Shown: positions 1-64,000 of the stretch, piece by piece
Layout: each line of letters starts with the position of its first letter
Numbering within the stretch: the stretch's first letter is position 1
Source: an uncultured Bacteroidia bacterium
GTDB lineage: Bacteria; Bacteroidota; Bacteroidia; Bacteroidales; F082
NCBI GenBank assembly: GCA_902769875.1
Contig: CACXQV010000022.1
Location: forward strand, 74,305-138,304
Length of the DNA stretch: 64,000 nucleotides
Reading direction: 5' to 3'
Made by a program: the position numbers and the translations under genes
Notes under the pieces: generated by a model
What the model saw: the letters and a program-made list of their open reading frames with translations, nothing else
The model's database searches: none
What the model was told of the DNA's origin: nothing

Positions 1-38
1 GAAGACGCAGAAGTAACTAAAAACAAAAGACATCAATC

Positions 39-1280
39 ATGAAGAAAATTAGCACATTTATAATGGCATTGGCATTGGTGCTCGGACTGAGCCAGTGCAA
101 GAAACAGGAAACTCCCGCCACGCCCGATGCCGAGGGCAACAAGGTTTACATCTCCGTGAAGGCTAACGGCAGCAACGGCGGCAACCGTTACGAAGTCTAT
201 GGCGAAACGGGAGGCAGGGTGTATGAAGATTACGACAAAATCTATGTCGGCAACGGCTCCCAGTATCTCGGCACTTTGACATACTATGAAGGCATGTTCG
301 GCGGCGAAATCACCGAACCCGAACAAGGTGAATTTCTTTACTTCTATTTCATTGGCGGCGGCCATGAACTTTCGATCCAACCAGGACAAACATCTTATGA
401 CGTTGACATTTCCGACCAGCGTAGTGACGACAGGGGGTCTATGAATCTTCCCGTTTTGGCGTTTGGCCAATCGACCACAACCTATTCCGGACCCAACTCC
501 ACCTATGAATGCACTATGTTGAACAAGTGCGCTTTGGTGTGTTTCCACTACACAGGAGAAATAGAAGAACGCGAGAACGGCCTTGCTGTGGGCAACATCC
601 CTTACATGGCCACCATCGATTTCAGTGACCCGACCAATGGCATCAAGCCGAAGAATACCATCGGCAGCATCACCCTCTATGAAGAGAACTATAACACTTT
701 TTGGGCCATCATGCTCCCTGGAACCAACCTTGCAACAGCCACTGTTGATTTTGGCGAAATCGAGTTTGATATGGAACCACCTACGTCGTTACTCGCAAAT
801 ACCTTTATTAGGCAGAGCATTACGATAAACGACGTCACCTTTGAAAGGGCGTGGGAAGAAGGCGCTTATGTGACTATTTACTTTAATCACCAGTATGGAG
901 CGAACCAAAGTTGCACTTTCTATAACACGGGAGACTACGGAGAAGACATGTTTGTGTGGGAGAGTGGTGAAGGGTATATTGGCTCAGACGGCAACATAGG
1001 CAGGTCGTTGATGATAGATGAAGACGACGAAAACTTGTTGGTCTTCAAGCAGAACTGGGGAGAGGGATACGTGGACATTGATGACAATTGGGATGAAAAT
1101 GGTTTCCAAGTCACCTTTAACAAGGAAACCAAAGAATGTACCCAGTGGTATGGCCCAGGGGTGGCACAGATATTTCAAGACCACTGGTATGATCCTTATG
1201 GCCCTCCTGCTTTCACCCGTCTCGTAATAAACGGCGTTGATTTTACCGACCAACTGATCATACTACCAGTAGACGAGTGA
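39..1280 (+). CDS. Surface lipoprotein, fimbrillin-like in style
   Basis: A 413-residue protein that begins with a lipoprotein signal: a charged start, a hydrophobic stretch and a lipobox ending in LSQC near residue 20, so the mature protein should be lipid-anchored and probably exposed at the surface. The rest is rich in Tyr, Gly, Asn and acidic residues with alternating beta-type patterning. The segment around residues 45-110 (a Tyr-rich region, then GTLTYYEGMFGG) resembles the N-terminal part of Bacteroidales fimbrillin-like proteins, but I cannot assign a family securely. No enzyme motif is visible. It is followed by a 12-bp-arm inverted repeat and about 600 bp without a gene. Confidence 0.75.
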   Translation: MKKISTFIMALALVLGLSQCKKQETPATPDAEGNKVYISVKANGSNGGNRYEVYGETGGRVYEDYDKIYVGNGSQYLGTLTYYEGMFGGEITEPEQGEFLYFYFIGGGHELSIQPGQTSYDVDISDQRSDDRGSMNLPVLAFGQSTTTYSGPNSTYECTMLNKCALVCFHYTGEIEERENGLAVGNIPYMATIDFSDPTNGIKPKNTIGSITLYEENYNTFWAIMLPGTNLATATVDFGEIEFDMEPPTSLLANTFIRQSITINDVTFERAWEEGAYVTIYFNHQYGANQSCTFYNTGDYGEDMFVWESGEGYIGSDGNIGRSLMIDEDDENLLVFKQNWGEGYVDIDDNWDENGFQVTFNKETKECTQWYGPGVAQIFQDHWYDPYGPPAFTRLVINGVDFTDQLIILPVDE

Positions 1281-1333
1281 TCATACAACAATAATCACCG
1301 TTTTTGGCCTTGTCAAAGGTCAAGCGACAGTTT

Positions 1334-1374
1334 ATGCAGAAGGCGGCCTTCGTTTTGAGGGTCGCCTTCTGCAT
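1334..1374. terminator. 12-bp-arm inverted repeat downstream of the lipoprotein
   Basis: ATGCAGAAGGCG at 1334-1345 is perfectly complementary to CGCCTTCTGCAT at 1363-1374, with a 17-nt loop. There is no clear T-run, so it may be a weak terminator or an mRNA 3' stabiliser rather than a classic intrinsic terminator. Confidence 0.45.
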
Positions 1375-1484
1375 ATCATCGAGGTTTACTATGAGGTCAA
1401 TTGAGGCAAATACTGGCACAGACGAAGACATGGCGTAGGGCTGTCGCATTGCGGCAGCCGCGTAGGGAGTCCGTATGCCTGTCG

Positions 1485-1734
1485 GGGTGCTGCCGCAGAC
1501 GAGGCCGTCTGCTAACCCGTTGGTGTTGCCCCCATCATTTCGCAAAAGCGGAATCCACGCGCCCATCATTGCGGGCTTGACCCTGTGCCTCCTCATTGCG
1601 GGCTTGACCCGCAATCCCTACGCCTATGTACATTCCCACCCTCCAAGACATCGACTATGCATTTGCGGGGACGCAAATGACGACAATGCCAGTCAGGGTG
1701 CTGCCGCAGACGAGGCCGTCTGCTAACCCGTTGG
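1485..1734. repeat. Two identical 39-bp repeats in a 600-bp gene-less stretch
   Basis: Positions 1485-1523 and 1696-1734 carry the same 39 bases (beginning GGGTGCTGCCGCAGACGAGG). Between them a second short repeat, ATTGCGGGCTTGACCC, occurs twice near 1567 and 1597, its second copy forming the palindrome GCGGGCTTGACCCGC. The whole 1281-1879 stretch shows no convincing coding region. It looks like accumulated repeat debris. Confidence 0.6.
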
Positions 1735-1879
1735 GGGTAAAATGACGACAATGAAAAATTCGTTTAATTCGCATAATTCGCCGTTGTTTATCCTTCGCCG
1801 CAGGGTTGCATTGCATTCCATCTGGCAGGGGTTTCATTGCATTCCACCCCTGCCTAATATCCTACGTCACTCCGTGACT

Positions 1880-2206
1880 TCATTTCAACTTCTCGTTATT
1901 CCGATGCCGCTCCCCATCCCGTTGCGTCTTTTTCTCCATGTTTTTGGCGAAGGCATCGGTGAGGTCGACGCCGGTTTGGTTGGCCAAGCAGAGCAGCACC
2001 CATAGGATGTCGGCCATTTCGTCGCCGAGGTCGCGGTTCTTGTCCGATTCCTTGAAGGATTGCTCGCCGTATGTGCGGGCGATGATGCGGGCCAATTCGC
2101 CGACTTCCTCGGTCAGCAAGGCCATGTTGGTCAGTTCGTTGAAATAACGCACGCCGTAGGTCTTGATCCATTCGTCGACGGCGGCTTGGGCTTCTTTTAT
2201 CGTCAT
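1880..2206 (-). CDS. MazG-like nucleotide pyrophosphohydrolase
   Basis: A 108-residue all-alpha protein of the MazG/dUTPase-like superfamily, which hydrolyses non-canonical or excess NTPs to NMP and pyrophosphate. The metal-binding signature is visible: EEVGEL (helix 1 E-x-x-E) around residues 33-38, and DEMAD (E-x-x-D) around residues 62-66. The start chosen is the ATG at 2206 (MTIKEAQ), which begins the conserved domain; an upstream in-frame ATG would add ten unconserved residues. The length matches single-domain MazG-like proteins rather than the two-domain E. coli MazG. It is transcribed alone. Confidence 0.85.
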   Translation of the reverse strand: MTIKEAQAAVDEWIKTYGVRYFNELTNMALLTEEVGELARIIARTYGEQSFKESDKNRDLGDEMADILWVLLCLANQTGVDLTDAFAKNMEKKTQRDGERHRNNEKLK

Positions 2207-2426
2207 AATGATAGTTCCTTTTTTGTCACAAAACAAGCGAAACCCTCAAAACCTTTTGTCGGGTAAGGGAAACAAGCCAACCGGCTGCTTCCCAGCGGCG
2301 TCAAGGTTGTGGAGCCGCCCGCGTTTTCATTATGGTTTTGCATGTTTTGTAGGTTTTGTGATGCGATTTCGTTGCGTCAAAATTAGATGTTTTTTCGTTT
2401 CCTTCGCCCAATTCGGACAATAATCG

Positions 2427-2434
2427 TAATTTTG
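2427..2434 (+). promoter_or_regulatory. Bacteroidetes -7 element for the OstA-like gene
   Basis: TAATTTTG followed by CGGC matches the TAnnTTTG consensus of the Bacteroidetes housekeeping sigma factor and lies about 18 bp before the gene start. Confidence 0.6.
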
Positions 2435-2451
2435 CGGCATTAATTGAAGTG

Positions 2452-4131
2452 ATGAAAGCCAAGTTGTTGCTCATAGCGTCGTTTTTCCTCCTGTTGTCGC
2501 AAATCGTTGTGGCTCAGGAGCAAGACAGCGTGCAGCGCAAGAAAACCCGCATCCATGTCGAACATTACGATGTGGCCACTTTCTCCAAAAGCAAGGGCGA
2601 CATGCAGCGGCTGATCGGCAACGTCAGGATGCGCCACGACTCGGCCTATTTCTTCTGCGACTCGGCCTATTTCTTCGAGAAGACCAACAGCTTCAACGCT
2701 TTCCAGAATGTGCATATCATCGTCAACGACAGCGTTGAAATCTTCAGCGATCTGCTTGACTATGATGGCAATACGCGCTTTGCCGAGTTTTTCGACCATG
2801 TGAAACTGATGGACGACTCCACGACCTTGCTCACCGAATACCTCACCTATGACCGCAACCTGCATTTGGCCTGCTACCCCGACAGCGCTACCACCTATCG
2901 CGGCGACAAGACCCTCATCAGTTGCATCGGCTACTACCGCGATGACCTCAAGGAGTTCTCGTTTTTCGAAAACGTGGAGGTCACCAGCCCGAAATACCAA
3001 ATGTTCACCGACACCTTATATTATAATACCAGCATTGAGAAAATGTGGTTTGAAGGGCCGACAATCATTATCAACGAGGAGAACACCTTGAACGGCGAGC
3101 ATGGCTATTACCTTGTGGATGAGGATATAGCATTCTTGGACAAAAGGCCGGTGATGCGCAACGAAACCCAGCGGATGACGTCGGACTCGATGTATTACAA
3201 CCGCAATCTGGGCTTGGCCAAGGCCTACGAACATGTCGATATGGTTGACACCTCCTACAAGGTAGTCATGCGTGGCAACTATATGGAAATGTGGGAGAAC
3301 CGAGGCCTCAGCTTCGCCACCGATAGCGCATACGCCATCAGCTACGACACCGACAACAGCGACTCGCTTTTCATCCACGGCGACACGCTGTTCATGCACT
3401 TCAACAAGCAAAAGGAAGAGGTCGAGAAACTCATTGCGAGGCGCAATGTGCGTTTTTTCAAGAGCGATATGCAAGGCAAATGCGACACCTTGACCTATTT
3501 GATGACCGACTCCATCATCAGGATGCGCGTCAATCCCATACTTTGGGCCGAGGACAGCCAAATGAGCGGCACCGACATCGACATCAAGCTCAAGGACCAA
3601 AGCATAAATTGGGTGCTGCAAAAGGGCAACGCCTTCATCATCTCTGAGGACTCGATTGAAGGATACAACCAAATAAAAGGCACTGACATCACTTCGCGGT
3701 TCAAGAACGGCAGCATCCACCGCGTCAACGTTGACGGCACCAAGGCCGAGACCATCTATTGGATTCGCGACGACGACGGCTCGCTCATCGGCATCGATGT
3801 GTCGAACTCCGAGACGATGGTCATCGAAATGGAGAACCAAAGCATCTCAATCATCAAAGGGTTCAAGGCAATCAATGAAACGATGTATCCGGAGGATGAC
3901 CTGAAGGAGTCGTCGCGCTATCTGCAAGGCTTCAAGTGGCACGACGAGGCCCGTCCCCGCGACAAAGACGACATTTTCCGCCGCATTGAGGCCGAAATGC
4001 CCAAGGCTGCACCTGTTGAAACGCCTCGGAAGGAGGAAGTTGAAAATGAGGCCAATGCAGAAGAAAAGGTGGAGGAACCGAAAGAGGAAACCCAGCTGAA
4101 ACGGCATCGGGAGAGAAAGAATCCGGAATAA
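2452..4131 (+). CDS. OstA-like protein (LPS transport family)
   Basis: A 559-residue protein with a cleavable signal peptide (hydrophobic residues about 5-22 ending in VVAQ). The body is a long series of short beta repeats with the OstA/LptA/LptD-N pattern, for example HYDVATFSKSKGDMQRLIGN and repeated blocks of DS-AYF-DSA, NVxI, and YxxGxxL. In Bacteroidetes such large OstA-like proteins are thought to take part in lipopolysaccharide transport across the periplasm as a beta-jellyroll bridge. The C-terminal 60 residues are highly charged (Glu/Lys-rich) and probably disordered. The start is the ATG at 2452; a GTG lies directly before it. A clear promoter sits upstream. Confidence 0.8.
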   Translation: MKAKLLLIASFFLLLSQIVVAQEQDSVQRKKTRIHVEHYDVATFSKSKGDMQRLIGNVRMRHDSAYFFCDSAYFFEKTNSFNAFQNVHIIVNDSVEIFSDLLDYDGNTRFAEFFDHVKLMDDSTTLLTEYLTYDRNLHLACYPDSATTYRGDKTLISCIGYYRDDLKEFSFFENVEVTSPKYQMFTDTLYYNTSIEKMWFEGPTIIINEENTLNGEHGYYLVDEDIAFLDKRPVMRNETQRMTSDSMYYNRNLGLAKAYEHVDMVDTSYKVVMRGNYMEMWENRGLSFATDSAYAISYDTDNSDSLFIHGDTLFMHFNKQKEEVEKLIARRNVRFFKSDMQGKCDTLTYLMTDSIIRMRVNPILWAEDSQMSGTDIDIKLKDQSINWVLQKGNAFIISEDSIEGYNQIKGTDITSRFKNGSIHRVNVDGTKAETIYWIRDDDGSLIGIDVSNSETMVIEMENQSISIIKGFKAINETMYPEDDLKESSRYLQGFKWHDEARPRDKDDIFRRIEAEMPKAAPVETPRKEEVENEANAEEKVEEPKEETQLKRHRERKNPE

Positions 4132-4154
4132 CGCCCCGAATCCAAAAAAGTTTG

Positions 4155-4162
4155 TAATTTTG
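4155..4162 (+). promoter_or_regulatory. -7 element for the first TA pair
   Basis: TAATTTTG, 17 bp before the antitoxin start codon, fits the TAnnTTTG consensus. Confidence 0.55.
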
Positions 4163-4178
4163 CGGAAATTTACGAGTT

Positions 4179-4346
4179 ATGGCAACTACCCAAACAAAGA
4201 AAATCAACTGGCTTTTCCCCGACCCTGACGTGGAAGTGACACTGGAGGACTATCGAAACAAAATTCGTGAAGACGAGAAATCGGGCGACATGAGCATCAA
4301 TGAGTTTTTGCGCAAATTAGATTTATGGCTGGCGGAAAATATATGA
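4179..4346 (+). CDS. Small antitoxin candidate of a ParE/RelE-type TA pair
   Basis: A 55-residue protein directly in front of a toxin-like gene, with which it overlaps by four bases (ATGA). It contains a lysine-rich start and an amphipathic C-terminal half ending in FLRKLDLWLAENI. I recognise no named antitoxin family; the assignment rests on size, own promoter, translational coupling and position before a RelE/ParE-fold toxin. Confidence 0.6.
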   Translation: MATTQTKKINWLFPDPDVEVTLEDYRNKIREDEKSGDMSINEFLRKLDLWLAENI

Positions 4347-4672
4347 TGTCGGGCCAACAAAAACCTAAACTGGTTGTTACACAAAACTTTCTGAAAGAGT
4401 TGGAAACCGTAATCATATACGGTCAAACGGTTTTTGGTGATAAAGTTTGTGAGAAATTCCGAAAAGGAGTTATTGCAAGAATCCTTGCGCTGCCCTCGAT
4501 GCCTCATGCCAATCCAATAAACCGATTCGTTGAAAGCACAGAAAGAAAAGTTTATAGAACCATCATCTATGAAAAATACTATGTGATTTATTCCGTCACA
4601 AAAACCAAAATCCGGGTGATTTCTATTGTTCATCAAGCCACAAGCCCCAAGAAACTAAGCAAAATCAAATAA
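4343..4672 (+). CDS. ParE/RelE-superfamily toxin
   Basis: A 109-residue protein of the RelE/ParE fold. Typical features are an N-terminal helix pair (FLKELETVIIYGQTVFGDKV), a central basic strand region (STERKVYRTIIYEKYYVIYS) and a closing strand IRVISIVH followed by a basic tail. RelE members cleave mRNA on the ribosome and ParE members poison gyrase; the sequence alone does not say which. Start chosen at the ATG in the ATGA overlap with the antitoxin; an in-frame ATG 18 bases upstream is less likely. Confidence 0.7.
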   Translation: MMSGQQKPKLVVTQNFLKELETVIIYGQTVFGDKVCEKFRKGVIARILALPSMPHANPINRFVESTERKVYRTIIYEKYYVIYSVTKTKIRVISIVHQATSPKKLSKIK

Positions 4673-4680
4673 TAGAAAAA

Positions 4681-5427
4681 ATGAAAAAACTGATTTTAAT
4701 CCGTCACGGTGAAAGTGAATGGAACAAATTGAACCTCTTTACGGGGTGGACCAATGTCGACCTCTCGGAAAAAGGAGTACAAGAAGCCATCGAAGCAGGC
4801 AAAACGCTGAAAGAAAACGGCTACAAGCCTGAAATCTGCTTCACCTCTTACCTCAAACGCGCCATCAAGACCTTGAACTTGGCCCTCGAAGCCATGGACA
4901 TGGACTGGCTGCCCGTCTACAAGTCGTGGCGGCTCAACGAGAAGTCGTATGGCCAGCTGCAAGGCTTGGACAAGAAGATGACCGCCGAGAAATACGGCGA
5001 CGAGCAAGTGCGCCTGTGGCGTCGCGCCTTCGACGTGCGCCCGCCCGCGCTCGACATGAACGACCCCAAAAGTCCGCGCATGGACCCGCGCTATGCCGAG
5101 CTCACCGATGACCAAATCCCGCTCACCGAAGCCCTTTGCGACACCATCGATCGTGTGATGCCTTACTATGAGAACAACATCATGAAGGCCTTCGAGACCC
5201 ACGACCAAGTGTTGGTGGTGGCCCATGGCAACAGCCTTCGTGGCGTGGTCAAGGTGCTGAAGGGAATGAGCAACGACGAAATCATCGCCTTCAACATCCC
5301 GACGGGAATCCCATACGTCTTCGAGTTCGACGACCAGATGAAGTTGCAGAAAGACTTCTTCCTCGGCGACCCCGAAAAGGTGGCCGCATTGATGGCCGCC
5401 GTCGCCAACCAAGGCAAGGCGAAATAA
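4681..5427 (+). CDS. gpmA: 2,3-bisphosphoglycerate-dependent phosphoglycerate mutase
   Basis: A 248-residue cytoplasmic glycolytic enzyme interconverting 3- and 2-phosphoglycerate. The phosphohistidine motif LIRHGESEWN is at residues 5-14. Other family features are TGWTNVDLSEKG at about 21-32, the SYGQLQGLDK segment, and the second catalytic histidine in VVAHGNSLRG near residue 180. Length matches the dPGM family. It is separated from the next, convergent gene by a strong inverted repeat that serves as a shared terminator. Confidence 0.95.
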   Translation: MKKLILIRHGESEWNKLNLFTGWTNVDLSEKGVQEAIEAGKTLKENGYKPEICFTSYLKRAIKTLNLALEAMDMDWLPVYKSWRLNEKSYGQLQGLDKKMTAEKYGDEQVRLWRRAFDVRPPALDMNDPKSPRMDPRYAELTDDQIPLTEALCDTIDRVMPYYENNIMKAFETHDQVLVVAHGNSLRGVVKVLKGMSNDEIIAFNIPTGIPYVFEFDDQMKLQKDFFLGDPEKVAALMAAVANQGKAK

Positions 5428-5444
5428 TTGGTATTTGCTACGCA

Positions 5445-5513
5445 AAGAAATCTGTCAAAAATCATATAAATAGATTTTGAATGATTTTATAAAAGATTTT
5501 TGACAGATTTCTT
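5445..5513. terminator. Bidirectional terminator between gpmA and the convergent gene
   Basis: A perfect 19-bp inverted repeat: AAGAAATCTGTCAAAAATC at 5445-5463 pairs with 5495-5513. The arms are A/T-rich on both outer sides, as expected for a terminator acting in both directions between convergent genes. Confidence 0.7.
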
Positions 5514-5532
5514 GCCCGTTAGGGCAGTCCCA

Positions 5533-6876
5533 TTAGAAAATGTAATTGAATCCGACAAACGTCTTCAGTTTCTCGCCGTCGCGGTTGTCCAAAGCACGTC
5601 CTAAGTCGACGGAAACGACGAGGTTGCGGTTCATGATAAGCTTGAGGCCGCAGCCTGCGCTCATGTGGACACTTTCTTTGTCGCCGCTATAATACATCGA
5701 TTCGTTTCCTGGCAAAGGGTCAAGAACTGCTTCGGCATCCATCATTTCCTTTTCGCGGAATTTTTGTGTCACCATACCTGCATCGAAGAAGGGATTCAAA
5801 GCCACTATCCAGTTCTGGTTAATGAACTGGAAACCTACGATGCGCCAACGCATTTCCAAATTGGCGAAAGCGAAGCCTTCGCCGAGCACGCCGTTACGAT
5901 TCACGCCGCGCATGGTCACGCTGCCGCCCAAGCCCTCGGTGTACATCTTTTGGAAGAACATGGTGTTCAGGTTGTTGATCATATACCAAGGCGTTTTGCC
6001 CGCGATGCGGTTTTGGGCACCCAAGCGATAGGCGAAGGTCAGCTTGTCTTTATAGACTGGGATGTAATGTCTCCAAAGGAAGGTGAACGACAGGTTGCTG
6101 TAATCCTTGCGGTCGATGAAGTCGGGAGCGCCCACTAATGTGGCTTCAGCATAAATGCCTTTGGTCGGGTCGCTATTGTGGTCGCGGCTGTCGTACAACA
6201 TGCCGAGACGGATTTGGGTGGTGTTGCCGCCATGGGCCTCATCTTTCTTGATGACATTGGCATCTTTATAATATTCATACAGCGTTACTTGATTTTCATA
6301 GCCTTCCAAGTTGATGCGGTCGACTTTGGTGTTATAGTATGCCAAGCCTGCCGTCCAATAGAGGTTAGGCACGCCAAAGAAAGGCCTCTGCATACTACCC
6401 ACAAAACGGAATTGGTTGCGGTTGATGAAGTGATAGCCGCTCTTGACTCCTTCAATGCCTGCGTATGGGTCGAAGGTGCTGGCCTCGAAGCCGTTGAAGC
6501 CAAAGAACTCGTATTTCTTGGCGTAGAAATAAGTCACGTCGAAGAAGAGTTTGGTGTTTTTCACGACGTAAGGTATGTCGCTGTAGAAGCGGAACACGCC
6601 TGAGCCTTTGGTGTAGCGCGAGGCTTCCACATTGAACTTGTAGTTGTAGCGAGGATAGCGTGAGCCGTCGCCGAAGTTGAAGATGTCGCAAGTCACGCCG
6701 TACTGGAAGCCCAAGTCGGCATCATAGCCCACCACGGGCAACGGACCGAAGTTCCAGCCTTTCTTGATGATTTCGCCTTTTTCGTTGTAGGTCTTTTCTT
6801 TCTTGGCTTTCTTTTCTTGAGCTATGCCGCCTACAGCCAACAGCAGGGCGAGCATTAATAAAATCGACTTTTTCAT
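5533..6876 (-). CDS. Outer-membrane beta-barrel protein, BamA/Omp85-like (surface antigen D15 type)
   Basis: A 447-residue protein with a signal peptide (MKKSILLMLALLLAVGG, cleaved near IAQ) and a C-terminal barrel built from aromatic-rich beta strands. The region QIRLGMLYDSRDHNSDPTKG is typical of the Omp85/bacterial surface antigen domain, and GGSVTMRGVNRNGVLGEGFA carries the RG-containing barrel-interior motif region of that family. The protein ends in an aromatic residue (FNYIF), the barrel-sorting signal. There are no POTRA repeats, so it is a short patatin/BamA-fold relative rather than BamA. Start chosen at 6876, the only Met followed by a signal peptide. Confidence 0.8.
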   Translation of the reverse strand: MKKSILLMLALLLAVGGIAQEKKAKKEKTYNEKGEIIKKGWNFGPLPVVGYDADLGFQYGVTCDIFNFGDGSRYPRYNYKFNVEASRYTKGSGVFRFYSDIPYVVKNTKLFFDVTYFYAKKYEFFGFNGFEASTFDPYAGIEGVKSGYHFINRNQFRFVGSMQRPFFGVPNLYWTAGLAYYNTKVDRINLEGYENQVTLYEYYKDANVIKKDEAHGGNTTQIRLGMLYDSRDHNSDPTKGIYAEATLVGAPDFIDRKDYSNLSFTFLWRHYIPVYKDKLTFAYRLGAQNRIAGKTPWYMINNLNTMFFQKMYTEGLGGSVTMRGVNRNGVLGEGFAFANLEMRWRIVGFQFINQNWIVALNPFFDAGMVTQKFREKEMMDAEAVLDPLPGNESMYYSGDKESVHMSAGCGLKLIMNRNLVVSVDLGRALDNRDGEKLKTFVGFNYIF

Positions 6877-6976
6877 ATTGGTTATTTTTATTGTCGGTTT
6901 GCGTGGCTGTCGTACCACGGCAGCCTTTATTGGTCGTTTTATTGCGGCTGTCACCATGTGACAGCCCTACAAAACG

Positions 6977-7023
6977 CAAAAATAGCATTTTTATCAATTC
7001 GGTGGAAAAATGTGTTATTTTTG
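6977..7023. promoter_or_regulatory. Divergent promoter pair (barrel protein / mntP)
   Basis: CAAAAATA at 6977-6984 reads as TATTTTTG on the minus strand, for the barrel-protein gene. TATTTTTG at 7016-7023 on the plus strand lies 18 bp before mntP. The mntP leader is too short for a yybP-type manganese riboswitch. Confidence 0.5.
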
Positions 7024-7041
7024 TCGCTCAAAATAATCGCC

Positions 7042-7611
7042 ATGACCTTCCTCGAGCTTTTGTTCATTGCCATTGCCCTTTCGATGGACGCCTTTTCGGT
7101 TTCGGTATGCAAGGGATTGACTACCAAGAAGTTCTCTTGGCGTATGGCTTTGACTTGTGCCCTTTGGTTCGGTGGTTTCCAGGCCTTGATGCCCGTCGTC
7201 GGGTATTTTTTGGGTGCTCAATTTGAGGGCTTTATCGATGCTTATGCACATTGGATTGCCTTCGGTTTGCTCTTTTTGATAGGGGTCAATATGATTCGCG
7301 AGGCGGTTTCCGACAAGGAAAGTGATAGGCAGACGAGTTCCCTCGACTTTCATACGATGTTTCTTTTGGCCGTGGCCACCAGCATCGATGCCTTGGCCGT
7401 GGGCGTTTCGTTTGCTTGTGTGCAGGTGGAGTTGTGGTCGTCGGTGGCGCTCATCGGGGTGGTTACCTTCGTTTTCTCCGTTTTGGGCGTGAGAATCGGA
7501 AATGCCTTTGGCTCGAAATTCAAGAAAAATGCAGAGGTTTTTGGAGGTATCATATTGATTATCATTGGGCTGAAAATTATGTTGGAACATATAGGCTCGT
7601 TTTCGGTTTGA
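7042..7611 (+). CDS. mntP: Manganese efflux pump MntP
   Basis: A 189-residue inner-membrane protein with six predicted membrane segments in two homologous halves. Each half carries the family signature: [15 protein letters not shown] in the first and [15 protein letters not shown] in the second, whose acidic residues are needed for Mn2+ export. Length and topology match the MntP family. The start is the ATG at 7042, giving the conserved [13 protein letters not shown] beginning. Confidence 0.93.
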
Positions 7612-7662
7612 TGAAAATGAAAAAACTGACAAACAATTTGCACATCATATTGAAAAAATGTG

Positions 7663-7670
7663 TAATTTTG
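7663..7670 (+). promoter_or_regulatory. -7 element ahead of the tRNA-Pro-like sequence
   Basis: TAATTTTG followed by CAGC, 16 bp upstream of the tRNA-like sequence. The promoter looks intact, so this locus is probably transcribed and the transcript could also carry the U32 gene. Confidence 0.55.
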
Positions 7671-7685
7671 CAGCGCAAAACGGTT

Positions 7686-7758
7686 CGGGATGTAGCGCAG
7701 CCCGGTAGCGCGCTTCGTTCGGGACGAAGAGGCCGCAAGTTCGAATCTTGTCCTTGGT
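7686..7758 (+). pseudogene. tRNA-Pro(CGG)-like sequence with a broken acceptor stem
   Basis: The D arm (GCGC 7695-7698 / GCGC 7708-7711), anticodon arm (CTTCG 7713-7717 / CGAAG 7725-7729, loop TTCGGGA with anticodon CGG) and T arm (GCAAG 7735-7739, TTCGAAT, CTTGT 7747-7751) are all intact and tRNA-Pro-like. The 5' acceptor strand CGGGATG (7686-7692) should be matched by CATCCCG, but the sequence after the T arm is CCTTGGT, which pairs at only about three of seven positions. The 3' acceptor strand seems to have been replaced, leaving a remnant (or an assembly error). Confidence 0.65.
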
Positions 7759-7805
7759 TTTGCAGGTCTTTGTGCCCGTCGAAAGGCCGACTTAAAGAGT
7801 AGAAG

Positions 7806-9050
7806 ATGAAACAAAACATCGAGATAATGGCTCCAGTAGGCTCATACGAAGCCCTCGCAGCCGCCATACAAGCTGGTGCAGGAAGCGTTTATTTCGGCAT
7901 CGGCAAACTCAACATGCGCTCGCGCTCGGCGAAAAACTTCACCCTCGATGACCTGCGCCAATTGGCCGAAACCTGCAACGAAAACGGCGTAAAGAGTTAT
8001 GTCACAGTGAATACCGTGATTTACGACGAGGAAATGGAGGAAATGCACCAATTGCTCGACGCGATTAAGGCCAACGGCATTTCGGCCATCATCGCCTCCG
8101 ACCAAAGCGTCATCCAATATGCCCGGCAAATCGGCGTTGAGGTACACATGTCCACGCAATGCAACATCACCAACCTTGAGGCCGTGCGTTATTATTCGCA
8201 GTTCGCCGACGTGATGGTGACTGCCCGTGAGTTGAACATCGACCAAGTTCGTTATATCACGGAACAGATTGAAAAACAGCAGATTCGCGGCCCAAAGGGA
8301 GAATTGGTGCGCATCGAGGTGTTTTGCCACGGGGCTTTGTGTATGGCCATTTCGGGCAAGTGCAACCTCAGCCAAGACCTGTTCAATTCTTCTTCCAACC
8401 GTGGCGCTTGTTTGCAACTATGCAGGCGTGGCTACGATGTGCGCGAGCGCGAGGAAGGCTACGAGTTGACCCTTGACAATGAATACATTATGTCGCCGAA
8501 AGACCTTTGCACCTTGCCGTTCTTGGACCGGGTTTTGGATGCAGGCGTAGAAGTGTTGAAAATCGAAGGCCGTGGCCGCTCGGCTGAATACACCAAAATG
8601 ACGGTTTCGGTCTACAGCGAGGCGGTGAAGGCCATCCGCGAAGGCGCATTCACGCAAGAGAAAATCGACGCTTGGATGGAACGGCTGAAAAGCGTTTATA
8701 ACCGTGGCTTCTGGGACGGCTATTATTTGGGCCGGCGCACCTTCGAGTGGTCGAAGCAATACGGTTCGCAAGCCACCCAAACCAAGGAATATATCGGCTT
8801 GATTACCAACTATTACAGCAAGTTGGGCGTGGCCGAAATCCGAATGGACAGCCACGACCTCAAACTTGGCGAACAAATCATGATTATCGGGCCGACCACC
8901 GGCGTTTATGAGGACACTTTGAGCGAAATCCGCGTGGATTTAGGCTCGGTTGAGCAAACCGTCAAAGGCGATTTTTGCTCCATTCCCGTGAAGTCGTTGG
9001 TGAGGCGAGGGGATAAGGTTTATAAAGTGGTAAAAGTTGAAATGATGTAA
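7806..9050 (+). CDS. Peptidase U32 family protein (TrhP/RlhA-type RNA hydroxylation)
   Basis: A 414-residue member of the U32 family. It starts with the conserved [20 protein letters not shown] barrel segment and contains [11 protein letters not shown], the cysteine-bearing [16 protein letters not shown] (about residues 174-189) and [11 protein letters not shown] (about 199-209), and the [11 protein letters not shown] block. These cysteines hold an Fe-S cluster in characterised relatives, several of which hydroxylate tRNA or rRNA using prephenate; others are collagenase-like by name only. A C-terminal beta domain (about 330-414) is present. RNA hydroxylation is inferred from the family. Confidence 0.85.
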
Positions 9051-9121
9051 ATTTTGTGGCATTGTTGTGACCACAATTGAAAAATTGTGTTCTTGTTTCT
9101 TCAAAAACCAGATGAAATGTA

Positions 9122-9129
9122 TATTTTTG
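9122..9129 (+). promoter_or_regulatory. -7 element for the second TA pair
   Basis: TATTTTTG followed by CAGC, 20 bp before the antitoxin ATG at 9150. Confidence 0.55.
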
Positions 9130-9149
9130 CAGCATAAAATGTTTGAGAG

Positions 9150-9290
9150 ATGGAAGATGTCTTGACAAAAAAAAGAAAAAGCCAATTGCATTTGAAATCC
9201 GAAGAGTTTGAACTTACTCCTCCTGAGAGGCTTCATACTGTTCAAGAATTTATGACCAAATTGGAACAGGCAGTTCTTGAAAGATTATGA
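9150..9290 (+). CDS. Small antitoxin candidate paired with a RelE/ParE-type toxin
   Basis: A 46-residue, Glu/Lys-rich protein whose stop codon overlaps the toxin start in ATGA. The C-terminal half (VQEFMTKLEQAVLERL) is predicted amphipathic, as is usual for toxin-wrapping antitoxin tails. No DNA-binding domain is evident at this length. Assigned from operon structure and its own promoter. Confidence 0.6.
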   Translation: MEDVLTKKRKSQLHLKSEEFELTPPERLHTVQEFMTKLEQAVLERL

Positions 9291-9595
9291 AGGAATATAA
9301 AGTCAAGATTCACGATACTGCGTTTGCCGACATAGATGATATTGCGGATTTCATCGTTAAAGTCAGCACCCCAGAACACACTCTTGAATTTACAAAACGT
9401 TTGGGTGCAGAGATAATGTCATTAAGTTACCTCGCTGATGTAATCCCGGAAAGTCATTGGTTGTCGGTGCGGAGATACCATCCACACGCCAAACAAATGA
9501 GGACGCACAACAAAAAATTAACCATTATCTTTCATATTGAGAATGATACGGTAATTGTTGATAGAATTGTCGCTTCGTCAACAATTGGGTCATAA
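9287..9595 (+). CDS. RelE/ParE-superfamily toxin
   Basis: A 102-residue protein with the ParE/RelE layout: the N-terminal strand EYKVKIHDTAFADIDDIADFI (helix pair following), a middle region with SVRRYHPHAKQ, and the final strands KLTIIFHIENDTVIVDRIVAS typical of the fold. It is translationally coupled to the preceding small gene. The molecular target cannot be read from the sequence. Confidence 0.72.
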   Translation: MKEYKVKIHDTAFADIDDIADFIVKVSTPEHTLEFTKRLGAEIMSLSYLADVIPESHWLSVRRYHPHAKQMRTHNKKLTIIFHIENDTVIVDRIVASSTIGS

Positions 9596-9611
9596 CCATT
9601 CAATTTTTGAT

Positions 9612-10460
9612 ATGCAAAACTTCAATCTACATACCCATAGCATTTATTCCGACGGCAAATCGCAGCCTCGCGAAATCGTGGAAGAGGCTGTCCGTCAGGG
9701 CTTGACGACATTGGGCTTTTCCGAGCATAGCCCTTTGCCTTTCGACAACAATTTCTCAGTAAAGGAGGCCGATATGCCCAAATATGTAGCCGAAATTGCC
9801 CAACTGAAAGCGGAATTCAAAGGCAAAATCAACATTTATTGCGGTTTGGAGGCCGATTACCTCACGGGCGTTTCCGAGCCTTTCGCCGTGACCAAAGAAA
9901 AGTATCACCTTGATTATCTGATTGGTGGCGTGCATTTGGTCGGCCAGTCGGCCAATCCAGACGAAATCTGGTTCATCGACGGACCGAAATGGGAAGTTTA
10001 CGACGAAGGCCTGCAAAAGTTCTTCGATGGCGACATCCGTCGCGCCGTGCGCCGATTTTTCGAGCAGTCGAATGAAATGATTGAAAACGAGCCGTTTGAC
10101 ATCATCGCCCACTTCGACAAAATCAAGATGCACAACCGTGACCGCTATTTCCACGAGGACGAGCCTTGGTATCGCAAGTTAGCTTTAGAAACCCTCGACC
10201 TCATTCGCGAGAAAGGCTTGATAATGGAAATCAACACGCGCGGCATCTACAAGAAACGCTATAACGGCTTCTATCCTTCGCCTTGGCTGATGGAGGAGGC
10301 CTGCAAGATGGGCGTCCCCGCCATCATCTCCGCCGACGCGCACCATTTCAGCGAAATCACCCTCGAATTTTCCGCCGCCGAGGAAGCCTTGAAGAAAGCG
10401 GGGTATCGCAGTGTGGTGAATTTCAAGGATGGACGATGGGTTGAGGTGGCGATTTCGTGA
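9612..10460 (+). CDS. PHP-domain histidinol-phosphatase-like protein
   Basis: A 282-residue PHP-fold metal-dependent phosphatase. Metal ligands are visible in order: LHTHSIYSDG (HxH, residues 6-15), GFSEHSPL (about 35-42), CGLEADY (about 78-84), IGGVHLVG (about 108-115), DIIAHFDKI (about 163-171) and ISADAHHF (about 241-248). This matches histidinol-phosphatase HisJ/HisK, last-but-one step of histidine synthesis; no other his gene is nearby, so a different phosphoester substrate is possible. Start chosen at 9612, which begins MQNFNLHTHS. A degenerate copy of its 3' end lies at 11939-11986. Confidence 0.82.
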   Translation: MQNFNLHTHSIYSDGKSQPREIVEEAVRQGLTTLGFSEHSPLPFDNNFSVKEADMPKYVAEIAQLKAEFKGKINIYCGLEADYLTGVSEPFAVTKEKYHLDYLIGGVHLVGQSANPDEIWFIDGPKWEVYDEGLQKFFDGDIRRAVRRFFEQSNEMIENEPFDIIAHFDKIKMHNRDRYFHEDEPWYRKLALETLDLIREKGLIMEINTRGIYKKRYNGFYPSPWLMEEACKMGVPAIISADAHHFSEITLEFSAAEEALKKAGYRSVVNFKDGRWVEVAIS

Positions 10461-10499
10461 AATATTGCTGTGAAGACGATTGGTTTTCGGGATTTTTGC

Positions 10500-10507
10500 T
10501 ATTTTTG
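10500..10507 (+). promoter_or_regulatory. -7 element for the orphan hicB
   Basis: TATTTTTG followed by CGG, 25 bp before the hicB start codon. Confidence 0.5.
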
Positions 10508-10532
10508 CGGATGGAAATAACGAAGCAAAGTT

Positions 10533-10730
10533 ATGAATAGGACATACAAAATCAACTTAAGGAAAGAGGAGGAAGGAGGATATACGGTGTTTGTGCCTTC
10601 GTTGCCGGGTTGCATCACATACGGGGAAACCGTCGATGAAGCCATAGATATGGCCAAGGAAGCCATTGAACTTTATATAGAGGAATTGCAAGATAGGGGT
10701 GAATACGTTCTTGAAACAGGCTGGAATTGA
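10533..10730 (+). CDS. HicB-family antitoxin-like protein without a HicA partner
   Basis: A 65-residue protein with the HicB partial RNase H fold: EEEGGYTVFVPSLPGCITYGETVDEAIDMAKEAIELYIEE. It lacks the C-terminal HTH or arc DNA-binding extension seen in longer HicBs. HicA toxins are normally encoded next door as a small basic dsRBD-like protein; neither flank (10461-10532 or 10731-10870) can encode one. It is therefore an orphan, which may act as a free-standing regulator or be left over from a lost TA pair. Confidence 0.75.
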   Translation: MNRTYKINLRKEEEGGYTVFVPSLPGCITYGETVDEAIDMAKEAIELYIEELQDRGEYVLETGWN

Positions 10731-10869
10731 ATAACACCTTTTGTTTAGACCATAATATTTGAATTCAATAAGTGGAAATCATAATATACAAAACAAACAG
10801 CACATATATCAAAGAACAACTAAAACAGACACATAATCATTTAGAATAGCATTTCAAAAACGAATTCTT

Positions 10870-11013
10870 AGCCCTAAATTTCCACATAGTCTCGTTAGAG
10901 ACGGCTCAACAAGAAAACGTTATGAAACGCCATTATTTGGCGTGGAATAACTTGAAGTTGAGCGGGCGTGGAAACCCTAGGGCTGACAAGTTGATCAAAT
11001 TCCACGCTTTTTT
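10870..11013 (+). ncRNA. Structured RNA, copy 1 (unrecognised family)
   Basis: A nested fold can be drawn. P1 is GCCCTA 10871-10876 with TAGGGC 10978-10983. P2 is TTTCCAC 10879-10885 with GTGGAAA 10968-10974. Hairpin P3 is GTCTC/GAGAC (10889-10902). P4 is GCTCAAC 10904-10910 with GTTGAGC 10957-10963. Hairpin P5 is CGCCA/TGGCG (10928-10942). In addition GCGTGGAA 10940-10947 can pair with TTCCACGC 11000-11007, which is followed by six T and then the ATG of the next gene. A second copy at 55770-55914 keeps every stem with different bases. It does not match any riboswitch or small RNA motif I know. It could be a leader element controlling the XRE gene, or an independent RNA with its own terminator. 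Confidence 0.75.
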
Positions 11014-11223
11014 ATGCACATCGGGCAACATATCAAAGAGGTCATGCGACAGCAAGGTGTTACGGCCACAAAGTTGGCTGAGGACATTTGTTGTGCTCGC
11101 CCGCATATCCATAGGATTTTCCGTAAGGAGAATATGGATATTGCCCTGCTTGAGCGTATTTCCAAGGCATTGAATTATGACTTCTTCCGCGACCTTTCCG
11201 AAGAGTTTCAAGGGAAAGTGTAA
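11014..11223 (+). CDS. Small XRE-type HTH regulator
   Basis: A 69-residue protein that is almost entirely a lambda-repressor-like HTH: IGQHIKEVMRQQGVTATKLAEDICCARPHIHRIFRKENMD, with helices 2 and 3 around residues 17-38. It has no partner domain. Its ATG directly follows the U-run of the structured RNA, so its ribosome-binding region lies inside that structure, which suggests translational control by the RNA. No Shine-Dalgarno sequence is visible. Confidence 0.75.
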   Translation: MHIGQHIKEVMRQQGVTATKLAEDICCARPHIHRIFRKENMDIALLERISKALNYDFFRDLSEEFQGKV

Positions 11224-11318
11224 CCAATGAGGTTACTGTAACTGAATTGGTTACTTGGAAAAATGCTTTGAAACAAATGGAGATAGTATTTTTGCTTTCA
11301 ATTATAAACAAAGAAAAA

Positions 11319-11777
11319 ATGAAGAAAACAGTAAAAATCTTTGCCTTAGTGCTATTGGTAGTAACAACAATGGTATCTTGCACTAAAAACAATGGAAATA
11401 AAAATGCTAACTTGATTGTTGGCAAATGGAAATGTGTGAGTTATAATGTGAATTATACCGATTATTTTGATTCCGATTATTTTAAATGGACAAAAGTTGG
11501 TGATTTTTGGAACTTTTCAAAAGATGGAACACTGAATTTTGTGGCGTATGGAGCTCCAAAACATATTGAAGGACAACATATGCCAATTGTTGAGATACCC
11601 GTTTCGACAAATTACAATATTTCTGAAAAATGGCTCACTTTTTCTTGTGTTTATTGCGGCAATTATTTGGGGGGGGATTCTTTTCCATTTGAAATTATGG
11701 AGATTTCAAAAGACAAACTAATTATAGAGTTGGATAGAATGTGTCATTTCCATATTGAATTTGAGAAAGAAGACTAA
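11319..11777 (+). CDS. Small lipoprotein, lipocalin-like in style
   Basis: A 152-residue protein with a lipoprotein signal (MKKTVKIFALVLLVVTTMVSC). The mature part starts after a Lys/Asn linker with NLIVGKWKCVSYN, the GxW motif common at the first strand of lipocalin-like and DUF4923-type Bacteroidetes lipoproteins. It continues as alternating beta strands with three further cysteines. Its function is unknown. Codon use is AT-rich compared with neighbours. The start is at 11319, the Met that gives the signal peptide. A good terminator follows. Confidence 0.7.
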   Translation: MKKTVKIFALVLLVVTTMVSCTKNNGNKNANLIVGKWKCVSYNVNYTDYFDSDYFKWTKVGDFWNFSKDGTLNFVAYGAPKHIEGQHMPIVEIPVSTNYNISEKWLTFSCVYCGNYLGGDSFPFEIMEISKDKLIIELDRMCHFHIEFEKED

Positions 11778-11800
11778 AGTATCATCTTATGACAACAAAA

Positions 11801-11836
11801 ACACTCTCGTCTAACCATTGGCGAGAGTGTTTTTTT
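11801..11836 (+). terminator. Intrinsic terminator after the lipoprotein gene
   Basis: ACACTCTCG (11801-11809) pairs with CGAGAGTGT (11822-11830) and is followed by six T. Confidence 0.85.
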
Positions 11837-11844
11837 GTCCTTTT

Positions 11845-11925
11845 GTGAAAAATATGCATCTTTACCCTAAAAAAGTGCCGAAAAATATGCATTATTTTTG
11901 CATATTTTTCACAACTTCAAGTAAT
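11845..11925. repeat. 81-bp repeat, copy A (palindrome plus purC 3' tip)
   Basis: This is nearly identical to 16511-16591 (copy C) and related over its first 65 bp to 15117-15181 (copy B). It contains a direct half-site GAAAAATATGCA and then the palindrome GAAAAATATGCA-N7-TGCATATTTTTC at 11880-11910. The last part, ACTTCAAGTAAT, equals the end of purC, which is intact only at copy C, so copy A was derived from the purC end. No promoter follows the palindrome here. Confidence 0.8.
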
Positions 11926-11938
11926 ACACTATATTAAA

Positions 11939-11986
11939 AGTGCTGTGAATTTCAAGAACGGGCAATGTGTTGAGGTGGCGATTTGA
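11939..11986 (+). pseudogene. Remnant of the 3' end of a PHP-phosphatase gene
   Basis: About 48 bp resemble the last codons of the PHP gene ending at 10460: both read (S/A)V-VNFK(D/N)G(R/Q)-VEVAI, with roughly 41 of 48 bases the same. The reading frame upstream is absent, so this is a leftover from a duplicated or replaced gene. Confidence 0.65.
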
Positions 11987-12027
11987 TGAAAAATTCAATG
12001 ATAATTCCTTTTTTTGAAGTTTTTTGC

Positions 12028-12035
12028 TATTTTTG
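12028..12035 (+). promoter_or_regulatory. -7 element for the DUF3791/DUF3990 operon
   Basis: TATTTTTG followed by CCACGG, 18 bp before the first ATG at 12054. Confidence 0.6.
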
Positions 12036-12053
12036 CCACGGAATTAGTGTCTT

Positions 12054-12275
12054 ATGTCAAAACGAACATTGGATATTATCGAGTACACGATTGCTTTGGT
12101 GAACGAGTTTGCCAAGCGTTTCGGCCTTTCCGAGGCAGATTCTTTCAGGTATATTGACCGCTACGATGGAATGAAACTTATAGAGCAATGCTATGGAGTT
12201 ATGCACACGCTTTCGTTTGCCGACAGTGTTGATGGTATGGCCTCATATTGCAGAAGACACGGAGGGTCGCTATAA
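12054..12275 (+). CDS. DUF3791 family protein (first copy), probable antitoxin
   Basis: A 73-residue helical protein of the DUF3791 type: IEYTIALVNEFAKRFGLSEADSFRYIDRYDGMKLIEQCYGVMHTLSF shows the EFAxxxxLSxxEAFxYLxxxxG-like pattern. DUF3791 genes usually sit beside DUF3990 genes and the pair has the layout of a TA system. It ends in TAATG shared with the next start, so translation is coupled. Its role as antitoxin is inferred from size and context. Confidence 0.7.
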   Translation: MSKRTLDIIEYTIALVNEFAKRFGLSEADSFRYIDRYDGMKLIEQCYGVMHTLSFADSVDGMASYCRRHGGSL

Positions 12276-12742
12276 TGCTTCTTCATCACGGCTCAAATAT
12301 AATGATTGAGGAGATTGACCTTGCCAAATCCCGTCCAAATAAGGATTTTGGGAAGGCTTTCTATCTTTCGGCGGACGAAGAACAAGCCCGAGAAATGGCC
12401 AAGTTCAAAGTGCTGACAGGTGGAGGAGATGTTTGTGTCTCCGTTTTCGAGTTTGACGAGCAAGATTTGGATATGTTGAAAATCAAACGCTTCGAGAACT
12501 ATACCGAAGAATGGGCAGAATTTGTTTACAATAATCGCGACGAGAAGCAGGATTTCCAGCACGATTTTGATTTGGTCTATGGACCGATTGCCAATGATAC
12601 AGTTGGTGTTCAGATTCGTGACTTGAGGGAAAGGAAGATTTCTTTTGATGCGTTCCTCAAAAACCTTGAATATTATAAAGGTATCACTTTCCAATATGCT
12701 TTTTGCACACCTTTGGCCATCTCAAAACTGAAGAAAGTATGA
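12275..12742 (+). CDS. DUF3990 family protein, probable ADP-ribosyltransferase-like toxin
   Basis: A 155-residue protein of the DUF3990 family, which belongs to the ADP-ribosyltransferase-like fold. It starts with LLHHGSNIMIEEIDLAKS (the family's strand with a conserved HGS/HGT), followed by NKDFGKAFYLSADEEQAREMA, corresponding to the 'DFGxGFYxTxxxxQA' signature, and a mid-region VFEFDEQDLDMLKIKRF. The start at 12275 is chosen because of the one-base stop/start overlap and because the fold begins there. A toxin role is predicted, not shown; the presumed substrate is unknown. Confidence 0.75.
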   Translation: MLLHHGSNIMIEEIDLAKSRPNKDFGKAFYLSADEEQAREMAKFKVLTGGGDVCVSVFEFDEQDLDMLKIKRFENYTEEWAEFVYNNRDEKQDFQHDFDLVYGPIANDTVGVQIRDLRERKISFDAFLKNLEYYKGITFQYAFCTPLAISKLKKV

Positions 12743-12969
12743 ATGTAACGCCAGCCGAATTCCGATATTTGAAAGAAACCCTATCGAAAGATTTAATAGC
12801 GATGCTGATGGAGCGCAAGGGTATGAGTATGGACGAAGCCTTCAGATGCTACTATGAATCAACGACTTTCCAAAAGATAGCCAATCCAGAAACGGGATTG
12901 TTCTTCCAAAGTCCTGGTTATGTGTATTCGTATTTGGAAGAAGAGTTTAAACTAAATAAAAAATCATAA
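12739..12969 (+). CDS. DUF3791 family protein (second copy)
   Basis: A 76-residue protein overlapping the DUF3990 gene by four bases. The central pattern DLIAMLMERKGMSMDEAFRCYYESTTFQKIANPETGLFFQSPGYVYSYLEEEF is the longer DUF3791 form, with a C-terminal YVYxYLxxE. Its presence on the other side of DUF3990 gives an antitoxin-toxin-antitoxin-like triplet. It ends immediately before the protease gene. Confidence 0.7.
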   Translation: MNVTPAEFRYLKETLSKDLIAMLMERKGMSMDEAFRCYYESTTFQKIANPETGLFFQSPGYVYSYLEEEFKLNKKS

Positions 12970-15063
12970 ATGAAACCATCAATCATCAAATCAACAATCG
13001 TTTTGGCGATGGCGTTGCTGCCTTTGTTTTCTTTGGGGCAAGAACGAATCAACAAGACCGAAAACGAGACTTTCGTGGAAAACGAATTCATCATTTGGTT
13101 GGAGCAAGGCGTGGATGCCGCTACTTTTTCCGCCAACTCAAATGTGGGGATTTTGCCCAAAAGAATGTTGTCCAAAAGGCTGAATATCTGGCTTTTCGAA
13201 ATCACTGACAAGGCTGAATCACGAGAAGTGAAGATGGAGCGGCTTTGGAAAGATCCCAATGTCCGTGTCATCCAAAACAACCATACGAACATCACGCTAC
13301 GCGAGGCGATTCCCGACGACCCCTATTTCGGCCAACAATGGGCACCGGCCATTATGAGCCTGCCGCAGGCTTGGGAAGAGTTCACCACGGGCGGTGTCAC
13401 GGCGACAGGCGACACCATCGTGGTGGCCGTCATCGACGGCGGTGCCGATTGGGGCCACGAAGACCTGAATTGCTGGATAAACACCCGCGAAATCCCCAAC
13501 AACGGCATCGATGACGACGGCAACGGTTATGTGGATGACTATCGTGGCTGGAATGCCTACAACCACAATGGAAATGTCGGCGCCAACCATCACGGCACCC
13601 ATGTTTCAGGCATCATCGGAGCGGTTGGCGACAATGGAAAGGGCGTTTGTGGCGTGAACTGGAACGTGAAGGTCCTGTCCATTTGCGGGAGTTCGAGCAA
13701 CGAATCCATCGTGGTGGAGGCCTATTCCTACGCTTTGGAAATGCGTGCCCGCTACAATGAAACCAACGGCGAGGAAGGCGCTTTCATCGTGGCCACCAAT
13801 TCATCCTTTGGCGTCGATTACGGCAATCCCGATGATTATCCCATCTGGTGCTCGATGTACGACGAAATGGGCAATGTCGGCATTTTGAGTTGCGGTGCCG
13901 GCCCCAACTTGAACGTGAATGTCGATGTGGTCGGCGATGTGCCATCTGCCTGCCCAGGCAACTATCTGATAGGCATCACCAATACCACTTCGCAAGATGT
14001 GAAATATGGTAGCGCAGGTTATGGCATCGAAAACATCGACCTTGGCGCACCTGGCACAAGCATCTATTCCACAACGCCTAACAGCAACTATGGCAACTCC
14101 ACAGGAACCTCGATGGCCACTCCGCAAGTCTCCGGAACCATTGCGCTGTTGTATGCCGCCCTGCCCGAGGAAATGATGCAGGCCTGCAAAAACGACCCCG
14201 CAAGTTTCTGTCTTTCAGTGAGACAATCCCTTTTCGACGGTGCCGACCATCTGCCTTCTCTCGACGGTTTGGTAGCAGAGGGAAGAAGACTAAACGCATA
14301 CGGAGCGATAGAGAACTTATTAAACGACGTGACCACGCCAACTTTGAATGGTGAGGTCAAGATTGACGGCGAACCTGTTTTTGGACAAACCTTGACTGCC
14401 GTAACGGTTTTAGGTTCAATCCCATCCATCCCCGATTTGGGCGAATTGGCTTACCAATGGAAACGCGACACAACAGTCATTGAAGGCGCTGTTTTCCAGA
14501 CTTATACTTTGACCGAGGACGACATTGACGAGAACATTTGTGTGCAAGTCACTGCCGAGAATTGTGTGGGAACCGTGATTTCACCTCTTGTCGGCCCGGT
14601 CCGAAAGGCAGAACAGGCAATGCCCGAAGCCCCGCTGATGGAGAGCAACACCGAAACAAGCATCACTCTTGTCATTGAAGAAGGTTGCGAATACAATATC
14701 AACGGCGGCGAATGGCAAGATTCTACTCTGTTTGAAGGCCTTACGCCGAACACATCTTACACCTTCACGCAACGCAAAAAAGAGACAAGGTCGTATTATG
14801 CCTCTCCCACAAGTCCCGAAGCGGTGTTTTGCACAAGGCCATACGACCAACTTTGCGAAAACCATAGGAGCCTCTTCAAGATCTATCCCAACCCGGCCAA
14901 AGGATATGTAATCATCGAAGGCACAGGCACTATGACCGTTACCAACGCCCTCGGCCAAACCATTATGATCAAGGCAATCAAAGGCAAGGAAAAGCTGGAA
15001 CTGCCGCAAGGGTTGTATTTTGTGACATTGGGCGGTGAAACGCGGAAAATTGTGGTGGAATAA
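12970..15063 (+). CDS. Secreted subtilisin-like (S8) protease with type IX secretion tail
   Basis: A 697-residue protease. It has a signal peptide (residues 1-23), an N-terminal prodomain-like part (about 30-115) and an S8 catalytic domain with the triad visible as Asp in AVIDGGADWGH, His in HHGTHVSGIIGAVG and Ser in GTSMATPQVSG. Two Ig/fibronectin-like segments follow (about 455-640). The last 75 residues (IYPNPAKGYVIIEG to RKIVVE) are a type A T9SS C-terminal sorting domain, so the enzyme is exported across the outer membrane and released or anchored. The gene directly follows the DUF3791 gene with no gap. Confidence 0.9.
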   Translation: MKPSIIKSTIVLAMALLPLFSLGQERINKTENETFVENEFIIWLEQGVDAATFSANSNVGILPKRMLSKRLNIWLFEITDKAESREVKMERLWKDPNVRVIQNNHTNITLREAIPDDPYFGQQWAPAIMSLPQAWEEFTTGGVTATGDTIVVAVIDGGADWGHEDLNCWINTREIPNNGIDDDGNGYVDDYRGWNAYNHNGNVGANHHGTHVSGIIGAVGDNGKGVCGVNWNVKVLSICGSSSNESIVVEAYSYALEMRARYNETNGEEGAFIVATNSSFGVDYGNPDDYPIWCSMYDEMGNVGILSCGAGPNLNVNVDVVGDVPSACPGNYLIGITNTTSQDVKYGSAGYGIENIDLGAPGTSIYSTTPNSNYGNSTGTSMATPQVSGTIALLYAALPEEMMQACKNDPASFCLSVRQSLFDGADHLPSLDGLVAEGRRLNAYGAIENLLNDVTTPTLNGEVKIDGEPVFGQTLTAVTVLGSIPSIPDLGELAYQWKRDTTVIEGAVFQTYTLTEDDIDENICVQVTAENCVGTVISPLVGPVRKAEQAMPEAPLMESNTETSITLVIEEGCEYNINGGEWQDSTLFEGLTPNTSYTFTQRKKETRSYYASPTSPEAVFCTRPYDQLCENHRSLFKIYPNPAKGYVIIEGTGTMTVTNALGQTIMIKAIKGKEKLELPQGLYFVTLGGETRKIVVE

Positions 15064-15074
15064 CCGCATTAGTT

Positions 15075-15105
15075 TGTAGGGCTGTCATACCAATGCAGCC
15101 CTACA
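15075..15105. terminator. Inverted repeat after the protease gene
   Basis: TGTAGGGCTG (15075-15084) is perfectly complementary to CAGCCCTACA (15096-15105). There is no strong T-run; it is a likely terminator or repeat element. Parts of it (GACAGCCCTAC) recur near 6960. Confidence 0.5.
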
Positions 15106-15116
15106 ATGAATTTTCG

Positions 15117-15189
15117 TGAAAAATATGCATCTTCACCTCAAAAAAGTGCCGAAAAATATGCACTTATTTTGCATATTTTTCTAATTTTG
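15117..15189 (+). promoter_or_regulatory. Repeat copy B: palindromic operator and promoter of the AAA/DUF4143 gene
   Basis: The palindrome GAAAAATATGC (15151-15161), N9, GCATATTTTTC (15171-15181) ends exactly one base before the -7 element TAATTTTG (15182-15189), so a bound protein would cover the promoter. An extra direct half-site GAAAAATATGCA lies at about 15119. Copies A (11845) and C (16511) carry the same palindrome without the -7 element. Confidence 0.7.
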
Positions 15190-15212
15190 CAGTCTCTCAA
15201 TACTTTAAGAAG

Positions 15213-16514
15213 ATGCTTAAAAGAAAGATGACAGACCGCCTTTTGGAGTGGAAAAATACAAAGGACAAGGAATGTTTGCTCGTCAAAGGGGCGAGGCAAA
15301 TCGGGAAAACCTTTATCATTGAGGACTTTGCGCGAAAGCATTACAAGCATTTCGTGGAAATCAATTTCGAGCAACACCCCGAAATGAAGGCCATTTTCGA
15401 CGGCAGTCTCTCCGTCCCCGAACTGATTCAAAGAATCACGTTGTACCTGCCTGATGCAGAGTTTGTACCGCAAGAAACGCTGCTCTTTTTGGACGAGATC
15501 CAATCTTGCCCACAGGCACGCACTTCGCTGAAATTCTGGGCGATAGACAACCAGTATGATGTGATTGCAACGGGTTCGCTGTTGGGCATTAATTATAAAG
15601 AGGTGTCGTCTTATCCTGTTGGTTATGAGCGTCGAATGGATATGTATGCGATTGATTTTGAGGAGTTTTTATGGGCTTTGGGTGTCAAGGAGAGTCTAAT
15701 AGATGGTTTGCGCGGGCATTTCACTTTGGGTGAAGCCATTGATTCGTTGATTAATGACAAAATGATGTCGTATCTGCGTGAGTATATGGTAGTTGGCGGT
15801 ATGCCAGCGGTGGTCAACAAGTTCGTTGAGACGCACAATTTCAACCTCGTCCATTCGGAACAGAGCAAGATTTTGGCGGACTATTTGAACGACATTGCCA
15901 AGTATGCCCCGACCGCCGACAAGCCCAAAGCGCGGAGTTGCTACCTTTCCATCCCTTCGCAATTGGCCAAGGAAAACACGAAATTCCAGTATTCGGTGGT
16001 GGAGAAAAAGGGCACGGCGCGGAAGTTCGCCAACAGCCTCGACTGGCTGCGCGATGCCAACCTGATTGCCTTTTGCCACAATGTTTCCACTATCGAGTTC
16101 CCGCTGGCCGCCTACGCCAAGCAAGACCAATTCAGGATTTATGTCACTGACATTGGGCTGCTTATCGCGATGTACGGCTTTGAGATGAAACGGGCTATTA
16201 TTGATGATACGCTTGCGAGCTATGCCAAAGGCGGCATTTATGAGAACCTTATGGCCGATTTTCTGCTGAAAAAAGGGCTGCCGCTGTATTATTACTGCAA
16301 GGAAAACAACTCGGTAGAGGTTGAGTTTCTCATCGAGCGCAATGCGAAACCAGTGCCCATCGAAGTGAAAGCCAAACGCGGAACTACCACTTCGTTGAAC
16401 ACCGTTTTGGACAAGCCCAATATCGAAAAGGGCTATAAATTCGGCTCGGGCAACGTAGGCATTGAAGGCAAAAAAACAACATTGCCACTGTTTATGGCAA
16501 TGTTTGTTTCGTGA
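15213..16514 (+). CDS. AAA-family ATPase with DUF4143 C-terminal domain (first of two)
   Basis: A 433-residue protein. The N-terminal P-loop ATPase (AAA_14) shows Walker A VKGARQIGKTF (about residues 23-33) and Walker B LLFLDEIQSCP (about 90-100) followed by the sensor ATGSLLG. The C-terminal half is DUF4143; near the end, NSVEVEFLIERNAKPVPIEVKAKRG has the D/E...ExK look of the PD-(D/E)xK nuclease fold. The biological role of this very widespread family is not established. The gene is expressed from a promoter overlapped by a perfect palindrome, implying autoregulation or a dedicated DNA-binding partner. Confidence 0.85.
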   Translation: MLKRKMTDRLLEWKNTKDKECLLVKGARQIGKTFIIEDFARKHYKHFVEINFEQHPEMKAIFDGSLSVPELIQRITLYLPDAEFVPQETLLFLDEIQSCPQARTSLKFWAIDNQYDVIATGSLLGINYKEVSSYPVGYERRMDMYAIDFEEFLWALGVKESLIDGLRGHFTLGEAIDSLINDKMMSYLREYMVVGGMPAVVNKFVETHNFNLVHSEQSKILADYLNDIAKYAPTADKPKARSCYLSIPSQLAKENTKFQYSVVEKKGTARKFANSLDWLRDANLIAFCHNVSTIEFPLAAYAKQDQFRIYVTDIGLLIAMYGFEMKRAIIDDTLASYAKGGIYENLMADFLLKKGLPLYYYCKENNSVEVEFLIERNAKPVPIEVKAKRGTTTSLNTVLDKPNIEKGYKFGSGNVGIEGKKTTLPLFMAMFVS

Positions 16515-16591
16515 AAAATATGCATCTTTACCCTAAAAAAGTACCGAAAAATATGCATTATTTTTGCATATTTTTCATAACTTCAAGTAAT
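16511..16591. repeat. 81-bp repeat, copy C, overlapping the purC 3' end
   Basis: About 95% identical by eye to copy A at 11845-11925. The palindrome GAAAAATATGCA-N7-TGCATATTTTTC is at 16546-16576; its right arm overlaps the purC stop codon. Here the purC tail is intact, so this is the original position. Confidence 0.8.
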
Positions 16592-17519
16592 TCAGCACAT
16601 TGTTTTCAATGCGTTTCAGCAGGTCTTCCGAATCGGGAGCCTTCTCGAATTTGTGTCCCGTGACCTTCTCGTAAAGTTCGATGTAACGTTCTGAAACGCT
16701 GTTGACGTATTCGGGTGTCATTTCGGGCACTTGTTGGCCTTCCTTGCCTTGGAAACCGTTGGCCATCAGCCACTCACGCACAAATTCCTTTGAGAGTTGC
16801 ACCTGCGGTTCGCCCTTGGCGAAGCGTTCCTCGTACTGGTCGGCGATGAAGTAGCGTGACGAGTCGGGGGTGTGGATTTCGTCCATCAGCACGATTTGGT
16901 CGCCAATCTTGCCGAATTCGTATTTCGTATCGACGAGAATCAAGCCTTGTTTGGCCGCGATTTCGGTGCCGCGCTGGAAGAGTTTCCGCGTAATGTCCTC
17001 AATTTGAGTGTAGTCCTTCTCGCTAATAAGGCCTTTCGAGATGATTTCCTCGCGGGAGATGTCTTCATCGTGGCCTTCATCGGCCTTGGTTGTCGGGGTG
17101 ATGATAGGCTCGGTGAAACGTTGGTGCTCTTTCATCCCGTCAGGAATCTGCACGCCACAAATGGTGTGTTGACCGCTCTTGTAGGTGCGCCACGAACTGC
17201 CCGTGAGGTAGCCACGGATAATCATCTCAATCGGGAAAGGTTTGCAAAGGCGGCCCACAGTGACCATTGGGTCAGGGGTGGCAAGTTTCCAGTTGGGGAC
17301 GATGTCGGCGGTGGCATCTAAGAACATTGCGGCTATCTGGTTGAGTACCTGTCCCTTATAGGGAATACCCTTGGGCAGGATGACGTCGAAAGCCGAGATG
17401 CGGTCGGTGGCGACCATCACCATATATTCGTCGTTGATGAAATAACAATCGCGGACCTTGCCGTGATAGACCTTGGTTTGGCCAGGGAAATGGTAATCTG
17501 TTTTTGTTAAAGCGTTCAT
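16575..17519 (-). CDS. purC: Phosphoribosylaminoimidazole-succinocarboxamide synthase
   Basis: A 314-residue SAICAR synthase, the ATP-dependent step joining CAIR and aspartate in purine synthesis. The N-terminus [30 protein letters not shown] contains the glycine-rich nucleotide-binding start. [20 protein letters not shown] and [29 protein letters not shown] are signature blocks. Length fits the long form of the family found in Bacteroidetes. phoH usually neighbours purC in this phylum; here a RAYT/REP field lies between them. Its stop codon lies inside repeat copy C. Confidence 0.95.
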
Positions 17520-17565
17520 TTTATGTTGAATTGTTGATTGTTTAATTGTTGTTGTCGTTCTTGTT

Positions 17566-17636
17566 GGCGCATCCCTACGGGATGCTGGTGGATTGTTTAG
17601 ATGTTTTTACCGAACGTTGCATCCCTATGGGATGCT
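17566..17636. repeat. REP-like palindromes (GCATCCC family) upstream of purC
   Basis: GCATCCCTACGGGATGC near 17569-17585 and GCATCCCTATGGGATGC near 17619-17635 are perfect or near-perfect palindromes. The second is preceded by ACCGAACG, a tail motif also seen at about 18567 and, inverted, in the tandem array. Confidence 0.75.
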
Positions 17637-17671
17637 GGCAATTTCTGTTTGAAACCGATACGGTATAATAA

Positions 17672-18006
17672 AGATGAATCTTGTCGTAACATCGGCTTTA
17701 CCCGTAGGGAAAACGCTCGGTGGATAAAATGTATCGCGTTGCAACATAGGCTTTTCTTGATGGGTAAACCGCTCGGAAAAAAATTGAATCCTGTGGCGAC
17801 GTTGGCTTTTCCCGTAGGGAAAACCGTTCGGTGGATAAAATGTATCGCGTTGCAACATAGGCTTTTCTTGATGGGTAAACCGCTCGGAAGAAAAATTGAA
17901 TCCTGTGGCGACGTTGGCTTTTCCCGTAGGGAAAACCGTTCGGTAGAAAAATTGAATCCTGTGGCGACGTTGGCTTTTCCCGTAGGGAAAACCGTTCGGT
18001 AGAAAC
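17672..18006. repeat. Tandem array of six ~54-bp REP-related units
   Basis: Two unit types alternate in the order A'-B-A-B-A-A. Type A contains CCTGTGGCGACGTTGGC then TTTTCCCGTAGGGAAAACCG and TTCGGT; type B contains ATGTATCGCGTTGCAACATA then TTTTCTTGATGGGTAAACC and GCTCGG. The A core is itself palindromic and its ACCGTTCGGT part is the inverse of the ACCGAACG tail of the nearby REPs, so the array probably arose from the same REP family. Because 54 is a multiple of three, long open frames run through it on the minus strand; they look fortuitous. Confidence 0.8.
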
Positions 18007-18019
18007 CATGCAGAGATTG

Positions 18020-18042
18020 GTCGCATCCCATAGGGATGTGCC
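18020..18042. repeat. REP-like palindrome at the 3' flank of the RAYT gene
   Basis: GCATCCCATAGGGATGTGC just downstream of the RAYT stop codon, in the same family as the copies on its other side. Confidence 0.7.
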
Positions 18043-18048
18043 ATCAAA

Positions 18049-18510
18049 TCATTCGACGGGTTCAAAAATGTATCTTTTATCATATTCAATCCCAAATTTT
18101 TCCAAAAAATCAATGTATTCTTCTGTAAATGTTCTTTTTCTATGATGTTCTTCTTGTGTTTCAATATAATTACACACACGAGGAATCTGGCTTTTGCTAT
18201 ATGAGAAGGCACCATATCCTTCTTGCCACGAGAATTTACCTCGAACCAAATGGTTGGTGTTTATCCAGGCCGATGAATCTCGTTTCACTTCTTGCATAAG
18301 ATGTGATAACGATTCTGTGGGGCGAAAACCAAACAAGATATGAATATGGTCGCTAACACCACCTATGGCAAGCACTTTATGACCATTGTTCTGTATGATA
18401 GAAATGATGTACTGGTAAAGCCTATCTCTCCAACCGTTATCAATCAGGCAGAGCCTGTTCTGAACCGCAAAAACGGTCTGTATGTGTATCTGTGTGTATG
18501 TGTTTGGCAT
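18049..18510 (-). CDS. REP-associated tyrosine transposase (RAYT, IS200/Y1 family)
   Basis: A 153-residue Y1-family protein. The HUH metal-binding motif is visible in IGGVSDHIHILFGF (about residues 48-61), preceded by the family N-terminus TYTQIHIQTVFAVQNR. The helix with the catalytic tyrosine is probably in QEGYGAFSYSKSQIPRVCNYIETQEEHH (about 96-123). Free-standing Y1 transposases flanked by palindromes act on those palindromes as RAYTs; here GCATCCC-GGGATGC palindromes lie on both sides. It sits between purC and phoH, which are normally adjacent in related genomes. Confidence 0.88.
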   Translation of the reverse strand: MPNTYTQIHIQTVFAVQNRLCLIDNGWRDRLYQYIISIIQNNGHKVLAIGGVSDHIHILFGFRPTESLSHLMQEVKRDSSAWINTNHLVRGKFSWQEGYGAFSYSKSQIPRVCNYIETQEEHHRKRTFTEEYIDFLEKFGIEYDKRYIFEPVE

Positions 18511-18522
18511 CTTCTCTTATTA

Positions 18523-18592
18523 TGGCGCATCCCTACGGGATGCAGGTGGACGTTATGTTGTTTTTTACCGAACGAACATCCCTACGGGATGC
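18523..18592. repeat. REP-like palindromes between RAYT and phoH
   Basis: GCATCCCTACGGGATGC near 18525-18541 and ACATCCCTACGGGATGC near 18572-18588, the latter after ACCGAACG. The second overlaps the phoH stop codon: the last phoH codons and the TAG stop are made of the palindrome. Confidence 0.75.
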
Positions 18593-19571
18593 CTTTCGGA
18601 TTCTCTATATTGTCTTCTTTTTCATCCTCGTGATGTTTCTTATAAGCATTAATAATGTCCGTCACCAACTTGTGCCGCACCACATCCTTGTCGTCCAAAT
18701 AGATGAACTCGATGCCGCGCACGTCTTTCAAAACCTCCATCGCTTGCGGCAATCCCGAAGGCGTTTTGGGCGGCAGGTCGATTTGGGTGATGTCGCCGGT
18801 GACGATGAACTTGGCCGAGCGCCCCATGCGGGTGAGGAACATTTTCAGTTGGCTGCGCGTGGCGTTTTGCGCTTCATCCAAAATGACAAAAGCGTGGTCC
18901 AAGGTGCGCCCGCGCATAAAGGCCAAAGGCGCGATTTCAATCGTATGGTCTTCGAGATAACCCTCTAATTTTGTGGAAGGTATCATATCGCGCAAGGCAT
19001 CATAAAGCGGTTGCAGATACGGGTCGAGCTTGTCTTTCAGGTCGCCGGGGAGGAAACCGAGATGCTCGTCGGCTTCGACGGCGGGACGGGTCAAGATGAT
19101 TCTCCTTACTTGCTTGGCTTTCAATGCCCTGACGGCCAAAGCCACGGCGGTGTAGGTCTTTCCCGTTCCGGCAGGGCCGATGGCGAAGACCAAGTCCTTC
19201 TGTTCTGACGCCGTCACCATCCTTTTTTGGTTGGCGGTGATGGCCTTGATGGGAACGCCGCTGCGTCCAAAGACCAAAACATCACTTTCCGACATCTTCT
19301 GTTGCAATTCGGTGTCGGTGCTGGCCATCATCACGTCCTCAACGGTTTGGGCGGTCAGTTTCCCGAAACGTTCCAACTGCATCATCAGGGTCTCGTAACG
19401 GCTGACGAAATACTCTATCTCCTCATCGTCGCCAATCACCTTCATGAAATCGCCGCGTGCGATGAGCTTCAGCTTGGGGAACATACTTTTCACGAGCTCC
19501 AAATACTTGTCGTTGGGGCCGTGAAGCTCCTTGGGGTCAACATTTTCTATTTGTAGAATCTGCTCTGCCAT
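18582..19571 (-). CDS. phoH: PhoH-family ATPase
   Basis: A 329-residue cytoplasmic P-loop protein. Walker A is GPAGTGKTYTA (about residues 131-141), preceded by the typical NQKRMV; Walker B region is FVILDEAQNATRSQLKMFLTR and the sensor is KFIVTGDITQIDLP. The N-terminal 110 residues form the KH-like domain of long PhoH proteins. Members are RNA-related helicase-like ATPases with poorly defined roles. The C-terminal tail (ENPKGIP) is encoded by a REP palindrome, so the original end of the gene was probably altered by REP insertion. Confidence 0.92.
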   Translation of the reverse strand: MAEQILQIENVDPKELHGPNDKYLELVKSMFPKLKLIARGDFMKVIGDDEEIEYFVSRYETLMMQLERFGKLTAQTVEDVMMASTDTELQQKMSESDVLVFGRSGVPIKAITANQKRMVTASEQKDLVFAIGPAGTGKTYTAVALAVRALKAKQVRRIILTRPAVEADEHLGFLPGDLKDKLDPYLQPLYDALRDMIPSTKLEGYLEDHTIEIAPLAFMRGRTLDHAFVILDEAQNATRSQLKMFLTRMGRSAKFIVTGDITQIDLPPKTPSGLPQAMEVLKDVRGIEFIYLDDKDVVRHKLVTDIINAYKKHHEDEKEDNIENPKGIP

Positions 19572-19584
19572 ATTCTATTCTATT

Positions 19585-19627
19585 GACGCGGGACCAAGGT
19601 TTCGATCCGGTCTCTCGGTCTCGCGTC
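19585..19627. repeat. 11-bp inverted repeat upstream of phoH
   Basis: GACGCGGGACC (19585-19595) and GGTCTCGCGTC (19617-19627) pair at 10 of 11 positions around a 21-nt loop. It lies in the phoH leader, between the phoH promoter and its start codon, so it would be a hairpin in the phoH mRNA. Confidence 0.5.
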
Positions 19628-19639
19628 CTATTATGGCCG

Positions 19640-19725
19640 CAAAAATAGTCTATTTTTCAGAAAGAAAAAAACGAATATTTTTTTCAAAATCCCGTCTTGG
19701 ATTTGGCATAAATGCTATACCTTTG
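19640..19725. promoter_or_regulatory. Divergent promoter pair (phoH / SAM hydrolase)
   Basis: CAAAAATA at 19640-19647 is TATTTTTG on the minus strand for phoH; TACCTTTG at 19718-19725 on the plus strand precedes the SAM-hydrolase gene by about 29 bp. Confidence 0.5.
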
Positions 19726-19754
19726 CACAATCACAAACCGAGTATCAACGAGCG

Positions 19755-20570
19755 ATGGCAATTATCACATTAACAAGCGATTGGGGCAATAAGGACTATT
19801 ATGCTGCCGCAGTGAAAGGCACCATTCTGTCGAAGTTGCCCGATGCCACCATCGTCGATGTCACCCACGAGATCGAGCCTTTCAATGTCTCGCAGGCGGG
19901 TTTCACGCTCAAAAACTGCTATCGTTGCTTCCCTCCCGGAACAATCCATATCATCGCCGTCGACACGATTGAGTCGATAGACTGCCCGCATGTGGTGGTG
20001 AAAGCCGAGGGGCAGTATTTCATCTCCACCGACAACGGCATTTTCAGCCATATCCTCGACGGGAAATACGACGAAGCCGTGTGCATCGACGTGATGCAAG
20101 ACTCCGATTTCTTCACTTTCGCCACCCGCGACCGTTTTGCCAAGGTGGCCGTGATGATTGCCAACGGTGAGCCGCTCCCCAACATCGGTGAGCCCCGACC
20201 GAAACTCAATCCGGGCGGCTCGTTCTGCGCCGTGGCTTTCGACAACACCATCGAAGGCGTGGTGATGCACATCGACTCCTACGACAACCTGATTACCAAC
20301 ATCTCCAAGGAACTCTTCGAGCAAGAACGCCGTGGCCGCGACTTCACCATTATGGTGAAAGGCGACCTTTACACCGTCGACGAGATTTCCGACAGCTATC
20401 TCGATGTCGATGTCGTTGATTTGGTGGCCATTTTCGGGACGCATGGCTATCTTGAACTTGCCTTGAACAAGGCCAAATTGGCCTCGCTTTGCGGCATCGA
20501 GCTTCAGTCGACCATCAAGGTGGTGTTTCACGACGGCGGCACTATGCAGAAATCTGGCTCATTGTTCTGA
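19755..20570 (+). CDS. SAM hydroxide adenosyltransferase (DUF62 family)
   Basis: A 271-residue protein of the S-adenosyl-L-methionine hydrolase (adenosine-forming) family, related to fluorinase. The signature LTSDWGNKDYYAAAVKG is at residues 6-22, DVTHEIEPFNVSQAGF at about 35-50, and the C-terminal domain contains IDSYDNLITNISKELF. Characterised members split SAM to adenosine and methionine using water; the reaction is inferred from the family. Its 3' end overlaps the convergent PAP2 gene by 12 bp. Confidence 0.88.
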   Translation: MAIITLTSDWGNKDYYAAAVKGTILSKLPDATIVDVTHEIEPFNVSQAGFTLKNCYRCFPPGTIHIIAVDTIESIDCPHVVVKAEGQYFISTDNGIFSHILDGKYDEAVCIDVMQDSDFFTFATRDRFAKVAVMIANGEPLPNIGEPRPKLNPGGSFCAVAFDNTIEGVVMHIDSYDNLITNISKELFEQERRGRDFTIMVKGDLYTVDEISDSYLDVDVVDLVAIFGTHGYLELALNKAKLASLCGIELQSTIKVVFHDGGTMQKSGSLF

Positions 20571-21137
20571 TTTCCAAAATTTTCCTATTAAAAAAAACTG
20601 AAACAGTCTCCAAATGACTAATCCTATCAGCAGCCCCATCAAGGCTCCGCAGACAATGTCGCCCGGGTAGTGGAATCCCAAATAGATACGGCTGTAGCTC
20701 GATACGAAAGCCCAAGAATACATCAAAATCCCAACCCAAGGGCGATAGTTGCGCAAGGTGGGCGCAAGAAATGCTGCAATCGCGAAAGTGTTGGCGGCAT
20801 GCGACGAAGTGAAGCTGTATCGTCCGCCCGCCAAACCTTTTGGGAGATGGATCAAGTCTTTCAAATCAGGATTAAAGCACGGCCTTAGACGCTGAAACGC
20901 AGGTTTGAAGACATGGGAGGAAAGTTGGTCGGAGCAAAGCACCACCACACCCACGGCCAAAAAGACCCACCAGCAACGTTTGCCGAACTGCTTCGCCGTC
21001 CAATATATTAATAATAGATATAATGGCATCCACACCCACATATCGGTGATGTGGATCATCACTTTGTCCATCCACTTGGTGTGCAAGCCGTTGAGGAAAA
21101 GGAACAATTCGGAATCGATGGAGGAGAGGGTGGACAT
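20559..21137 (-). CDS. PAP2-family membrane phosphatase
   Basis: A 192-residue inner-membrane protein with five or six hydrophobic segments. The three catalytic PAP2 motifs are visible: KPAFQRLRPC (KxxxxxxRP, about residues 78-87), YSFTSSHAANTFA (PSGH-like, about 107-119) and SYSRIYLGFHYPGDIVCG (SRxxxxxHxxxD, about 147-164). Such enzymes remove phosphate from undecaprenyl pyrophosphate, phosphatidate or lipid A; the exact substrate is unknown here. Confidence 0.88.
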   Translation of the reverse strand: MSTLSSIDSELFLFLNGLHTKWMDKVMIHITDMWVWMPLYLLLIYWTAKQFGKRCWWVFLAVGVVVLCSDQLSSHVFKPAFQRLRPCFNPDLKDLIHLPKGLAGGRYSFTSSHAANTFAIAAFLAPTLRNYRPWVGILMYSWAFVSSYSRIYLGFHYPGDIVCGALMGLLIGLVIWRLFQFFLIGKFWKSEQ

Positions 21138-21154
21138 AATGACGAAATTTGGCG

Positions 21155-21210
21155 CAAAAATAGTTATTTTGTTGTAATTCGGTTAGGTGTCCAAAAAATT
21201 CCTACTTTTG
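21155..21210. promoter_or_regulatory. Divergent promoter pair (PAP2 / gtrA)
   Basis: CAAAAATA at 21155-21162 (TATTTTTG on the minus strand) serves the PAP2 gene; TACTTTTG at 21203-21210 serves the gtr cluster 26 bp upstream of gtrA. Confidence 0.55.
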
Positions 21211-21235
21211 CACACCAATTGGATTAAGGGTGTTC

Positions 21236-21661
21236 ATGGAAAAGAATACAGGCGTAAATGATAGAATCAAGCAACTTTTGTCCTCCAAGTTGACAGGAGA
21301 ATTTGTGCGTTTTGCCATTGTGGGGGTGGTTGCTACAGGCATCCATTACGGGATTTATTGGTTGTTGATGAAGGTGATGAATGTCAATATTGCATATACG
21401 ATTGGTTATGTCGTGTCGTGGTTCTGCAATCTATTTCTTTCGGCACGGTTTACATTCAAGGAAAGTGTATCTGTCAAGCGAGGTGTTGGCTTCGCGCTAT
21501 CCCATTTTGTCAACTACTTGCTGCATATGCTTTTTCTCAACGTTTTCCTTGCTATTGGATTTTCGGCGGAAATTGCTCCAATATTTGTCTTTGTCATCGT
21601 CGTGCCAATCAATTTCTTGTTGGTAAGGTTTGTGTTTAAGTCCAGGCAATTTAGTAACTGA
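21236..21661 (+). CDS. GtrA-family membrane protein
   Basis: A 141-residue protein with four membrane helices and the GtrA start FVRFAIVGVVATGIHYGIYWLLM. GtrA proteins are thought to flip lipid-linked sugars made by a GtrB-type transferase, which is encoded next. The first ATG (21236) is preferred over an in-frame GTG six bases upstream. First gene of a three-gene, AT-rich glycosylation operon. Confidence 0.85.
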   Translation: MEKNTGVNDRIKQLLSSKLTGEFVRFAIVGVVATGIHYGIYWLLMKVMNVNIAYTIGYVVSWFCNLFLSARFTFKESVSVKRGVGFALSHFVNYLLHMLFLNVFLAIGFSAEIAPIFVFVIVVPINFLLVRFVFKSRQFSN

Positions 21662-21674
21662 AAAACATATTGTT

Positions 21675-22607
21675 ATGAAACTCATTATAGTTGTGCCTTG
21701 TTATAATGAAGAAGAAGTTCTGAGAGAGACGACCAAGCAATTGACCTCTTTGGTTGACTCTATGATTAACGAAGGATTGTTATCGGAATGTGACATTCTT
21801 TATGTTGATGATGGAAGTAAGGATAACACATGGCAGATTATAGAGGAACTGCAAACTGGAAACCAGTACGTTCACGGTCTGAAACTCGCGCACAATGTCG
21901 GTCATCAAAACGCTTTATGGGCAGGACTTGAGTTTACTGTTGATAAGTGTGATGCCGCTGTCTCTATAGATGCAGATCTACAACACGACATCCACAAGAT
22001 AAAGGAGATGGTGAAAGCTAACCAGGAGGGCTTTGAAATCGTTTATGGCATCCGCAATGACCGTGCCACCGATTCGGCCTTCAAGAAACGTACGGCTTTG
22101 TCATTTTATAGGCTTATGCAGAAGATGGGCGTGGACTTGATACCCAACCATGCTGATTTCAGGCTTTTGGGCAAGAACGCTTTGCAAGCCTTGACGGAGT
22201 TCCCTGAACGCAACTTGTTTCTTCGCGGTATGGTTCGATTATTGGGTTTCAGGGAAACGAAAGTCTATTTCGAATGCAACGATAGGTTTGCAGGAAAATC
22301 GAAATACACATTTCGCAAAATGTTCAATTTCGCCATCGACGGCATCACATCGTTTTCTGTTCAGCCGCTGAGGATTATTACTTTGATTGGCCTTTTATGC
22401 GTGGGTATTTCTATCGTTGAGATGATGTATATATTGGTGGCCTATTTCCAAGGAAATGTTATTCGAGGTTGGGCCTCCTTGTTGTTTTCGGTTTGGTTTT
22501 TGGGAGGTTTGCTGTTGTTCTCGGTTGGAGTTGTTGGCGAGTATATTGGGAAAATCTACAAAGAAGTTAAGAGACGGCCTCGCTATATTATTGAGAAACG
22601 GATATAA
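21675..22607 (+). CDS. GtrB-like family 2 glycosyltransferase
   Basis: A 310-residue polyprenyl-phosphate glycosyltransferase. The GT-A domain shows VVPCYNEEEVL at the start, YVDDGSKDNTW (about residues 38-48) and SIDADLQHD (DxD region, about 94-102). The C-terminal third has two membrane helices (about 232-255 and 265-290), the GtrB/DPM1 arrangement that places a sugar onto undecaprenyl phosphate at the inner membrane. Start chosen at 21675, in front of the first strand. Confidence 0.9.
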   Translation: MKLIIVVPCYNEEEVLRETTKQLTSLVDSMINEGLLSECDILYVDDGSKDNTWQIIEELQTGNQYVHGLKLAHNVGHQNALWAGLEFTVDKCDAAVSIDADLQHDIHKIKEMVKANQEGFEIVYGIRNDRATDSAFKKRTALSFYRLMQKMGVDLIPNHADFRLLGKNALQALTEFPERNLFLRGMVRLLGFRETKVYFECNDRFAGKSKYTFRKMFNFAIDGITSFSVQPLRIITLIGLLCVGISIVEMMYILVAYFQGNVIRGWASLLFSVWFLGGLLLFSVGVVGEYIGKIYKEVKRRPRYIIEKRI

Positions 22608-22613
22608 ACAGAT

Positions 22614-24308
22614 ATGAATATGAAGAAGATAAATATTTTAATTTGGCTTGACTATGTCGCCGTTGCAATTATCGTAATTGCTTTTTTTGTCATAAGTTAT
22701 TGTGGGTTCTTTTTTTCCGACGACTTATCAATGGCTTATGGAGGGGTGCCAGTTGGATATGGTGAGAGAGTAATGGAGATTTCTTCAATTTGGGATGTTT
22801 TTAGACTTACTTGGTGGTGGTATTTTCATTTGGGAGGTCGTCTTTTTTCTGTAGCCGCTCAGTATTTTATTTGTGGGCTTTTAGGTAATAAAGTTTGGTT
22901 TGATATTGTGAATACTATGTTTTTTGTGCTGTTGATAGCGGTTTGTGGAAGTTTGGTCAGGAATGATAAAAAAGGGCATATTTGCTATGTGTTATTGTTC
23001 GCTTTGTCGTTTTGGTTCCTTTGCCCGAAACCAGATGAAACCTTGTTTTGGTTGGCTGGGTCAACAACACATCTGTGGGGAAACACTTTGGCTTTTGTGT
23101 TATTATGGCTTTTTTTGAAGTATAAAGATGCCAATTTTAGTGTTGTTGGAAAATTTGGATTGTTTTTTTTGTCCATTTTTACAGCTGCCGAGTTTATTCC
23201 GTGTGTTTCAATTTGTGGCGCATTTGTGGTTTATTATGTTTTCCATATCAAAAGTTTAAAAGAGAATGCTATCCCAATTGTTGTTGGATTTGCCATCGGA
23301 TCGATATTTTTGTTGTTTGCTCCAGGTAATTTCATAAGAGCTTCTATTGGTGAGGGGGATATCACTGTCTTTAATAGTATAAGGGGATTGATGAATCATC
23401 CTATTTGGGAGATAAAAAAATATAAAACACTATGGATTTTTCTGATAGTTTTGGTTTTTGGATGGATAAAGAACAAAGTGGTTGTAAAAACTTGGATGAA
23501 AAAAAATGCGATATTATTGTTGTCTTTGGGATGGAGTGTAATTGCTTTTAGTGTTGTTTTTAGGCCTAATAATCGTGCTTTGTTTTTCCCAGAAACATTA
23601 TCTTTAGTTTTGTTTTTGAAGTTTTTCTATGATAATTATCAGATTTTTGTGATACAGAATTTTAAAAATATGAGAGATGCTGTGTCTGTTATTAAAAGGG
23701 CTATACTGATGTTATTGTTTGTCGTGTTTATAGTTGATTCGGTGTTTGCTGTTATTGAGACTAAAAATCAAAGCAGAAACAATGATATATTAATGGAAGA
23801 TTTAGCGAATTCGGGAGGGATAGTTGCTTTGGATCGAATGATTTCTTCACATCGTATGGCGTATGCTGCAGGTATTTATCCATATACATGGGAACCATTA
23901 GCCGATAGATTTGGATTTGATTCCGTTTGTGTGTATCCTTTTTATTGCCAAGATAAGTTGTATTCACAAGGTGTTCCATTTGAGAATATATATGTTGATG
24001 AAGTTGGAGCTTATGAATCTAAATATGCACAAGTGATTGTTAGGATTGAAAATGAAGAATTGCAAGAGCCTAAGAATCATATTATATTTACCATTGACTA
24101 TGTAAGACCTCAAAAATGGTACAAAAGATGGTTGGATAAATGGCGTAATTATCAGTATGATCGAACTGTATATGTTGAGCGTGAAAAACCGGATGTTTGG
24201 TACGGTTATGATTATGATGTTTGTTTCGAAGACTATTGTTATTTTGTCATTTTTCTTAGTCGTGAAAATGCCAAACACTTGAAGAGCATAAAATACGAGA
24301 TTGAATAA
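22614..24308 (+). CDS. DUF6056-like multi-spanning membrane glycosyltransferase (GtrC role)
   Basis: A 564-residue protein with about ten to eleven membrane segments over residues 10-400 and a periplasmic C-terminal domain of about 150 residues. The FFFSDDLSMAYG segment after the first helix has the aspartate pair typical of GT-C lipid-sugar-dependent transferases and DUF6056 proteins. In gtr clusters the third gene transfers the flipped sugar to O-antigen or another surface glycan, which is the inferred role. The gene is markedly more AT-rich than its neighbours, suggesting acquisition by transfer. The first of two close in-frame ATGs is used. Confidence 0.75.
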   Translation: MNMKKINILIWLDYVAVAIIVIAFFVISYCGFFFSDDLSMAYGGVPVGYGERVMEISSIWDVFRLTWWWYFHLGGRLFSVAAQYFICGLLGNKVWFDIVNTMFFVLLIAVCGSLVRNDKKGHICYVLLFALSFWFLCPKPDETLFWLAGSTTHLWGNTLAFVLLWLFLKYKDANFSVVGKFGLFFLSIFTAAEFIPCVSICGAFVVYYVFHIKSLKENAIPIVVGFAIGSIFLLFAPGNFIRASIGEGDITVFNSIRGLMNHPIWEIKKYKTLWIFLIVLVFGWIKNKVVVKTWMKKNAILLLSLGWSVIAFSVVFRPNNRALFFPETLSLVLFLKFFYDNYQIFVIQNFKNMRDAVSVIKRAILMLLFVVFIVDSVFAVIETKNQSRNNDILMEDLANSGGIVALDRMISSHRMAYAAGIYPYTWEPLADRFGFDSVCVYPFYCQDKLYSQGVPFENIYVDEVGAYESKYAQVIVRIENEELQEPKNHIIFTIDYVRPQKWYKRWLDKWRNYQYDRTVYVEREKPDVWYGYDYDVCFEDYCYFVIFLSRENAKHLKSIKYEIE

Positions 24309-24351
24309 TACAGAAAGAATACGGTGGTAAATTTTCAAAAAGTGGTAGATT

Positions 24352-25362
24352 TTACCAATCTTCTTCTTCATCCCCTTTGTTCAGCGTCAGCCAAATCAGG
24401 TCTTTCAGCTCGTCGATGCCTTGCTGGGCCACGGAGCTGATGAATACATGCGGCACCTTCTTGGGCAAGTGTTTCTTGATTTCCTTGATGGTGTCGTCAT
24501 CAACCAAATCGCACTTCGTGATGGCCAGGATGCGGTCCTTGTCCATCAGTTCGGGGTTGTATTTCTTCAGTTCGTTGAGGAGGATGTCGTACTCCTTTTT
24601 CACGTCATCGGTGTTGGCGGGCACCATAAAGAGCAAGGTGGAGTTGCGTTCTATGTGTTTCAGGAACCTGATCCCCAGTCCTTTGCCTTCTGCCGCGCCT
24701 TCGATGATGCCAGGAATGTCGGCCATGACGAAGCTGCGATGGCCGCGATAGCTGACGATGCCGAGGTTGGGCACCAAAGTGGTGAAAGGATAGTCGGCGA
24801 TTTCGGGCTTGGCAGCCGAGACCACCGATAGCAATGTCGACTTGCCCGCATTGGGGAAACCGACCAGACCTACATCGGCCAACAGCTTCAGTTCCAAGGT
24901 TATCCAGTCCTCTTGGCTGGGTTCGCCAGGTTGCGCGAATTTAGGCGCTTGCAAGGTGGCCGTCTTGAAAAAAGTGTTGCCTTTGCCGCCGCGTCCGCCT
25001 TTGAGAAGCACGACCTGTTGCCCGTCTTCTGTGATTTCTCCAAGCATCGTGTGGTCTTCGGCGCGATAGGCCACCGTGCCCAACGGCACATCAATATAGG
25101 CATCATCGCCAGCCGCGCCCGTAAGTTGGTTTCGGCCTCCGGGCACACCGTCATTGGCGAACACATGCTTGGTGTAGCGTAGGTGGAGCAGGGTCCAGAG
25201 TTGGGCGTTGCCGCGCAAAATCACATTGCCGCCGCGCCCGCCGTCGCCGCCATCGGGGCCGCCTTTGGGGATGTATTTCTCCCTGCGGAAATGCATTGAG
25301 CCAGCGCCGCCCTTGCCCGAGCGACAGAAAATCTTCACATAGTCAACAAAGTTTGAGGTCAT
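24352..25362 (-). CDS. obgE: GTPase Obg
   Basis: A 336-residue Obg GTPase acting in late large-ribosomal-subunit assembly. The glycine-rich Obg fold occupies residues 1-158 ([35 protein letters not shown]). The G domain follows with G1 [12 protein letters not shown]2/G3 around [11 protein letters not shown] and [17 protein letters not shown], and G4 ITKCDL. The C-terminal OCT extension of some Obgs is absent, as is common in this phylum. Confidence 0.95.
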
Positions 25363-25451
25363 AACTATTATCTTTTGGACTTCGAGAGGATGAAACTTCG
25401 AGACTTGGGTGATTGTCCTATTGTCTCGTGTATTCAGTCCTCGTGTCTTAA

Positions 25452-27707
25452 TTAAAACTCATCAATATATTCGGTGCCTTCAACATCGTCGATTCGGTCG
25501 CAGTCAAAATTCAAGTCAATACCGGGAGCGTAAGGCTTCTGGAAATCGCCCTTGCTGATATTCAGGCTCTTGTCGGCATAAACTTTCTTCATATACAAAG
25601 CCCAGATAGGCAAAGCTGTGTGTGAGCCTTGTCCGAGCTTGGTCGAGCGGAAGTGGACGCTACGGTCTTCGGCACCTACCCAAACGCCAGTGGTCAGGTC
25701 GGGGGTGATACCCATGAAATAGCCGTCGCTGTTATTCTGCGTGGTTCCTGTCTTGCCTGCAATAGGGTTGGTGAACCCATAGAGCGAACTCAGTCGTATG
25801 CCTGTGCCGCTTTGCACCACGCCTTTCATTAATTCAAGCATTTTGTAAGCGGTCAACTCGCTCATGGCCTCCGATTCCTCAGCGCTGAAACGCTCGATGA
25901 CGTTGCCGTTTTTGTCCTCGATGCGGGTGATGAACATGGGCTTGATGTAGACGCCTTGGTTGGCGAAAGTGCTCATCGCGCCGACCATCTCTATCAATTT
26001 CAGGTCGCAAACACCGAGACAGATGGCGGGCACGGCCTCAATCGGCGACTCCACACCCATCCGGCGTGCCATGCTGATGACAGCGTTGGGCCCGAAGCGT
26101 TTCATCAAATAAGCCGAAATCCAGTTGTTGGACTGTGCCAAGGCATATTTCAAGGTGATTTCTTCGCCTTCGCCGCTGCCCGAATTGCCTGGCGACCAAA
26201 ACTGCCCGTCTTCCAATTGGATGTTATATTGGATGTTGGGAATCTTGGTGCAGGGCGTAAACTCGCCTTCCTGCATCGCCAAGGTGTAAAGGAACGGCTT
26301 GAAGGTGGAGCCTACCTGCCGGCGTGCCTTGGTAACGTGGTCGTACTTGAAGAAACGGTAGTCCAAGCCGCCAACGTAGGCCTTCACATGGCCGGTGTGC
26401 GACTCGATGGAAACCAGACTGGCTTGCAGGAACCATTTGTAATAGCGGATGGAGTCCATCGGGGTCATCACCGTGTCGATGGGGCCTTTCCACGAGAAGA
26501 TTCTCATTGGCACGGGGCGGTTGAATGCGGCTTTGATGGAATCCCAAGCCATTCCCTCGTTTTTCAGCACGCGGTAGCGGTCGGTGCGTTTCATCGAGGT
26601 TTCAAGGATATGGTCGATTTCGTCGGCGGTGAGGTTGGAGAAAGGCGCGTTTTTCTGGCCTTTCCAATGGTTGTAGAACATGGGCTGAAGCTCTTTGCCC
26701 ATGAATTCTTTCACCGCTTCCTCGGCGTAGCGTTGCATGCGCGAGTCGATGGTGGTGTAGATGCGCAAGCCGTCGCGATAGATGTTGTAGGGTGTGCCGT
26801 CGGCGCGGAATGTGGTGTCGGCCCAAGCGGTAAGGTAACCGCGCAAAAACTCACGGAAATAGGTGGCTTGGCCGCTGTTGTGGTCCTTCACGCTGAAATG
26901 CGACATGTCTAACGGAATCTGCGAGATGGAGTCGTATTCCGCAAGGGTGATGAACCCGTTTTCGGCCATTTTCTTGAGCACGAGGTTGCGTCGGCCCAAC
27001 GAGAGTTCGGGGTTGCGCACGGGGCTGAAACGTGTTGGGGCATTCACCACACCGGCCATCAGGGCGCATTCCTCGATGTTGAGGTCTTTGGGGCTCTTGT
27101 CGAAGAAGGTGCTGGCCGCCGAGCGGATGCCGTATGCATTGTGGCCGAAGGCCACGGTGTTGAGGTACATTGCTATGATTTCTTCCTTCGAATAGTTGTG
27201 TTCGAGCTTGGTGGCCGTAATCCATTCCTGGAACTTGCGCAGCACGAGCTTGGGAGTGCTGAGGTTTTCGCCACGCGGGAAGAGGTTTTTGGCTAACTGT
27301 TGCGTGATGGTGGAACCGCCGCCTTTCTTGCGGCCCGTCAACACGCCGAAGGCCACGCGGAACAGGGCTTTCTCGTCGATGCCCGAATGCTCGGTGAAGC
27401 GCTCGTCCTCGATGCTGATGAGGGCTTCGGGCATATAGTGCGACAGCTCGGAGTAATGCACATTCGAGCGGTTTTCGATGTAATAAGTGCCCAAAACCTT
27501 GCCGTCAGCCGAGATGATTTCGGTTGCCAAGTTGGTGCGCGGGTTTTCCAGCTCCTCGAATGTGGGCATGGTGCCGAAAACGCCTGTTGCTACGAGGGTG
27601 AAAAACAGGACGACGAGCAGCAGCACCGACCCAAAAAGGATCCACAGGTTGCGGATGGCCTTCGAGCCGTTATGCTTTTGCTTCGTTTTTTTCTTTTTAT
27701 TGCTCAT
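25452..27707 (-). CDS. Class A penicillin-binding protein 1A
   Basis: A 751-residue bifunctional peptidoglycan synthase. A lysine-rich cytoplasmic start is followed by one membrane helix (about residues 22-45). The GT51 glycosyltransferase domain shows [14 protein letters not shown] (catalytic Glu) and [15 protein letters not shown]. The transpeptidase domain shows [10 protein letters not shown] (SxxK), QSNNWISAY (SxN) and [10 protein letters not shown] (KTG). It lies in the conserved ricT-gldH-PBP1A cluster, just downstream of gldH with three bases between them. Confidence 0.95.
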
Positions 27708-27710
27708 GGT

Positions 27711-28169
27711 TCATTGTTTTTCAATGTAAAGTCCGATGTCGGAGATGCCTTTCAGCACGGGCTCGCGCATGGCTTGCTCGATTTCGAAGTGATAGGTGCC
27801 CGACAAGGGGAAACGGAGGCTTTCGTTCAGCGGCACGAGCAAATCCCTCATGCTGCCGCTGCTTTTGCCTATCCAGCGGCCATCGTGGGTGGCAAGGGTG
27901 CATTCTATCGTGTCGTGGGTGATGTTGCCGTTGGGCATCCGGGTGTGGAGAAACACGAAGAGGTTGCTGTAGCGGTAGTTCTCCAAATGGCGTAGCCCGA
28001 TGCCGAAAATGTAGCCGCTTATGGTGTCGTCAACCTGCACGTCGAAGGCGATGCGGTCTTCCTGTTTCCACTCGGCCTCCGGAATCACCGTCCGCTGGTT
28101 GAACGAGTTGCTGGTGCATGACGAAAGGAGCAGCACGATGTACAGAAAGGCTGTCATTGTGGGCTTCAT
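27711..28169 (-). CDS. gldH: Gliding-motility-type lipoprotein GldH
   Basis: A 152-residue lipoprotein (MKPTMTAFLYIVLLLSSC lipobox). The mature part contains RTVIPEAEWKQEDRIAFDVQVDDTISGY and RHLENYRYSNLFVFLHTRMPNG, typical of GldH, which in Flavobacterium is needed for gliding; in non-gliding Bacteroidales it is kept next to PBP1A and ricT. Start taken at 28169, where an AGGAG lies about eight bases upstream and the lipobox is correctly spaced; an in-frame ATG at 28268 would add 33 residues that do not fit a signal peptide. Confidence 0.85.
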   Translation of the reverse strand: MKPTMTAFLYIVLLLSSCTSNSFNQRTVIPEAEWKQEDRIAFDVQVDDTISGYIFGIGLRHLENYRYSNLFVFLHTRMPNGNITHDTIECTLATHDGRWIGKSSGSMRDLLVPLNESLRFPLSGTYHFEIEQAMREPVLKGISDIGLYIEKQ

Positions 28170-28279
28170 CCGCAATCTCCTGAGCAAAAGGGATTTGCCT
28201 TCGCGTCGGGAAATGGCGGATGCTTCTCCGCCACGATGCCTTCTTGTATTGATGATGACGTTCTTCATATTGGGTTCCT

Positions 28280-29398
28280 TTAGTCGCTCATCTTTTTGAG
28301 GTCGGCCTCGCCATAGCCCTCGTTGGTGTTGGTGTGGGCTTCCCTGATTAGGGCAAAGTCTTCCAGATTCTTGGGCTTTTGGCCTTTTTTGTTCATTGCG
28401 ATAATCTCTTTCACCTTGTCGACGGGAATGGCCATGATGTTGCCCTTGTCGTTGGTGTAGGAATACCACATGATGCCTTTGAAGACGTCGTTTTTCTGGT
28501 GTACGGCATCACCGCTTTCAAAATGCAGCACGATGTTGGGGTCCGAGAAGTCCTTCAAGGCGTCAACGTAGGCTTCGTATTCAAAGTTGAGGCAGCATTT
28601 CAGCTTGCCGCACTGTCCGGCGAGTTTCTGGGGGTTGGGCGAGAGCTGCTGCACACGGGCCACGTTGGTGGTCACGGATTGGAAGTCGCAAATCCACGAG
28701 GCGCAGCACAGCTCGCGGCCGCACGAGCCCAATCCGCCTAATTTGGCCGCCTCCTGCCGCACCCCGATTTGGCGCATCTCGATGCGGATGTGGAACTCCT
28801 CGGCCAACTTCTTGATGAGCTCGCGGAAGTCGACACGGCCCTCGGCGGTGTAGTAGAAGATGGCTTTCGTCTTGTCGCCTTGATATTCCACGTCGTTGAG
28901 CTTCATCTCCAACCCGAAATGGTCAATGATGGTTCGGGTGCGGGCCAAGGTGCTGTCTTCCAATTTGATGGCCGAGAGCCACTTCTCCACGTCGTTGACG
29001 CGGGCGCGACGGTAGATTTTCTTCATCTCGCTGAACGGGATGCGTGATTTCTTACGTTTCAGCTGGCGCTTCACAATCTCGCCCAACAGGGTGACGATGC
29101 CGATGTCGTGGCCGATGGCGGTCTCGACGGCGACAAACTCGCCCACTTCGAGGTCGAGGTCTTCAGGATAGGTGAAATAGTCCTTGCGGTCGTTCTTGAA
29201 ACGCACCTCGGCGAGGCACAATGGGCTTTTCACCTCTTGGTTTTCGTAGTCTTTCAGCCAGTCGAACTGGCTCAGTTTGCAGCGACCGCAACACAGTACT
29301 TTGTCGCCCGAATTGTAGCTCGAATCCAATCGGCAGCCTCGGTTGACCAACTGCGGCTCAAGGTCTGAAATATTGTTTGTGCTTTGATTTTCAATCAT
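28280..29398 (-). CDS. RicT/YaaT-like PSP1-domain protein
   Basis: A 372-residue protein with the PSP1 domain (about residues 60-190) and cysteine clusters CCGRCKL (about 36-42), GGLGSCGRELCCASW (about 222-236) and GQCGKLKCCLNFE (about 263-275). In Bacillus the orthologue RicT/YaaT works with RicA and RicF, carries Fe-S clusters and affects RNase Y and phosphorelay; the Bacteroidetes function is unknown. Divergent from lemA and first in the ricT-gldH-PBP1A run. Confidence 0.88.
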   Translation of the reverse strand: MIENQSTNNISDLEPQLVNRGCRLDSSYNSGDKVLCCGRCKLSQFDWLKDYENQEVKSPLCLAEVRFKNDRKDYFTYPEDLDLEVGEFVAVETAIGHDIGIVTLLGEIVKRQLKRKKSRIPFSEMKKIYRRARVNDVEKWLSAIKLEDSTLARTRTIIDHFGLEMKLNDVEYQGDKTKAIFYYTAEGRVDFRELIKKLAEEFHIRIEMRQIGVRQEAAKLGGLGSCGRELCCASWICDFQSVTTNVARVQQLSPNPQKLAGQCGKLKCCLNFEYEAYVDALKDFSDPNIVLHFESGDAVHQKNDVFKGIMWYSYTNDKGNIMAIPVDKVKEIIAMNKKGQKPKNLEDFALIREAHTNTNEGYGEADLKKMSD

Positions 29399-29432
29399 TT
29401 GTCAAAAAGGAATTAATCGTATGTATAAACCG

Positions 29433-29461
29433 CAAAAATACAAAAAAATTACATATCTTTG
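29433..29461. promoter_or_regulatory. Divergent promoter pair (ricT / lemA)
   Basis: CAAAAATA at 29433-29440 is TATTTTTG on the minus strand; TATCTTTG at 29454-29461 serves lemA. The two -7 elements are only 13 bp apart, so the promoters overlap and probably compete. Confidence 0.55.
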
Positions 29462-29508
29462 CGGCCTAAAGTTCAAATAGAAATCTAATCATTAAAAATC
29501 AAGTCATT

Positions 29509-30099
29509 ATGAAAAAAGGTGTTATCATCATTTTGGTCGTTTTGGCCGTCCTCGTGTTCTGGGGTGTTGGCCAGTATAACGGACTGGTTACCAAACAAGA
29601 AACCGTTGAAAAAGCTGTCGGTAACGTGCAAACGGCTTACCAGCAGCGTGCCGACCTGATTCCTAATCTCGTCGCCACGGTGAAAAACTATGCCGAGTAT
29701 GAGGCTGGCACTTTGACGGCTGTCGTTGAGGCTCGCGCCAAGGCCACTTCGGTCACCTTGGATGCCAGCAACCTCACCGAAGAGAACCTGAAAGCCTTCC
29801 AAGCCGCCCAAGACGAGGTTTCGAGTGCCTTGTCGCGCCTGCTGGTCACGGTGGAGAAATATCCCGACCTGAAGGCCAACCAGAACTACCTCGACCTCCA
29901 GTCGAAACTCGAAAGCTGCGAGAACACCATCGCCAACGCACGCAGGCAGTTCAACGAAACGGCCCGCCAATACAACACCGCTGTGCGTCGCTTCCCCGGC
30001 AACATCATCGCCGGAATGTTCGGCTTTGACAAGAAACCTTACTTCGAGGCTTCGGAAGCGGCTCAACAGGCTCCCGATGTGAAGGGCTTGTTTGAATGA
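29509..30099 (+). CDS. LemA family protein
   Basis: A 196-residue protein with one N-terminal membrane helix (KKGVIIILVVLAVLVFWGVG) and a helical bundle. The signature NGLVTKQETVEKAVGNVQTAYQQRADLIPNLVATVKNYAEYE and a later NQNYLDLQSKLESCENTIANARRQFNETARQYNTAVRRFPG are diagnostic of LemA. Members are membrane-anchored with the bundle outside the cytoplasm; their function is not defined. Confidence 0.93.
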   Translation: MKKGVIIILVVLAVLVFWGVGQYNGLVTKQETVEKAVGNVQTAYQQRADLIPNLVATVKNYAEYEAGTLTAVVEARAKATSVTLDASNLTEENLKAFQAAQDEVSSALSRLLVTVEKYPDLKANQNYLDLQSKLESCENTIANARRQFNETARQYNTAVRRFPGNIIAGMFGFDKKPYFEASEAAQQAPDVKGLFE

Positions 30100-30106
30100 T
30101 TACGTC

Positions 30107-30240
30107 CCTTCGGCCCCTGAGCCTGTCGAAGGGGCCGAAGGCATTAATCCCGGTCGTTGAGCTCGTATTATTTGTGGTCGTTGAGCTTGTCGAAACGCCT
30201 TGTATTAATAGCGCTCGTTGAGTTTGTCGAAACGCCGATG
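30107..30240. repeat. GAGCCTGTCGAAGGG / CGTTGAGCTTGTCGAAACG repeat cluster
   Basis: CCTTCGGCCCC and GGGGCCGAAGG flank TGAGCCTGTCGAA in a long hairpin (about 30107-30141). It is followed by GGTCGTTGAGCTCGTAT, GGTCGTTGAGCTTGTCGAAACGCC and GCTCGTTGAGTTTGTCGAAACGCC. The same modules occur inside the BspA-like gene at about 58107-58159. This is a second REP-like family, distinct from the GCATCCC family. Confidence 0.7.
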
Positions 30241-30282
30241 TAAAAAAACTAAAAAATTCTTGCTTCGTTTTTTCCAAACCAC

Positions 30283-30290
30283 TATTTTTG
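30283..30290 (+). promoter_or_regulatory. -7 element for glmS
   Basis: TATTTTTG followed by CGCC, 22 bp before the glmS start. There is no room for a glmS ribozyme. Confidence 0.6.
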
Positions 30291-30312
30291 CGCCTTTTAA
30301 ACAAGGACAAAT

Positions 30313-32157
30313 ATGTGTGGAATAGTAGCTTATGTAGGCTCTCAAGATGCCTACCCGATTCTCATTGAAGGCCTGAAACGCCTCGAATATCGTGGCTACG
30401 ACAGCGCCGGAGTGGCTCTGCTCAACGAGGCCAACGAACTGAATGTATACAAAGCCAAAGGCAAGGTTTCCGACTTGGAGGCCTTTGCTGCTTCGAAAGA
30501 CGTGAGCGGACACATCGGCATCGCCCACACCCGCTGGGCCACCCACGGCGAGCCCAACCAAGTGAACGCCCATCCGCATCGCTCGCAGTCAGGCAACATC
30601 GCCCTGATCCACAACGGTATCATCGAGAACTACCTCAGCCTCCGCAAGGAGTTGGAAAAACGTGGCTTCACCTTCCATTCCTCGACCGACACCGAAGTCT
30701 TGACCAACCTCATCGAGGATGTGCAACTCAGCGAGCACGTCGACCTGTATGAGGCCGTGCGCATCGCCTTGAACCATGTGGTGGGCGCATACGCCATCGT
30801 GATTGTAGAGAAAGACCATCCCGACCAGCTGATTGCAGCCCGCAAGGGTAGCCCGATGGTGATTGGCATCGGCGAGGGCGAATATTACATCGCTTCCGAC
30901 GCCACACCCATCGTGGGCCGCACCCAGAAAGTGGTCTACCTTGAGGATGAGCAGGTGGTGCGCGTCAAGTTGGGCGAGGAGCTGCACATCAAGACCATCC
31001 ACGACGTGGAAGCCATTCCTTACGTCCAGGAGCTGAAGATGAACCTCGACTCAATCGAGAAGGCCGGCTTCGACCATTTCATGATGAAGGAAATCTACGA
31101 GCAGCCCACCATCGTGCGCGACACGATGCGTGGCCGACTTCATCCCGAGGCCAACACCGTACGCTTGGGCGGCATCACACAGTATGAGAAGCATTTGCTC
31201 TATGCCGACAACATCGTTTTCGTGGCTTGCGGCACATCGTGGCACGCCAGCCTCGTAGGCAGCTATCTCATCGAGAAATTGGCCAAGATTCGCGTCAAGG
31301 TGGAGTATGCTTCCGAGTTCCGCTACCGCGACCCCGTCATCACGCCGCATGACGTGGTGATTGCCGTTTCGCAGTCGGGCGAGACCGCCGACACCTTGGC
31401 TGCCATACAGCTGGCCAAAGAGAAAGGCGCCGTGGTGCTGGGCATCTGCAACGTCATCGGCTCCTCGATTTCGCGGGTCACCGATGCGGGCATCTACACA
31501 CACGCTGGCCCCGAAATCGGCGTGGCTTCCACCAAAGCCTTCACCTCACAGGTGACGGTGATGGTCATGCTGGCCTTGCGCTTGGCCGAGCTGAAAGGCT
31601 CGATGAAAGACGAGGAACGACAGCAGTTCATCGACGAGCTCGACAGCATCCCCGACAAAATACAGTGGACACTCGACCACAGCGACCATGTGAAAGACAT
31701 CGCGGCAAAATACAAGGATGTGCGCAACATGCTCTACCTCGGGCGTTTGCAGAACTACCCCGTGGCCTTGGAGGGTGCCTTGAAACTCAAGGAGATTTCC
31801 TACATCCACGCCGAAGGCTATCCCGCCGCAGAGATGAAGCACGGCCCCATAGCATTAATCGACAAGGATATGCCCGTGGTGTTCATCGCCACCAACCACA
31901 GCACCTACGAGAAAGTGCTCAGCAACATACAGGAGGTGAAGGCACGCAACGGCAAAATCATCGCCATCATCAGCGAAAAGGACGTTTTGGCCCGCAAGAT
32001 GGCCGATTATGTCATCGAGATTCCCGAAACCGAGTGTCTCTATTCGCCTCTGCTGGCTACCGTGCCTTTGCAGATTTTGGCCTATCACATCGCCGTGATG
32101 CGAGGCTGCAACGTGGACCAACCGCGCAACTTGGCCAAGTCGGTGACGGTGGAGTGA
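30313..32157 (+). CDS. glmS: Glutamine-fructose-6-phosphate aminotransferase (isomerizing)
   Basis: A 614-residue enzyme making glucosamine-6-phosphate, the first step of amino-sugar supply for peptidoglycan and LPS. The N-terminal class II glutaminase begins MCGIVAYVG with catalytic Cys after Met removal, and contains THGEPNQVNAHPH. Two SIS domains follow (about residues 290-430 and 460-600) with CGTSWHASLVG, SQSGETADTLAA, AEGYPAAEMKHGPIALID and the closing RNLAKSVTVE. Full length. Glucosamine made here feeds the cell-wall enzymes encoded upstream. Confidence 0.96.
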   Translation: MCGIVAYVGSQDAYPILIEGLKRLEYRGYDSAGVALLNEANELNVYKAKGKVSDLEAFAASKDVSGHIGIAHTRWATHGEPNQVNAHPHRSQSGNIALIHNGIIENYLSLRKELEKRGFTFHSSTDTEVLTNLIEDVQLSEHVDLYEAVRIALNHVVGAYAIVIVEKDHPDQLIAARKGSPMVIGIGEGEYYIASDATPIVGRTQKVVYLEDEQVVRVKLGEELHIKTIHDVEAIPYVQELKMNLDSIEKAGFDHFMMKEIYEQPTIVRDTMRGRLHPEANTVRLGGITQYEKHLLYADNIVFVACGTSWHASLVGSYLIEKLAKIRVKVEYASEFRYRDPVITPHDVVIAVSQSGETADTLAAIQLAKEKGAVVLGICNVIGSSISRVTDAGIYTHAGPEIGVASTKAFTSQVTVMVMLALRLAELKGSMKDEERQQFIDELDSIPDKIQWTLDHSDHVKDIAAKYKDVRNMLYLGRLQNYPVALEGALKLKEISYIHAEGYPAAEMKHGPIALIDKDMPVVFIATNHSTYEKVLSNIQEVKARNGKIIAIISEKDVLARKMADYVIEIPETECLYSPLLATVPLQILAYHIAVMRGCNVDQPRNLAKSVTVE

Positions 32158-32184
32158 TTAATGATTAGGAGGAGTGATTAATGA

Positions 32185-32382
32185 TTAATTAATCCAAGTC
32201 TCGCAAGTTGCAGTGCATCCCTTTGGGATGCGGTTGTCCTGTGGTTCCGTTTTATAGATTGCGCATCCCATGGGAAGCCATTCCGTTGCGTCTGGCTAAT
32301 CCCATAGGGATTTGCTATTGGTAAGACAAATGACATCAACATTTTGCATCCAGCAGGGATGTGCGAAACTTGGATTAATTAA
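32185..32382. repeat. REPIN-like 198-bp inverted-repeat element
   Basis: The outer arms TTAATTAATCCAAGT plus CTCGCA (32185-32205) and the complement at 32362-32382 match at 20 of 21 positions. Inside are four GCATCCC-type palindromes: about 32215-32231, 32262-32278, 32299-32314 and 32346-32363. It lies between glmS and the next gene and belongs to the same family as the palindromes around the RAYT gene, which may mobilise it. The remaining gene-less sequence 32383-32663 holds a promoter and a long leader. Confidence 0.75.
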
Positions 32383-32456
32383 TAGGTATCATAATTGCCA
32401 CGGGGGTGTTTGGAAAAATTTTCCAAATTAATAATCATTGTTTCGAATTAATTCCG

Positions 32457-32464
32457 TAATTTTG
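32457..32464 (+). promoter_or_regulatory. -7 element with a ~190-nt leader for the small peptide gene
   Basis: TAATTTTG followed by CAGCG. The first gene downstream starts only at 32664, so the transcript would carry about 190 nt of leader, including the hairpin CGTTTG-GTA-CAAACG near 32589 and AGCC/GGCT arms around 32615-32639. Confidence 0.5.
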
Positions 32465-32663
32465 CAGCGTTGTTTTGGGGTAAATCATCCGAAAAATGAT
32501 GCCTACAAGACGATAACATGATGGGAAGGCGTTGTACAACACTTCTTTATGAAGCCTCTGAACAGATTCCTACGTTTTTCCACCGTGTTCGTTTGGTACA
32601 AACGTTATACTTCAGCCGATGTTGGGAGTCCGTTGGCTAACAATTGCATAAGAGAAAGCATCA

Positions 32664-32822
32664 ATGGAAAAGAAAGTCAAAGTCATAGAAACGAGACGCG
32701 CCTACGAAGCCCCTAAGACGGATTTCGTAGTAATAGAAAACCTTGGAGTGCTTTGCAGTTCCGAAGGGGAAAGGGGTATGGTCAACAACCCCAATGGTCC
32801 TGTCGACCTCTTTATTTTGTAA
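32664..32822 (+). CDS. Small peptide of 52 residues, unknown
   Basis: The sequence begins MEKKVKVIETRRAYEAPKTD, then VVIENLGVLCSSEGE, ending in PNGPVDLFIL. It resembles in style the short Bacteroidales proteins with a 'YxxPxxxVxxxxxxxxxCxSGE' centre that are common near surface-protein genes and have no known role. It has no signal peptide of the usual type. Located with the next gene in what seems a two-gene unit just before the integrase. Confidence 0.55.
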   Translation: MEKKVKVIETRRAYEAPKTDFVVIENLGVLCSSEGERGMVNNPNGPVDLFIL

Positions 32823-32832
32823 TTAATCAATT

Positions 32833-33171
32833 ATGTACCAATGGCAACTTAACCGTAGAAAACGGAGAATCTTTGTCACTTTAGGGGTGATTTGGTTTTT
32901 CATAACGGGTGCTACCATTACTTTGAGCATCCTCAACGGTGAAGACTTGCGGTCTGTTTTTATTGTTGGTGGAGCCGACGACATCAAATTGGAACCGGCC
33001 GATATGCCCCTCCGAGAACCGACAGAAAAAGAACTCCTTCTCAAAAGTGAAAGCGAAAGATTAGCACGTCAGCTCGACCTGGAACCTTTCCCTGAGGAAG
33101 AAGTGGAACTCGGATATGAAGACGAAGTAGAGTTGTCAGAGGATTTGTTTGATGACGAAATCATCCCTTGA
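32833..33171 (+). CDS. Small single-pass membrane protein with acidic tail, unknown
   Basis: A 112-residue protein with a basic N-terminus (QLNRRKRRI), one membrane helix (about residues 14-34, VTLGVIWFFITGATITLSIL) and a strongly acidic C-terminal half rich in Glu and Asp (EEEVELGYEDEVELSEDLFDDE). No family is recognised. It starts 10 bp after the small peptide gene and ends before a strong terminator, so the two are probably co-transcribed. Confidence 0.6.
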   Translation: MYQWQLNRRKRRIFVTLGVIWFFITGATITLSILNGEDLRSVFIVGGADDIKLEPADMPLREPTEKELLLKSESERLARQLDLEPFPEEEVELGYEDEVELSEDLFDDEIIP

Positions 33172-33210
33172 ACCGACAAAGGAAGGATAAAAGACAAAAG
33201 CATCCAAGAT

Positions 33211-34497
33211 ATGTATGATAGTAGGCTTTGCGATCGCAAAGCCTACTATTTTTGTTTTTCAAGGACCGTCCCGTTTTGGTGTTTTTCGACTTGCATCATC
33301 ACCCATCTTTTTCGACATTGCCACAAAGACAACCCGAAATTGAAGCAGAAGAAACTGCCTGACGGCAACATCTCCCTTTATCTTGAATATTATCTCGGCT
33401 ACAACGGCGAGGTGGACGAGGCAAACGGAAAGACCAAAGTCAAGGCCATTAGGAAGAAGGAGTTTCTCGGGCTGACCATCTATGGCAAGCCGAGAACGCC
33501 CATCGAGAGGGAGAGCAACAGCAAGAACATTCAACTGGCTCAAGAAATCAGGAAGGAAAAAGAACAAGAGTTCCTCAAGGACACAAGAGGCTACCGCTTG
33601 GAGAAAAGCAAGAACACGGATTTCGTTTCGCTCTACCAGTCCTATATCGACCACTACACGAAATGCGATGTCCGTATGCTGAAGATGTCTCAGCGGTGGT
33701 TCAAAGAGTTCATTGAAACCACACCCGAATACGAGAAGTTCAAGGTCGGAATCAAGCCGAGCCAAATCACCAAGGACATGATGGCTGACTTTGCGGAGTT
33801 CCTCAAGTCGAGAGGGAACGGGGAAACACCCAAGAGCGTGCTGCAACGCTTCAAGAAGGTGGTCAAGTGGGCCATTGAACATGACTACATGGCCACCGAC
33901 CCCACGGCAGGCATTAGGATTGTGTCGGACGAACAGATATTGCGTAAAGATGTGCTGTCGACGGAGGAGGTTGTGAAGCTCATCAACACCCACTATCAAG
34001 GCGAGAATCCCGAAATCCGCAGGGCGTTCATCTTCTGTTGCTATTGCGGCCTCCGTTTCTGCGATGTCAAGGATTTGACCTTTCGGAACATTGACTACTC
34101 CAACCGGCTCTTGAAGTTCGAGCAGAACAAGACCAAGGGACACTCATCGAACAGCGGTGTGACCATTCCCCTCAATGATGGCATCCTCTCTTTGGTCGGT
34201 GTGCCAGAGACCGGCAAGGAGGACGATCTGGTGTTTCACCTGCCATCACATACCATGTGTTTGAAGGCATTGCGTCATTGGACGGCAAGGGCTGGCATCA
34301 CAAAGCACATCACTTGGCATTGTGGGCGACACTCTTTTGCCGTGAACATCCTGAACAACGGAGCCAACATCAAGACCGTGGCCAGCCTCTTGGGACATTC
34401 GGGACTGAAGCAAACGGAGAAGTACACCCGCGCCGTGGACGAGTTGAAGCAGAAGGCGATAGATAGCCTACCGACATTTGATATGACGAACATTTGA
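33211..34497 (+). CDS. Tyrosine recombinase (integrase) of the phage-like element
   Basis: A phage/conjugative-element-type integrase. It has an N-terminal arm-binding part (LKQKKLPDGNISLYLEYYLG), a SAM-like core-binding domain (about residues 130-235) and a catalytic domain with CGLRFCD (Arg), HCGRHSFA (HxxR) and LLGHSGLKQTEKYTRA (His and nucleophilic Tyr). The first ~40 residues of the frame are cysteine- and phenylalanine-rich, unlike any integrase, and overlap a terminator, so the true start is probably later; an in-frame TTG at 33340 is one candidate. Defines the left end of the element. Confidence 0.88.
   Translation: MYDSRLCDRKAYYFCFSRTVPFWCFSTCIITHLFRHCHKDNPKLKQKKLPDGNISLYLEYYLGYNGEVDEANGKTKVKAIRKKEFLGLTIYGKPRTPIERESNSKNIQLAQEIRKEKEQEFLKDTRGYRLEKSKNTDFVSLYQSYIDHYTKCDVRMLKMSQRWFKEFIETTPEYEKFKVGIKPSQITKDMMADFAEFLKSRGNGETPKSVLQRFKKVVKWAIEHDYMATDPTAGIRIVSDEQILRKDVLSTEEVVKLINTHYQGENPEIRRAFIFCCYCGLRFCDVKDLTFRNIDYSNRLLKFEQNKTKGHSSNSGVTIPLNDGILSLVGVPETGKEDDLVFHLPSHTMCLKALRHWTARAGITKHITWHCGRHSFAVNILNNGANIKTVASLLGHSGLKQTEKYTRAVDELKQKAIDSLPTFDMTNI
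33218..33261 (+). terminator. Strong palindromic terminator at the left edge of the integrated element
   Basis: A fully self-complementary 32-bp palindrome (33218-33249, arms ATAGTAGGCTTTGCGA and its complement) followed by TTTTTGTTTTT. It would end the transcript of the two small genes and overlaps the apparent 5' end of the integrase frame, arguing that the integrase really starts further downstream. Confidence 0.8.
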
Positions 34498-34520
34498 GCG
34501 AAGAATAAAAACGAATAAAG

Positions 34521-35327
34521 ATGGATAAAACGCAAAATAAAACCTTATTGGATGTGGTAAGTGAGTTGCCGCTATGTGATAGGCAAAACGATTTTGGCAA
34601 ACAATTCTTTTTGGCTGCAAGTTCAATTCAAGAATGGATTGATAAAGAACGTGACAATTGGGAACAAGACTTGCTAACTACAATACCAAGAGAAAAGATT
34701 GGACTTTACTTTTTGGGTAAGACAAAAGACCTTTTGGATGAGTTTCACGATTATGTACCATATACTATTGAGGATTGGAAACAAATGGAGCAGGGCGAAG
34801 ATCTCTACTATTGCATAGCAATGGAGTGGTATATGCAAGCAATTCTCATGTTGTTGAATCATTATGACATAGAAGAAGATGAGAACCAGAAAAAAATGTT
34901 TGAGTATTGTTGGTTTATTTTTGACGACTTGTTAGACGATGAGCCACAAACACCTCCGGCAGAAGAACAGCAAACCCCTCAAATTGAGGAGATGCCAAAA
35001 CCAACCAAGGGCAGGGGAAGGCCGGTACTACCATTGAAAAGCAAAATGCTCAATGATTCGGACGGAAAGAATTGGCAGAAGTTGCACGAATTGATGGATG
35101 GAAAGAAAAGAAAGGATGCCGTACTGATTATTTTTGCCTTTTGTAAAAAAGGATGGATGATAAGACCGTCTTACAAACAGGTAATAAACGAGTTTGGGAA
35201 TATAGTTTGCAAGAGTATGTATGATGAATATACGAAGGTAGACATACAAACAACTGATGGTAAAACCGTGGAGATTTCCAAATTTTCAGATGAAGAAATC
35301 GCAAGTGTAATGAATGCTTTGCAATAA
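34521..35327 (+). CDS. Unknown protein of the mobile element
   Basis: A 268-residue, acidic, mostly helical protein. A Pro/Glu-rich linker (about residues 142-165) is followed by an AT-hook-like KGRGRPVLPLK and a C-terminal 80-residue domain with KRKDAVLIIFAFCKKGWMIRPSYKQVINEFGN. Similar proteins are often seen right after integrases in Bacteroidales elements; I do not know their function. Base composition is more AT-rich than the core genes. Terminated by a perfect 14-bp-arm hairpin. Confidence 0.55.
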   Translation: MDKTQNKTLLDVVSELPLCDRQNDFGKQFFLAASSIQEWIDKERDNWEQDLLTTIPREKIGLYFLGKTKDLLDEFHDYVPYTIEDWKQMEQGEDLYYCIAMEWYMQAILMLLNHYDIEEDENQKKMFEYCWFIFDDLLDDEPQTPPAEEQQTPQIEEMPKPTKGRGRPVLPLKSKMLNDSDGKNWQKLHELMDGKKRKDAVLIIFAFCKKGWMIRPSYKQVINEFGNIVCKSMYDEYTKVDIQTTDGKTVEISKFSDEEIASVMNALQ

Positions 35328-35348
35328 TACTTCAACTCTCCATTTGTC

Positions 35349-35391
35349 GGTCTTTATCGGTCATTTATATTTAGACCGATAAAGACCTATT
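35349..35391 (+). terminator. Terminator after 34521-35327
   Basis: GGTCTTTATCGGTC (35349-35362) and GACCGATAAAGACC (35374-35387) are perfectly complementary, followed by TATTTTC. Confidence 0.8.
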
Positions 35392-35446
35392 TTCTTGGTC
35401 ATATTATCCCGATTTTTCTATATTTCTTTGCACATTCTTTCAGAGG

Positions 35447-35515
35447 ACGGGAGGAAAGCAAGCCTCGTCCAAGCGAGGATGCGGCACGGAAACGGGAGGA
35501 CTTGCTTACTCCCGT
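35447..35515 (+). ncRNA. Structured leader upstream of the excisionase-type gene
   Basis: Nested stems: ACGGGAG (35447-35453) with CTCCCGT (35509-35515), AAGCAAG (35456-35462) with CTTGCTT (35501-35507), and the hairpin CCTCG/CGAGG (35463-35478). The element lies 31 bp before the excisionase-type gene. It may regulate excision or be part of a longer RNA; no known family is recognised. Confidence 0.5.
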
Positions 35516-35545
35516 GGCAGCCATAACCAAATAATAATCAAAGTT

Positions 35546-35836
35546 ATGAGCGAAGAAATCAAACAAATCGCGGAAGAAATCACAAGAAAATCGGTGCTGT
35601 GCGCAAAGGAAGTTCTGACCTGTTCAGAGGCGGCAGAGTATATGGGAGTCAGTATGTCCTACATTTACAAACTAACGATGCTGCGAAAAATACCGCATTT
35701 CAAACCAATGGGCAAAATGTGCTATTTCAACCGCCAAGAACTGGAGCAATGGCTACAGACCAACCGTGTGGCGACCACGGATGACATAGAACAGCAAGCG
35801 CAGGACTACTGCCTCAAGAAAGGAGGTGAGAAATGA
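35546..35836 (+). CDS. Excisionase-type HTH protein (HTH_17)
   Basis: A 96-residue protein with a MerR/excisionase-like winged helix: VLTCSEAAEYMGVSMSYIYKLTMLRKIPHFKPMGKMCYFNRQELEQWL (about residues 22-69). Such proteins bind near attachment sites and direct excision. It overlaps the following nuclease-like gene by ATGA, so both are in one operon with a structured leader. Confidence 0.8.
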   Translation: MSEEIKQIAEEITRKSVLCAKEVLTCSEAAEYMGVSMSYIYKLTMLRKIPHFKPMGKMCYFNRQELEQWLQTNRVATTDDIEQQAQDYCLKKGGEK

Positions 35837-36456
35837 AAAAAGCGACCACTTCAAAAGCAGCCGCAAAGACGTTGATGAACGGCGCAAAAATAGCGAAAAT
35901 TGGTGAGATAGAAACTATTCCCACCAAAAAAAGTGGCGGAATCTTTCTCGTATTCACAGTGGGTAGTATTAAGCATCGCAAGCCTTCATACAAGAAGCCG
36001 CAAGCAGTCCGAGAACTTGAGGAGTTGGCCGACATCGCCAATGCAAAGGCTCATCCACAGTTCGCCAAGTATGCGCCCAAGGCAAAGTATAGGGACGACT
36101 CCGCCAACGGCCTTACACGTTGCATCATCGACTACATTCGGTTGCATGGAGGCCAAGCGGAGCGTATCAACACAACAGGTGTGCTTATAGACCGACGGCG
36201 AACCGTAACAGATGTACTCGGCCACTCCCGCACCATTGGCAGCATTGAATGGCGCACAGGTGGCGGGACCATTGGAAGTGCCGACATCTCTGCCACCATC
36301 AATGGGGGCAGCGTGAAAATAGAGGTCAAGATAGGGCGAGATAGACAAAGCGAGGCACAGAAAGCCTATCAGAAGCAAGTGGAGGCCGCTGGTGGATTGT
36401 ATTTTATCGCCAAGGACTTCAACTCTTTTGTCCGATGGTATCGTGCCACATTCTGA
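35833..36456 (+). CDS. VRR-NUC-like nuclease domain protein
   Basis: A 207-residue basic protein. The C-terminal 65 residues have the VRR-NUC (PD-(D/E)xK) pattern: GTIGSADISATINGGSVKIEVKIGRDRQ, that is G-x-x-D, then E-x-K, then SEAQKAYQKQVEAAGGLYFIAKDFNSF. Small VRR-NUC proteins are common in phages and act as structure-specific nucleases in replication or recombination. The N-terminal half is lysine-rich and unassigned. Coupled to the excisionase-type gene. Confidence 0.72.
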   Translation: MKKATTSKAAAKTLMNGAKIAKIGEIETIPTKKSGGIFLVFTVGSIKHRKPSYKKPQAVRELEELADIANAKAHPQFAKYAPKAKYRDDSANGLTRCIIDYIRLHGGQAERINTTGVLIDRRRTVTDVLGHSRTIGSIEWRTGGGTIGSADISATINGGSVKIEVKIGRDRQSEAQKAYQKQVEAAGGLYFIAKDFNSFVRWYRATF

Positions 36457-36471
36457 GAAAGGAGGTGAGCG

Positions 36472-36837
36472 ATGAAACGCAAAGACATTCTACAGATGAT
36501 TGATGCCGTTGAGGAAGAACAGAAGCGAGATGAATGCACATTCTATAGGAATGCTGTTGAGTGGATATTCACACTCAAAGACAATGAACAATTGAGCGTT
36601 TTTCGAGCAGTTTTTCTCTATTCTTTGTACGGAATTGAGCCAAATTTTGACGAAATGAAGCCAAAAAAACAACAAAATTTAATGAAAAATCGTCAAATTG
36701 CATCGTCTTTTAATATGTTTTTTTCGTTGCTAAAAAAACAACGAATCGGCTGGGAAAGTGCAACAAAATCAGAGAATAACAACCAAACACCCCAAGGGGG
36801 TAGCCCCCAAGGCACCCTCCACGGGGTGCCACCCTAG
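36472..36837 (+). CDS. Phage-type helical protein interrupted by an in-frame TAG
   Basis: A 121-residue protein with helical N-terminal part (FYRNAVEWIFTLKDNEQLSVFRAVFLYSLYG), resembling small phage/prophage proteins of DUF6291 type. Immediately before the TAG (36835-36837) the DNA is GC-rich and palindromic, encoding TPQGGSPQGTLHGVPP. In the same frame after the stop, coding continues: GFLYKDKDIKDKDIKDNGGY and a further 23 residues to a TAA at 36964-36966 that overlaps the next gene by ATG sharing. So either the gene was broken by a small GC-rich insertion, or the TAG is read through. Confidence 0.6.
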   Translation: MKRKDILQMIDAVEEEQKRDECTFYRNAVEWIFTLKDNEQLSVFRAVFLYSLYGIEPNFDEMKPKKQQNLMKNRQIASSFNMFFSLLKKQRIGWESATKSENNNQTPQGGSPQGTLHGVPP

Positions 36838-36966
36838 GGCTTCTTATATAAGGATAAAGATATAAAGGATAAAGATATAAAAGATAATGGTGGTTATGAG
36901 ACAAAAGAAGAGGAAACGGCAAGACTATTGGATGTGTTAGCAGAAAGGAGGAAAAATGGACAATAA
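36838..36966 (+). pseudogene. In-frame continuation of 36472-36837 after the TAG
   Basis: Open in the same frame as the preceding gene; Lys-Asp repeats (KDKDI twice) followed by TKEEETARLLDVLAERRKNGQ. It has no start codon of its own, and its DNA contains two copies of GATAAAGATATAAA. It is listed separately because translation past the TAG is uncertain. Confidence 0.5.
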
Positions 36967-37717
36967 CAGACAGTTTCTCTCACTCACTGATGCAGAGCAG
37001 GACCAAACCTTGACCGAAGCACTTGTGCAAGCGCATCGTAACGCTGGCAAGTCAGTTGATGGAAGAAACTTCCCCGAAACCATCACAACACTCAAAGCCA
37101 TTATCCGCAAGTACTATCCGAAAATCAAATATGCCAAAGTCTTGTCTGTGTTCGAGCGTGGCAGTCTTGGAATGTTGGGAGATTATTATGGCCTACACCA
37201 AAGAACATTCAACACATGGCTCAATGCTGGTTACCGTGAGGAGCATCATGTGCGTGATTCAGACATCGAAGAACCGACCCGTCCGAGTACCAAGGGGGAC
37301 ACCTTAGACCTCCTCGATTTCTTGTCGGAATATATCGCCATCAATCCAGATGCGGCATACGACGGCGAGAAAGAATACAATTACCTCCGCTGTAAAGATG
37401 TCATTCCTTTGGGCAGTGATGAAGGTTTTTTAGAGAAAGCGGAGCGAAAACTTTACAACAACGCATACAAGGAAAGACGAGGAGAGAGGGTTCGTGTCGT
37501 GGGTGAGGCCATGCGCCTCAACAAGACGAACAATGAGGTTTATGCACTCGCCAAAAGGATGGCGGTTGACGACTGGCTCCTTTCCCTCCGTCAACAAGGC
37601 AAGAAACCAAGCAATGTAATCACGTCACGGATGAGCCTGACGGCGTGGAATGACAACGGCTTTCAATTGCCATCGGTGAAATACCGCGATTTTCTCCGAG
37701 AGGCGGGCTATCGTTGA
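36956..37717 (+). CDS. Unknown protein of the mobile element (replication region)
   Basis: A 253-residue protein. It contains an N-terminal part with IITTLKAIIRKYYPKIKYAK-like basic helices, a mid acidic segment and a C-terminal basic region ending in KYRDFLREAGYR. No catalytic motif is recognisable. Position between the VRR-NUC gene and the repressor region suggests a DNA-transaction role, but this is only context. It is followed by a terminator. Confidence 0.5.
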   Translation: MDNNRQFLSLTDAEQDQTLTEALVQAHRNAGKSVDGRNFPETITTLKAIIRKYYPKIKYAKVLSVFERGSLGMLGDYYGLHQRTFNTWLNAGYREEHHVRDSDIEEPTRPSTKGDTLDLLDFLSEYIAINPDAAYDGEKEYNYLRCKDVIPLGSDEGFLEKAERKLYNNAYKERRGERVRVVGEAMRLNKTNNEVYALAKRMAVDDWLLSLRQQGKKPSNVITSRMSLTAWNDNGFQLPSVKYRDFLREAGYR

Positions 37718-37723
37718 GAACAG

Positions 37724-37750
37724 GGCGGAGCAATCCGCCTTTTCTTTTTT
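37724..37750 (+). terminator. Terminator after 36956-37717
   Basis: GGCGGA (37724-37729) and TCCGCC (37734-37739) flank GCAA and are followed by TTTTCTTTTTT. Confidence 0.8.
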
Positions 37751-37814
37751 CGTGGAGTTCACTCGGCTGTGGTGAAAAAATATACTTTTTATGCTATATT
37801 TCCAAAATAAGTGT

Positions 37815-37822
37815 TATTTTTG
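37815..37822 (+). promoter_or_regulatory. -7 element for the toxin-like/XRE pair
   Basis: TATTTTTG followed by CATCG, 31 bp before the start of the first gene. Confidence 0.6.
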
Positions 37823-37853
37823 CATCGTGATTACTGATTAAAAAACACGAGAT

Positions 37854-38339
37854 ATGGCAAATGCAATCATCGAAGAAGTGAAGCAGACCGAGAACGCGGG
37901 ACTGTTCACAATACGTTTTGAGGGACAGACGGAAACGGAGTTCGAGAAATTCATGCAGCGTTTCAAGGACGATGCAGAACGGCAAGAGGACTTGTCAGTC
38001 ATTCTCAACCTCATAAACAAGATGCTCACGATGAGTGGCTTCCTCGAAAGGCTCTTCCGCTACGTGGGCAAGATGAGTGACAGGGTGGCGGCAATGCCCC
38101 AACCGACAGACCACACGGAACTGCGGCTCTACTGCTTGCGGCTTTCTGACAGCGTCCTGATTGTGGGCAACGGCGGCGTGAAGAACACGCGCACCTACGA
38201 GGAAAGCGAGGAACTGAACGGTTATGTCATCACCTTGCAGAAGCTCGATAAGCTGCTAAAACAAGCCGAGAGGAGCGGCAAGGTGACCATTGAGGAAACT
38301 AAGATAACGGGTATAGACAAACAAACATTCAACCTATGA
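37854..38339 (+). CDS. Putative toxin (RelE/HigB-like) of a toxin-first TA pair
   Basis: A 161-residue protein paired with an XRE gene with which it overlaps by ATGA. The second half, ELRLYCLRLSDSVLIVGNGGVKNTRTYEESEELNGYVITLQKLDKLL, has the strand pattern and basic residues of RelE/HigB-like toxins; the N-terminal 90 residues are helical. Toxin-first order followed by an XRE antitoxin is the HigBA layout. Toxicity is inferred. Confidence 0.62.
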   Translation: MANAIIEEVKQTENAGLFTIRFEGQTETEFEKFMQRFKDDAERQEDLSVILNLINKMLTMSGFLERLFRYVGKMSDRVAAMPQPTDHTELRLYCLRLSDSVLIVGNGGVKNTRTYEESEELNGYVITLQKLDKLLKQAERSGKVTIEETKITGIDKQTFNL

Positions 38340-38602
38340 ACAGCACAGCCAAATTGTTTGACGAACTTGTTGCCGCCACACCTCCCGATGTGAAGCAGCG
38401 CGTGGACTGGTCGTTTTCCATAGCTGACAAGATTTCCGGCATACTCAAGCGGCGCGGGTTGACCCAGCAGGAGTTTGCCGATATGATGGGATGCTCGCAG
38501 GCGGAGGTGAGCCGCTGGTGCGGTGGTGTCCACAACTTCACACTCTCCACCCTCGCCAAAATATCGACGACGCTCGGTGAGCCGATGATTATGGTTGCTT
38601 AA
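38336..38602 (+). CDS. XRE-family HTH protein, probable antitoxin
   Basis: An 88-residue protein with a central lambda-repressor HTH (SGILKRRGLTQQEFADMMGCSQAEVSRWCGGVHNFTLSTLAKISTTLGEPMI). It is translationally coupled to the preceding toxin-like gene and would act as its antitoxin and autorepressor. An IS is inserted 48 bp downstream of its stop. Confidence 0.75.
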   Translation: MNSTAKLFDELVAATPPDVKQRVDWSFSIADKISGILKRRGLTQQEFADMMGCSQAEVSRWCGGVHNFTLSTLAKISTTLGEPMIMVA

Positions 38603-38650
38603 CATAGAATAACTGGAGGGATTTTCGTATCTTTATAACTGGTTTCCAAC

Positions 38651-39900
38651 AGGTTACGCTGATGAAGAAAAAACCTCCAGTAGAGATTGGCCAAGCGGAA
38701 AAGGAGTACCTTGGCACACTTAACGAACGCGAAAGAAGGCTTTTTATTGCATGCAAGGCGGCAGGCCCCGGCGGCGGCTCGATAAGGGCCGTGTGCAAGG
38801 CCTTCGGATGCTCCCCGAACACCGTGTGCAAGGGGATCCGCGAACTCTTCGGCCACGTCGCGCCTCCCGCCGGCAAGCAGCGCATGCCCGGCGGTGGGGC
38901 GAAGAAGAAGACCGACAAGCATCCCGAATGGGTGGCGGCCTTCGACGACATCGTCTCCGGCCGCATGGCGGGGCTCCCGCAGAACGAGGGCGTCGTCTGG
39001 ATAGACATCGGTGTGCCGCAGATACGCCGCGAGATGCTCGGGCGGGGCCACGACGTGTCCGACCACATCGTCAGGCAGATGCTCAAGACGGCGGGGCTCA
39101 GGCGGAGGTCTTTCTCCAAGAGCCTGCCGCTGCGCGAGGCGGAGGACAGGGACGCCCAGTTCGTGAAGATAGGCTCGGCGAAGGAGGCCTGCATCGGGGC
39201 CGGGATACCCATCATCAGCGTGGACACCAAGAAGAAGGAGACGACGGGCAACTTCAAGCGTGGCGGGCAGGTGTACTGCACGTCCGCCCCCAAGGCCTAC
39301 GACCACGACTTCGCGACTTTCTCCCAAGGCGTGATCGTGCCGCACGGCATCTACGACCTGGCGCGCAACACGGGCTACCTCTCGATAGGCACCAGCCACG
39401 ACACCTCCGAGTTCGTGTGCGGGAACATCGGGCGCGTCTGGGACGGCCACCTGAGACAGCTCTACCCGCACGCGAGGATGCTCGTCATCCTCTGCGACGG
39501 GGGCGGCTCCAACTCCAGCAGGCACCGCATCTTCAAGCAGGACCTCATGGACCTCGCCGACCGCACCGGCCTGAAGTTACTCGTCATGCACTACCCGCCC
39601 TACTGCTCCAAGTCCAACCCCATCGAGCACCGACTCTTCTCGCAGATAACCCGCTCCTGGAGCGGAACACCGCTCTACTCCCGCGCCGACGCCTGCCGCA
39701 GGGCAGCAAACACCGTGACCAAAAAGGGGCTGAAAGTGTTCGCGGAAATCGTCGACAAGGTGTACGAGACCAAAAGGAAGGTGAATGGCTCTTTCCAAAA
39801 ACGGCTCGCCACACAGGTCGTCTTCGACAAGGCCCTACACAACTGGAACTATGTCGTATCCCCCTCTGTATCGTCTCAGGTTTTTTTTTAAGCGTTACCT
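38651..39900 (+). mobile_element. ISAzo13-like insertion sequence, 1250 bp
   Basis: The ends are AGGTTACGCT (38651-38660) and AGCGTTACCT (39891-39900), inverted repeats matching at 9 of 10 positions, with a second block AAAAAACCT just inside each end. The flanking sequence is AAC on both sides (38648-38650 and 39901-39903), consistent with a 3-bp target duplication. Its base composition is much more GC-rich than the surrounding element, so it is a recent arrival from a different background. It carries one transposase gene whose start and stop lie in or next to the inverted repeats. Confidence 0.85.
38662..39891 (+). CDS. ISAzo13-type DDE transposase
   Basis: A 409-residue transposase. An N-terminal HTH region (RAVCKAFGCSPNTVCKGIREL) is followed by the family segment GGGAKKKTDKHPEW. 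The DDE catalytic residues are in ISVDTKKKETTGNF (first Asp), VILCDGGGSNSSRH (second Asp) and KSNPIEHRLFSQ (Glu), all typical of the ISAzo13 family. The frame is intact, so the element may be active. A long alternative reading frame on the same strand is a by-product of high GC content. Confidence 0.9.
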   Translation: MKKKPPVEIGQAEKEYLGTLNERERRLFIACKAAGPGGGSIRAVCKAFGCSPNTVCKGIRELFGHVAPPAGKQRMPGGGAKKKTDKHPEWVAAFDDIVSGRMAGLPQNEGVVWIDIGVPQIRREMLGRGHDVSDHIVRQMLKTAGLRRRSFSKSLPLREAEDRDAQFVKIGSAKEACIGAGIPIISVDTKKKETTGNFKRGGQVYCTSAPKAYDHDFATFSQGVIVPHGIYDLARNTGYLSIGTSHDTSEFVCGNIGRVWDGHLRQLYPHARMLVILCDGGGSNSSRHRIFKQDLMDLADRTGLKLLVMHYPPYCSKSNPIEHRLFSQITRSWSGTPLYSRADACRRAANTVTKKGLKVFAEIVDKVYETKRKVNGSFQKRLATQVVFDKALHNWNYVVSPSVSSQVFF

Positions 39901-39968
39901 AACGAATGTGTTTTGTTTTTCGTTGGAATCTACCGAAAACGATTTGGATTTCGCTTGAAACAAACAAA

Positions 39969-40244
39969 TCATTGGTACATTACCGTAGGGAACAGTCCTA
40001 CCTTCGTGCCGTCGGGGAGGCTGAAGGTGAATGCTGGCTCACGGTGCCGCTCGTCTTGCATGAACTCCGATAGGGTCATGCCGAAAAAGTCCGCAATATC
40101 GACCACCACGGAGATTTTCGGGTCGCCTCTCTTGAGCGTATCACACAGAGTGGTTTGTGACCTTCCAATCCGTTTCGCAAGCTCGTTCTCCGAGATACCC
40201 TGCCGCTTGCAAAGGTCTTTCACTCTCTTTCTGATGTCAATCAT
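39969..40244 (-). CDS. XRE-type repressor 2
   Basis: A 91-residue protein starting MIDIRKRVKDLCKRQGISENELAKRIGRSQTTLCDTLKRGDPKISVVVDIADFFG, an XRE HTH, with a C-terminal small beta tail (PAFTFSLPDGTKVGLFPTV). The start at 40244 is used; it is five bases after the stop of the upstream repressor gene. Together the two form an operon opposing the accessory gene run, like the repressor region of a temperate element. Confidence 0.75.
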   Translation of the reverse strand: MIDIRKRVKDLCKRQGISENELAKRIGRSQTTLCDTLKRGDPKISVVVDIADFFGMTLSEFMQDERHREPAFTFSLPDGTKVGLFPTVMYQ

Positions 40245-40249
40245 GGGGC

Positions 40250-40600
40250 TTACTGGTTTAATGGTGCGCTCAATGTCAATGCTACCTCCTTCCCGCAATG
40301 GGGACAGTGAAATGTTGGCTTTTCGATGATGGTTTTCTCCTCGGTGTTCCGTTCAGAGAGCAAGTCCACAATCTCAACTCCAAGTGCATCCGCTATCCTC
40401 TGCAATGTAACAAGACGGAGGTTGCCTTTTTTGATTGTGGTGTATAGCGCAATGTCACTTCCTAACCCCATAAGGTCAGCCAATTTCTTGATGGACAAAC
40501 CTTTCTCCTCGCATATCGTGTCAATGCGTCCTTTCAGATTCTTCGAGAATTGCTCTTTTAGAGCCTGTTCTTCATCTTTTTGTTTTTGTGTTTTAACCAT
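40250..40600 (-). CDS. XRE-type repressor 1 with C-terminal zinc-binding motif
   Basis: A 116-residue protein. A lysine/glutamate-rich N-terminus leads into an XRE HTH (IDTICEEKGLSIKKLADLMGLGSDIALYTTIKKGNLRLVTLQRIADALGV, about residues 27-76). The C-terminus has HCPHCGKEV, a single CxxC-type zinc knuckle with a nearby His. First gene of the minus-strand repressor operon; its promoter faces that of the plus-strand accessory genes across a 269-bp control region. Confidence 0.75.
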   Translation of the reverse strand: MVKTQKQKDEEQALKEQFSKNLKGRIDTICEEKGLSIKKLADLMGLGSDIALYTTIKKGNLRLVTLQRIADALGVEIVDLLSERNTEEKTIIEKPTFHCPHCGKEVALTLSAPLNQ

Positions 40601-40869
40601 AATATATTATGCTTATATAATGAATAAATCGGCTGCAAAGATAAATAAAAATCTTAATACGGCATAAAAACTAAAACAAAAAGCAAAAAAGTATGATTTT
40701 TTTCTTGCTAAAAATCAACAATTTATCATGTTTCTAATAAAATAATATGAAAATATTTGAAAATAATGATTGTGTATTAAAATAAAAGTATTAGTTTTGC
40801 AGTGTGAAAACACAAAGAATAAGCATAGATACTAATAAATAAGGTATAAACCAAAGAAAGGGCAAAGCA
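40601..40869. promoter_or_regulatory. Divergent control region of the mobile element
   Basis: A 269-bp AT-rich gap with CAAAGATA at 40636-40643 (TATCTTTG on the minus strand, for the repressors) and TAGTTTTG at 40792-40799 (plus strand, for the accessory run starting at 40870). The region between holds no gene and is where repressor operators are expected; I see no clear palindrome. Confidence 0.55.
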
Positions 40870-41088
40870 ATGAAAATCTACAAAGTGAAATTCTCAGACG
40901 CCTACACGAAGAAGACTTTTATCATAGCGGCAACCAACTGTGGCGAGGCATTAGCCATGTCCAAGAAGGCCGAGACTGGCGTCTTGTTAGACGGGACAGT
41001 AGTAGCACCGACCATTGACTGCTTCGACTGTGAAATTATCGATGGTGTGACCGCAAGGACTTCAGGTATTAAATCTATTATCTACTAA
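40870..41088 (+). CDS. Small unknown protein, first gene of the accessory run
   Basis: A 72-residue protein (KIYKVKFSDAYTKKTFIIAATNCGEALAMSKKAETG), mixed alpha/beta, with three cysteines. No family is recognised. It is preceded by GGGCAAAGCA-type sequence also seen before the next gene (AAAGGGCAACACC), suggesting a shared ribosome-binding context in this run. Confidence 0.5.
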   Translation: MKIYKVKFSDAYTKKTFIIAATNCGEALAMSKKAETGVLLDGTVVAPTIDCFDCEIIDGVTARTSGIKSIIY

Positions 41089-41109
41089 ACATAAAGAAAG
41101 GGCAACACC

Positions 41110-41439
41110 ATGAACACGAGACAGACATTAAGCGAGATTATGACGATGGCCTGGCAATTCGTCAAGCGTAACGGTTTCACGATGAGCGAGGCACTGAAAG
41201 CCGCGTGGCGCAACGTGAAACTTCACCTTGCTATGGCAAAGCGCATCTGCAAGTTCTACTTTCAGAAGGTGGACGGCACTTTGAGAGAGGCATACGGCAC
41301 ACTGAAATCTGACCTGCTGCCTGCTACCGCTGGCAAGGACAACCGCAAGCGCAATGACACGGTGCAAACCTACTTCGACACCGAGAAGCAAGAATGGCGT
41401 TGCTATAAGAAAGCCAACCTTATGAGAATCGAATTGTAA
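41110..41439 (+). CDS. SH3-beta-barrel-type small protein
   Basis: A 109-residue protein. The start has FTMSEALKAAWRNVKLHLAMAKR and the middle has VCKFYFQKVDGTLREAYGTLKSDLLP-like content (KFYFQKVDGTLREAYGTL), the pattern of the 'SH3 beta-barrel fold-containing' proteins that are frequent in Bacteroidales phages and conjugative elements. Function unknown; context places it beside the amidoligase. Confidence 0.6.
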   Translation: MNTRQTLSEIMTMAWQFVKRNGFTMSEALKAAWRNVKLHLAMAKRICKFYFQKVDGTLREAYGTLKSDLLPATAGKDNRKRNDTVQTYFDTEKQEWRCYKKANLMRIEL

Positions 41440-41446
41440 ACCTTTA

Positions 41447-42382
41447 ATGAACGCTGCCATGAAATCATTGAACGAACAGATTGAAGAGGTGATGTCCTCC
41501 GCAAAGTCACAGAGAGCAAAGCGTGACGAACTTGTGAAAATCGGCCTTTGCCAACGTGACATTGATATGCTTTTCTTTGCTGATAGGATTGCAAAGAAGC
41601 ACGGCAAGAAGCTTTCCCAACTGATGACGGGCTACACCTTTGGCGTTGAGATTGAGTGCTACAACGCGCCGCGTCAAACGCTGCTTGCTGCCGCTAACCG
41701 TCAAGGGCTGGCAATGAGAAGCGAGAGCTACAACCACGATGACAACCGCCACTATTACAAGCTGGTGCAAGATAGCTCCATCCGTGGCATTGACCCTGTA
41801 GAGTGTGTGTCACCCATTCTGCAAGGTGACAACAGCGGTTTCGATAGTCTGAAAGCCTGCTGCGATGCGCTCAACGAGATTGGTGCGATGGTCAACAAGT
41901 CAACCGGCCTCCATATCCACGTGGGTGGCAACATCACCGAACAGCAATATTGCAACACCTTCGTCAATTACTACTACCTTGAAAGACTGGTTGACACTTT
42001 CATGGCACCGAGCCGCAAGGATGCCTACTACGCCTCCTCCATGCACGGCAATGCCCACGGTCGCCGCTTTGAGCCTTGGATGCTGCTTTCGGCAAACACC
42101 TTTGAACAAGTGGCAAACGCTTTCAACAATGACAGATATTTCAAAATCAACTGCCAATCGTGGCTGCGCCATCATACGATAGAGTTCAGACAGCATGGCG
42201 GCACTACCAACTATGACAAAATCAAAATGTGGGCTTCGTTCTGCCTTAAACTGGTGGCATGGTCAGCAGACAACAGACTTTCAAACGATGTTACCACAAT
42301 AGACGATATACCGTTTCTTGACGAAACCGAAAAGACCTATTTCAAGCAGCGTTCAAGCGATTTGCAGAGGGTGGCGGCATAA
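41447..42382 (+). CDS. Amidoligase_2-type COOH-NH2 ligase
   Basis: A 311-residue protein of the glutamine-synthetase-like amidoligase family. Family motifs are visible: YTFGVEIECYN (strand with the Glu pair, about residues 61-71), GIDPVECVSPILQG (about 109-122), TGLHIHVGGN (about 150-159) and HHTIEFRQHGGTTNYDKI (about 245-262). These correspond to the metal/ATP-binding glutamates and histidines of the fold. Such enzymes form amide bonds between a carboxylate and an amine. A class II glutamine amidotransferase follows, a known pairing for this family, suggesting that ammonia or a glutamine-derived amine is the donor. Confidence 0.85.
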   Translation: MNAAMKSLNEQIEEVMSSAKSQRAKRDELVKIGLCQRDIDMLFFADRIAKKHGKKLSQLMTGYTFGVEIECYNAPRQTLLAAANRQGLAMRSESYNHDDNRHYYKLVQDSSIRGIDPVECVSPILQGDNSGFDSLKACCDALNEIGAMVNKSTGLHIHVGGNITEQQYCNTFVNYYYLERLVDTFMAPSRKDAYYASSMHGNAHGRRFEPWMLLSANTFEQVANAFNNDRYFKINCQSWLRHHTIEFRQHGGTTNYDKIKMWASFCLKLVAWSADNRLSNDVTTIDDIPFLDETEKTYFKQRSSDLQRVAA

Positions 42383-42448
42383 GTCACCCTTTGCAACCGC
42401 AAAGAGCCTGAAATTATTGAATAAAAACAACTTCAAAATCAAAATACG

Positions 42449-42970
42449 ATGTGTGTAATCATATACAAACCCGAAAATCAGCCCTTGCCTGATATTGAGA
42501 CGCTGGCGGCTTGTTACCACCGCAACAGGCACGGCATGGGCTTCTGTACCTCAAATGGCACAATCCGCCACACTATGAGCTTCAGCCGGTTTTGCTCCGA
42601 ACTGGGCAAGGTGGATGAGAGCGAGGCGGTCATCATTCACTTCCGCTGGGCCACTCACGGCTCAATCGGACTGAAGAACTGCCATCCCTTCCATGACAAG
42701 CGGCATGGCGTTTTCTTTGCCCACAACGGCATACTTGATATTGAGGCAACGAAAGACCGCACCGACAGCGAGACATGGTTTAGAGATCGTTTCCTCCCCA
42801 TGCTTGACCGCTATGGCTGGAACAGCAAGACCCTTGCGGACTGGGTGGATGATGAGCGTGGTGCAAGCCAGTTCATCTTCATGCGAGGCAAAGAGGTAAC
42901 AATGCTTGGCGGCTGGTTCATATTGGACGGCTGCTATTACTCAAACTTGAATTGGAAAATCAATTATTAA
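42449..42970 (+). CDS. Class II glutamine amidotransferase
   Basis: A 173-residue Ntn-fold glutaminase. It starts MCVIIYKPEN, so the catalytic Cys becomes N-terminal after Met removal. Other features are HGMGFCTSNG, IIHFRWATHGSIGLKNCHPF (substrate-binding Arg and Asn-Cys-His) and FFAHNGILD. It is a stand-alone domain, without the synthase part found in GlmS or PurF, so its ammonia is presumably passed to the amidoligase encoded 66 bp upstream. Likely one functional system. Confidence 0.85.
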   Translation: MCVIIYKPENQPLPDIETLAACYHRNRHGMGFCTSNGTIRHTMSFSRFCSELGKVDESEAVIIHFRWATHGSIGLKNCHPFHDKRHGVFFAHNGILDIEATKDRTDSETWFRDRFLPMLDRYGWNSKTLADWVDDERGASQFIFMRGKEVTMLGGWFILDGCYYSNLNWKINY

Positions 42971-43095
42971 CACTATCAATGAGACCGAAACATATTTCAT
43001 TCAGCGGTCACACGGTCGCAAAGGGCGGCTGCAAAAGTCGCCTCTTTGCCACCGCAAAACAGAGAATTTACTAACCACTTAAAAACATACTGAAA

Positions 43096-43263
43096 ATGAA
43101 CGAAGAAAGAATTTGCTATAACTGCCAACATTGCATTGAAAACCCAATAGGCGAATACTATTGCGAGATGTGGCTGAAATTCACGAGTGGACGCAAAACG
43201 TGCAAACGTTTTTTTCCCTACCCTGCCGTTCAACTGCGCAAAACATTGGTAAAGAATTACTAA
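43096..43263 (+). CDS. Small cysteine-rich protein
   Basis: A 55-residue protein with the spacing CYNCQHC (residues 7-13), then CEMW and CKRF, which could bind one zinc or a small metal centre. Unknown function. It lies 125 bp after the amidotransferase gene. Confidence 0.5.
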   Translation: MNEERICYNCQHCIENPIGEYYCEMWLKFTSGRKTCKRFFPYPAVQLRKTLVKNY

Positions 43264-43284
43264 CCACTTAAAACATAACAGACT

Positions 43285-43521
43285 ATGAGCAAACAAATTG
43301 ACCTGCGGGATTGTCCAATGACCCGCGATTACCTTGACGTGAACAACGAGTATTGCCAGCTACTTTGCGACATTCGCTCCCTTACCGAAATACTTCCAGA
43401 GGTGATAATGGCCTCCGATGGCAGCACATTCGACCTTGCAAGGGTGGGCATTGAGATAAGTTACGTTATCGAACACCTCAAAGAGGTGAGGGACGAGTTG
43501 AAGAAAGGGGGTGCAGCATGA
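43285..43521 (+). CDS. Small helical protein, unknown
   Basis: A 78-residue protein, predicted mostly helical, with a C-terminal amphipathic helix (YVIEHLKEVRDELKKGG). It overlaps the next gene by ATGA, indicating coupled translation. No family recognised. Confidence 0.5.
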   Translation: MSKQIDLRDCPMTRDYLDVNNEYCQLLCDIRSLTEILPEVIMASDGSTFDLARVGIEISYVIEHLKEVRDELKKGGAA

Positions 43522-43817
43522 CAGCGTTAGAGGCAATCAAACACGCCCAAGAGACAGGGCAAATTGCAATCACCAAGCAGACGGCGAACCTCATCGAAGC
43601 AGCCGTGAACTTCCTTGATGCAGCCGAAGCAGTGGCCACGGCAGTGAGCGAAAACATCCCAGACGGCATGGATGACAACGAAACGATAGACCAAATCAAC
43701 ACCAAGTTCTTTGCCTTGCTTGACCCCGTTCAAGAGTATGTGTTAGAGACCGTCGGCAAGATTAACCTCAAAAGGGCTTTGTTGTACGGACTAACAGACA
43801 AGTTTGAAGGTCTATAA
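43518..43817 (+). CDS. Small helical protein, unknown
   Basis: A 99-residue acidic helical protein (TALEAIKHAQETGQIAITKQTANLIEAAVNFLDAAEAVATAV). No catalytic motif. Coupled to the preceding gene; the two may form a small complex. Confidence 0.5.
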   Translation: MTALEAIKHAQETGQIAITKQTANLIEAAVNFLDAAEAVATAVSENIPDGMDDNETIDQINTKFFALLDPVQEYVLETVGKINLKRALLYGLTDKFEGL

Positions 43818-43904
43818 CCCCGATTTCAAAAGTAGTAAATGGATTGGTTGTAGGTTGTACACGAAAAAACAGCCTACAACCTTTTGCGTTTCAAGAATTA
43901 TCTG

Positions 43905-43912
43905 TACTTTTG
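43905..43912 (+). promoter_or_regulatory. -7 element for the ASCH-like gene and following run
   Basis: TACTTTTG followed by CGAC, 21 bp before the ATG at 43934. It marks a second transcription unit inside the element. Confidence 0.6.
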
Positions 43913-43933
43913 CGACATGAAACCCCAAAAACC

Positions 43934-44398
43934 ATGAAAATCAACGTAAACGGAAACGAGGTAGAGGCATACGCCCTCATTATGAAGAAAGAGAACGCGC
44001 TGGAAATCCTCCGTGGCGAAAAGACCCTTGAAATCAGGGTCGACAGCCCAAAGTATGTGAAAATGTTTACAGACCAAGAACAGGTCGAGAGAAACCGCAA
44101 GGCAGAGGCTGAAGGGCGCGACGATTGGGAATCCCCGCTGCGCAAGGACATCGGCTTCGTCCACTTCTACAACTATGCCAACACATGGTCGCTGGACTGC
44201 GAGATTGACGAGATTGGCACCGCCTCCCTCATCAAGGACGACATCGACTTCCTGAACGAGGAGTACGGCTTTCACGACTTCGACGACCAATGGCAAGAGT
44301 TTGAAGGCAAGCCAGAGGAAGAGATTCCGTTCTTTTTCTACCTCCACATCGCCGCAATCGTTGGCCATCGCGGGCTTGAACATCGCGGGCTTGAATGA
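43934..44398 (+). CDS. ASCH/PUA-like domain protein
   Basis: A 154-residue protein. LIMKKENALEILRGEKTLEIRVDSPKYVKMF has the ASCH pattern (a helix, then G-E-K-T-x-E-x-R), and a later VHFYNYANTWSLDCEIDEIGTASL fits the beta-barrel strands. ASCH domains bind RNA or modified nucleosides. The tail HRGLEHRGLE is a short tandem duplication. Start chosen at 43934, just after a promoter. Confidence 0.65.
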   Translation: MKINVNGNEVEAYALIMKKENALEILRGEKTLEIRVDSPKYVKMFTDQEQVERNRKAEAEGRDDWESPLRKDIGFVHFYNYANTWSLDCEIDEIGTASLIKDDIDFLNEEYGFHDFDDQWQEFEGKPEEEIPFFFYLHIAAIVGHRGLEHRGLE

Positions 44399-44415
44399 AT
44401 GAAAGGAGCAAGACC

Positions 44416-44622
44416 ATGAGCAAGGAACCATTAAGCAAAGAGTTTAAGGCAAGGTTGGCAACCATCATCAAATTGAACTACTTGACCGAGACAGACCGCA
44501 AGACAATTGAGACCTATTTCAAGGTTTATTTCGATGGCTACAAGCCACCGCAATGGCACTTGTTGGAAGCGGACGAAATGGAGGCTTTGGAGCAATACCG
44601 CCAGAGCCGGACTACCAAATAG
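44416..44622 (+). CDS. Small unknown protein
   Basis: A 68-residue protein starting MSKEPLSKEFKARLATIIKLNYLTETDRKTIETYFKVYFDGYKP; helical with a Trp/His-containing C-terminal part. The start at 44416 is preferred; an earlier in-frame ATG at 44395 overlaps the ASCH gene by four bases and would add seven residues. No family recognised. Confidence 0.5.
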   Translation: MSKEPLSKEFKARLATIIKLNYLTETDRKTIETYFKVYFDGYKPPQWHLLEADEMEALEQYRQSRTTK

Positions 44623-44666
44623 AACCAAAAACCAAAATTTTTTCTAACCAACAAAACCAAAACATT

Positions 44667-44825
44667 ATGGAAGGAGCCTATGCAAGAAGAATCGGCGAGG
44701 GCGGCAGAACCACGGAATACTACCGCACCCGCGCCGACTATGTGAATGGCAGAGTGACCGCCAGCCGCTCACGCGCCCGTCAACGCCAAAGAATCAACCG
44801 CAGCGTCCGTGGCAGGGTAGCCTAA
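44667..44825 (+). CDS. Small arginine-rich protein
   Basis: A 52-residue, strongly basic protein whose second half is a run of Arg/Ser/Gln (SRSRARQRQRINRSVRGRV), so it probably binds nucleic acid. It ends three bases before the PAPS-reductase gene. No family recognised. Confidence 0.5.
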   Translation: MEGAYARRIGEGGRTTEYYRTRADYVNGRVTASRSRARQRQRINRSVRGRVA

Positions 44826-44828
44826 CAC

Positions 44829-45536
44829 ATGGAGAGAGCGATAGAGGTCATTGACGGCATCGCTCGGAGGACGGACATGGCCTTGCTGTTCCACTCGGCA
44901 TCGGGAAAGGACAGCATCGCCATGCTCGACCTCATTGCGCCCCGCTTCCATCGTGTGGTGTGCGTCTATATGTACATCACCAAGGGGCTGGAGCATATCA
45001 ACCGCTACATCAACTGGGCGCAATCGAGGTACGCCAACGCCACCTTCGTACAAGTGCCGCACTACGCCGTTTCCTCCTACATCAAGTATGGTTTCATGGG
45101 CTGCAAGCAGAACCCGAAGCAAAGGATTGTCACCCTTGCGGAGATAACGGACTTGGCGAGGCAGCAGACGGGCATCGAATGGGCTTTTTTCGGCTTCAAG
45201 CAGTCGGACAGCCTCAACCGCCGCGTCATGTTGCGCACCTACGACATGGAGGCCGTTTGCGAGAAAACGAAGAAATGCTATCCGCTTTCGACCTACAAGA
45301 ACTCCGATGTGCTGGATTACATCGAGCGTAAAGGCCTCATCAAGCCGGAACGATACGGAGCGCACCAGTCGGCAGGCACGGCAGTAAACGACATCGGCTA
45401 TTTGCTGTGGCTCCGCGACAACTTTCCCAACGACCTCAAGAAGGTTTTCAAGACCTACCCATTGACAGAGAGAATACTATTCGAGCATGACTACAAGACT
45501 GAAACAGAGCGAGACGCGCAACATCAAGAGGAGTGA
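44829..45536 (+). CDS. PAPS-reductase-family (PP-loop) protein
   Basis: A 235-residue protein with the PP-loop FHSASGKDSIAMLDLIAP (about residues 21-38), the adenylate-binding signature of the phosphoadenosine phosphosulfate reductase/ATP pyrophosphatase superfamily. Later blocks are GFMGCKQNPKQR, WAFFGFKQSDSLNRRVML and CYPLSTYKNSDVLDYIERKGL, the last typical of phage-borne PAPS-reductase-like proteins. It overlaps a ParB-domain gene by 50 bp; this pairing (IbrA/IbrB-like) recurs in phages and its biochemical role is unknown. Sulfur chemistry or nucleotide activation is inferred only from the family. Confidence 0.82.
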   Translation: MERAIEVIDGIARRTDMALLFHSASGKDSIAMLDLIAPRFHRVVCVYMYITKGLEHINRYINWAQSRYANATFVQVPHYAVSSYIKYGFMGCKQNPKQRIVTLAEITDLARQQTGIEWAFFGFKQSDSLNRRVMLRTYDMEAVCEKTKKCYPLSTYKNSDVLDYIERKGLIKPERYGAHQSAGTAVNDIGYLLWLRDNFPNDLKKVFKTYPLTERILFEHDYKTETERDAQHQEE

Positions 45537-46218
45537 AATCAACCTCAACCCCGTCAATCCCAAGCGGCACACTGAAGATGCCGTGAAGTTGCAGAAGAAG
45601 AACCTCCAAAAGGTGGGTTTTCTCGGCGGCATTGTATGGAACGAGCGCACGGGAAACCTCATCGATGGACACCGCCGTGTGAAGGCAATGGATTTGTACT
45701 ACAAGTACGATGGCACACCTGAAACCGATTACACATTGAAAGTCGAAGCGGTCAACCTCGACGAGAAACAGGAGAAGGAACAACTCACCTACATGGCCGT
45801 GGGCAACACCAAAGCCGACATTGACCTGATAGCCCGCTATGCACCAGACATCGACCTTTCGGACGTGGGATTGGGTGCTGACGACCTCGCGGCAATCGGT
45901 TCACTCGTCGGAACGGCTGACCTCGACATTCCCGACATCGGCACGGAACTGTTCGGCATGGGCGGCGAAGACACGGAGGCGGAAACAGAACCAAAGCCAA
46001 AGCACGAAGAAAAGACCGAGGCAGAGAAAATCCAGCATGTCAAGGACATGAAGCGGCAGACCGAGGAGAAAGCCGAACAACAGGCAATGGACGAGGCCGC
46101 ATATTGCACCCTCTCATTCTCCAACTACGACAATTATCTGGACTTCATCGAACTTGTCGGGGCGACGGAAGGCGACCGCTACATCAAGGGTGAGCGGGTG
46201 CTTGAGATGATAGAATGA
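45487..46218 (+). CDS. ParB/Srx-domain protein (IbrB-like)
   Basis: A 243-residue protein. The N-terminal 110 residues are a ParB-type domain: IKRSEINLNPVNPKRHTEDAVKLQKKNLQKVGFLGGIVWNERTG followed by NLIDGHRRVKAMDLY, the GHR motif that in ParB relatives binds and hydrolyses NTPs. A Glu/Lys-rich coiled segment (about 160-205) leads to a C-terminal beta region (CTLSFSNYDNYLDFIELVGA). It overlaps the PAPS-reductase gene upstream by 50 bp and the terminase small subunit gene downstream by four bases. Confidence 0.82.
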   Translation: MTTRLKQSETRNIKRSEINLNPVNPKRHTEDAVKLQKKNLQKVGFLGGIVWNERTGNLIDGHRRVKAMDLYYKYDGTPETDYTLKVEAVNLDEKQEKEQLTYMAVGNTKADIDLIARYAPDIDLSDVGLGADDLAAIGSLVGTADLDIPDIGTELFGMGGEDTEAETEPKPKHEEKTEAEKIQHVKDMKRQTEEKAEQQAMDEAAYCTLSFSNYDNYLDFIELVGATEGDRYIKGERVLEMIE

Positions 46219-46670
46219 AATTCAACAAATTGAACACTTACACGCGCATGAAGAGACCAACGATAAAGAGTTTCCGAGAGGTGCTGCGCAAGACTGGCGG
46301 CAACATCACAAAGGCTGCGGCTGCTTTCGGTGTCAACCGTGGCACACTCTACAATTGGATGAAGGAGAACGAGGCATTTATGCAAGCACTCAAAGATGAG
46401 CGTGGCGCGTTGGTTGATGAGTGTCTTGTATCGGCAAGGATTTTGGCTCTTGGCATCCCAGACAGGGACGACAAAGGCAACTTCACTGGCTGGCTTGAGC
46501 GTCCCGATGGAAACATGCTCCGCTACCTGCTTTCAACACTTGGCAAGGAAGAAGGCTTTGTCGAGAGCATGGACATCACCACAAATGGAAAAGAAATCAC
46601 GCTTCCCCGACTGTCCGAAACTGACATCGAAGAACTGAAAAAGATAAACGGCATTGGCAACCAAGAGTGA
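46215..46670 (+). CDS. Phage terminase small-subunit-like protein
   Basis: A 151-residue protein with a Fis/HTH_8-like DNA-binding region, FREVLRKTGGNITKAAAAFGVNRGTLYNWMKENEAFMQAL (about residues 20-59), followed by a helical oligomerisation part. It sits directly in front of, and overlaps by 17 bp, the large terminase gene. Small terminase subunits recognise the packaging site. An internal ATG 33 bases in (MKRPTIKS) is an alternative start. Confidence 0.75.
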   Translation: MKFNKLNTYTRMKRPTIKSFREVLRKTGGNITKAAAAFGVNRGTLYNWMKENEAFMQALKDERGALVDECLVSARILALGIPDRDDKGNFTGWLERPDGNMLRYLLSTLGKEEGFVESMDITTNGKEITLPRLSETDIEELKKINGIGNQE

Positions 46671-48096
46671 AATATTGGCGCATCGTCAACTCCTGTCGGG
46701 GTCGTTTATGCAATTCGTGACGAAGATGTTCCAGTTCACGCAAGGGACACCGTACATCGTGGGTGAGCATCACCGGCTCATTGCCTCCGCACTTGATGAA
46801 GTCGTCAAAGGACGATGCACGAAGCTCATCATCAATTTGGCTCCGAGGTGCGGCAAAACCTGCCTCGTTTCTCAGATGTTTCCCGCCTACGGCTTTGCCC
46901 TCAATCCGCAATGCAAATTCATACACTTGTCGTATTCGGGTGGCTTGGTGACGGACAACTCCGTTGCCGTGAAGGACATAATGAACAGCGAATACTATCG
47001 CCTGCTCTTTGACGCGAGGATAAGGCGAGGCAGCGACCAAAAGGCCAAGTGGGAAACGGAGCAGGGAGGAGGCTTGTACGCCACCACAACCCTTGGACAG
47101 ATAACGGGCTTTGGTGCTGGTGCGACCGACACGGAGGATGACACGGCATTGGATGAGTTCGCTGCCGATGGTGGTGGGCTTTTCAGTGGTGCTGTGTTGA
47201 TTGACGACCCAATCAAGCCAGAGGACGCACTTTCCGATATGGTCCGTGAGCGGGTGAACCGCCGTTTTGAAACCACGATAAGAAACCGTGTGAACAGTCG
47301 CCGCACTCCGATTATAGTCATTATGCAGCGGCTTCATGCCCATAACCTATGTGGCTACCTTCAGAAGATTGAGCCTGACGAGTGGAAAGTTGTGTCAATT
47401 CCTTGCCTCACCATCGACGAGCAAGGCAATGAACACGCCTTGTGGGAACACAAGCACACCGTGGAGGAGTTGCACAAGATTGAACTGGCTAACTCGTTTG
47501 TCTTCGAGACCCAATATCAGCAGAATCCCACTCCTTTGGAAGGTTTGATGTATCACGAGTTCAACACTTACACCGACCTTCCCGATGGAGGTGAGGATAA
47601 ATGCTGCTGCGACCCTGCCGACACCGGCAAGGACTTTCTTTGTTCGATTTTCTACCGAGAACACAAGGGCTATTGCTATGTGACCGATGTGATGTACACG
47701 CAAGACGATATGGACGAAACCGAGCCTGAAATGGCGAGGAAGCTGTACACGAACCACACAACGGAGTGTGCTATCGAAGCCAACGGAGCGGGTCGTCTCT
47801 ATGCAAAGAACATCGAGAGGCGATGCCGCGAGCAGGGCAACACCTTCACGCGGATTGTCACCTTCACACAGACACAAAACAAGCAGGTGCGCATCTACTC
47901 CAATGCCAACGCCGTGAATAATGTGGTGCTGATGCCTGTTGGATGGCAGAGGAAGTGGCCAGCATACAGCCACACCATGACCTCGTTCCTCAAAGAGGGA
48001 CGCAATGCTCACGACGATGCACAAGATTGCACTACAACAGTTGCGGAGCGAATGGGTAAATCCAATACCAAAGATTTGACGGGCTTTTTCTTTTGA
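46654..48096 (+). CDS. Phage terminase large subunit
   Basis: A 480-residue packaging motor. The ATPase domain has the Walker A-like NLAPRCGKTCLVSQM (about residues 65-79) and Walker B GAVLIDDPIKPEDA (about 179-192), with VIMQRLHAHNLCGYL as motif III region. The C-terminal RNase H-like nuclease domain has CCCDPADTGKDFLCSIF (first Asp), VTDVMYTQDDMDET and a final HDDAQDCTT (last Asp pair). It is intact, but no portal, capsid or tail gene follows; the element ends within about 150 bp. Confidence 0.9.
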   Translation: MATKSEILAHRQLLSGSFMQFVTKMFQFTQGTPYIVGEHHRLIASALDEVVKGRCTKLIINLAPRCGKTCLVSQMFPAYGFALNPQCKFIHLSYSGGLVTDNSVAVKDIMNSEYYRLLFDARIRRGSDQKAKWETEQGGGLYATTTLGQITGFGAGATDTEDDTALDEFAADGGGLFSGAVLIDDPIKPEDALSDMVRERVNRRFETTIRNRVNSRRTPIIVIMQRLHAHNLCGYLQKIEPDEWKVVSIPCLTIDEQGNEHALWEHKHTVEELHKIELANSFVFETQYQQNPTPLEGLMYHEFNTYTDLPDGGEDKCCCDPADTGKDFLCSIFYREHKGYCYVTDVMYTQDDMDETEPEMARKLYTNHTTECAIEANGAGRLYAKNIERRCREQGNTFTRIVTFTQTQNKQVRIYSNANAVNNVVLMPVGWQRKWPAYSHTMTSFLKEGRNAHDDAQDCTTTVAERMGKSNTKDLTGFFF

Positions 48097-48242
48097 GGCA
48101 GGTAATAGGGTGTTTTTTCGGAAACGCTTGAATTTATTGGTGTTTTCGAGGGTATTACCTTATTACCTATTACCAAATCAAAATACAACGGCAGCACTCG
48201 GTTTTCATGGTCGGTTGAAATTTGCGCCCTATTTGCGCCCCA

Positions 48243-48285
48243 GCAAAACAAAAACCCCTCAAAATCAATCGATTAAGAGGGGTTT
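48243..48285 (-). terminator. Terminator of tRNA-Leu (minus strand)
   Basis: AAACCCCTC (48252-48260) and GAGGGGTTT (48277-48285) form a 9-bp stem; on the minus strand it is followed by TTTTTGTTTTG. As part of the chromosomal tRNA unit it places the right edge of the mobile element to the left of about 48240. Confidence 0.75.
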
Positions 48286-48289
48286 GGAG

Positions 48290-48373
48290 TACCGAAGGCC
48301 GGGATCGAACCGGCACGAGTGTTACCTCATCGGTTTTTGAGACCGACGCGTCTACCGATTCCGCCACTTCGGC
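48290..48373 (-). tRNA. tRNA-Leu (anticodon CAA)
   Basis: Read on the minus strand: acceptor GCCGAAG (48373-48367) with CTTCGGT, the D-loop region GGCGGAATCGGTAGACGC, anticodon arm TCGGT-CTCAAAA-ACCGA (anticodon CAA), the long class II variable arm TGAGGTAACACTCG and T arm GCCGG-TTCGATC-CCGGC. All arms pair. It lies at the right end of the integrated element but no 3'-tRNA duplicate is seen next to the integrase, so it is not an obvious attachment site. Confidence 0.93.
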
Positions 48374-48425
48374 TTGGTAGCTTGACTCTGTCGAATCCGC
48401 AAATTCCATCTCTAGATTGCGGCTG

Positions 48426-48514
48426 CAAAAATACAGCTTTTTTTGTTTCCGCAAGCAATTTTTCAAAAAAATCTGTTTTTTGGTTGGTCAGCGTCGGGAA
48501 AATCCCTACTTTTG
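48426..48514. promoter_or_regulatory. Divergent promoter pair (tRNA-Leu / prs)
   Basis: CAAAAATA at 48426-48433 (TATTTTTG on the minus strand) upstream of tRNA-Leu, and TACTTTTG at 48507-48514 on the plus strand 28 bp before prs. Confidence 0.55.
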
Positions 48515-48542
48515 CAGCCCGAAAGCAACAAAAGCCTATATC

Positions 48543-49478
48543 ATGTCAGGAAAATATGTTTCCATTTTCGCTGGTAGAGCCACTGCCGAACTCGGCAAGA
48601 AAATCGCTGAAGCCTACGGCACACAACTCGGCAAGTCATCGGTGGTCGTGTTCTCCGATGGCGAATTCCAACCCTCTTACGACGAGAGCATCCGTGGCCA
48701 TCATGTGTTCATCGTGCAGTCGACGATGTCTTCCACCGACAACCTTATGGAGCTGCTGCTGATGATTGACGCTGCCAAACGTGCTTCGGCGCACAAGATC
48801 ATCGCAGTGATGCCTTATTTCGGATGGGCGCGTCAGGACCGCAAGGACCAGCCGCGCGTGAGCATCGGATCGAAATTGGTGGCCAACCTGCTGACCGCCG
48901 CCGGTGTCAACCGTATCATCACCTTGGACCTCCACGCCGACCAAATCCAAGGCTTCTTCGACATCCCCGTGGATGCCCTTTATGCTTCGAGCCTTTTCAT
49001 CGATTACATCCAGATGATGCAAATCGACAACCTGATCATCGCCTCGCCTGATGTGGGCGGCTCGAAACGTGCTTCGGCCTACGCCAAACGCCTTGGCTGC
49101 GACCTCGCCATCTGCCACAAGCATCGTCCACGCGCCAATGTGGTCGACAGCATGACCCTCATCGGCGACGTGACCGACAAGAACGTCATCCTCATCGACG
49201 ACATCATCGACACGGCAGGTACCATTGTCAAGGCAGGTCAAGTGCTGATGGACAACGGTGCCAAGAGCGTGCGTGCTTTCGCCACCCACGCCATTTGCAG
49301 CGGCCCTGCCATGGAGCGTCTCGACAACTCGGTGTTCGAAGAAGTGGTGGTGACCGATTCCATCCCGTTGCCGGCCAATGCTTCGAAGAAAATCCATGTG
49401 GTCAGCACTGCGCCGTTGTTTGCCGACGTCATCCGCCGCGTGGAATCATACGAATCCATCAGCTCGCTGTTCAAATAA
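48543..49478 (+). CDS. prs: Ribose-phosphate pyrophosphokinase
   Basis: A 311-residue PRPP synthase, supplying PRPP for purines, pyrimidines, His and Trp. Visible motifs: VVFSDGEFQPSYDESIRG, the ATP-binding RQDRKDQPRVSIGSKLVAN (about residues 97-115) and the PRPP loop VILIDDIIDTAGTIVKA (about 216-232). The start at 48543 gives the standard MSGKYVSIFAG beginning. It leads a prs-rplY-pth run. Confidence 0.95.
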   Translation: MSGKYVSIFAGRATAELGKKIAEAYGTQLGKSSVVVFSDGEFQPSYDESIRGHHVFIVQSTMSSTDNLMELLLMIDAAKRASAHKIIAVMPYFGWARQDRKDQPRVSIGSKLVANLLTAAGVNRIITLDLHADQIQGFFDIPVDALYASSLFIDYIQMMQIDNLIIASPDVGGSKRASAYAKRLGCDLAICHKHRPRANVVDSMTLIGDVTDKNVILIDDIIDTAGTIVKAGQVLMDNGAKSVRAFATHAICSGPAMERLDNSVFEEVVVTDSIPLPANASKKIHVVSTAPLFADVIRRVESYESISSLFK

Positions 49479-49565
49479 TCGATAAACCGGTGGAGGCGTG
49501 CCATGGCGCGTCTCTGCAAGCAACAATAAACAATTCAACAACCAACAATTAATCAATTCAACACA

Positions 49566-50141
49566 ATGAAAACTGTATCATTGAGCGGTTCTCTTCGCGA
49601 GAACGTAGGGAAAAAGGATACTAAGGCCCTTCGCAAGGCCGAAATGGTTCCATGTGTCATGTATGGCTCTGGTGAGCAACAAATCCACTTCGCCACCGAA
49701 GCGAAGAACTTCACCAAAATCCTCTTCACCCCTGAGACTTACATCATCGAATTCAATGTCAACGGCAAGGTTTACAAGACCATCCTGCAAGACATCCAGT
49801 ATCACCCTGTGACAGACAAGGTGTTGCACGCTGACTTCCTCATCGTGAAGGAAGACAAGCCTATCACCGTTGTGCTGCCCATCGCCTTGGAAGGCTCGGC
49901 AGCCGGTGTCATGCGTGGTGGCAAGCCCAAGATGGGTATCAAGAAGGTGAAGGTCTGTGGTTTGATCAAGGACCTGCCGGACTACGTCAAAGTCAACATC
50001 AGTGGCGTGAACATCAACGAAGCCATCAAGGTGAAAGACCTGAACATGGAGAATGTGACTCCCATCACTCCCGGCTACACCGTCATCTATGCCGTCAATG
50101 CGGCTCGTGGCGCTGTGGTGTCGGCAGAAGGCGAAGAGTAA
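49566..50141 (+). CDS. rplY: Ribosomal protein bL25, CTC form
   Basis: A 191-residue protein. The N-terminal L25 domain (residues 1-95: VSLSGSLRENVGKKDTKALRKAEMVPCVMYG) binds 5S rRNA, and the TL5/CTC beta domain follows (about 96-185: GGKPKMGIKKVKVCGLIKDLPDYVKVNISG). This two-domain form is normal in Bacteroidetes. Located between prs and pth, and followed by a GC-rich hairpin. Confidence 0.95.
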   Translation: MKTVSLSGSLRENVGKKDTKALRKAEMVPCVMYGSGEQQIHFATEAKNFTKILFTPETYIIEFNVNGKVYKTILQDIQYHPVTDKVLHADFLIVKEDKPITVVLPIALEGSAAGVMRGGKPKMGIKKVKVCGLIKDLPDYVKVNISGVNINEAIKVKDLNMENVTPITPGYTVIYAVNAARGAVVSAEGEE

Positions 50142-50162
50142 TCTCGAATCCAATAGCAAAGG

Positions 50163-50186
50163 GAAGGCCGTCTTCGGGCGGCCTTC
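50163..50186 (+). terminator. Hairpin after rplY
   Basis: GAAGGCCG (50163-50170) and CGGCCTTC (50179-50186) form a stem followed by TTTGGTTT. Confidence 0.65.
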
Positions 50187-50231
50187 TTTGGTTTGGAGGT
50201 GATGGATTTCAGCTATGTCATTAATAAGTCG

Positions 50232-50239
50232 TATTTTTG
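50232..50239 (+). promoter_or_regulatory. -7 element for pth
   Basis: TATTTTTG followed by CACGG, 50 bp before the ATG at 50290. Confidence 0.5.
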
Positions 50240-50289
50240 CACGGTTTTCCCGCAAGGGAAGCCCAAACGAACCTAACTCGATAACGGAA

Positions 50290-50853
50290 ATGAAATACTT
50301 GATTGCCTGTTTGGGAAACATAGGGGCCGAGTATGACGGCACGCGCCACAACATCGGCTTCAAAATTGCCGACCGTTTGGCGAAAGACCTTGAAGGCTCG
50401 TTCACCACAAGCCGTTTGGCTCAGGTGGCCGAATTGCGCTACAAAGGCAAGACCTTGGTGGTCATCAAGCCCACGACTTATATGAACCTGAGCGGTAAGG
50501 CCGTGAAATACTGGCTGCAAGAGGAGAAGATTCCGTTGGAGAATCTGTTGGTCGTGAACGACGACATTGCGCTGCCTTTCGGGACTTTGCGTCTCCGCAA
50601 ACAAGGTGCCGACGGTGGCCATAACGGCCTGACAGACATCATCGAAAAGTTGGGTACCAACGTGTTCTGCCGTCTGCGTTTCGGCTTGGGCGACGATTTC
50701 CCGCGAGGCCGTCAGATTGATTTCGTGCTGGGTCAGTGGAAAGCCTCGGAAGAGCCCATCGTCGACCAAAAAGCCGACGAAGCCGTCGAAATCATCAAGA
50801 GTTTCGTCACACAGGGTCCCGATAGGACGATGAACCAATTCAACAAAAAATAG
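50290..50853 (+). CDS. pth: Peptidyl-tRNA hydrolase
   Basis: A 187-residue enzyme that frees peptides from stalled peptidyl-tRNA. Catalytic and binding residues are visible: YDGTRHNIGFK (catalytic His near residue 20), TYMNLSGKAVKYW (Asn near 67), VNDDIALPFGTLRLRKQGADGGHNGL (Asp and Asn near 93-115). The start at 50290 gives the normal MKYLIACLGN beginning; an upstream in-frame ATG adds 25 unrelated residues. Confidence 0.95.
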   Translation: MKYLIACLGNIGAEYDGTRHNIGFKIADRLAKDLEGSFTTSRLAQVAELRYKGKTLVVIKPTTYMNLSGKAVKYWLQEEKIPLENLLVVNDDIALPFGTLRLRKQGADGGHNGLTDIIEKLGTNVFCRLRFGLGDDFPRGRQIDFVLGQWKASEEPIVDQKADEAVEIIKSFVTQGPDRTMNQFNKK

Positions 50854-50884
50854 TCTTGGCCCAAGTGAACCAAGACTATTTTTT
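50851..50884. terminator. Terminator after pth
   Basis: TAGTCTTGG (50851-50859) and CCAAGACTA (50870-50878) form a 9-bp stem followed by TTTTTT; it also separates pth from the convergent peptidase gene. Confidence 0.8.
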
Positions 50885-50904
50885 CCGGGTTTTTGCCTTT
50901 GGAT

Positions 50905-53058
50905 TTACAGATTATCCTTGAAGTATTGCATAATCTTGGTAATCAAGTGGGCGCGGTCCATACCGTAGACGTTGTGGTCGTGGCCGGGATAGACGAAATA
51001 ATCGAGTTGTTTGCCGTTGTGGATGCAGTTCTCGACGAAAACGAGGCTGTGTTGCCACACCACGACGGGGTCGGTGGTGCAGTGGATCATCAGGAGTTTG
51101 CCTTCCAACTTGTCGGTCTTGTTTTCGAGGCTTGTCAGCTCGTAGCCTTCGGGATTTTCTTCGGGCGTGTCCATATAGCGCTCGCCGTACATGATTTCGT
51201 AATATTTCCAATCCAGCACGGGGCCGCCCGCCACACTCACCTTGAACGTTTTGGGATGGTTGATTTTCAGCGAAGTTGACATGAAGCCGCCATAGCTCCA
51301 GCCATCGCTGCCGATGCGATTGGCGTCGACGTATGGCAAGGTTTTCAGCCATTCGATGCCTTTCATCTGGTCGCGCATTTCGAGTTGTCCGCATTGGCGG
51401 TGGATGCACTGCTCAAAGGCCTCGCCACGGTCGGCGGAGCCACGGTTGTCGATGGTGAATACGAGGAAGCCTTCTTGGGCCAAGTAATTAAGGTAAATGC
51501 CTGCGCCGGCCAGCCATGTGTCGGTAATCAGTTGGGCGTGAGGGCCGCCGTACACATAGACGATGACGGGATATTTCCTCCACGAGTCGAAGTTGTAAGG
51601 CTTGATGAGGCGGGTGTAGAGCGTCTGTCCGTCGTCGGCTTTCAGCGTCCCGATTTCAGTCTTGCCAATGCGATAGTCCTTCAGTGGGTTTTCGGCCTCG
51701 TGCAAACGTCTGACAAACTTGCCGTTTCTGTCTTGAATATCAACATTGTAAGGCACATCGGTGCTGTTGTATAAGTCCAAGAAGTACCTGCCGCTGCCCG
51801 AAGGCACGATGTCGTGAGTGCCGTGTTCCTTGGTGATTTGGGTCACCTTGCCGCTCTTGAGTTCCATCTGGTAGCAGTGGCGTTCCAACGGACTGACTTC
51901 GGTGCTGCGGTAGTAGATGTATTTGCCGTTGGGCGAGAAGCCGTTGAAGTCGGTGATGACGAACTCGCCGCGCGTGAGTTGTTGTACCAAACCTTTGCTG
52001 ATGGTATATAAATAAAGGTGATAGTAGCCGTCGCGCTGAGCTTTCCAGATGAACTGGTCGGGGTTGTTGGGCAGGAAGTAGGCGGGACCTTGCGGCTCCA
52101 CATATTGCTCGTCGCGGTCTTCGAAGATGGTTTGGATGAAATCGCCCGTTGTGGCATCGTATTCGTTGAATTTCAGGTGGCTCTGCCCACGGTTCAACAC
52201 GCCGATATAGATGCGCTTGTTGTCGGGGTTCCAAGTGATGGCGGTGAGGTATTGGTCAACGGGTTCGCCTGTCTCGACCACGATTTCCTTGTCCGCATCG
52301 ATGTCATAGACGTGCAGCGTCACTTGGTGGCTGGCCATTCCGGCCATAGGATATTTGATGGGCTTGGCCGTGGCGATGCGCTCTTTGATGTCGACCAAAG
52401 GATAGTCGGTCACCATGCGCTCGTCCATGCTGTAGTAGGCGAGGAGCTTGCCGTCGGGCGACCAGAAGATGCCGCCGTCGATGGCGAACTCGTTGCGGTG
52501 GACGCTCTGACCGGCAACCACGCCTTCAGGATTGTTGGTGATTTGTACTTGCTTGTCGCCTTTGGCCACATAAAGGTTGTTGCCGATGGTGTAGGCCACA
52601 TTCAAAGTGGGTTTGCAAACGGTTTGGTTTTCGGCATCTTGCGGTATTGAAGCCATCTGGTTGATGGTCTTTTTCTTGAGGTTGAGCTTGTTGAGTGTCA
52701 TGCCGTTTTCGCCCAAGGCATAGAAATAGGCCTCGAAATCATTGATCCAGGTCAATTGTGGGATGCGTGTCAGGTCGATGACGCCTTCGTCTTTGGTGTA
52801 GCCATTCAGGTCGTCGAGGGTGAGGAAGGTCGTCTCTTTCTTCGAACCGGGGTTCATCGTGACGATTTCTTTGCCGTTCACCTTCATCAGGATGTCGGTG
52901 TTGCCGATCCATTTCAGTTGGTTGGGGCGTTGGGCATAGAGGCTGCGGTTGTTGTAGGAAGCGTCCTCGGGGGTGAACAACTTCTTTTCTTGCGCCAAGG
53001 CTGGCAAAGCGAAAACCATGACGAGAGCCAGCGATAAAAAGGTCAGAATTTTTTTCAT
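50905..53058 (-). CDS. S9 family peptidase, DPP-IV-like
   Basis: A 717-residue secreted or periplasmic serine peptidase. It has a signal peptide (ending LPALAQ), a beta-propeller N-terminal part (about residues 40-460, with repeated FSPNGKYIYY- and WSPDGKLLAYYS-type blades) and an alpha/beta hydrolase domain. The nucleophile is in DGWSYGGFMS, the Asp in CTTDPVVVWQ, and the His in PGHDHNVYG. These fit the DPP-IV/S9B group, which removes X-Pro dipeptides; Glu motifs of the propeller (VYGxxHAQ region is catalytic side) support this. Exact specificity not proven. Confidence 0.9.
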   Translation of the reverse strand: MKKILTFLSLALVMVFALPALAQEKKLFTPEDASYNNRSLYAQRPNQLKWIGNTDILMKVNGKEIVTMNPGSKKETTFLTLDDLNGYTKDEGVIDLTRIPQLTWINDFEAYFYALGENGMTLNKLNLKKKTINQMASIPQDAENQTVCKPTLNVAYTIGNNLYVAKGDKQVQITNNPEGVVAGQSVHRNEFAIDGGIFWSPDGKLLAYYSMDERMVTDYPLVDIKERIATAKPIKYPMAGMASHQVTLHVYDIDADKEIVVETGEPVDQYLTAITWNPDNKRIYIGVLNRGQSHLKFNEYDATTGDFIQTIFEDRDEQYVEPQGPAYFLPNNPDQFIWKAQRDGYYHLYLYTISKGLVQQLTRGEFVITDFNGFSPNGKYIYYRSTEVSPLERHCYQMELKSGKVTQITKEHGTHDIVPSGSGRYFLDLYNSTDVPYNVDIQDRNGKFVRRLHEAENPLKDYRIGKTEIGTLKADDGQTLYTRLIKPYNFDSWRKYPVIVYVYGGPHAQLITDTWLAGAGIYLNYLAQEGFLVFTIDNRGSADRGEAFEQCIHRQCGQLEMRDQMKGIEWLKTLPYVDANRIGSDGWSYGGFMSTSLKINHPKTFKVSVAGGPVLDWKYYEIMYGERYMDTPEENPEGYELTSLENKTDKLEGKLLMIHCTTDPVVVWQHSLVFVENCIHNGKQLDYFVYPGHDHNVYGMDRAHLITKIMQYFKDNL

Positions 53059-53105
53059 TTTCGTTCAAATTGATGTTGTACTTCGTTGATTTTTCGATTT
53101 GGCGA

Positions 53106-53134
53106 CAAAAATAGGGATAATTTCAATACCTTTG
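53106..53134. promoter_or_regulatory. Divergent promoter pair (S9 peptidase / YfcC transporter)
   Basis: CAAAAATA at 53106-53113 (TATTTTTG on the minus strand) and TACCTTTG at 53127-53134 on the plus strand; the -7 elements are 13 bp apart. Confidence 0.55.
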
Positions 53135-53152
53135 CCCAAAATTTGACGTCCT

Positions 53153-54766
<1,614 letters not shown>

Positions 54767-54783
54767 AAGTATGGAGTGGTAGA

Positions 54784-55197
54784 TTAATCGGTTAATCTGT
54801 TCAAAAACTCGGCGGCGGTCATAAAGGGCAAGTCGCAGAATTCGGCATAATCTTTCCCGTTGTTTGTAATAATGACATCGCAGCCGTTGGCTTTGGCGCA
54901 TTGGTATTGCAACATATCCTCGAAATCGTTTATAGGATTGGCAATGGCAATGTTGACATCGTCGGGCATCAGCGGCAACATAGGTACTGTTTCTGCCAAC
55001 AGTGACAGTAATTGATAGTGCCGCTCTTTGGACTCTTTACGCAAAACATAAGCAATGTTGGCATAAGACAATGTGCAGGCAAAAATTGAGTATTGGCCTT
55101 TGAATGCACCTTCCAAAATGTTTGCGGCATTGCCGAAACCTTCACGATTTTGAACGAGGTCGAGCAGAATGTTTGTGTCAAGAAATACGTGCTTCAT
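54784..55197 (-). CDS. PIN-domain toxin
   Basis: A 137-residue PIN-fold ribonuclease. Acidic metal ligands are in KHVFLDTNILLDLVQNREG (Asp near residue 6), the middle Glu-containing helix, and NDFEDMLQYQCAKANGCDVIITNNGKDY (Asp near 95 and 113). It overlaps the upstream antitoxin gene by ATGA. VapC-type toxins cleave RNA; its target is not predictable from sequence. Confidence 0.85.
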   Translation of the reverse strand: MKHVFLDTNILLDLVQNREGFGNAANILEGAFKGQYSIFACTLSYANIAYVLRKESKERHYQLLSLLAETVPMLPLMPDDVNIAIANPINDFEDMLQYQCAKANGCDVIITNNGKDYAEFCDLPFMTAAEFLNRLTD

Positions 55198-55532
55198 CTC
55201 AGGTGCTTTTCTATAATGTAAAATGTCCGTTCGTCCATGTCTTCTGCTGACAAATGCAGTTTTGTAGCTTCTTCGCGCTGTTTGTCGGTCAGGCGATTCC
55301 ACGCTTCTTGACGGTTCCATTGAGGAGCTGCTGCAATGTGTATGCGCAACCATTTTAGTTTTGGCGATATGGGAATCGCTTTGTATGTTTTTTTCGCAGT
55401 GTCTTCCTTTGCCATGTCGGAAACCTTCTCCACCGGTTCGGAGAGTTTCCTCACCAACCATTCGCGCTCGCTTTGCGAGAGCATCAGCCCTTGCAGGTAG
55501 TTCCAAAGATTGTTCAGTGCAAATGTCGTCAT
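55194..55532 (-). CDS. Antitoxin partner of the PIN toxin, with shared N-terminal module
   Basis: A 112-residue protein starting MTTFALNNLWNYLQGLMLSQSEREWLVRKL. The same 30-residue N-terminus (NLWNYLQGL, EREWL/DREWL) begins the antitoxin at 63109-63363, which has a different toxin. The C-terminal half, rich in Lys/Trp, is presumably the toxin-binding part. Start at 55532, 22 bp from a -7 element. Confidence 0.75.
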   Translation of the reverse strand: MTTFALNNLWNYLQGLMLSQSEREWLVRKLSEPVEKVSDMAKEDTAKKTYKAIPISPKLKWLRIHIAAAPQWNRQEAWNRLTDKQREEATKLHLSAEDMDERTFYIIEKHLR

Positions 55533-55560
55533 AATCCAGCATTTTTTTTGTTTCCGACCG

Positions 55561-55661
55561 CAAAAGTAACAATATTCTCCCGACGGCAACGGTTTTCCGG
55601 CAGATTTTTGGAAGATTTGTTTCCAGTTCGTGCCAAGCAAACGAATTTCTTCCTACTTTTG
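55561..55661. promoter_or_regulatory. Divergent promoters: PIN antitoxin (minus) and BspA-like leader (plus)
   Basis: CAAAAGTA at 55561-55568 (TACTTTTG on the minus strand) for the TA pair, and TACTTTTG at 55654-55661 on the plus strand. The plus transcript would run through the structured RNA at 55770-55914 before reaching the BspA-like gene at 55960. The TA promoter side is homologous to 63390-63480. Confidence 0.55.
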
Positions 55662-55769
55662 CCTTCACAAACGAAAGTCTAACCAAACAATAAACGAATG
55701 ATCACAGCGCATTGGGCGCATCCGACGGAAATAGAAATATTAAAAAAATAGCAATTGTGCTGTTCTTTG

Positions 55770-55914
55770 AACCTCAATTTACCACCCAGTCCCTTCGGGG
55801 ACACCTCAAAGACAAGTTACAAATGCCGTAGTTGCTACGGCGTGGAAAACTTGTTTGAGGTGTGGGCGTGGTAACCCGAGGTTCAGGCAAGGGATTGATT
55901 CCACGCTGTTTTTT
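55770..55914 (+). ncRNA. Structured RNA, copy 2, in the leader of the BspA-like gene
   Basis: Same fold as 10870-11013 with compensatory changes. P1 is AACCTC 55770-55775 with GAGGTT 55878-55883. P2 is TTACCAC 55779-55785 with GTGGTAA 55868-55874. P3 is GTCCC/GGGAC (55789-55802). P4 is CCTCAAA 55804-55810 with TTTGAGG 55854-55860. P5 is GCCGTAG/CTACGGC (55825-55841). GCGTGGAA 55840-55847 can pair with TTCCACGC 55899-55906, followed by TGTTTTTT. Spacing between elements is the same as in copy 1 within a base. Family not recognised. Confidence 0.78.
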
Positions 55915-55959
55915 ATGTCGAATTGAGAAAGAGAATATGAACAATTAAACACTAATAAA

Positions 55960-58758
55960 ATGAAAAAGAGATTTTTACAATTTGGAATGACGGCTAAAGC
56001 CGTGATGATTGCGCTGCTTTTAGGAGTGGCTGGTAATATGTATGCTTATGATTTTTCATATGTTTGTGGAACTGGGCAAACACTGTATTATAACATAATC
56101 AATACAACGAACCATTATGTTGAATTAACTTATCCAGGGAGTTCAATGTGGAATCCTTGGAATGAGTATATTCAACCCGAAGGAGTAATCGAATTACCAG
56201 AGCATGTTAATTATGAAGGAATAGAATATACTATTACTAAAATTGGTAGTTGTGCATTCTCTAATTGTACTGGATTGTCTGGAGACCTTGTTATTCCCAA
56301 CTCTGTAAAAACCATTGATTATAGATCTTTTTATAATTGTGTTGGTTTTCATGGTAGTCTCACATTCGGGAACTCTTTGACGTATATTGGACAAGAAGCA
56401 TTTCAAAATTGTTCCAATCTATCAGGAAACTTGGTGATTCCAAACACTGTTAAGACCATTTCTGGAGGAGCTTTTAAGGAGTGTAGTGGTTTTTCGGGCA
56501 CACTCACTCTTGGTAATTCATTAGAATACATCGTATTAGAAGCGTTTTATAATTGCATTGGCATATCCTCGTTTTCAATTCCAGCATCCGTAATAGTAAT
56601 AGGAGAGAATGCTTTTTATGGGACAGGTTGGTATAACAACCATTCTAATGGTGTATTGTACCAAAGTAATTGGTGTTTAGGATATAAAGGGACTGCAAGT
56701 GGAACTTTGACTATTAATATAAATACTAGAGGCATCGCAAGTCATGCTTTTTATGGAAAGACATTCAGCAAAATATACTATAATGCTATAAATTGTATGG
56801 ATGTATATGAAGATAATGTTCCTCCTTTCAAAAATTGTTCAGGTTCACTTGTTATTGGAAACAATGTAGAAAGGATACCTTCTTTTATGTTTCAATGGGC
56901 CAATATCTCTGGTAGTATTCTTATCCCGAATTCTGTAACGACAATTGGAAACTGTGCGTTTAACGAATGTAATAGCATTCATTCTATTTCGCTTCCAGAA
57001 TCTATTGTTTCAATTGGTCAGCAGGCTTTCAATAATACAGGATGGTACAATAGCCAGAGTGGTCTATTGTATTTAAATGATTGGTGCCTTGGTTACAAAG
57101 GAACACCAACGGGTTCACTATTAATTCAAGATGGAATAAAAGGAATTGCAGACTATGCTTTCCATAATTGTTCAGGTTATAATGGAAATCTTACTTTGCC
57201 CACATCTTTAGTTTATATTGGAAACAATGCGTTTTATGGATGCAGTTTTATCGGTTCTTTGGAAATACCTAATTCAGTAGTTTCGATAGGGTATTCTGCT
57301 TTCATGTTTTGTTCTCACTTTAACGGAAGTTTATTCATTCCTCAATCTATTATTGCAATAGGTAATGGTGCATTCTATTATTGTCCGGGGTTTACTTCCA
57401 TGACCGTTTTTGCAGATAATCCTCCGATTCTTGGAGACTTCGTTTTTGAGTATGTAAATAAATCCATTTTCGTTTATGTCCCATACGGCACGATGGCTGC
57501 TTACCAAGCTGCTCCGGGTTGGAGTGATTTCACAAACTATCAAGAAATCGCCTATAAATCCATCCCAGGCTACGGTCAAGGCAACGGCAATTGGCAATTC
57601 ATCGCCTCACCACTTGCAGAAAACACCGCTCCAACTGAAATCGACGATATGCTTCCCACTACTGGCACATACGACCTCTACCGTTTCGACCAAACCGAAA
57701 ACGCCGAATGGAGAAACTATAAGGCTAACAATTTCAACCTCGTGAATGGCCAAGGCTACCTCTACGCCAATGCCGAGGATGTAAACCTCATTTTCAAAGG
57801 CACGTTCAATGAAGACGAAACGAAAAATGTGGAACTTGTTTATGATGCCAATGCCTATTTTGCTGGGTGGAACTTGGTGGGCAATCCGTTCCCCGTCAGT
57901 GCCTACGCCAACAAGAGTTACTACACGATGAACGAAGACGGCTCGGCCATCGAACCGGTTGCGGTTTCAATGGAAACGGCCATTCCCGCTTGCACGGGCG
58001 TAATGGTGAAAGCGGAAAACACGGGCGAGTCTGTTACTTTCAGCAAGACCGCACCCGAAACGGCTGTCAACCAAGGTGTTTTGCAAATTGTGTTAAGTCA
58101 ATTGGACCCTGAGCCTGTCGAAGGGTCGAAGGGCGGCGTTTCGACAAGCTCAACGACCGCTTTAGACAAGGCCATCGTGAGTTTCAACGAAGGTGACGAA
58201 TTAGGCAAGTTTGTTTTCAACAAGGACAACGCGAAACTCTACATTCCGCAAGGCAAAGAAGAGTATGCCATTGCCTGCGCCGAGAAGCTGGGCGAAATGC
58301 CGCTGAACTTTGAGGCTACGGAGAATGGGGAATACACAATCAGCATCAAAGCCGAGAACACGGAGTTTGACTATCTGCACCTTATTGACAACCTAACCAG
58401 CGCCGACATCGACCTGCTCCCCCTCTGCAAAGGGGGCAAGGGGGATTCCCAACCCGCCACCTACACCTTCACTGCCAAAACGACTGACTATGCCTCCCGT
58501 TTCCGCCTCTTGTTTTCCGTCAGCGGGGACGCTGACGACGACAATGACACGCCTTTTGCCTTCATCAGCAATGGTAGCATCATCGTTTCGGATGCCAATG
58601 CCGATGCCACACTGCAAATCGTGGATATGACGGGGCATATCATTGTTAGTGCGGATGTCGCACGCAATATTTCCACCAATGGGATGGCTCCAGGCGTGTA
58701 CTTTTTGCGGCTCATCAAAGGCGATGAAGTGAAGACGCAGCGGATTGTCGTCGAATAA
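55960..58758 (+). CDS. BspA-like leucine-rich repeat surface protein with T9SS tail
   Basis: A 932-residue secreted protein. After a signal peptide (about residues 1-29) come about a dozen BspA-type (LRR_5) repeats of about 23-46 residues, e.g. 'IPNSVKTIGxxAFxxCSGFxGxLTLGNSLxYIGxxAFxNC', to about residue 525. A non-repeat region follows (NGNWQFIASPLAENTAPTEI onward), and the C-terminus (IVDMTGHIIVSADVARN to QRIVVE) is a type A T9SS sorting domain. BspA proteins mediate adhesion. A copy of the second REP family is inserted in frame at about residues 716-735. The leader contains the structured RNA. Confidence 0.9.
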   Translation: MKKRFLQFGMTAKAVMIALLLGVAGNMYAYDFSYVCGTGQTLYYNIINTTNHYVELTYPGSSMWNPWNEYIQPEGVIELPEHVNYEGIEYTITKIGSCAFSNCTGLSGDLVIPNSVKTIDYRSFYNCVGFHGSLTFGNSLTYIGQEAFQNCSNLSGNLVIPNTVKTISGGAFKECSGFSGTLTLGNSLEYIVLEAFYNCIGISSFSIPASVIVIGENAFYGTGWYNNHSNGVLYQSNWCLGYKGTASGTLTININTRGIASHAFYGKTFSKIYYNAINCMDVYEDNVPPFKNCSGSLVIGNNVERIPSFMFQWANISGSILIPNSVTTIGNCAFNECNSIHSISLPESIVSIGQQAFNNTGWYNSQSGLLYLNDWCLGYKGTPTGSLLIQDGIKGIADYAFHNCSGYNGNLTLPTSLVYIGNNAFYGCSFIGSLEIPNSVVSIGYSAFMFCSHFNGSLFIPQSIIAIGNGAFYYCPGFTSMTVFADNPPILGDFVFEYVNKSIFVYVPYGTMAAYQAAPGWSDFTNYQEIAYKSIPGYGQGNGNWQFIASPLAENTAPTEIDDMLPTTGTYDLYRFDQTENAEWRNYKANNFNLVNGQGYLYANAEDVNLIFKGTFNEDETKNVELVYDANAYFAGWNLVGNPFPVSAYANKSYYTMNEDGSAIEPVAVSMETAIPACTGVMVKAENTGESVTFSKTAPETAVNQGVLQIVLSQLDPEPVEGSKGGVSTSSTTALDKAIVSFNEGDELGKFVFNKDNAKLYIPQGKEEYAIACAEKLGEMPLNFEATENGEYTISIKAENTEFDYLHLIDNLTSADIDLLPLCKGGKGDSQPATYTFTAKTTDYASRFRLLFSVSGDADDDNDTPFAFISNGSIIVSDANADATLQIVDMTGHIIVSADVARNISTNGMAPGVYFLRLIKGDEVKTQRIVVE
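58105..58160. repeat. REP-like module inserted in frame in the BspA-like gene
   Basis: GACCCTGAGCCTGTCGAAGG-GTC and GGCGTTTCGACAAGCTCAAC-GACC are the two modules seen at 30107-30240. They are translated as DPEPVEGSKGGVSTSSTTAL without breaking the frame. Confidence 0.75.
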
Positions 58759-58783
58759 TCCATCTTGAACTTGCAATTGAAAG

Positions 58784-58815
58784 ACGGCGCCGGAAGATTT
58801 CGGTGCCGTTTTTTG
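58784..58815 (+). terminator. Terminator after the BspA-like gene
   Basis: ACGGCGCCG (58784-58792) pairs with CGGTGCCGT (58801-58809), followed by TTTTT. The rest of the 58816-59072 gap is AT-rich and holds the repeats and promoter of the next gene. Confidence 0.8.
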
Positions 58816-58859
58816 ATGGTCGGGGTGACGATGGTAATGCTGAATCTTAAATTTCCTCC

Positions 58860-59047
58860 ATTGGAAAAATAAGCGGATAAAAACAGCTTATTTGGAAAAG
58901 TAGTTTTAAATATTTGTATATCAAATAAATATAATGGAAAAATAAAAATAGAATTGGGTTTTTATTCATCTATTTTTATTAAATTTACTGAATTTGGAAA
59001 AATAAGTGAAATAATTAGTCTTATTTTTCCAAAAAGATGTATCTTTG
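58860..59047 (+). promoter_or_regulatory. Palindromic operator region and promoter of the second AAA/DUF4143 gene
   Basis: A perfect palindrome with 14-bp arms, TTTGGAAAAATAAG (58993-59006), N13, CTTATTTTTCCAAA (59020-59033), lies seven bases before the -7 element TATCTTTG (59040-59047). A weaker copy, TTGGAAAAATAAG...CTTATTTGGAAAA, is at about 58861-58896, and another GGAAAAATAA near 58934. The layout mirrors that at 15117-15189, though the half-sites differ after GAAAAATA. Confidence 0.7.
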
Positions 59048-59072
59048 CGGCGTAAAACAAAAATGAAAAGCG

Positions 59073-60536
59073 ATGGTAATAGATGAACTTGTTGAAAAAC
59101 AGATGATTTCCCGAATGAGGCTTGACAACCCTTGGTGGTCGAGTGGGGTTATTCGCGAAGATTTCAAGGCATTGATGCCGAGGGCTTATCTTGACAGTTT
59201 CCATTCGATGGTGAGCAATATGAGTGTCAAAAGGGCTTTTATCCTGATGGGACCGCGCCGTGTCGGGAAGACGGTGATGATTTATCATTCCATACAACGC
59301 TTTATTAATGAGGGTGTTTCGCCACAAAATCTCGTTTATCTTTCTGTGGAAACGCCTATTTACAATGGAATTTCCCTCGAACAACTGATGAACATTGCGC
59401 TCAAGGCCGTTGGGAAGGCGTTTTCGTCCGAAGAGCGGTATTATGTCTTTTTCGACGAGGTGCAATACCTGAAAGATTGGGAAATTCACCTCAAATCGTT
59501 GGTCGATGCGTTTCCCAACGTGCGTTTTGTGGCCTCGGGTAGTGCGGCGGCGGCATTGAAGAAAAAGAGCATAGAGAGCGGTGCCGGACGCTTCACCGAT
59601 TTCCATCTGCCTCCGCTGTTGTTCTACGAATACCTTCAACTGCACCATCAGGAGCATCTGATTAAGGAAAGCGAAGTCAATTGGAACGGGCAGCCTACTC
59701 CTGTCCTTGAATCGACTGACATTCAGCGACTCAACGAATTGTTTGTCGACTACATCAACTACGGAGGCTATCCCGAAGTGGCCTTCAACACGGAAATTCA
59801 AGCCGACCCTGGGCAATACATCCGTCACGACATCATTGACAAGGTGCTGATGCGCGACTTGCCCATTCTGTATGGCATTACCGACGTGCAGGAACTGAAT
59901 TCCATGTTCACGATGATTGCCTATCTGTCGGGCAACCAGTTCTCGTTTGAGAGCCTCGCGCAAAACACGGGCGTGAAGAAGGACACGTTGCGCAAATACC
60001 TTGAGTATCTTGAGGCGGCGTTCCTCATCAAGACCATCCACCGCACCGACAACACCGCCAAACGCTACCAGCGCGAGCGGAATTTCAAGATTTACCTGAC
60101 CAATCCATCGTTGCGTTGCGCCCTTTTCCAGCCCATCACCACCGCCGATGCGGAGATTGGCGAGATGGTGGAGACAGCCGTCATCGCGCAATGGGTGTCA
60201 CGCTTGGGTGCCGATGTCAGTTACGCCAACTGGCGCATCGGGAAGAAGGAGATGGGTGAGGTGGACATTGTGGGCATCAATGCGGCGCGGCAAAAACCCG
60301 ACTGGGCCGTTGAGGTCAAGTGGAGCGACCGCTATTTTGAGAATCCCAACGAACTATCCTCGTTGAAAACCTATATGGAAACCAACCACTTGACGCAGGC
60401 TTTGGTAACCACGATGACCCAAAGCGGTTTGGTCGGCCAAAGTTGGGGCAATCTGCAGTTTATGCCAGCTGCTTGCTATGCCTATCTTGTCGGACGGAAC
60501 ACGCTGAAACGGGTTAAAAGTAGGGTGGGGTTCTAA
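59073..60536 (+). CDS. AAA-family ATPase with DUF4143 C-terminal domain (second)
   Basis: A 487-residue relative of 15213-16514. Walker A is [15 protein letters not shown] (about residues 57-71), Walker B is [14 protein letters not shown] (about 123-136) and the sensor is [11 protein letters not shown]. The DUF4143 part follows a small winged-helix-like region ([29 protein letters not shown]). Near the C-terminus [26 protein letters not shown] has the D...ExK pattern of PD-(D/E)xK nucleases. Role of the family unknown. Start at 59073, 25 bp after the -7 element. Confidence 0.85.
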
Positions 60537-60556
60537 TCATTAACACAATGGTAACT

Positions 60557-62764
60557 ATGAAGAAATATTCGCTAATACTTGTTCTTTCTTTCTTCTTATT
60601 CGCTTGTAATGAGCAAGTTGAAAAGGAACAATGGAACTTGGTTATGACTCAACCCGCCCAAATCTGGGAGGAATGTTTCCCTCTGGGCAACGGACATCTC
60701 GGTATGATGCCTGACGGTGGCATTGAAAAGGAAACCTTTGTGCTGAACGACATTACTTTATGGAGCGGCGCACCGAGCGATGACAGCAATCCATTGGCCT
60801 TGGAATCGTTGCCCGAAATCCAAAGGCTGTTGAAAGAAGGCAAGAACGATGAAGCCCAAAACCTGATGTATGAGACTTTTGTCTGCGGCGGTGCGGGTTC
60901 GGGACACGGACAAGGCGCGAAGGTGCCGTTTGGCTGCTATCAGACTTTGGGCAATATGACGATTGCATACCATTATCCCAACGATGATTCCGTAACCAAC
61001 AATAAACGAACACTTTGCCTCAACGATGCCATCCACAAGGTTTCATTCGAGAAAGGTGGGCAACATTATGAGCGCGAGGCTTTCATTTCCCGTGTGGATG
61101 ACGTGGCAGTTATTCGTTTGTCAGGTTCTGCTTCGTTTTCTATTAATTTGTCCCGTCCCGAAAAAGCCGAAATCTTCACCGATGCGGACGGTATCGTTAT
61201 GCGCGGCCAATTGGACAGCCGTGTTGAAGGCGTGGAAGGAATGAAGTATTACGCTAAAGCACAGTCGGTTACAGAAAATAATGAAACGATTATCTACTTT
61301 TGTGCCGCCACCGATTTTATGTGCGACAATCCCGAAATCTATGTCAACGAGCACCTGAAAATGGCTATCGAAAAAGGCTTTGATGCGGTGAAAAACGACC
61401 ATTTGAAAGCTCACCACGAACTGTTTGACCGCGTGGAGTTGCAGATTGGCGAACCAAAAGAGAATCAAGACCTTACTTTGGAAGACCATTGGAAAGACTT
61501 CCTCGTGAACGACGACCCTTGGCTGCCCGTGTGCTATTTCCATTTCGGGCGTTATCTGCTCTTCAGTTCAACGCACGAGGATTTGTTGCCGCCCAACCTG
61601 CAAGGGCTGTGGGCAAACACGATTCAAACTCCTTGGAACGGCGACTACCACCTTAATATTAATGTGGAGATGAACCACTGGCCGTGCGAGGTCTGCAACC
61701 TTTCGGAACTGCATTTGCCCTTAATCCGTTTTGCCGAAGGGCTGATGCCTTCGGGGAGCAAAACCGCCCGCGACTTTTACGGAGCACGAGGCTGGACGGC
61801 GCATGTGGTCTGCAATCCGTGGGGCTTCACGGCACCGGGCGAGCATCCCTCGTGGGGCGCGACCAACACGGGCGGGGCTTGGTTGGCTTTGCACGCTTGG
61901 CAGCATTACGAGTTTACTCAAGATATTGATTTTCTGCGAGAAGCCTATCCATTAATGAAAGAAGCTGCGCAGTTCTTCCTTGATGCGATGATAGAGGAGC
62001 CCGAACATGGTTGGCTTGTCACCGCCCCGACCACTTCGCCCGAAAATGCCTTTTGGCTCAACGACAGCACCGCCGTCAGTGTGTGCATGGGCAGCACGAT
62101 GGACGTGCAGATTGTCAGCGAGTTGTATGATGCAGTTTGTCAGTCGACGGAGATTTTGGGTGTGGATGCGGCTTTTGCTGACAGCCTACAAGCAGCAAAA
62201 TCCCATTTTCCGCCGATGCAGGTCAGCGAGGCGGGTTATTTGCAGGAATGGCTGAAGGATTACAAGGAAGTGGAGCCGCAGCACCGGCATGTGTCGCATC
62301 TGTTTGGGTTGTATCCCGGCACGATGCTGACCCAATCGAAAACGCCGGAATTAATGGAGGCCTGCCGTGAGACCTTGCGCCGTCGTGGCGACGAAGGCAC
62401 AGGCTGGTCGCGGGCGTGGAAAATCTGTTTTTGGGCACGCCTCGGCGACGGCGACCATGCTTATCAACTCTTGAGAAATCTATTGGAACCTGCCCTCCGA
62501 CCTGACGGCAAGCATCGTGCAGGCACTTATCCCAACCTCTTTTGTGCCCATCCGCCGTTCCAAATTGATGGCAACTTCGGCGGCACGGCTGGCATCGCCG
62601 AGATGCTTTTGCAAAGCCATGACGGCGAAATCGAATTGCTCTCCGCCTTGCCTTCGGTATGGAAGAATGGCCATTTCAAAGGGCTTTGCACCCGAGGCAA
62701 TAAGGTGGTGGAATGTACTTGGAAAGATGGGGAAGTCAGGCGTTATAAAGTGACTTCGCGGTGA
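60557..62764 (+). CDS. GH95 family alpha-L-fucosidase (lipoprotein)
   Basis: A 735-residue glycoside hydrolase with a lipoprotein signal ([17 protein letters not shown]). The N-terminal beta domain begins [22 protein letters not shown] and [13 protein letters not shown], hallmarks of GH95. The (alpha/alpha)6 barrel contains [32 protein letters not shown] and [10 protein letters not shown] with the catalytic Glu, and [13 protein letters not shown] and [23 protein letters not shown] with the Asn/Asp residues. GH95 enzymes remove alpha-1,2-fucose (or galactose) from host or plant glycans. The lipid anchor suggests a periplasmic or surface location. No SusC/SusD pair is nearby. An in-frame ATG nine bases upstream is possible. 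Confidence 0.92.
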
Positions 62765-62770
62765 GGATGC

Positions 62771-63112
62771 TCACTTTTTCGGTCCGCACTGTTTCACGAG
62801 CCACATAATGTACTGGTCGGAAACGTTGTCGATTTCGTTCTTGTCATAAATAGTTAGCAAGGTCACATTGGTATCATCGCTTACCAGCACATTCAGGGTC
62901 AGTATGCGAGCGCCACTGCTTTTGCCCTTGCCTTTTGAACTGATGGCCATGCGAATCTTACGCACGCCGCCGCCCAAGTCATCGCCTTGGACGGGATTCT
63001 CTAACAGACTTTTTTTAAGGGCTTTGTAGTCTTCACCTAAAGACTTGTACTTTTTGGAGAGCCGTTTTAATTGACGCAAAAACTCCACAGAAGGGATAAG
63101 TGTTACTTTCAT
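62771..63112 (-). CDS. RelE-like toxin
   Basis: A 113-residue protein of the RelE/HigB-like type: an N-terminal strand and helix pair (VTLIPSVEFLRQLKRLSKKYKSLGEDYKALKKSL), then VRKIRMAISSKGKGKSSGARILTLNVLV, the 'KxR..SKGxGKSGGxR' pattern characteristic of this branch, and YDKNEIDNVSDQYI. It overlaps the antitoxin gene by ATGA. Confidence 0.8.
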   Translation of the reverse strand: MKVTLIPSVEFLRQLKRLSKKYKSLGEDYKALKKSLLENPVQGDDLGGGVRKIRMAISSKGKGKSSGARILTLNVLVSDDTNVTLLTIYDKNEIDNVSDQYIMWLVKQCGPKK

Positions 63113-63363
63113 AAGATTCCTTCTTTTTGAAGTTCTTCTTCAAACTCTTCCAGAGTCATCATCTTAATCTCCCCGCGTTTGGCGCGTTCCACTTCGTCGA
63201 ATGCCCGTGTCAGCGTTTCCTTCACATACGCTTTCTGCTTCGCGGTTTTGGCGTCGTCGGCAGTTGGCTCAATGAGTTTGTCAGCCAACCATTCGCGGTC
63301 TTTCTTGGAGAGTTTCAGCCCTTGTAAATAGTTCCAAAGGTTGTTCAATGCAACTGTAGTCAT
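63109..63363 (-). CDS. Antitoxin partner of the RelE-like toxin, with shared N-terminal module
   Basis: An 84-residue protein starting MTTVALNNLWNYLQGLKLSKKDREWLADKL, nearly the same N-terminal 30 residues as the PIN antitoxin at 55194-55532. The C-terminal part (REIKMMTLEEFEEELQKEGIL-like, acidic) differs and presumably fits the RelE-like toxin. Start at 63363, 27 bp from the -7 element. Confidence 0.78.
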   Translation of the reverse strand: MTTVALNNLWNYLQGLKLSKKDREWLADKLIEPTADDAKTAKQKAYVKETLTRAFDEVERAKRGEIKMMTLEEFEEELQKEGIL

Positions 63364-63389
63364 ACGCATTCCCTTTCTTTTTCTCGCTG

Positions 63390-63490
63390 CAAAATTACCA
63401 ATATTCTCCAAACGGGAACGGTATTTCAGGCAGATTTGTGAAAGATTTGTTTCTTTTTCCTTCATCCAAAAGAAATTATACCTATTTTTG
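63390..63490. promoter_or_regulatory. Divergent promoters: RelE-type TA (minus) and last gene (plus)
   Basis: CAAAATTA at 63390-63397 (TAATTTTG on the minus strand) for the TA pair; TATTTTTG at 63483-63490 followed by CAACG on the plus strand, about 300 bp before the gene at 63792. The segment 63364-63480 is homologous to 55533-55630. Confidence 0.55.
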
Positions 63491-63534
63491 CAACGCCATT
63501 CCGGGAAAAATCGGAGTGGCCAGAGAAAGCGCAT

Positions 63535-63791
63535 TCTTCGCTTTGTTCCTCAACGGTGAACTTGGACAACTCACATTATAAAGGAGGAATATAGTGGGGT
63601 AGTTGCTTTCGCTGTTATGTTTATGTAAACATTTGCATAACATAAACAGTGGAGCAGCCCCTATCCTATATTTTTCTTTATAGGGAGTCCAAGCCCAACC
63701 GTTGGAAATAAGGATAAGTTTGGGAGGCTCCGCTCTGTAGTTGTTTTCAAAATTGCCCGATTGAGCCAAAGGGCAAAAACGGTTTCAAAAC
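63535..63791 (+). promoter_or_regulatory. Long leader with several hairpins before the last gene
   Basis: There is no gene here. ATGTTTA/TAAACAT (about 63621-63636), CCTATA/TATAGG (about 63667-63686), and CCCAA/TTGGG and GGAGC/GCTCC pairings around 63650-63742 can be drawn. It is not similar to the structured RNA at 10870 or 55770. Without a second copy the fold is only suggestive. Confidence 0.35.
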
Positions 63792-64000
63792 ATGCGAAAC
63801 ATCAAGACAAAGAAGAAACTGAAAATGTTGGCAATGGTGATGGCATTGTCTATTCCGATTGTTGCAACCGCCCAAGGCGGATTGTTCCAACGCGGTCCCA
63901 CACAGGGCAACCGCACCAAAGCGGTGGTGATTTGTTTCAATAATCGGTCGTTTTTGAGTCTGTCTTCAGCGGGTCATGGGAGCGGGGAGAGGCATAAGCG
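63792..64000 (+). CDS. Start of a secreted protein, cut by the window end
   Basis: An open frame from ATG 63792 runs to the last base. It has a basic start (MRNIKTKKKLK), a hydrophobic signal core (MLAMVMALSIPIVATA) and QGGLFQRGPTQ after the likely cleavage site. The 'QGGLFQRG' beginning is known to me from short Bacteroidales exported proteins, but after about 50 residues the sequence looks unusual, so a frameshift is possible. Product unknown. Confidence 0.5.
   Translation, partial: MRNIKTKKKLKMLAMVMALSIPIVATAQGGLFQRGPTQGNRTKAVVICFNNRSFLSLSSAGHGSGERHK

Follow-up and report, generated by a model that had tools for sequence, protein, structure and literature searches.

Two segments of the window, a stretch of 64,000 nucleotides (nt) from a Bacteroidales genome, are copies of one structured RNA element of about 170 nt, and sequence comparison with many relatives has shown that its fold, stems P0 to P5 plus a 3′ stem, P6, is conserved and selected on the transcribed strand. 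We think it probable that the element is a Bacteroidota-wide cis-acting 5′ leader that would serve as a bistable transcription attenuator, either riboswitch-like or protein-responsive. Bacteroidota are a dominant phylum in gut, rumen, soil and sea, and to our knowledge few RNA regulators are known in them.

An earlier note on this DNA had drawn five stems, and all ten strands per copy were located in both segments. The true 5′ start lies about 25 nt beyond the boundary drawn there, at hairpin P0, and P0 and P6 are stems absent from the original five. Copies 1 and 2 had 76% mean column identity in a MAFFT alignment, and minimum-free-energy folds of the single sequences (-52.4 kcal/mol for 10866-11014 and -65.3 kcal/mol for 55766-55916) contained the stems as drawn, with P3 of copy 2 partial. 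The features, all on the plus strand, are as follows.

10844-10867, plus strand: P0 hairpin region of copy 1, weak (GAAT/ATTC), aligned to the covarying P0 of relatives
10870-10984, plus strand: nested domain of copy 1, from the fold and the structure of relatives, comprising P1 (10870-10876/10978-10984), P2 (10879-10885/10968-10974), P3 (10889-10893/10898-10902), P4 (10904-10910/10957-10963) and P5 (10928-10932/10938-10942)
10940-11013, plus strand: P6 and T-run of copy 1, from covariation of P6 in relatives; GCGTGGAAT (10940-10948, after P5) with ATTCCACGC (10999-11007), then a terminator-like T-run (11008-11013)
11014-11223, plus strand: gene after copy 1 for a 69-amino-acid (aa) Cro/C1-type helix-turn-helix (HTH) protein (Pfam HTH_26, E 9.4e-6; HTH_3, E 6.5e-6)
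55747-55764, plus strand: P0 hairpin of copy 2 (AATAGC/GCTGTT)
55768-55885, plus strand: nested domain of copy 2, from the fold and the structure of relatives, comprising P1 (55768-55775/55878-55885), P2 (55779-55785/55868-55874), P3 (55789-55793/55798-55802), P4 (within 55802-55818/55848-55862) and P5 (55825-55831/55835-55841)
55840-55914, plus strand: P6 and T-run of copy 2, from covariation of P6 in relatives; GCGTGGAA (from 55840) with TTCCACGC (ending at 55906), and a T-run (55909-55914)
55960-58758, plus strand: gene after copy 2 for a 932-aa BspA-type leucine-rich-repeat (LRR) protein (Pfam LRR_5, E 4.6e-60)

The ATG of the HTH gene abuts the T-run of copy 1, and the BspA-type protein has a weak type IX secretion system (T9SS) tail (Por_Secre_tail, E 1.5e-5, under that model's cut-off). 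Upstream of copy 1, a small HicB-like open reading frame (ORF) was seen by eye at 10533-10730 on the plus strand.

A conserved fold selected on the transcribed strand

Two models of the element were built. R1 came from 20 copies, 19 of the same genus and one from another family (L026), and R2 came from 12 copies, all of the order but outside the window's genus, which were drawn from a divergent full-length class at the weak end of the R1 order list. We refer to the window's own class as class 1 and to the divergent copies described by R2 as class 2. In a scan of the 64 kb with R2, the two window copies were the only matches below E 0.5 (E 3.7e-7 and 1.9e-4), and the third match had E 0.56. A chance likeness of the two copies was rejected, as R2 from other families finds both and the pairing beats shuffles.

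Pairing was counted over P0, P1, P2, P4 and P5 in an alignment of 56 class-2 rows (A6), from which an antisense row was excluded by a stricter cut-off. Standard pairs made up 94.6% of 2151 paired cells, compared to 72.2% after shuffling (reached in 0 of 500 shuffles), and slid controls gave 33.5 to 43.7%. P1 and P2 were paired in 99.1% and 99.7% of cells, with up to six standard pair types per position, and P4 was the weakest stem, at 79 to 90% by part. An alignment of 74 distinct rows, mostly class 1 and with one antisense artefact retained (A3), was 93.1% paired, compared to 73.2% when shuffled (0 of 500 reaching). Both alignments were fitted to their own models, so that these counts lean towards structure, and the shuffles and permutations keep relatedness in, such that copies of the same genus are not independent. 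The earlier note had argued that different bases keep the pairing, and the divergent copies bear this out, with 449 double-sided changes against a shuffle mean of 120.

GU or UG cells outnumbered AC or CA cells 164 to 22 in A6 and 223 to 49 in A3, and the sense RNA is therefore what selection keeps. The near-palindromic fold also gave the models weak matches on the opposite strand. An attC-like or REP-like DNA hairpin was rejected on the GU bias.

Long-range contacts were assessed by comparing the match of a copy's own strands with that of strands swapped between copies. In class 2, the P0 loop matched the joint between P4 and P5 (J4/5) with a mean of 11.68, compared to 10.38 for swapped strands (0 of 3000 permutations), and two control segments for the P0 loop gave no signal (450 and 2065 of 3000). 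The same contact was not significant in class 1 (197 of 3000). A 5′ TTCTTG likewise matched a CAAGAA within P4 in class 2 (13.25 versus 10.11; 0 of 3000); as fixed columns, these strands paired in only 212 of 300 cells, with slid controls at 0.42 to 0.67. We conclude from the alignments that the fold is under selection as RNA.

Distribution and known RNA families

DNA searches matched three places in the genome of origin with copy 1 and 24 of 60 genomes, its own included, with copy 2. A covariance-model search, of the kind proposed in the earlier note, yielded many homologues across genus, order, class and phylum. The E-values behind the counts are rough, filters were stricter for searches of more than 40 genomes, and the own genome is included throughout. 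R1 had matches in 72 of the 99 genomes in the genus (27 being without a match) and in 31 of 393 genomes in 19 of 206 genera in a draw from the order. R2 had matches in 105 of 395 genomes in 63 of 197 genera in a draw from the class and in 30 of 247 genomes in a draw from the phylum, of which eight carried the label of the same phylum but another class. The genome of origin itself held 16 places by R2, five by R1 and 18 combined; among the weakest of them, one (C107, 5e-4 by R2 alone) may be false and another (C104) scored 8e-4 by R2 and 5.7e-14 by R1. Thus, the two copies first described are both genuine in the window, and two is too low a number for a family with 18 places in its own genome and a wide spread.

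The element was described at the outset as a covarying structured RNA of unrecognised type, and this description holds: covariation is strong across many homologues, and comparison with Rfam 15 gave no family at or above gathering threshold on the element. At gathering threshold, the whole window had two tRNA matches and none on the element. Copy 1 had no match at E of 10 or less, and copy 2 had three, all far below threshold. Among 14 further searched loci (six at gathering threshold, one of them window copy 1, and eight at E of 1 or less), none had a match on the element. As no score on the element reached a gathering cut-off in the window or in these 14 loci, each of the 4227 Rfam 15 families was rejected. 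Neither a known Rfam family nor homologues without covarying stems, the two outcomes that had been named as telling against the original claim, were found. Separately, an Rfam tRNA match of 43.5 bits at 7692-7752 on the plus strand had no ARAGORN call and is possibly a truncated or unusual tRNA.

A full-text literature search, of a kind that does not reach supplementary listings, returned no published description, and an earlier unlabelled listing is possible. Six Bacteroidota terms were absent from the main text of two discovery papers (PMC11109978, PMC8632094). In Flavobacterium psychrophilum, 64 structured 5′ regions and Flavo-1 are described in one report (PMC9723704). Flavo-1 resembles the present element in being a structured Bacteroidota RNA with many copies (PMC9723704) and differs in being a separate family of 76 positions. 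Flavo-1 (RF01705) was rejected, as its model had no match on the element in eight loci and the window. One Flavo-1 match (63 bits) was seen at 1057-1132 of locus L096, about 370 nt before a leader copy at 1501-1671. Fremin and Bhatt (2021) list 3161 candidates, with four palindromic ones mainly from Bacteroidetes (PMC8040213). One candidate described there, HMP2_4205, is 132 bp long, mostly from Bacteroidetes and near TPR genes, with a predicted terminator (PMC8040213). TPR domains occur near both HMP2_4205 and the present element, and by this description the two may or may not be the same RNA.

Placement before genes and the 3′ stem

Placement was counted over 118 distinct copies drawn from loci L001 to L134, with L135-L192 and L193-L231 outside the counts; places already fetched (L003, L034-L036, L038, L041, L042, L049, L051, L053, L060, L062, L063 and L066) and two loci identical to other copies (L013 and L020) were left out. 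In 112 of 113 copies, the first downstream gene shared the strand of the element; the other five copies lay near a contig end without a callable gene, and the caller favoured same-strand ORFs (60 aa versus 100 aa). With equal strand thresholds, same-strand genes were found in 107 of 110 cases downstream, compared to 70 of 113 upstream. The first gene started within 60 nt of the element end in 77 of 113 copies, none of which had a TAnnTTTG box in between; it lay further away in 36, seven of which had a box in between. SusC-type genes stood about 180 to 710 nt from the leader, mainly in family f173. In 73 of 118 copies, a TAnnTTTG box, which we take to be the known Bacteroidota -7 motif, occurred within 140 nt upstream of the element; the count was 10 of 118 for the other strand and 25 of 112 for a stretch further upstream.

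A promoter-like box upstream, a terminator-like end and many copies per genome are also what an autonomous trans-acting small RNA would have, with its own promoter and terminator and the downstream gene a mere neighbor. Such an RNA would need neither the same-strand gene (112 of 113) nor the box-free spacing of at most 60 nt (77 of 113), and we consider it decidedly unlikely. A same-strand gene at short distance and a structure backed by compensatory change are together characteristic of cis-regulatory leaders, and the same-strand first gene in 112 of 113 copies therefore argues for a cis-acting leader.

P6 pairs the segment that immediately follows P5 with the segment directly 5′ of the T-run, and it was not part of R2, the model behind the class-2 alignment. 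In that alignment, the P6 core was paired in 99.1% of cells. With its outer pairs, P6 was paired in 94.0% of cells compared to 89.1% after shuffling, a value that stays high because the P6 columns are so conserved, and 21 cells were double-changed compared to a shuffle mean of 7.6 (0 of 500 reaching). The outer pairs as first tried, as aligned columns, were paired in 181 of 298 cells. Variants that keep the stem were seen by eye: GGGGTGG/CCACCCC (L096 and L098), GCGCGGG/CCCGCGC (L112) and GCGTAGG/CCTGCGC (L134). A script placed the P6 3′ strand in 109 of 118 copies, with nine unplaced. In 105 of the 109, 6 or more of the 9 nt that follow this strand are T, and the remaining four have fewer. 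The putative terminator stem is thus followed by a T-run, as in an attenuator.

In class 2, the 5′ strand of P6 doubles as the 3′ strand of P5 (GCTCACGC/GCGTGGGC), and P5 and P6 would therefore be mutually exclusive. In class 1, the overlap is only 2 to 3 nt, so that simple exclusion of P5 by P6 does not apply there. The loop of P6, about 50 to 60 nt, contains the 3′ strands of P1, P2 and P4, and P6 thus either is a pseudoknot or replaces these stems, either of which is unusual for an intrinsic terminator. Moreover, in class 2 the P6 3′ strand matched the downstream 70 nt of its own copy better than that of others (12.67 versus 11.76; 0 of 2000 permutations, over 55 of 56 loci, one lacking sequence). 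By eye, the downstream partner in many class-2 copies is a short hairpin that precedes the start codon and has a GGGACT-like loop; none was seen by eye in class 1.

A covarying domain with a terminator-like 3′ stem points most simply to attenuation. The leader RNA would be made from its own promoter and would pick one of two 3′ ends. If P6 formed beside the T-run, transcription would stop and leave a short leader transcript, and if P6 were held off, polymerase would continue into the gene. In class 2, GCGTGGGC could form P5 with its upstream partner or P6 with the segment that borders the T-run, in the manner of an antiterminator and a terminator; P5 and P6 are both supported by covariation and share bases in class 2. 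The knotted 5′ domain, held by the P0 loop with the joint before P5 and by TTCTTG with CAAGAA in P4, may be the sensor that decides between P5 and P6. The arrangement resembles that of transcription-attenuating riboswitches in being a 5′ leader with a complex covarying domain and alternative stems beside an intrinsic-terminator-like T-run, and it differs in that the predicted terminator stem encloses the domain as a pseudoknot and the downstream genes are mixed (surface, regulator and some defence genes) rather than of one pathway.

Downstream genes and mobility

Proteins of 106 of the 112 same-strand genes were scanned, omitting five doubtful ORFs (L015, L079, L087, L108 and L117) and one near-identical to that of L084 (L088). 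Pfam domains included the TonB plug (10), CarbopepD_reg_2 (10), the T9SS tail (9), HTH_26 (7), BspA LRR (5) and the response regulator (3), and TPR domains were also present; SusC/RagA proteins numbered 10 of the 106. Signal peptides, scored by a crude in-house rule, were assigned to 55 of 113 downstream ORFs, compared to 11 of 131 upstream. PADLOC gave few matches: one copy was followed by ZorA2 and two by methyltransferases. Directly after the leader stood Zorya ZorA/ZorB at L206:2255-4408 (one copy of genome G177) and genes for a SNF2/PLD helicase and then a type IIG-like restriction enzyme at L197:1255-8165 (one copy of the genome of origin). In the genome of origin, another copy preceded an N6 methyltransferase gene, and the others, mostly judged by eye, preceded BspA-type, lipoprotein-like or unassigned genes. 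No single metabolic theme or family emerged among the 106 proteins, which counts against a riboswitch-like attenuator, as most riboswitch classes would show a theme. A type III toxin-antitoxin RNA was rejected, as there was no single downstream family among these proteins.

HTH genes akin to that after copy 1 follow the leader in other genomes. The leader might therefore be bound by a protein, such as the small HTH protein encoded after some copies, that would feed back by shifting the balance of P5 and P6. The start codon that abuts the copy 1 T-run and HTH_26 in 7 of the 106 proteins speak for such feedback, but HTH genes follow only a minority of copies and Cro/C1 HTH proteins normally bind DNA, and we regard it as very unlikely.

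EAR and put antitermination RNAs are structured leaders of accessory or surface operons. A processive antitermination element (EAR-, put- or LoaP/RfaH-like), in which the RNA would act by itself or together with a NusG paralogue to modify polymerase so that long, foreign or Rho-prone genes are read to their end, would account for a compact knotted fold with a conserved core placed between a promoter-like box and accessory genes of mixed kinds (BspA, SusC, restriction and Zorya) that share no metabolic theme. Unlike EAR and put, however, the leader ends in its own T-run and has no Rfam match; that the T-run comes directly after P6 in 105 of the 109 placed copies speaks for a stop at the element, and not all downstream genes are long, the HTH gene encoding just 69 aa. 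An antitermination element is unlikely, and attenuation is the reading that we prefer.

A broader form of attenuation is tentative, and we offer it as a possibility: a phylum-wide pseudoknotted switch could answer one general cue and bring surface proteins (SusC, BspA and T9SS cargo) under shared attenuation together with small regulators and some anti-phage systems. Its terminator would form solely as a pseudoknot enclosing the sensor, and in many class-2 copies a second hairpin ahead of the start codon would compete, through its loop, for the terminator strand. If true, a large RNA regulon absent from Rfam 15 would lie before surface and sometimes phage-defence genes, raising the testable question of a common signal for the leader-bearing genes, and the leader would provide a natural example of a pseudoknotted terminator.

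Matches on mobile elements were few. Four plasmid queries gave two matched plasmids only, both mobilizable, and two of the four, window copy 2 and L100, gave none. On the plasmid of Rhizosphaericola mali, the match is followed after about 90 nt by a hypothetical gene, and on that of Chryseobacterium shandongense, the next gene in an incomplete gene table, for a T9SS-sorted protein, starts about 0.9 kb beyond the match. Neither a search of phages with copy 2 nor scans of viral contigs with two exact patterns gave a match, and these searches lent no support to a phage origin. An integron attC site was rejected, as the element lies 5′ of genes and its GU bias favors sense RNA. That the element acts as DNA, as a mobile hairpin (attC-like, REP-like or MITE), is barely credible: it is multicopy and near-palindromic (seen in the weak antisense matches), it recurs by eye at sites near toxin-antitoxin-like genes, and it is found on two mobilizable plasmids, but the GU bias indicates strand-specific RNA selection, genes follow on the same strand, a T-run and a promoter box flank it, and the phage search and both viral-contig scans were negative.

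Several further observations concern the neighborhoods. In the window's genus, the leader was often seen by eye behind small toxin-antitoxin-like pairs at recurring sites, after cysS, bioB, rlmB and an ATP synthase gene (L007, L008, L009, L012, L016, L018, L019, L030 and others). At L012 and L013, a stretch about 75 nt 5′ of P0 is common to class-1 copies whose upstream genes differ, as would be expected if the whole unit moved together. With gene names assigned by eye, class-1 neighborhoods suggest a possible mobile cassette of toxin-antitoxin pair, RNA and cargo. Within one family (L121, L124 and L128), a similar stretch, ATTCTTAGC...CGCA, was seen by eye between the leader and a SusC-type gene and may be another element.
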